Shown here in pieces: positions 1 to 10,207 of a stretch of 10,207 nt of DNA (position 1 is the first letter of the stretch; the number at the start of each line of letters is the position of its first letter). The notes beneath the pieces are model-generated. The model saw only the letters and a list, made by a program, of their open reading frames with translations. It was not told the DNA's origin and made no database searches. The translations under genes and the position numbers were made by a program. Source of the stretch: Clostridia bacterium (GTDB lineage Bacteria > Bacillota_A > Clostridia > Christensenellales > Aristaeellaceae); NCBI GenBank assembly GCA_009783365.1, contig WRHG01000057.1, positions 1-10,207 of the forward strand, written 5' to 3'.

Positions 1-337
1 CCTCCGTCATGCCTATCAAAAACAACTGCTTTGCATCAGGTCACGATCTGACCGAACATAAAAAGCATACCAAAATTCAATAAAAAATACAAGAACCCGC
101 ACTCCCGCGTTGCATCAACGCAGTCGCCTCGATGAAGAACACCTTACCGTAGAGTTACGTCTATCCACAACCTGGCGCAACACTACGGAACCGCTCGTTC
201 GTATAAGCGCCGCACTTGAACATTTGAAACATATTGTGCATTGATTGGGGACATGTAGCCAATAGAATCATTTGCGTCATTGTGCTCATGGGTTTCGTCG
301 CTATTCCTGCCGAAAGCAACATTTTTTCATGAAAGGC
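1..337. other. Intergenic stretch upstream of the BTAD regulator
   Basis: I find no convincing gene here. The short open frames entering from the left edge all stop within about 83 bases and cannot be assigned. An open frame on the minus strand (about 469 to 161) has no recognisable protein and would cover the regulator's own promoter, so I leave it out. Visible structure is limited to weak inverted repeats: GGTCA-5-TGACC at 39-53, GCGTTG-3-CAACGC at 107-121, and ATTGG-10-CCAAT around 244-263. None is followed by a T-run, so none is a convincing terminator. The region is AT-rich near 60-95. It may hold regulatory sites for the downstream regulator. Confidence 0.5.
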
Positions 338-365
338 TTGCAATCTTCGAAATAGATGATATAAT
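338..365 (+). promoter_or_regulatory. Predicted sigma-A promoter of the BTAD regulator
   Basis: TTGCAA (338-343, four of six matches to TTGACA) is followed after 16 bp by a perfect TATAAT (360-365). The start codon is about 95 bases further on. A palindrome ACATATGT (366-373) lies at the expected transcription start and could be an operator, but eight bases is weak evidence. Confidence 0.6.
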
Positions 366-467
366 ACATATGTCATACTTTTGTAACCACTTACATCTGT
401 ACCTAAGCGCAACAGCATATTGTCATGTAACCTGATTCTGACTCGATAGGGCGGGAGTGTGTGATTC

Positions 468-1700
468 ATGATTGATCATGTTCGTATTCGGATGTTTGGC
501 GGCTTCAGCGTATTTGTGAATGATGAATGCTGCGACCAAATTGTGGCCAAATCCAAAAAAGGCATGGCGCTTTTACAGTACCTCATCCTAAAATACGACA
601 CGGCGGTACCCAATAACAAGCTCATCGAGGTTTTGTGGCCCAACGAAGAAAGCAGCAACCCCGAAAACGCCCTGAAAACGCTGATTAGCCGCTTTCGGTC
701 CATCCTTAACCAATGCAGCGAAGGGCTTGGCAACTGCATCTTAGCCACAAGGGGCGGCTATCAATTCGTGATGATCGAAGGTCTCTCGTTGGACTTATTT
801 GAGTTTGAGGCTCTTGCTAAAAAGCTGGAAGGCGGCGATACCCTAACCCCGGAATCCACCGCATTGTTTCAAGAGGTCCTGGCGCTCTACATCGGCGACT
901 TACTGGCGGGCAGCGAGCAAGATGACTGGGCTATTAGCCGCAGCGTCCACCTTCACGGCCAGTATATCCGTATTGTCTATTCTTTTCTGGGTTTACTTAA
1001 AAGTTCAGGCCGGTATGAGGAAATCATCCAGACATGCCGCTTGGCCTTGGAAAGCGATCCCTTTGATGAAAGGCTGCACCTGGAACTCATGCAGGCACTG
1101 GTCAAAACCAACCGGAACAATGAAGCTCTGATGCAATATAAACATGTTACCAACATGCACTTCCGTTACCTGGGCGTTAAGCCTCCGGAAGGAATACAGG
1201 AGTTTTATAAGCAAATCATTCAAGCCAGTGACACCCTCGACATCAACATCGACACCATCCGCAGTGAACTGCAGGAGTTTGGCGAGGCACACGGCGCCTT
1301 TGAATGTGAATACGCGGTATTCCGTGAAATATTCAATCTGCAGATGCGCAACCTGGAACGGTTGGGCAGCAGCATGTACATCGCTATGATTATGATCACC
1401 AGCATGGACGGGGAACTCATGAGTCCATTTAAATTGGACGACATCATGAAAAGCCTGAGCGAGGTGTTGAAGCAGAATTTGCGCAAGGGCGATACGCTAA
1501 CCCACTTCAGACCCTCCCAATACGCGCTGCTTCTGCCAACGGTTAATATCGAGAGCGGACGAATGGTCATGGAGCGTATCAAGCGGCACTTTTACCAGCG
1601 CTATCCCAGCAGCAACGTGATGTTTACCTATCGCATCGGGCCGCTCAGCTCCAACATGAATGTGTCACGACCATTGGAGGCGCTTCCACTCGATAATTAG
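468..1700 (+). CDS. BTAD/SARP-like transcriptional regulator with degenerate GGDEF-like C-terminal domain
   Basis: This is a 410-residue cytoplasmic DNA-binding regulator. Residues about 4-102 look like an OmpR/PhoB-type winged helix as used by AfsR/SARP regulators (the RMFGGFSVFV start, the LIEVLWPNEE helix, the RGGYQF wing). Residues about 107-255 match a bacterial transcriptional activator domain of TPR-like helices (the ALYIGDLLAG and ALESDPFDERLHLELMQAL stretches). The rest (about 285-395) resembles a diguanylate-cyclase fold: LRKGDTLTHFRPSQYALLLP aligns with the GGDEF-bearing segment, but SQYAL stands where GGDEF should be, so no cyclase activity is expected. The start has a GGGAG 10 bases upstream. 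No ligand or target can be read from the sequence. It precedes a sulfur-metabolism block, but trxA has its own promoter, so a regulatory link is only a guess. Confidence 0.85.
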   Translation: MIDHVRIRMFGGFSVFVNDECCDQIVAKSKKGMALLQYLILKYDTAVPNNKLIEVLWPNEESSNPENALKTLISRFRSILNQCSEGLGNCILATRGGYQFVMIEGLSLDLFEFEALAKKLEGGDTLTPESTALFQEVLALYIGDLLAGSEQDDWAISRSVHLHGQYIRIVYSFLGLLKSSGRYEEIIQTCRLALESDPFDERLHLELMQALVKTNRNNEALMQYKHVTNMHFRYLGVKPPEGIQEFYKQIIQASDTLDINIDTIRSELQEFGEAHGAFECEYAVFREIFNLQMRNLERLGSSMYIAMIMITSMDGELMSPFKLDDIMKSLSEVLKQNLRKGDTLTHFRPSQYALLLPTVNIESGRMVMERIKRHFYQRYPSSNVMFTYRIGPLSSNMNVSRPLEALPLDN

Positions 1701-1809
1701 CCTTCGGGAACAAAGGAATAAGTATGCCGGCTGCTGAAAGCATAAGGACAGCAACCAACTTAGGACGCTGTTTGTGCATTCATCCTCCAATGCAATTTTT
1801 CAAAAACTG

Positions 1810-1838
1810 TATTCATTTAGGTTGAGATTGGGTATAAT
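1810..1838 (+). promoter_or_regulatory. Predicted sigma-A promoter of trxA-ahcY
   Basis: A perfect TATAAT lies at 1833-1838, preceded by GGG. The best -35 candidate is the poor TATTCA (1810-1815) at 17 bp spacing. The palindrome TACATGTA (1847-1854) falls near the expected transcript start. The gap after the BTAD gene (1701-1868) shows no clear terminator, so some read-through is possible. Confidence 0.5.
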
Positions 1839-1868
1839 ATCATCAGTACATGTAAAGGGAGGATTTTT

Positions 1869-2177
1869 ATGGCAGTCATTCAGCTGACTAAGGAAAATTT
1901 TGAGGCGGAAGCGCTTCAAAGTGATAAACCCGTCTTGATCGACTTTTACGCGGACTGGTGCGGCCCCTGCAAAATGGTAGCCCCAATTGTGCTTGAGTTA
2001 TCAATGGAGAACACAGGTTTCAAAGTGTGTAAGCTCAACGTGGACGATGCCCCGGAAATAGCGGCTAAATACAATGTGCTAAGCATTCCTACATTGATTG
2101 TGCTAAAGGAAGGAAAAGTTGCGAATCAAATTGTAGGCGCCCAGAACAAAGATACCCTGAAAGCTATGTTGAAATGA
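1869..2177 (+). CDS. trxA: Thioredoxin
   Basis: This 102-residue classical thioredoxin is a cytoplasmic dithiol-disulfide oxidoreductase, normally reduced by thioredoxin reductase. The redox motif is intact: W30-C31-G-P-C34, in the context DFYADWCGPCKMVAPI. The cis-proline loop follows at about P74 (SIPTL), and the length is typical of a single-domain thioredoxin. There is one further cysteine (C54). The start is well supported by GGGAGG before ATG. The stop codon overlaps an ATG of the ahcY frame (ATGA at 2174-2177), so the two genes are probably one transcript and may be translationally coupled. Thioredoxin supplies electrons to many sulfur-assimilation enzymes, which fits the neighbours. 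No reductase gene is in the window. Confidence 0.95.
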   Translation: MAVIQLTKENFEAEALQSDKPVLIDFYADWCGPCKMVAPIVLELSMENTGFKVCKLNVDDAPEIAAKYNVLSIPTLIVLKEGKVANQIVGAQNKDTLKAMLK

Positions 2178-2200
2178 GCAATACAGAAGGCGGTCGCTGC

Positions 2201-3442
2201 ATGGATTCCATCATGAAGGACCCGTTCCTTGCGCCGCAGGGAGAACAAAAAATCCATTGGGCCAGGAAGCATATGAAGGTTGTACAAGGCATCGCGGAGA
2301 CCTTTCAAAAAACACAACCCTTCAAGGGTATGAAAATCGCACTCTCCATTCACCTGGAAGCCAAAACCGCCTACTTGGCCCAGGTGTTTCAGGAAGGCGG
2401 CGCACATGTCTTTGTGACCGGCTCCAATCCCCTATCCACTCAGGATGATGTATGCGCCGCTCTGGCTCAAAGCGGCGTTACGGTCTATGCGACCCATGGT
2501 TGCTCCCCGCAAGAATTGCATGACTACGAATGCCGGGCATTGGCCAACATGCCGGACATTATCATCGACGACGGCGGCGATATGGTGCATATACTGCATG
2601 AGGAACATCCGGAGTGGGCCGTCCATGTAAGAGGCGGCTGTGAAGAGACCACAACAGGGATCATCCGGCTGAAGAGCCGGGCTGAAAATGGTTCTCTGCG
2701 CTTTCCCATGTTCAATATCAATGACGCCGATTGCAAACACTTATTTGACAATCGATACGGCACCGGACAAAGCGTATGGGACGGCATTATGCGCACCACA
2801 AACCTGAACGTAGCCGGCGCCACGGTTGTGATTAGCGGATACGGCTGGTGCGGTAAAGGCGTGAGTATGCGGGCCAAGGGGCTTGGCGCCAAAGTCATTG
2901 TCACGGAAATAAACCCCGTCCGCGCCATTGAGGCTGTGATGGACGGCTTCATCGTGCTTCCCATGGAAGAAGCAGCCGCTTTGGGAGATTATTTCATCAC
3001 GGTCACAGGCTGCAAGGATATAATTTTGCCGAAGCACATACAACTCATGAAGGAAGGAGCAATACTATCCAACGCGGGCCATTTTGACGTAGAGGTCGAC
3101 GTTGCCGGCTTACGCGCTTTTGCCACAAACAGCTTTCCCGTACGAACCAATATAGAAGGATTTCTGCTTCCCAATGGAAAGACCGTTTATCTGCTTGCCG
3201 AAGGTCGCCTGGTCAATCTGGCGGCTGCAGACGGCCATCCTGTAGAGATTATGGATATGAGTTTTGCCTTACAAGCCCTGTGCGCCCAGAGAGTGGCGAA
3301 GCAGGGCGCGGCCCTCGCCAAAACCTTACACGCCGTGCCCATGGAGATTGATCGTGACGTAGCCTTGCGTAAACTCAACGCAATGGGCATTTCTATCGAC
3401 ACCCTCGTCCCGGAGCAGGAACATTATCTGCGCGGATCGTAA
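2201..3442 (+). CDS. ahcY: S-adenosylhomocysteinase, short Thermotoga type
   Basis: The enzyme is NAD-dependent and reversibly splits S-adenosylhomocysteine into homocysteine and adenosine, clearing the by-product of SAM methylation. From this start it has 413 residues. Substrate-domain motifs are present: SIHLEAKTAYL (49-59), the DDGGD acid cluster (123-127), CEETTTG (147-153), and catalytic-type K179 and D183 in CKHLFDNRYG. The Rossmann NAD motif is GYGWCGKG (213-220), followed by GHFDVEV (293-299) and GRLVNLAAADGHP (335-347). The cysteine usual after DN-YG in eukaryotic enzymes is threonine (GTGQS). The C-terminal KPDHYRY-type tail is missing. Both are known traits of the Thermotoga/archaeal class. 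A second in-frame ATG at 2174 overlaps the trxA stop but lacks a ribosome site; AGAAGG lies 10 bases before 2201. Some relatives of this class prefer S-inosylhomocysteine, so substrate preference is open. Confidence 0.92.
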   Translation: MDSIMKDPFLAPQGEQKIHWARKHMKVVQGIAETFQKTQPFKGMKIALSIHLEAKTAYLAQVFQEGGAHVFVTGSNPLSTQDDVCAALAQSGVTVYATHGCSPQELHDYECRALANMPDIIIDDGGDMVHILHEEHPEWAVHVRGGCEETTTGIIRLKSRAENGSLRFPMFNINDADCKHLFDNRYGTGQSVWDGIMRTTNLNVAGATVVISGYGWCGKGVSMRAKGLGAKVIVTEINPVRAIEAVMDGFIVLPMEEAAALGDYFITVTGCKDIILPKHIQLMKEGAILSNAGHFDVEVDVAGLRAFATNSFPVRTNIEGFLLPNGKTVYLLAEGRLVNLAAADGHPVEIMDMSFALQALCAQRVAKQGAALAKTLHAVPMEIDRDVALRKLNAMGISIDTLVPEQEHYLRGS

Positions 3443-3483
3443 AAAATGGCAAAAATCCGTAAAAAGTTGAATGTATTTTGATC

Positions 3484-3512
3484 TTGACAGCTTTTCCAAG
3501 CTATGGTAAGGT
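3484..3512 (+). promoter_or_regulatory. Promoter of the met leader-metNIQ transcript
   Basis: A perfect -35 TTGACA (3484-3489), a 17-bp spacer and a weak -10 TAAGGT (3507-3512) are visible. A TG one base before the -10 makes it an extended -10 site (TGGTAAGGT). Transcription would begin near 3519, about 40 bases before the leader ORF. The interval after ahcY (from 3443) shows no clear terminator, so read-through from ahcY is possible as well. Confidence 0.6.
3489..3502 (+). promoter_or_regulatory. Perfect inverted repeat in the promoter spacer, candidate operator
   Basis: AGCTT-TTCC-AAGCT is a perfect 5-bp inverted repeat with a 4-base centre. It starts at the last base of the -35 box and lies inside the spacer, where a bound repressor would block RNA polymerase. 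The arms are short and no regulator can be assigned. Confidence 0.3.
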
Positions 3513-3525
3513 GTACAGCAAGTAA

Positions 3526-3539
3526 GGCGCTACAACGCC
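3526..3539 (+). other. Small hairpin before the leader ribosome site
   Basis: GGCG (3526-3529) and CGCC (3536-3539) can pair around a six-base loop, four bases before the leader's AAGGAGG. The 4-bp stem is weak. It may stabilise the RNA 5' end or affect leader translation, but it could be chance. Confidence 0.3.
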
Positions 3540-3558
3540 AAGCAAGGAGGAATCGCAC

Positions 3559-3636
3559 ATGACGAGCCTATGTGCCATGCCGATGCAAATGATGCGCGCG
3601 TGCGATTGTCCGTGCTGTTTGTGTTGCGTCGCTTAA
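3559..3636 (+). CDS. Met- and Cys-rich leader peptide, 25 residues, upstream of metN
   Basis: A perfect Shine-Dalgarno AAGGAGG (3544-3550) stands 8 bases before an ATG that opens 25 codons and a TAA. The peptide reads MTSLCAMPMQMM, then RACDCPCCLCCVA. Five residues are Met (1, 7, 9, 11, 12) and seven are Cys (5, 15, 17, 19, 20, 22, 23), so 12 of 25 are sulfur amino acids. The Met codons cluster first and the Cys codons second. The stop lies 14 bases before an intrinsic terminator, and the gene beyond is metN of a methionine importer. By analogy with trp, his and leu leaders, and with cysteine-rich leader peptides known in actinobacteria, I infer that ribosome stalling at Met or Cys codons sets terminator read-through. 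Alternatives are a small metal-binding peptide or a chance ORF, made less likely by the ribosome site and position. I do not know this leader from the literature. Confidence 0.72.
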   Translation: MTSLCAMPMQMMRACDCPCCLCCVA

Positions 3637-3650
3637 TGGTTTAGGAAGCC

Positions 3651-3686
3651 AAAGCCCGCTTCGCATCTGCGCGAAGCGGGCTTTTT
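3651..3686 (+). terminator. Intrinsic terminator acting as attenuator before metN
   Basis: AAAGCCCGCTTCGC (3651-3664) pairs perfectly with GCGAAGCGGGCTTT (3671-3684) around a 6-base loop, and a run of five T (3682-3686) ends it. It sits between the leader ORF and metN, inside the transcript of the TTGACA promoter, so it must be read through for metNIQ expression. GTGCGA (3600-3605, in the leader ORF) could pair with TCGCAT (3661-3666). GGTTT (3638-3642) could pair with AAGCC at either 3646-3650 or 3652-3656. These are possible but short competing helices. Confidence 0.85.
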
Positions 3687-3713
3687 GATGGCATTCATGA
3701 AAGGATGGGCTTC

Positions 3714-4796
3714 ATGACGATACCTGACGGGCGGCAAGTAGATATCTTTGATAATTACGACCATCCCGTGATCGACCCGGACGCCGCGGAGGCTAAACCA
3801 CCGCAGATTGAAATCCGGGCCCTTAAGAAGGTATATCCTGTTCCGGGCGGCGAGCTGGTGGCCCTCTGCAATGTAAACCTCACCATTCAAAAAGGAGATA
3901 TTTACGGCATCATCGGTATGAGCGGCGCCGGCAAAAGCACCCTCATCCGCTGCCTTAACCGGCTTGATACCCCTACGGAAGGTCAGGTTTTCATCGATGG
4001 TGAAAATATCCTCGCCATGAGCCGGAGGGAACTGTGCGAAACACGCCGGCGTATGGGCATGATTTTTCAGCAGTTCAATCTGCTCATGCAGCGGACTGTG
4101 GCCCGCAATGTTCGCTATCCCCTCGAAATCGCCGGCATTCCCTCCAAGGCCGCCAACGAGCGCGTAAAGGAATTGCTGAAGATCGTTGGGTTGGAAGAAA
4201 AAGCCGCCGCATTCCCCAGCCAATTAAGCGGCGGGCAAAAGCAACGGGTGGCCATTGCCCGGGCGCTGGCCAGCAACCCGGAGATGCTCCTGTGCGATGA
4301 GGCCACCAGCGCGCTGGATCCCATGACCACCCAATCCATCCTGAGTCTTCTTAAGGAAATCAACCATAAAATGGGCATCACAGTGGTACTGATCACGCAC
4401 GAGATGGCGGTAATTAGGCAGATTTGCAACAAAGTGGCTATTCTGGACTTTGGGGAGTTGGTGGAAGAGGGCGCCGTGGATGACGTGTTTATGCATACCA
4501 AATCCGCAGCCGGCAAGCGGCTATTTGGCATCCTGCCCCAGGAGGAGGCAGCCCCTCCCCAACCCGCGCTGCGAATCGTATTTGACGGCGAGGCGGCGGA
4601 ACAACCCGTCATCAGCCGCCTTGTCAAAGAATGCGGTGTGGATGTCAACATCCTATCAGCGGATATGCGCCAGCTAAACCAAAAGGTCTACGGACAGATG
4701 CTGATCCAAAGGCCCTCCGGCATTGCGGACCGGCAGCGCATTATGGACTACCTGCAACTAATGGGTCTGATGGTGGAGGAGGTGCATGGGCAATGA
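3714..4796 (+). CDS. metN: Methionine ABC transporter ATP-binding protein with NIL domain
   Basis: This is the cytoplasmic ATPase that drives methionine import through MetI. The 360-residue protein has Walker A GMSGAGKST (68-76), a Q-loop at MIFQQFNLL (116-124), the signature LSGGQ (171-175), Walker B MLLCDEAT (191-198) and the H-loop histidine H229. Residues about 285-358 form the NIL domain, which in E. coli MetN binds methionine and inhibits transport when internal methionine is high. Start choice: AAAGGA (3700-3705) lies 8 bases before this ATG, whereas an in-frame ATG at 3705 would overlap that ribosome site. About 30 residues precede the first ABC strand (QIEIRALKKV), unusual for MetN, which normally begins almost directly with it. 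No later ATG lies before Walker A. The stop overlaps metI by ATGA. Confidence 0.95.
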   Translation: MTIPDGRQVDIFDNYDHPVIDPDAAEAKPPQIEIRALKKVYPVPGGELVALCNVNLTIQKGDIYGIIGMSGAGKSTLIRCLNRLDTPTEGQVFIDGENILAMSRRELCETRRRMGMIFQQFNLLMQRTVARNVRYPLEIAGIPSKAANERVKELLKIVGLEEKAAAFPSQLSGGQKQRVAIARALASNPEMLLCDEATSALDPMTTQSILSLLKEINHKMGITVVLITHEMAVIRQICNKVAILDFGELVEEGAVDDVFMHTKSAAGKRLFGILPQEEAAPPQPALRIVFDGEAAEQPVISRLVKECGVDVNILSADMRQLNQKVYGQMLIQRPSGIADRQRIMDYLQLMGLMVEEVHGQ

Positions 4797-5455
4797 ATTG
4801 GGCGCAATTGGGTCCCCTGCTTTTGCAGGGCTGTAAGGATACCCTGTACATGACCCTTTGGAGCGGATTTTTCGCATATACCCTGGGGCTTCCGCTAGGA
4901 GTCCTCCTGGTGGTAACAAAGCGAGGCCACATTATGCAAGCGCCCAGTTTTAACGCCGCGCTGGGCGCCGTGATCAATTTTCTCCGTTCCATCCCTTTCA
5001 TCATTTTACTGGCCATGCTTTTTCCCGTCACCCGCATTGTGATGGGCAGGGCAATCGGAACCCGCAGTATTATCTTTCCACTGGTCATTAGCGCTTTTCC
5101 CTATGTAGCGCGCATGGTGGAAAACGCTCTGGCCGAAGTGGACAGCGGCGTCACGGAGGCCGCCCAATCCATGGGTTCCACAAACCGGCAGATCATTTTC
5201 AAGGTGCTGCTGCCAGAGGCCGTACCCTCCCTGGTTAACGGCGCAGCCATTGTGCTTACCAGCATTTTAGGCTATACCGCCATGGCCAGCGCTGCGGGCG
5301 GTGAAGGACTGGGCGCATTGGCGATTACCAAAGGCTATAACCAACAGAAGATGGACATTCTGTACACAGCTTGCATCGCAATGGTGCTGTTGGTACAGCT
5401 TATCACAGTTTCCGGTACGAGGTTGACCCGTAGGCTCGACCATCGGAAAAAATAG
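4793..5455 (+). CDS. metI: Methionine ABC transporter permease
   Basis: This inner-membrane permease subunit has 220 residues, close to the roughly 217 of E. coli MetI. It shows about five hydrophobic segments. The permease coupling loop lies at residues about 122-142 (EAAQSMGSTNRQIIFKVLLP), which docks on the ATPase MetN. The RSIPFIILLAML segment (65-76) is characteristic of the MetI family. The start is the ATG inside the ATGA overlap with the metN stop, served by GGAGGAGG (4775-4782) ten bases upstream. The frame stays open further upstream inside metN, but no better start is found there. Two MetI would pair with two MetN to form the transporter. Confidence 0.95.
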   Translation: MNWAQLGPLLLQGCKDTLYMTLWSGFFAYTLGLPLGVLLVVTKRGHIMQAPSFNAALGAVINFLRSIPFIILLAMLFPVTRIVMGRAIGTRSIIFPLVISAFPYVARMVENALAEVDSGVTEAAQSMGSTNRQIIFKVLLPEAVPSLVNGAAIVLTSILGYTAMASAAGGEGLGALAITKGYNQQKMDILYTACIAMVLLVQLITVSGTRLTRRLDHRKK

Positions 5456-5482
5456 AACCAACATAAGAAAGGAGACCTTCCC

Positions 5483-6298
5483 ATGAAAAAATTTCTCGCG
5501 ATTCTACTGGTATCCATTCTGACCCTGAGCCTTTCCGCCGCCTTGGCCGGCGAGGCCATTGTCATCGGCGCGACACCAACCCCTCATGCGGAAATTTTGG
5601 AGTTGATCAAGGACGACCTGGCTGCTCTTGGGTATGATCTGGAAATTCAAATTTTTACGGAATACCCGATCCCCAACCCCGCCACGACCGCAGGCGACCT
5701 GGACGCCAATTATTTTCAGCACATCCCCTACTTAAGCGCTTACAATGAAAGCATCTCAGAGGATTCCCAACTTGTGGCCGCCATTCCTGTACACTATGAA
5801 CCCTATGGCATTTATGCCGGAACCAAGGCCACCCTTGGTGATGTGAGCGAGGGGGATTCCATCGCCATTACCAACGACCCTGCCAATATCACCCGCGCAT
5901 TGCTGCTGCTGCAAGAAGCCGGCCTCCTCAAATTGCCGGAGGGAGCCAATACGGACAGCGTCTTGAGTAAACTTGACATCGTGGAGAACCCATATAATCT
6001 GGAATTCTTTGAAATGAATGCGGAACTGATCCCCGCCTCCCTGGGTGATGTCAGCTATGCAGTCATCAACGGCAACTTCGCTATTTCCGCCGGCTTGAAA
6101 CCCGGTGAGGACGCGCTGCAGCTGGAAGATCCCCAGGGTGAAAGCGGTAAAATCTATACAAACTACGTTGTAGTGCGGCCTGAGGACAAGGACGCCGCCT
6201 GGGTGGAAGCCCTGCGTTCCGTTCTGCAGAGCGATAAGGTACGCGACTACATGAACACCAACGAAGATTACGCGAAGGGCGTCATTCCGGTCTTCTAG
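5483..6298 (+). CDS. metQ: Methionine-binding protein of the ABC transporter, without lipobox
   Basis: This 271-residue substrate-binding protein of the MetQ/NlpA family delivers methionine to MetNI. The family motif ATPTPHAEIL (30-39) follows the signal peptide, and DANYFQHIPYL (about 74-84) also fits. The signal peptide has MKK, a hydrophobic core and a probable signal peptidase I site after ALA (residue 22). There is no lipobox cysteine and no cysteine anywhere in the protein. MetQ homologues are usually lipoproteins, which keeps them on the membrane, so the mode of retention is unclear. The protein contains only three Met. A ribosome site AAAGGAG lies 8 bases before the ATG, and the gap after metI is 27 bases, so it is the last gene of the metNIQ operon. 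Confidence 0.94.
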   Translation: MKKFLAILLVSILTLSLSAALAGEAIVIGATPTPHAEILELIKDDLAALGYDLEIQIFTEYPIPNPATTAGDLDANYFQHIPYLSAYNESISEDSQLVAAIPVHYEPYGIYAGTKATLGDVSEGDSIAITNDPANITRALLLLQEAGLLKLPEGANTDSVLSKLDIVENPYNLEFFEMNAELIPASLGDVSYAVINGNFAISAGLKPGEDALQLEDPQGESGKIYTNYVVVRPEDKDAAWVEALRSVLQSDKVRDYMNTNEDYAKGVIPVF

Positions 6299-6311
6299 TC
6301 GAGCAGCGATC

Positions 6312-6346
6312 AAAAAACGGCCCGCCGGAAGGAGGGCCGTTTTTTT
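6312..6346. terminator. Bidirectional intrinsic terminator between metQ and the usp-like gene
   Basis: AAAAAACGGCCC (6312-6323) pairs with GGGCCGTTTTTT (6334-6345) around a 10-base loop. Seven T (6340-6346) end it on the + strand and six on the - strand. It lies 14 bases after the metQ stop and 4 bases past the stop of the convergent gene, so it can end both operons. Confidence 0.92.
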
Positions 6347-6350
6347 GGTA

Positions 6351-6740
6351 CTAGTCCTGGAACTCCTCCTCCATGATCAGCACCCGAACCCCCGGCAAAA
6401 ACCCTGTCAGCGTTTTCGCGATGCCATCCGCGTTTTCACCATTGCCCATAACAATCTGCTTTACGCCGTGCTCCTTGGCATAATCAACCATAGTGGTTAC
6501 AACCACTTCGGCGGACAGCACGCACATTTCCGCGCCTGCTTCATTTGCCAAGGCATATAAATAGTTCAGAACCTGGGCGTCCATCTTCGTCTGTCCATCC
6601 TGTTTCTCACTTGCCGTGCTCACATGTACAATCTTCAATGGGCAGCCCTGTTTCATAGCCATATCCGCGCCGGCTCTGATCAACCTGGCGCACATCTTTT
6701 GCATGGATACCAGCACCATCACGGGGGATTTTTCGTCCAT
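6351..6740 (-). CDS. Small universal stress protein (USP)-like protein, KdpD-USP type
   Basis: The 129-residue protein looks like a single USP-fold domain with alternating strands and helices. VMVLVSMQKMCARLIRAGADMA at the N-terminus (residues 7-28) resembles the USP domain of the potassium sensor kinase KdpD. VKQIVMGNGENADG near residues 93-106 sits where the nucleotide-binding glycine loop lies in UspA proteins, but the spacing only partly fits the G-2X-G-9X-G(S/T) motif, so ATP binding is uncertain. It is the last gene of the sodium-pump operon, 36 bases after the two-TM gene, and ends at the shared terminator. A role sensing ion or nucleotide state for the pump is a guess from context. 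An AAGGGGG-like site lies about ten bases before the ATG. Confidence 0.75.
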   Translation of the reverse strand: MDEKSPVMVLVSMQKMCARLIRAGADMAMKQGCPLKIVHVSTASEKQDGQTKMDAQVLNYLYALANEAGAEMCVLSAEVVVTTMVDYAKEHGVKQIVMGNGENADGIAKTLTGFLPGVRVLIMEEEFQD

Positions 6741-6776
6741 CGCTCTTTCGCCCCCTTCCGTCTTCCTGTTGATGGT

Positions 6777-7262
6777 CTAAACCCCGCGAATATCCGATAT
6801 CATCTTATCGTTGCTTAGTATTGTTACGCGGCTTCCCGGCGGGAAAGCCGGCCGGTCCAATCGGGCGTCATAATAAAATAGCCGCTCATCTTCAGGGTCG
6901 TCTTTCGCTCCGATGTTTACGGTTACGCCATATGCGTCCAGGCCGTCTTTGACAGATGTCTCCAGGGTGATATCTTTCAAAAAGCCAACGGTCTCCCGTT
7001 TGCGGCCATCCAGCATATTGCCCAAGTGCTGTTTATACAGCAAAACCGGTTTTAGATATACTCCAAACAGGAAAATTACATAAGCGCCGCCTAAAATGGT
7101 GCAAGCGCAGGCAATCATCCAACCCCAATCCTTCCTATATGCCTGACAGATAATAAACACAATGATTCCCGCCAGCACCAGTACGGTTCCCGGGATCACC
7201 GTAACAAGCCATCGCTTCTTACTCTCCTCATAAACCGCTTGCCGATCCGCCTCCGTATACAA
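6777..7262 (-). CDS. Unrecognised two-TM membrane protein in the sodium-pump operon
   Basis: I do not recognise this family. The protein is about 161 residues. It has a short charged N-terminus (TEADRQAVYEESKKRW), two membrane segments (residues about 17-39 and 47-70), and then a soluble C-terminal half of roughly 90 residues. That half is rich in predicted strands and contains acidic stretches (KDDPEDERLFYYDARLD), perhaps a small beta-barrel. Start choice: no ATG is available. The TTG at 7262 has GAGGGGG seven bases upstream. Another in-frame TTG at 7268 lies too close to that site. It lies between the OadG-like gene and the USP-like gene in the same direction with short gaps, so it is probably co-transcribed and may help assemble or regulate the pump. 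Confidence 0.7.
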   Translation of the reverse strand: MYTEADRQAVYEESKKRWLVTVIPGTVLVLAGIIVFIICQAYRKDWGWMIACACTILGGAYVIFLFGVYLKPVLLYKQHLGNMLDGRKRETVGFLKDITLETSVKDGLDAYGVTVNIGAKDDPEDERLFYYDARLDRPAFPPGSRVTILSNDKMISDIRGV

Positions 7263-7293
7263 AAACAATCCCCCTCATTCGCGCCCCGCGTAC

Positions 7294-7512
7294 CTATTCC
7301 TCATTATTTCTCGCCTTAATGCGCCGTATCAACTTGATAGTGATAAAAAACAGCGTCAGCACAAGAAAAGTGCCCATCAGGCCCGTCAGCGCGGCTACAA
7401 GCCCCCTGTCCAGCAGCGATAGGCCTACATAACCTGTCACATGGGCCGTCATACCGGGAATCATGGTGACCGACGCCTCGTCCATCAGAAAAAGCCATTT
7501 CAACATAGCCAT
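7294..7512 (-). CDS. Small OadG-like membrane subunit of a sodium pump decarboxylase
   Basis: This 72-residue protein has one clear membrane helix at about residues 37-60 (GLVAALTGLMGTFLVLTLFF), followed by a basic tail (KLIRRIKARNNEE). The pattern GL...TGLMGTFLVL matches the OadG/gamma (or delta) subunits of sodium-translocating decarboxylases, which have a GMGxVFxxL-type helix and assemble with the beta subunit. About 35 residues precede the helix, which is longer than usual in the family. It lies 45 bases downstream of the beta subunit gene on the same strand, strongly supporting the assignment. AAGGATGAGGG precedes the ATG. Confidence 0.75.
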   Translation of the reverse strand: MAMLKWLFLMDEASVTMIPGMTAHVTGYVGLSLLDRGLVAALTGLMGTFLVLTLFFITIKLIRRIKARNNEE

Positions 7513-7557
7513 CCCTCATCCTTCAAGACCAAAACACTTATGTACCGCGTTCGCACC

Positions 7558-8784
7558 TTAGTTTCCCCCTATGAGCATGCCCACAAGCGTAATGACCATG
7601 CTGCCCGCCACAATGGACCCCAATTGGCCGGAAACGTTCGCGCTGACGGACTGCATCAGAATAAAATTGTAGGGATCCTCCGCCTTAGCCATCTTTTGAA
7701 TCACACGCGCGCTCATGGGAAAAGCCGAAATACCCGCCGCGCCCACCATGGGATTGATCTTGTTCTTGCGGAATAAATTTAACAATTTGGCAAAAAGCAC
7801 ACCGCCCGCCGTATCGAACACAAACGCAAAAAGGCCCAGACAAAGAATCAACAGGGTATCCAAGCGCAAAAACTTGCTTGCCTCCATAGTGGCGCCGATG
7901 GTAATGCCCAGCAGGATCGTTACCAGGTTGGCCAACTCATTCTGTGCGGTTTTACTGAGCCTCTCCAATACACCGCACTCCCGCAGCAGGTTTCCAAACA
8001 TCAAGCTTCCCACCAAGGGCGCGCTCATGGGTACAATGACCCCCGCGATGATGGTTACAAGAACAGGGAACAGGATTAACGTCCCTTTGGGCATTCGCTG
8101 CTCCGTGTATTGCATCCCAATCAAGCGTTCTTTTTGGGTGGTCAGCGCCCTGATGACCGGCGGTTGGATAACCGGCACCAACGCCATATAGCTGTACGCC
8201 GCCACAGAGATTGGCGCCATGTACTCCGTCAACTTAAAGTGATTCGCTACATACAGGGTTGTAGGACCGTCTGCGGCTCCAATAATGCCGATAGCCGCAG
8301 CCAGGCGCATGATCAGGCTGTCCTTTTCAGGCCCGGCCGCCATGCCTGCCACGCTGGGAAATACTGTGGGGATCAGTAAAAGGGAAACCAGAAAGGTCGC
8401 AAAGATACCAAACTGTGCCGCAGCTCCGAAAAAGATCATGGACGGATCTTTCAACAAGGGAGAAAAGTCGAGCATTGCGCCGATGGCAATAAAAATGAGT
8501 ATCGGAAAAAGTTCGTTTTTAATGCCGGCATTTAACAGGATTGTTAAAAACCCCTCCGAACCCAACACGCTGGAGGTCATTTCCCCCGCCGCGTCCATAA
8601 CGGGCGGCAAGTTGGCCAGTATGGCGCCAAAGCCGATAGGCAAAAGCAAGGCAGGCTCATAGTCCTTCCTGATGGCCAGGTAGATTAAAATACCTCCGAC
8701 GATGAACAGCACCAGGGTCTTAATCCCCGCAACAGTAAATAAAAAGATGACCCCAGAAAAGAGTTCCTTGAGCAACGCCGGCAT
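7558..8784 (-). CDS. Sodium ion-translocating decarboxylase subunit beta (OadB/GcdB/MmdB family)
   Basis: This integral membrane subunit couples decarboxylation of carboxybiotin to sodium export, in complexes such as oxaloacetate, methylmalonyl-CoA or glutaconyl-CoA decarboxylase. From this start it has 408 residues and about nine or more membrane segments. Sodium-site motifs are intact: the aspartate in IGAADGPTTLYVANH (D172), and the asparagine and serine in INPMVGAAGISAFPMSARV (N344 and S353), corresponding to the essential Asp, Asn and Ser of Klebsiella OadB. The frame is open upstream to 8901, but those codons lie upstream of the predicted promoter, so I use the ATG at 8784. AAGGAGG (8804-8798) is 13 bases away, rather long, with an ATGTAA in between. 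The alpha and biotin-carrier subunits are not nearby, so the substrate cannot be named. Confidence 0.92.
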   Translation of the reverse strand: MPALLKELFSGVIFLFTVAGIKTLVLFIVGGILIYLAIRKDYEPALLLPIGFGAILANLPPVMDAAGEMTSSVLGSEGFLTILLNAGIKNELFPILIFIAIGAMLDFSPLLKDPSMIFFGAAAQFGIFATFLVSLLLIPTVFPSVAGMAAGPEKDSLIMRLAAAIGIIGAADGPTTLYVANHFKLTEYMAPISVAAYSYMALVPVIQPPVIRALTTQKERLIGMQYTEQRMPKGTLILFPVLVTIIAGVIVPMSAPLVGSLMFGNLLRECGVLERLSKTAQNELANLVTILLGITIGATMEASKFLRLDTLLILCLGLFAFVFDTAGGVLFAKLLNLFRKNKINPMVGAAGISAFPMSARVIQKMAKAEDPYNFILMQSVSANVSGQLGSIVAGSMVITLVGMLIGGN

Positions 8785-8797
8785 ACTTACATCGGTT

Positions 8798-8804
8798 CCT
8801 CCTT
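8798..8804 (-). promoter_or_regulatory. Ribosome site and start-stop element before the beta subunit gene
   Basis: The consensus AAGGAGG is 5 bases from an ATG (8792-8790) that is followed at once by TAA (8789-8787). The gene's own ATG at 8784 follows two bases later, 13 bases from the ribosome site. The favourably spaced ATG thus makes a one-codon ORF that could hold ribosomes or hand them on. Confidence 0.5.
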
Positions 8805-8842
8805 GGCTCTCTTTCAATGCTATACCGATCCGAACCGTCCAT

Positions 8843-8871
8843 ATTTTAACATTTAATACCGGTGATGTCAA
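8843..8871 (-). promoter_or_regulatory. Sigma-A promoter of the sodium-pump operon
   Basis: Read on the minus strand, a perfect -35 TTGACA (8871-8866) is followed after exactly 17 bp by TAAAAT (8848-8843, five of six matches). Transcription should start near 8836, giving a leader of about 50 bases before the ATG at 8784. Confidence 0.8.
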
Positions 8872-8904
8872 AGACGGCGGCGTATGAAAACCGCTCCACA
8901 TCGT

Positions 8905-8938
8905 GAACCTGTTACGAAGTTGCTTGCCGTGCTATACT
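8905..8938 (+). promoter_or_regulatory. Candidate promoter of the ECF sigma gene, possibly autoregulated
   Basis: GAACCT (8905-8910) and CGT (8928-8930) at 17 bp spacing resemble the GAAC...CGT pattern of many ECF-dependent promoters, which would fit autoregulation. A TATACT (8933-8938) could serve as a sigma-A -10, but no good -35 stands 16-18 bp before it. Which one is used cannot be decided from sequence. Confidence 0.35.
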
Positions 8939-9017
8939 GTAGAAATTAAATTTGGAAACGAATGAAAAAAAACCTGTTCCTTGGTTGTTTACCATGATGA
9001 AGGGAGTTGATCGCCAG

Positions 9018-9506
9018 ATGAGTGTTCCATCCGAGCTCAATGGATACATTCAGCAAGCGGTACATCAGCACATGAGGAGCATTGTACGTGCAGCCTATGC
9101 CTATGTACGCTGCATACAGGACGCGGAGGACATCGCTCAGGAGACGTTTCTGGCATATCTTCATTATGGCAGGCCGCTTACGAACGAGGCGCACGAAAAA
9201 GCTTGGCTGCTAAGGGTATGCATTAACAAAAGCAGAAACCTGCTGAAAAGTGGCTGGCAGAAAAGCCGTAATCCTTTGCCGGAAAACCTTTCCACGCCGC
9301 CGCCCAAGGAGAACGAAGTGCTTTCCGCTGTGCTCGCGCTGGAGGAGAAGTACCGGCTCCCCATCCATTTATTCTATTATGAAGGCTACGCAATCAAGGA
9401 CATTGCCGCCATTCTATCCCTCCCTTCATCCACGGTCGGAACAAGGCTCGCAAGAGCCAAGACGCAACTGAAACAACGACTAGGAGGGGCTCTCGATGAA
9501 GAATAA
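9018..9506 (+). CDS. ECF-type RNA polymerase sigma factor
   Basis: This 162-residue protein has the two-domain layout of ECF sigma factors. Region 2 spans about residues 18-78 and includes DAEDIAQETFL (35-45), the core-binding and -10 recognition segment, and KAWLLRVCINKSRNLL. After a proline-rich linker (about 86-100), region 4 spans about 102-157 with a helix-turn-helix, YAIKDIAAILSLPSSTVGTR, for the -35 element. Start choice: AAGGGAG lies 11 bases before this ATG. In-frame ATGs at 8994 and 8997 and a TTG at 8952 would add 7-22 residues but lack ribosome sites. The gene overlaps the next by 11 bases (ATGAAGAATAA), the usual arrangement of a sigma factor with its membrane partner. The activating signal is unknown, though envelope stress would be typical. 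Confidence 0.9.
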   Translation: MSVPSELNGYIQQAVHQHMRSIVRAAYAYVRCIQDAEDIAQETFLAYLHYGRPLTNEAHEKAWLLRVCINKSRNLLKSGWQKSRNPLPENLSTPPPKENEVLSAVLALEEKYRLPIHLFYYEGYAIKDIAAILSLPSSTVGTRLARAKTQLKQRLGGALDEE

Positions 9507-10207
9507 CGCCTATCGGAACGCGATGGACCAAGTGCCGTTCAGCGATAATCTGGAAGCGAAAACCATCGCCATGCTGGAAGCCGCCTCCGAAAGCAACCGG
9601 AAGGAGACGGAAACTATGATAAAGAAAGAATTTTTCCATTGGCGGAAGCGCCTGACAATCGGCGGAAGCGCCCTTGCCGCCGCCGCATGCCTGCTGTTGG
9701 TGGTCCTTCCCCTGCTACGGAACGGTATCGAATCCGGCATACCGCTAAACGCCAGCCTGGAGGCGGACCGTCCTGCAAGCACCTCATACGCGGCGACCAT
9801 AGCCGACACTCCGACGGCCACACAGGCGCAAGCAATCACTCAAACCAAACCCCCAAGCGCCGCCGGCTCCTCAGTCCCTCAGGAAGCGGAAGCGGTCCAT
9901 ACAATGGCTGGCGGCGGAGCGCTCTACGAACATTCCGCCAACGAGCCGACAGCCGCCGAATGGAGCGACTGGGACTCACAAGCGCTTCCTCCTCAGTCCG
10001 CGGCTTACAGAACCCGCATAGCCGCTATCCCGTCTCAATGGAACACAGAGGAATACAGCCGCATACAAGAAAATCGCTTTCACTCCGCCAGGACTACCCC
10101 TTTAAGCACCTTCGCCGCGGATGTGGATACCGCCTCCTATGCCAAGTTGCGTTCCGCTATTCTCGCGGGTGGCAATATTCCGGCGGACAGCGTGCGTATA
10201 GAAGAAA
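9496..10207 (+). CDS. Membrane-anchored YfbK-type vWA-family protein, probable anti-sigma partner (partial)
   Basis: The gene runs off the right edge; 237 codons are visible. Residues 1-50 are a short cytoplasmic N-terminus, and residues about 53-75 form one membrane helix (LTIGGSALAAAACLLLVVLP). A long low-complexity linker follows, rich in Ala, Thr, Ser, Gln and Pro (about 85-170). From about residue 184 comes EEYSRIQENRF, then TPLSTFAADVDTASYAKLRS and a GGNIPADSVRIEE stretch. This is the conserved segment preceding the von Willebrand factor A domain in YfbK-type proteins; the vWA domain itself lies beyond the window. AGGAGGGG is 7 bases before the ATG. Overlap with the sigma gene suggests that the N-terminus may hold the sigma factor at the membrane. 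That is inferred, as no zinc-binding anti-sigma motif is visible. Confidence 0.85.
   Translation, partial: MKNNAYRNAMDQVPFSDNLEAKTIAMLEAASESNRKETETMIKKEFFHWRKRLTIGGSALAAAACLLLVVLPLLRNGIESGIPLNASLEADRPASTSYAATIADTPTATQAQAITQTKPPSAAGSSVPQEAEAVHTMAGGGALYEHSANEPTAAEWSDWDSQALPPQSAAYRTRIAAIPSQWNTEEYSRIQENRFHSARTTPLSTFAADVDTASYAKLRSAILAGGNIPADSVRIEE

Follow-up and report, generated by a model that had tools for sequence, protein, structure and literature searches.

The methionine importer operon metNIQ in the window (the whole 10,207-nt stretch of DNA that was analysed) is very probably controlled by a trp-type, ribosome-mediated transcription attenuator that senses mainly methionyl-tRNA and possibly also cysteinyl-tRNA. 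Its parts, their conservation in relatives and two mutually exclusive predicted pairings can be read from the sequences. In many Clostridia a Met-rich, and often Cys-rich, leader open reading frame (ORF) appears to control methionine importer genes in this way.

From the arrangement of the parts we infer ribosome stalling, termination and a response to amino acids. With methionine sufficient, the ribosome would run to the leader stop codon and cover the 5′ strand of the antiterminator (3618-3634), the terminator (3651-3686) would form, and transcription would stop before metN. With charged Met-tRNA in short supply (or Cys-tRNA, at the early Cys codons), the ribosome would stall in the Met/Cys core, leaving the antiterminator strand free to capture the 5′ arm of the terminator, and RNA polymerase would read through into metNIQ.

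Leader unit and its occurrence in Clostridia

All features of the unit lie on the forward strand. The promoter (3484-3512), identified by reading the sequence, has a −35 box TTGACA (3484-3489), a 17-nt spacer and a −10 box TAAGGT (3507-3512). An extended −10 TG closes the spacer just before TAAGGT, which agrees with the −10 consensus at only three of six positions and is therefore missing from the list of the promoter scan. In many relatives, by reading, TTGACA stands at the corresponding place, followed at equal distance by a better, TATAAT-like −10 box. The leader ribosome-binding site AAGGAGG (3544-3550), with a Shine–Dalgarno sequence (SD) likewise placed in the family leaders, is followed by an ORF of 25 codons (ATG at 3559; 3559-3636 with its stop) encoding MTSLCAMPMQMMRACDCPCCLCCVA, in which there are five Met, including the start, and seven Cys. 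Met7, Met9, Met11 and Met12 (3577-3594) form the putative control-codon core, a Met core being found throughout the family. In the minimum-energy fold the strand AATCGCAC adjoining the leader start (3551-3558) pairs with GTGCGATT at 3600-3607. Comparison and folding place the antiterminator 5′ strand, TTTGTGTTGCGTCGCTT, at 3618-3634, where it overlaps the last codons (LCCVA) and the stop. The terminator, found by sequence reading and family comparison, has a 5′ arm at 3651-3664 that is shared with the antiterminator; it pairs over 14 bp with 3671-3684, and the 3′ arm and T-run together span 3671-3686.

Two marks of trp-type attenuators are thereby present: an SD-equipped leader ORF with codons for the amino acid of the pathway, and an intrinsic terminator between the leader and the first gene. 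The sequence bears out the initial annotation in its promoter, its AAGGAGG, its 25-codon ORF with five Met and seven Cys, and its 14-bp terminator right before metN.

Pfam identifies the three genes of the operon: metN, an ABC ATPase with a NIL domain (3714-4796), the permease gene metI (4793-5455, its start picked by eye inside an ORF of 4631-5455) and the lipoprotein gene metQ (5483-6298). The longest metN ORF begins at 3705; the start may be the ATG at 3705 or that at 3714, and the sequence AAAGGA is better placed for 3714. Directly upstream of the leader, at 1869-3442, Pfam finds genes for a thioredoxin and an S-adenosylhomocysteine hydrolase, which suggests a sulfur/methyl-cycle neighbourhood.

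Such an ORF is not expected by chance in this place: when the 262-nt intergenic region was shuffled 3000 times with its dinucleotides preserved, no shuffle contained an ORF behind an SD that was equally rich in Met and Cys. Across 895 kb (the window and 80 loci), an SD precedes 1219 ATG ORFs of 15-50 codons, and 14 of these are Met/Cys-rich, an enrichment that holds within such loci and not genome-wide, since the 80 were picked by metQ. Nine of the 14 stand just before metN, three just before metQ (L003, L039, L054) and one (L048) ahead of an ORF in which an SBP_bac_3 receptor is fused to MetQ; the remaining one, L017, lies on the minus strand, has no terminator and counts as background. Two sets of whole genomes were searched by pattern, 16 leader genomes (two patterns, every hit read; L201-L250) and 200 family genomes (one pattern, 30 loci read among the hits; L343-L372); leaders that lack the motif escape such searches. 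The terminator-backed leaders read there precede metN or metQ, except in L363, where a leader with terminator lies near a contig end in a locus without metN.

The initial annotation had put forward, as a check, a search upstream of metNIQ in related genomes, and short Met/Cys ORFs followed by a terminator do recur there in many Clostridia. A leader stands before metN in 8 of 61 full-length metN loci (L006, L008, L009, L011, L025, L043, L067, L055). A class-wide draw of 90 metN regions, from a list of 291 class genomes of which 118 had a match, gave six more regions with a leader (L138, L141, L145, L146, L150, L156); in that draw L142 lacked a metN match, and L158 was incomplete. In the window's family (that of G003), 165 of 200 genomes have a MetN match, and the scan detects a leader in 27 of the best 30 loci. 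L270 and L274 carry family leaders with a single internal Met, L254 and L260 begin at a contig edge with their leaders visible as L359 and L355, and L272 was unusable. At 40 further family places from the same MetN list, skipping those already sampled or incomplete, reading finds a leader in 26, with a scanned terminator behind 22 of them. The genus of G010 has a leader in every one of 23 loci (25 genomes). The closest relative of the window, L251 (MetN 82%), has the orthologous leader MTNLCAMSMCMMCACDCSCCLCCVA. G003 itself has leaders ahead of metQ (L003) and of its second metN (L091), and none was found before its first metN (L082), nor in L001 or L002.

Two kinds of variant were also seen. 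L328 and L329, of the window's family, have Met-rich leaders (MLFAAEKKSMAMMMRLMYMSDAAWSC...) behind which the scan found no terminator. In L143, L144, L157 and L179, metN follows closely on the end of what looks by eye like a MetQ reading frame, and between the two there is a terminator and no Met/Cys leader.

Alternative pairings of the leader RNA

At family level a conserved antiterminator is present whose predicted pairing excludes the terminator. Among 37 aligned leaders, 78.6% of antiterminator cells (3618-3634 with the terminator 5′ arm and loop) are paired, against 39-58% in versions slid along the alignment, and none of 500 shuffles scored as high in cells paired or in covariation score. 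The leaders are related to one another, which can by itself outscore shuffles where no structure exists, and the tested structure came from the window. The number of pairs with both partners changed does not exceed that in shuffles (196/500 as high), nor does the number of further pair types (360/500), and one slid version matches the antiterminator in the number of doubly changed cells. The terminator has 88.7% of its cells paired in the aligned family leaders. The initial annotation had named homologues that keep the terminator and lose the Met/Cys codons as a case against attenuation; the homologous loci compared here keep Met codons, antiterminator and terminator.

Equilibrium folding with a ribosome placed at each codon lets the terminator win at almost every stall position, so that the switch would have to be kinetic. 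Folding only as far as the terminator loop therefore replaced equilibrium folding, which is uninformative for a kinetic switch. On this model, over 55 leaders, pairing of the terminator 5′ arm is predicted to average 0.65 with the ribosome at the Met codons and 0.20 with the ribosome at the stop. The drop at the stop is at least 0.2 in 49 of the 55 and the reverse occurs in none; it is seen in 39 of 40 leaders whose stop lies at most 30 nt from the arm and in 10 of the 15 others. A ribosome at the stop leaves the predicted antiterminator undiminished in L067, L150, L025, L008 and L266, and in L273 the drop is below 0.2. With shuffled spacers the model still gives 0.54 versus the real 0.65 (mean rank 0.29) and, taken over 17 lineages, 0.577 versus 0.645 (rank 0.36). 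Much of the predicted drop would thus arise with any sequence, and the excess over chance appears only modest.

Pairing energies of the two strands were compared with dinucleotide shuffles in a duplex test; the combined z for 13 leaders is −3.95, and the window taken alone is not above chance (p 0.44; rank 8 of 29 in the cross-locus control). In that control, which covers 30 loci and for which chance is 0.5, the mean rank is 0.21 when strands from other loci serve for comparison, eight of the 30 loci then falling in the best 10%, and 0.30 when arms from other loci do. Near-perfect antiterminators occur in L048 (AACUCCCGGGC with GCCCGGGAGUU), L138 (UUGCUUUCUAUU with AGGUAGGAAGCGA), L146, L321 and L003, those of L048 and L138 being separate versions from other lineages. 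The argument for a predicted switch is accordingly one of conservation, not of the energy of a single sequence.

A further candidate hairpin, P1, would pair the leader start with codons 14-18. A matching change is visible by eye in L257/L258; the hairpin is absent from the consensus fold, which prefers another one, between the antiterminator strand and part of the Met core.

Methionine and cysteine codons

Family leaders keep a Met core, AMxMxM or MMMRMSMM, and vary in Cys. In 46 of them, which were selected for Met/Cys content, there are on average 4.0 internal Met and 3.4 Cys, 1.9 of the Cys lying outside the last six residues; Cys is wholly absent in three and absent outside the last six residues in nine. 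Judged by this conservation, Met is the near-universal candidate control codon.

These counts favour a narrower attenuator, in which Met is sensed alone and the Cys codons come from RNA pairing or drift. Cys22 and Cys23 of the window fall within the RNA strand UUUGUGUUGC, and the element TTTGTGYTGC is retained even downstream of an earlier stop codon (L264-L267), so the window's last two Cys codons are best explained at the RNA level, as they encode the antiterminator strand. Predicted pairing points the same way for the distal codons: ribosomes stalled at Cys19-23 weaken the antiterminator (0.31-0.40), while stalls at Cys5, 15 and 17 leave it intact (0.74-0.75), and these early Cys codons could act as control codons. 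The initial annotation had proposed a trp-type attenuator of metNIQ with equal weight for Met and Cys. The attenuator stands, with Met codons, antiterminator and terminator kept in homologues and no T-box or SAM-I match; the equal weight for Cys does not, given the RNA-kept strand at Cys22/23, the effect of late-Cys stalls and the three of 46 leaders that have no Cys.

The genus of G010 bears on both readings. Of its 17 distinct leaders, between 14 and 17 retain each core Met position and 16 retain each of two Cys positions, while several neighbouring positions drift. Invariance also extends to some positions that are neither Met nor Cys (Q, N). No synonymous variation is seen in the conserved Cys codons (TGT in 16 of 17), which is consistent with constraint at the RNA level; codon-level and RNA-level constraint are therefore inseparable in this genus.

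Against sensing of Met alone stand the leaders elsewhere. Counted over 18 leaders that are not in the aligned family set, 119 of 569 residues are Met and 62 are Cys, second only to Met, so that Cys enrichment is not merely a by-product of this antiterminator. By reading, Cys is there interleaved with Met upstream of the antiterminator (MCMC, MCMMMC). A role in sensing Cys-tRNA is plausible.

The second point against sensing of Met alone is a leader before a different importer. In L048 the leader MFRTGRANNCMMCMRMLNSRAYNMARRIDMLSCS, with a terminator, precedes a 560-aa ORF (L048:2292-3974) that fuses an SBP_bac_3 receptor to MetQ/NlpA, and downstream of it lie two ORFs of permease type and one for an ABC ATPase; relatives of the fusion, likewise behind a Met/Cys leader and terminator, occur in L374, L396-L399 and L411. 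The closest solved relatives of the receptor, 2yjp (E 4.5e-71) and 1xt8 (E 1.4e-60), are named putative amino-acid receptors, and we take both to bind cysteine; NCBIfam gave no family above cut-off for the L048 receptor. Relatives of this receptor were found in 42 loci, in 15 of which it is fused to MetQ within the stretch examined. By reading, seven of the 15 fusions have a leader, versus two of the 27 other receptor loci, and eight fusions have none. The scan called 10 leaders in total, of which that in L404 was judged spurious. Cys outnumbers Met in the leaders of L374 (MRTQICTMSCMCMCGCM...; four internal Met, five Cys) and L411 (MRNYRRSCTAMCCRMC...; three internal Met, five Cys), unlike that of L048/L373 (six Met, three Cys). 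The leaders before receptor fusions are suggestive of a role for Cys.

We therefore hold, at close to an even chance, a broader reading: widespread clostridial dual attenuators that would sense both Met-tRNA and Cys-tRNA with a single mixed run of codons, would be interchangeable with SAM-I riboswitches and T-boxes at the importer, and would also stand before the importer with the cysteine-receptor-like/MetQ fusion. It is held no higher because of the lack of synonymous Cys change in the genus of G010 and the fusions without a leader. Sensing of Met alone we consider a serious possibility, somewhat short of even.

Other explanations and known systems

Because the folding model frees the antiterminator strand whenever a ribosome stalls upstream of it, the leader might report any slowing of translation, such as that caused by antibiotics, and not specific amino acids. 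We think this improbable: a general sensor needs neither the Met/Cys bias nor the link to Met uptake genes, both of which are found in several lineages. Very improbable is a working Met/Cys-rich micropeptide, metal-binding or redox-active, with an ordinary terminator behind it; Met/Cys-rich runs may look like metal ligands, but the peptides vary widely between lineages outside the Met/Cys core, and in the window's family the 3′ end of the leader is conserved in the manner of an RNA, including where it lies beyond the ORF.

In T-box and SAM-I elements the RNA itself recognises tRNA or SAM, and no leader is translated. An Rfam scan of the window finds neither T-box (RF00230) nor SAM-I (RF00162), its only two matches being to other families and far below the gathering score, and at that score no riboswitch or T-box is found in 20 family loci. 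The 90 class-wide metN regions contain SAM-I in 18 and T-box in six at the gathering score, and neither element in any of the six leader regions among them. The earlier statement that the leader is neither an S-box nor a T-box agrees with the absence of a match in the window and in the leader-bearing loci scanned. L168, L169 and L189 each have two SAM-I riboswitches in tandem upstream of metN. That a diverged T-box or unrecognised riboswitch hides in the leader, with the ORF incidental, is scarcely credible: such elements do occupy the same position with the same function in relatives, but Rfam finds none in the window and 20 family loci, only about 40 nt of transcript lie ahead of the ORF, and the Met codons recur across lineages.

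The nearest known system is in Streptomyces lividans TK24, where a metL leader peptide precedes metNIQ on a leaderless transcript, and where the authors, in the part of the article available, found no typical Rho-independent terminator and mention Met and Thr (PMC8079986). It too is a short ORF with Met codons ahead of the same operon, and its printed sequence ends CMCRRMCAF, with three Cys, so that it also mixes Met and Cys. Unlike metL as described in that text, the clostridial leader has an SD, an intrinsic terminator and an antiterminator. The initial annotation knew of no description of such an attenuator; the same text already lists a leader peptide before metNIQ for S. lividans. A tblastn search with the S. 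lividans MetL peptide against plasmids gave no match.

In the portions seen of the respective articles, control codons in a short ORF before a terminator, as here, are also described for the His leader peptide attenuator of hisS/hisZ in bacilli (PMC2965389) and the Leu-rich ilvD leader of Staphylococcus aureus (PMC5794164). Those leaders serve other amino acids and genes, and in the window's family, unlike there, the leader ORF shares its last part with the antiterminator strand. Actinobacteria likewise have runs of Cys codons in leader ORFs before sulfur genes (PMC1262725, PMC4633059, as far as the accessible text goes). They differ in standing before cys genes and not a Met importer, in having no obvious terminators (according to the same portion of PMC1262725) and in that no mixed Met core was seen in those texts. 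The met operon of Lactococcus lactis, under a Met T-box (PMC7058034, in the extract available), and SAM-I-controlled genes share with the clostridial leaders control of a methionine importer at the RNA level; neither element matched in the leader loci scanned. Among the matches listed from the open-licence literature there is no Met or Met/Cys attenuator in Clostridia, and the only Met leader-peptide attenuator among them, as far as their available text shows, is S. lividans metL. The principle is thus already known, and what is new is therefore the lineage, the complete terminator and antiterminator, and possibly the sensing of two codons.

If the attenuator operates as proposed, ribosome-mediated attenuation would be a third RNA-level control of clostridial methionine uptake beside SAM-I and the T-box, and the sensor ahead of one operon would have been exchanged between lineages. 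Short ORFs rich in Met and Cys, of which gut bacteria have a large set, would gain a role, and it would become testable whether a single leader integrates the supply of both sulfur amino acids.
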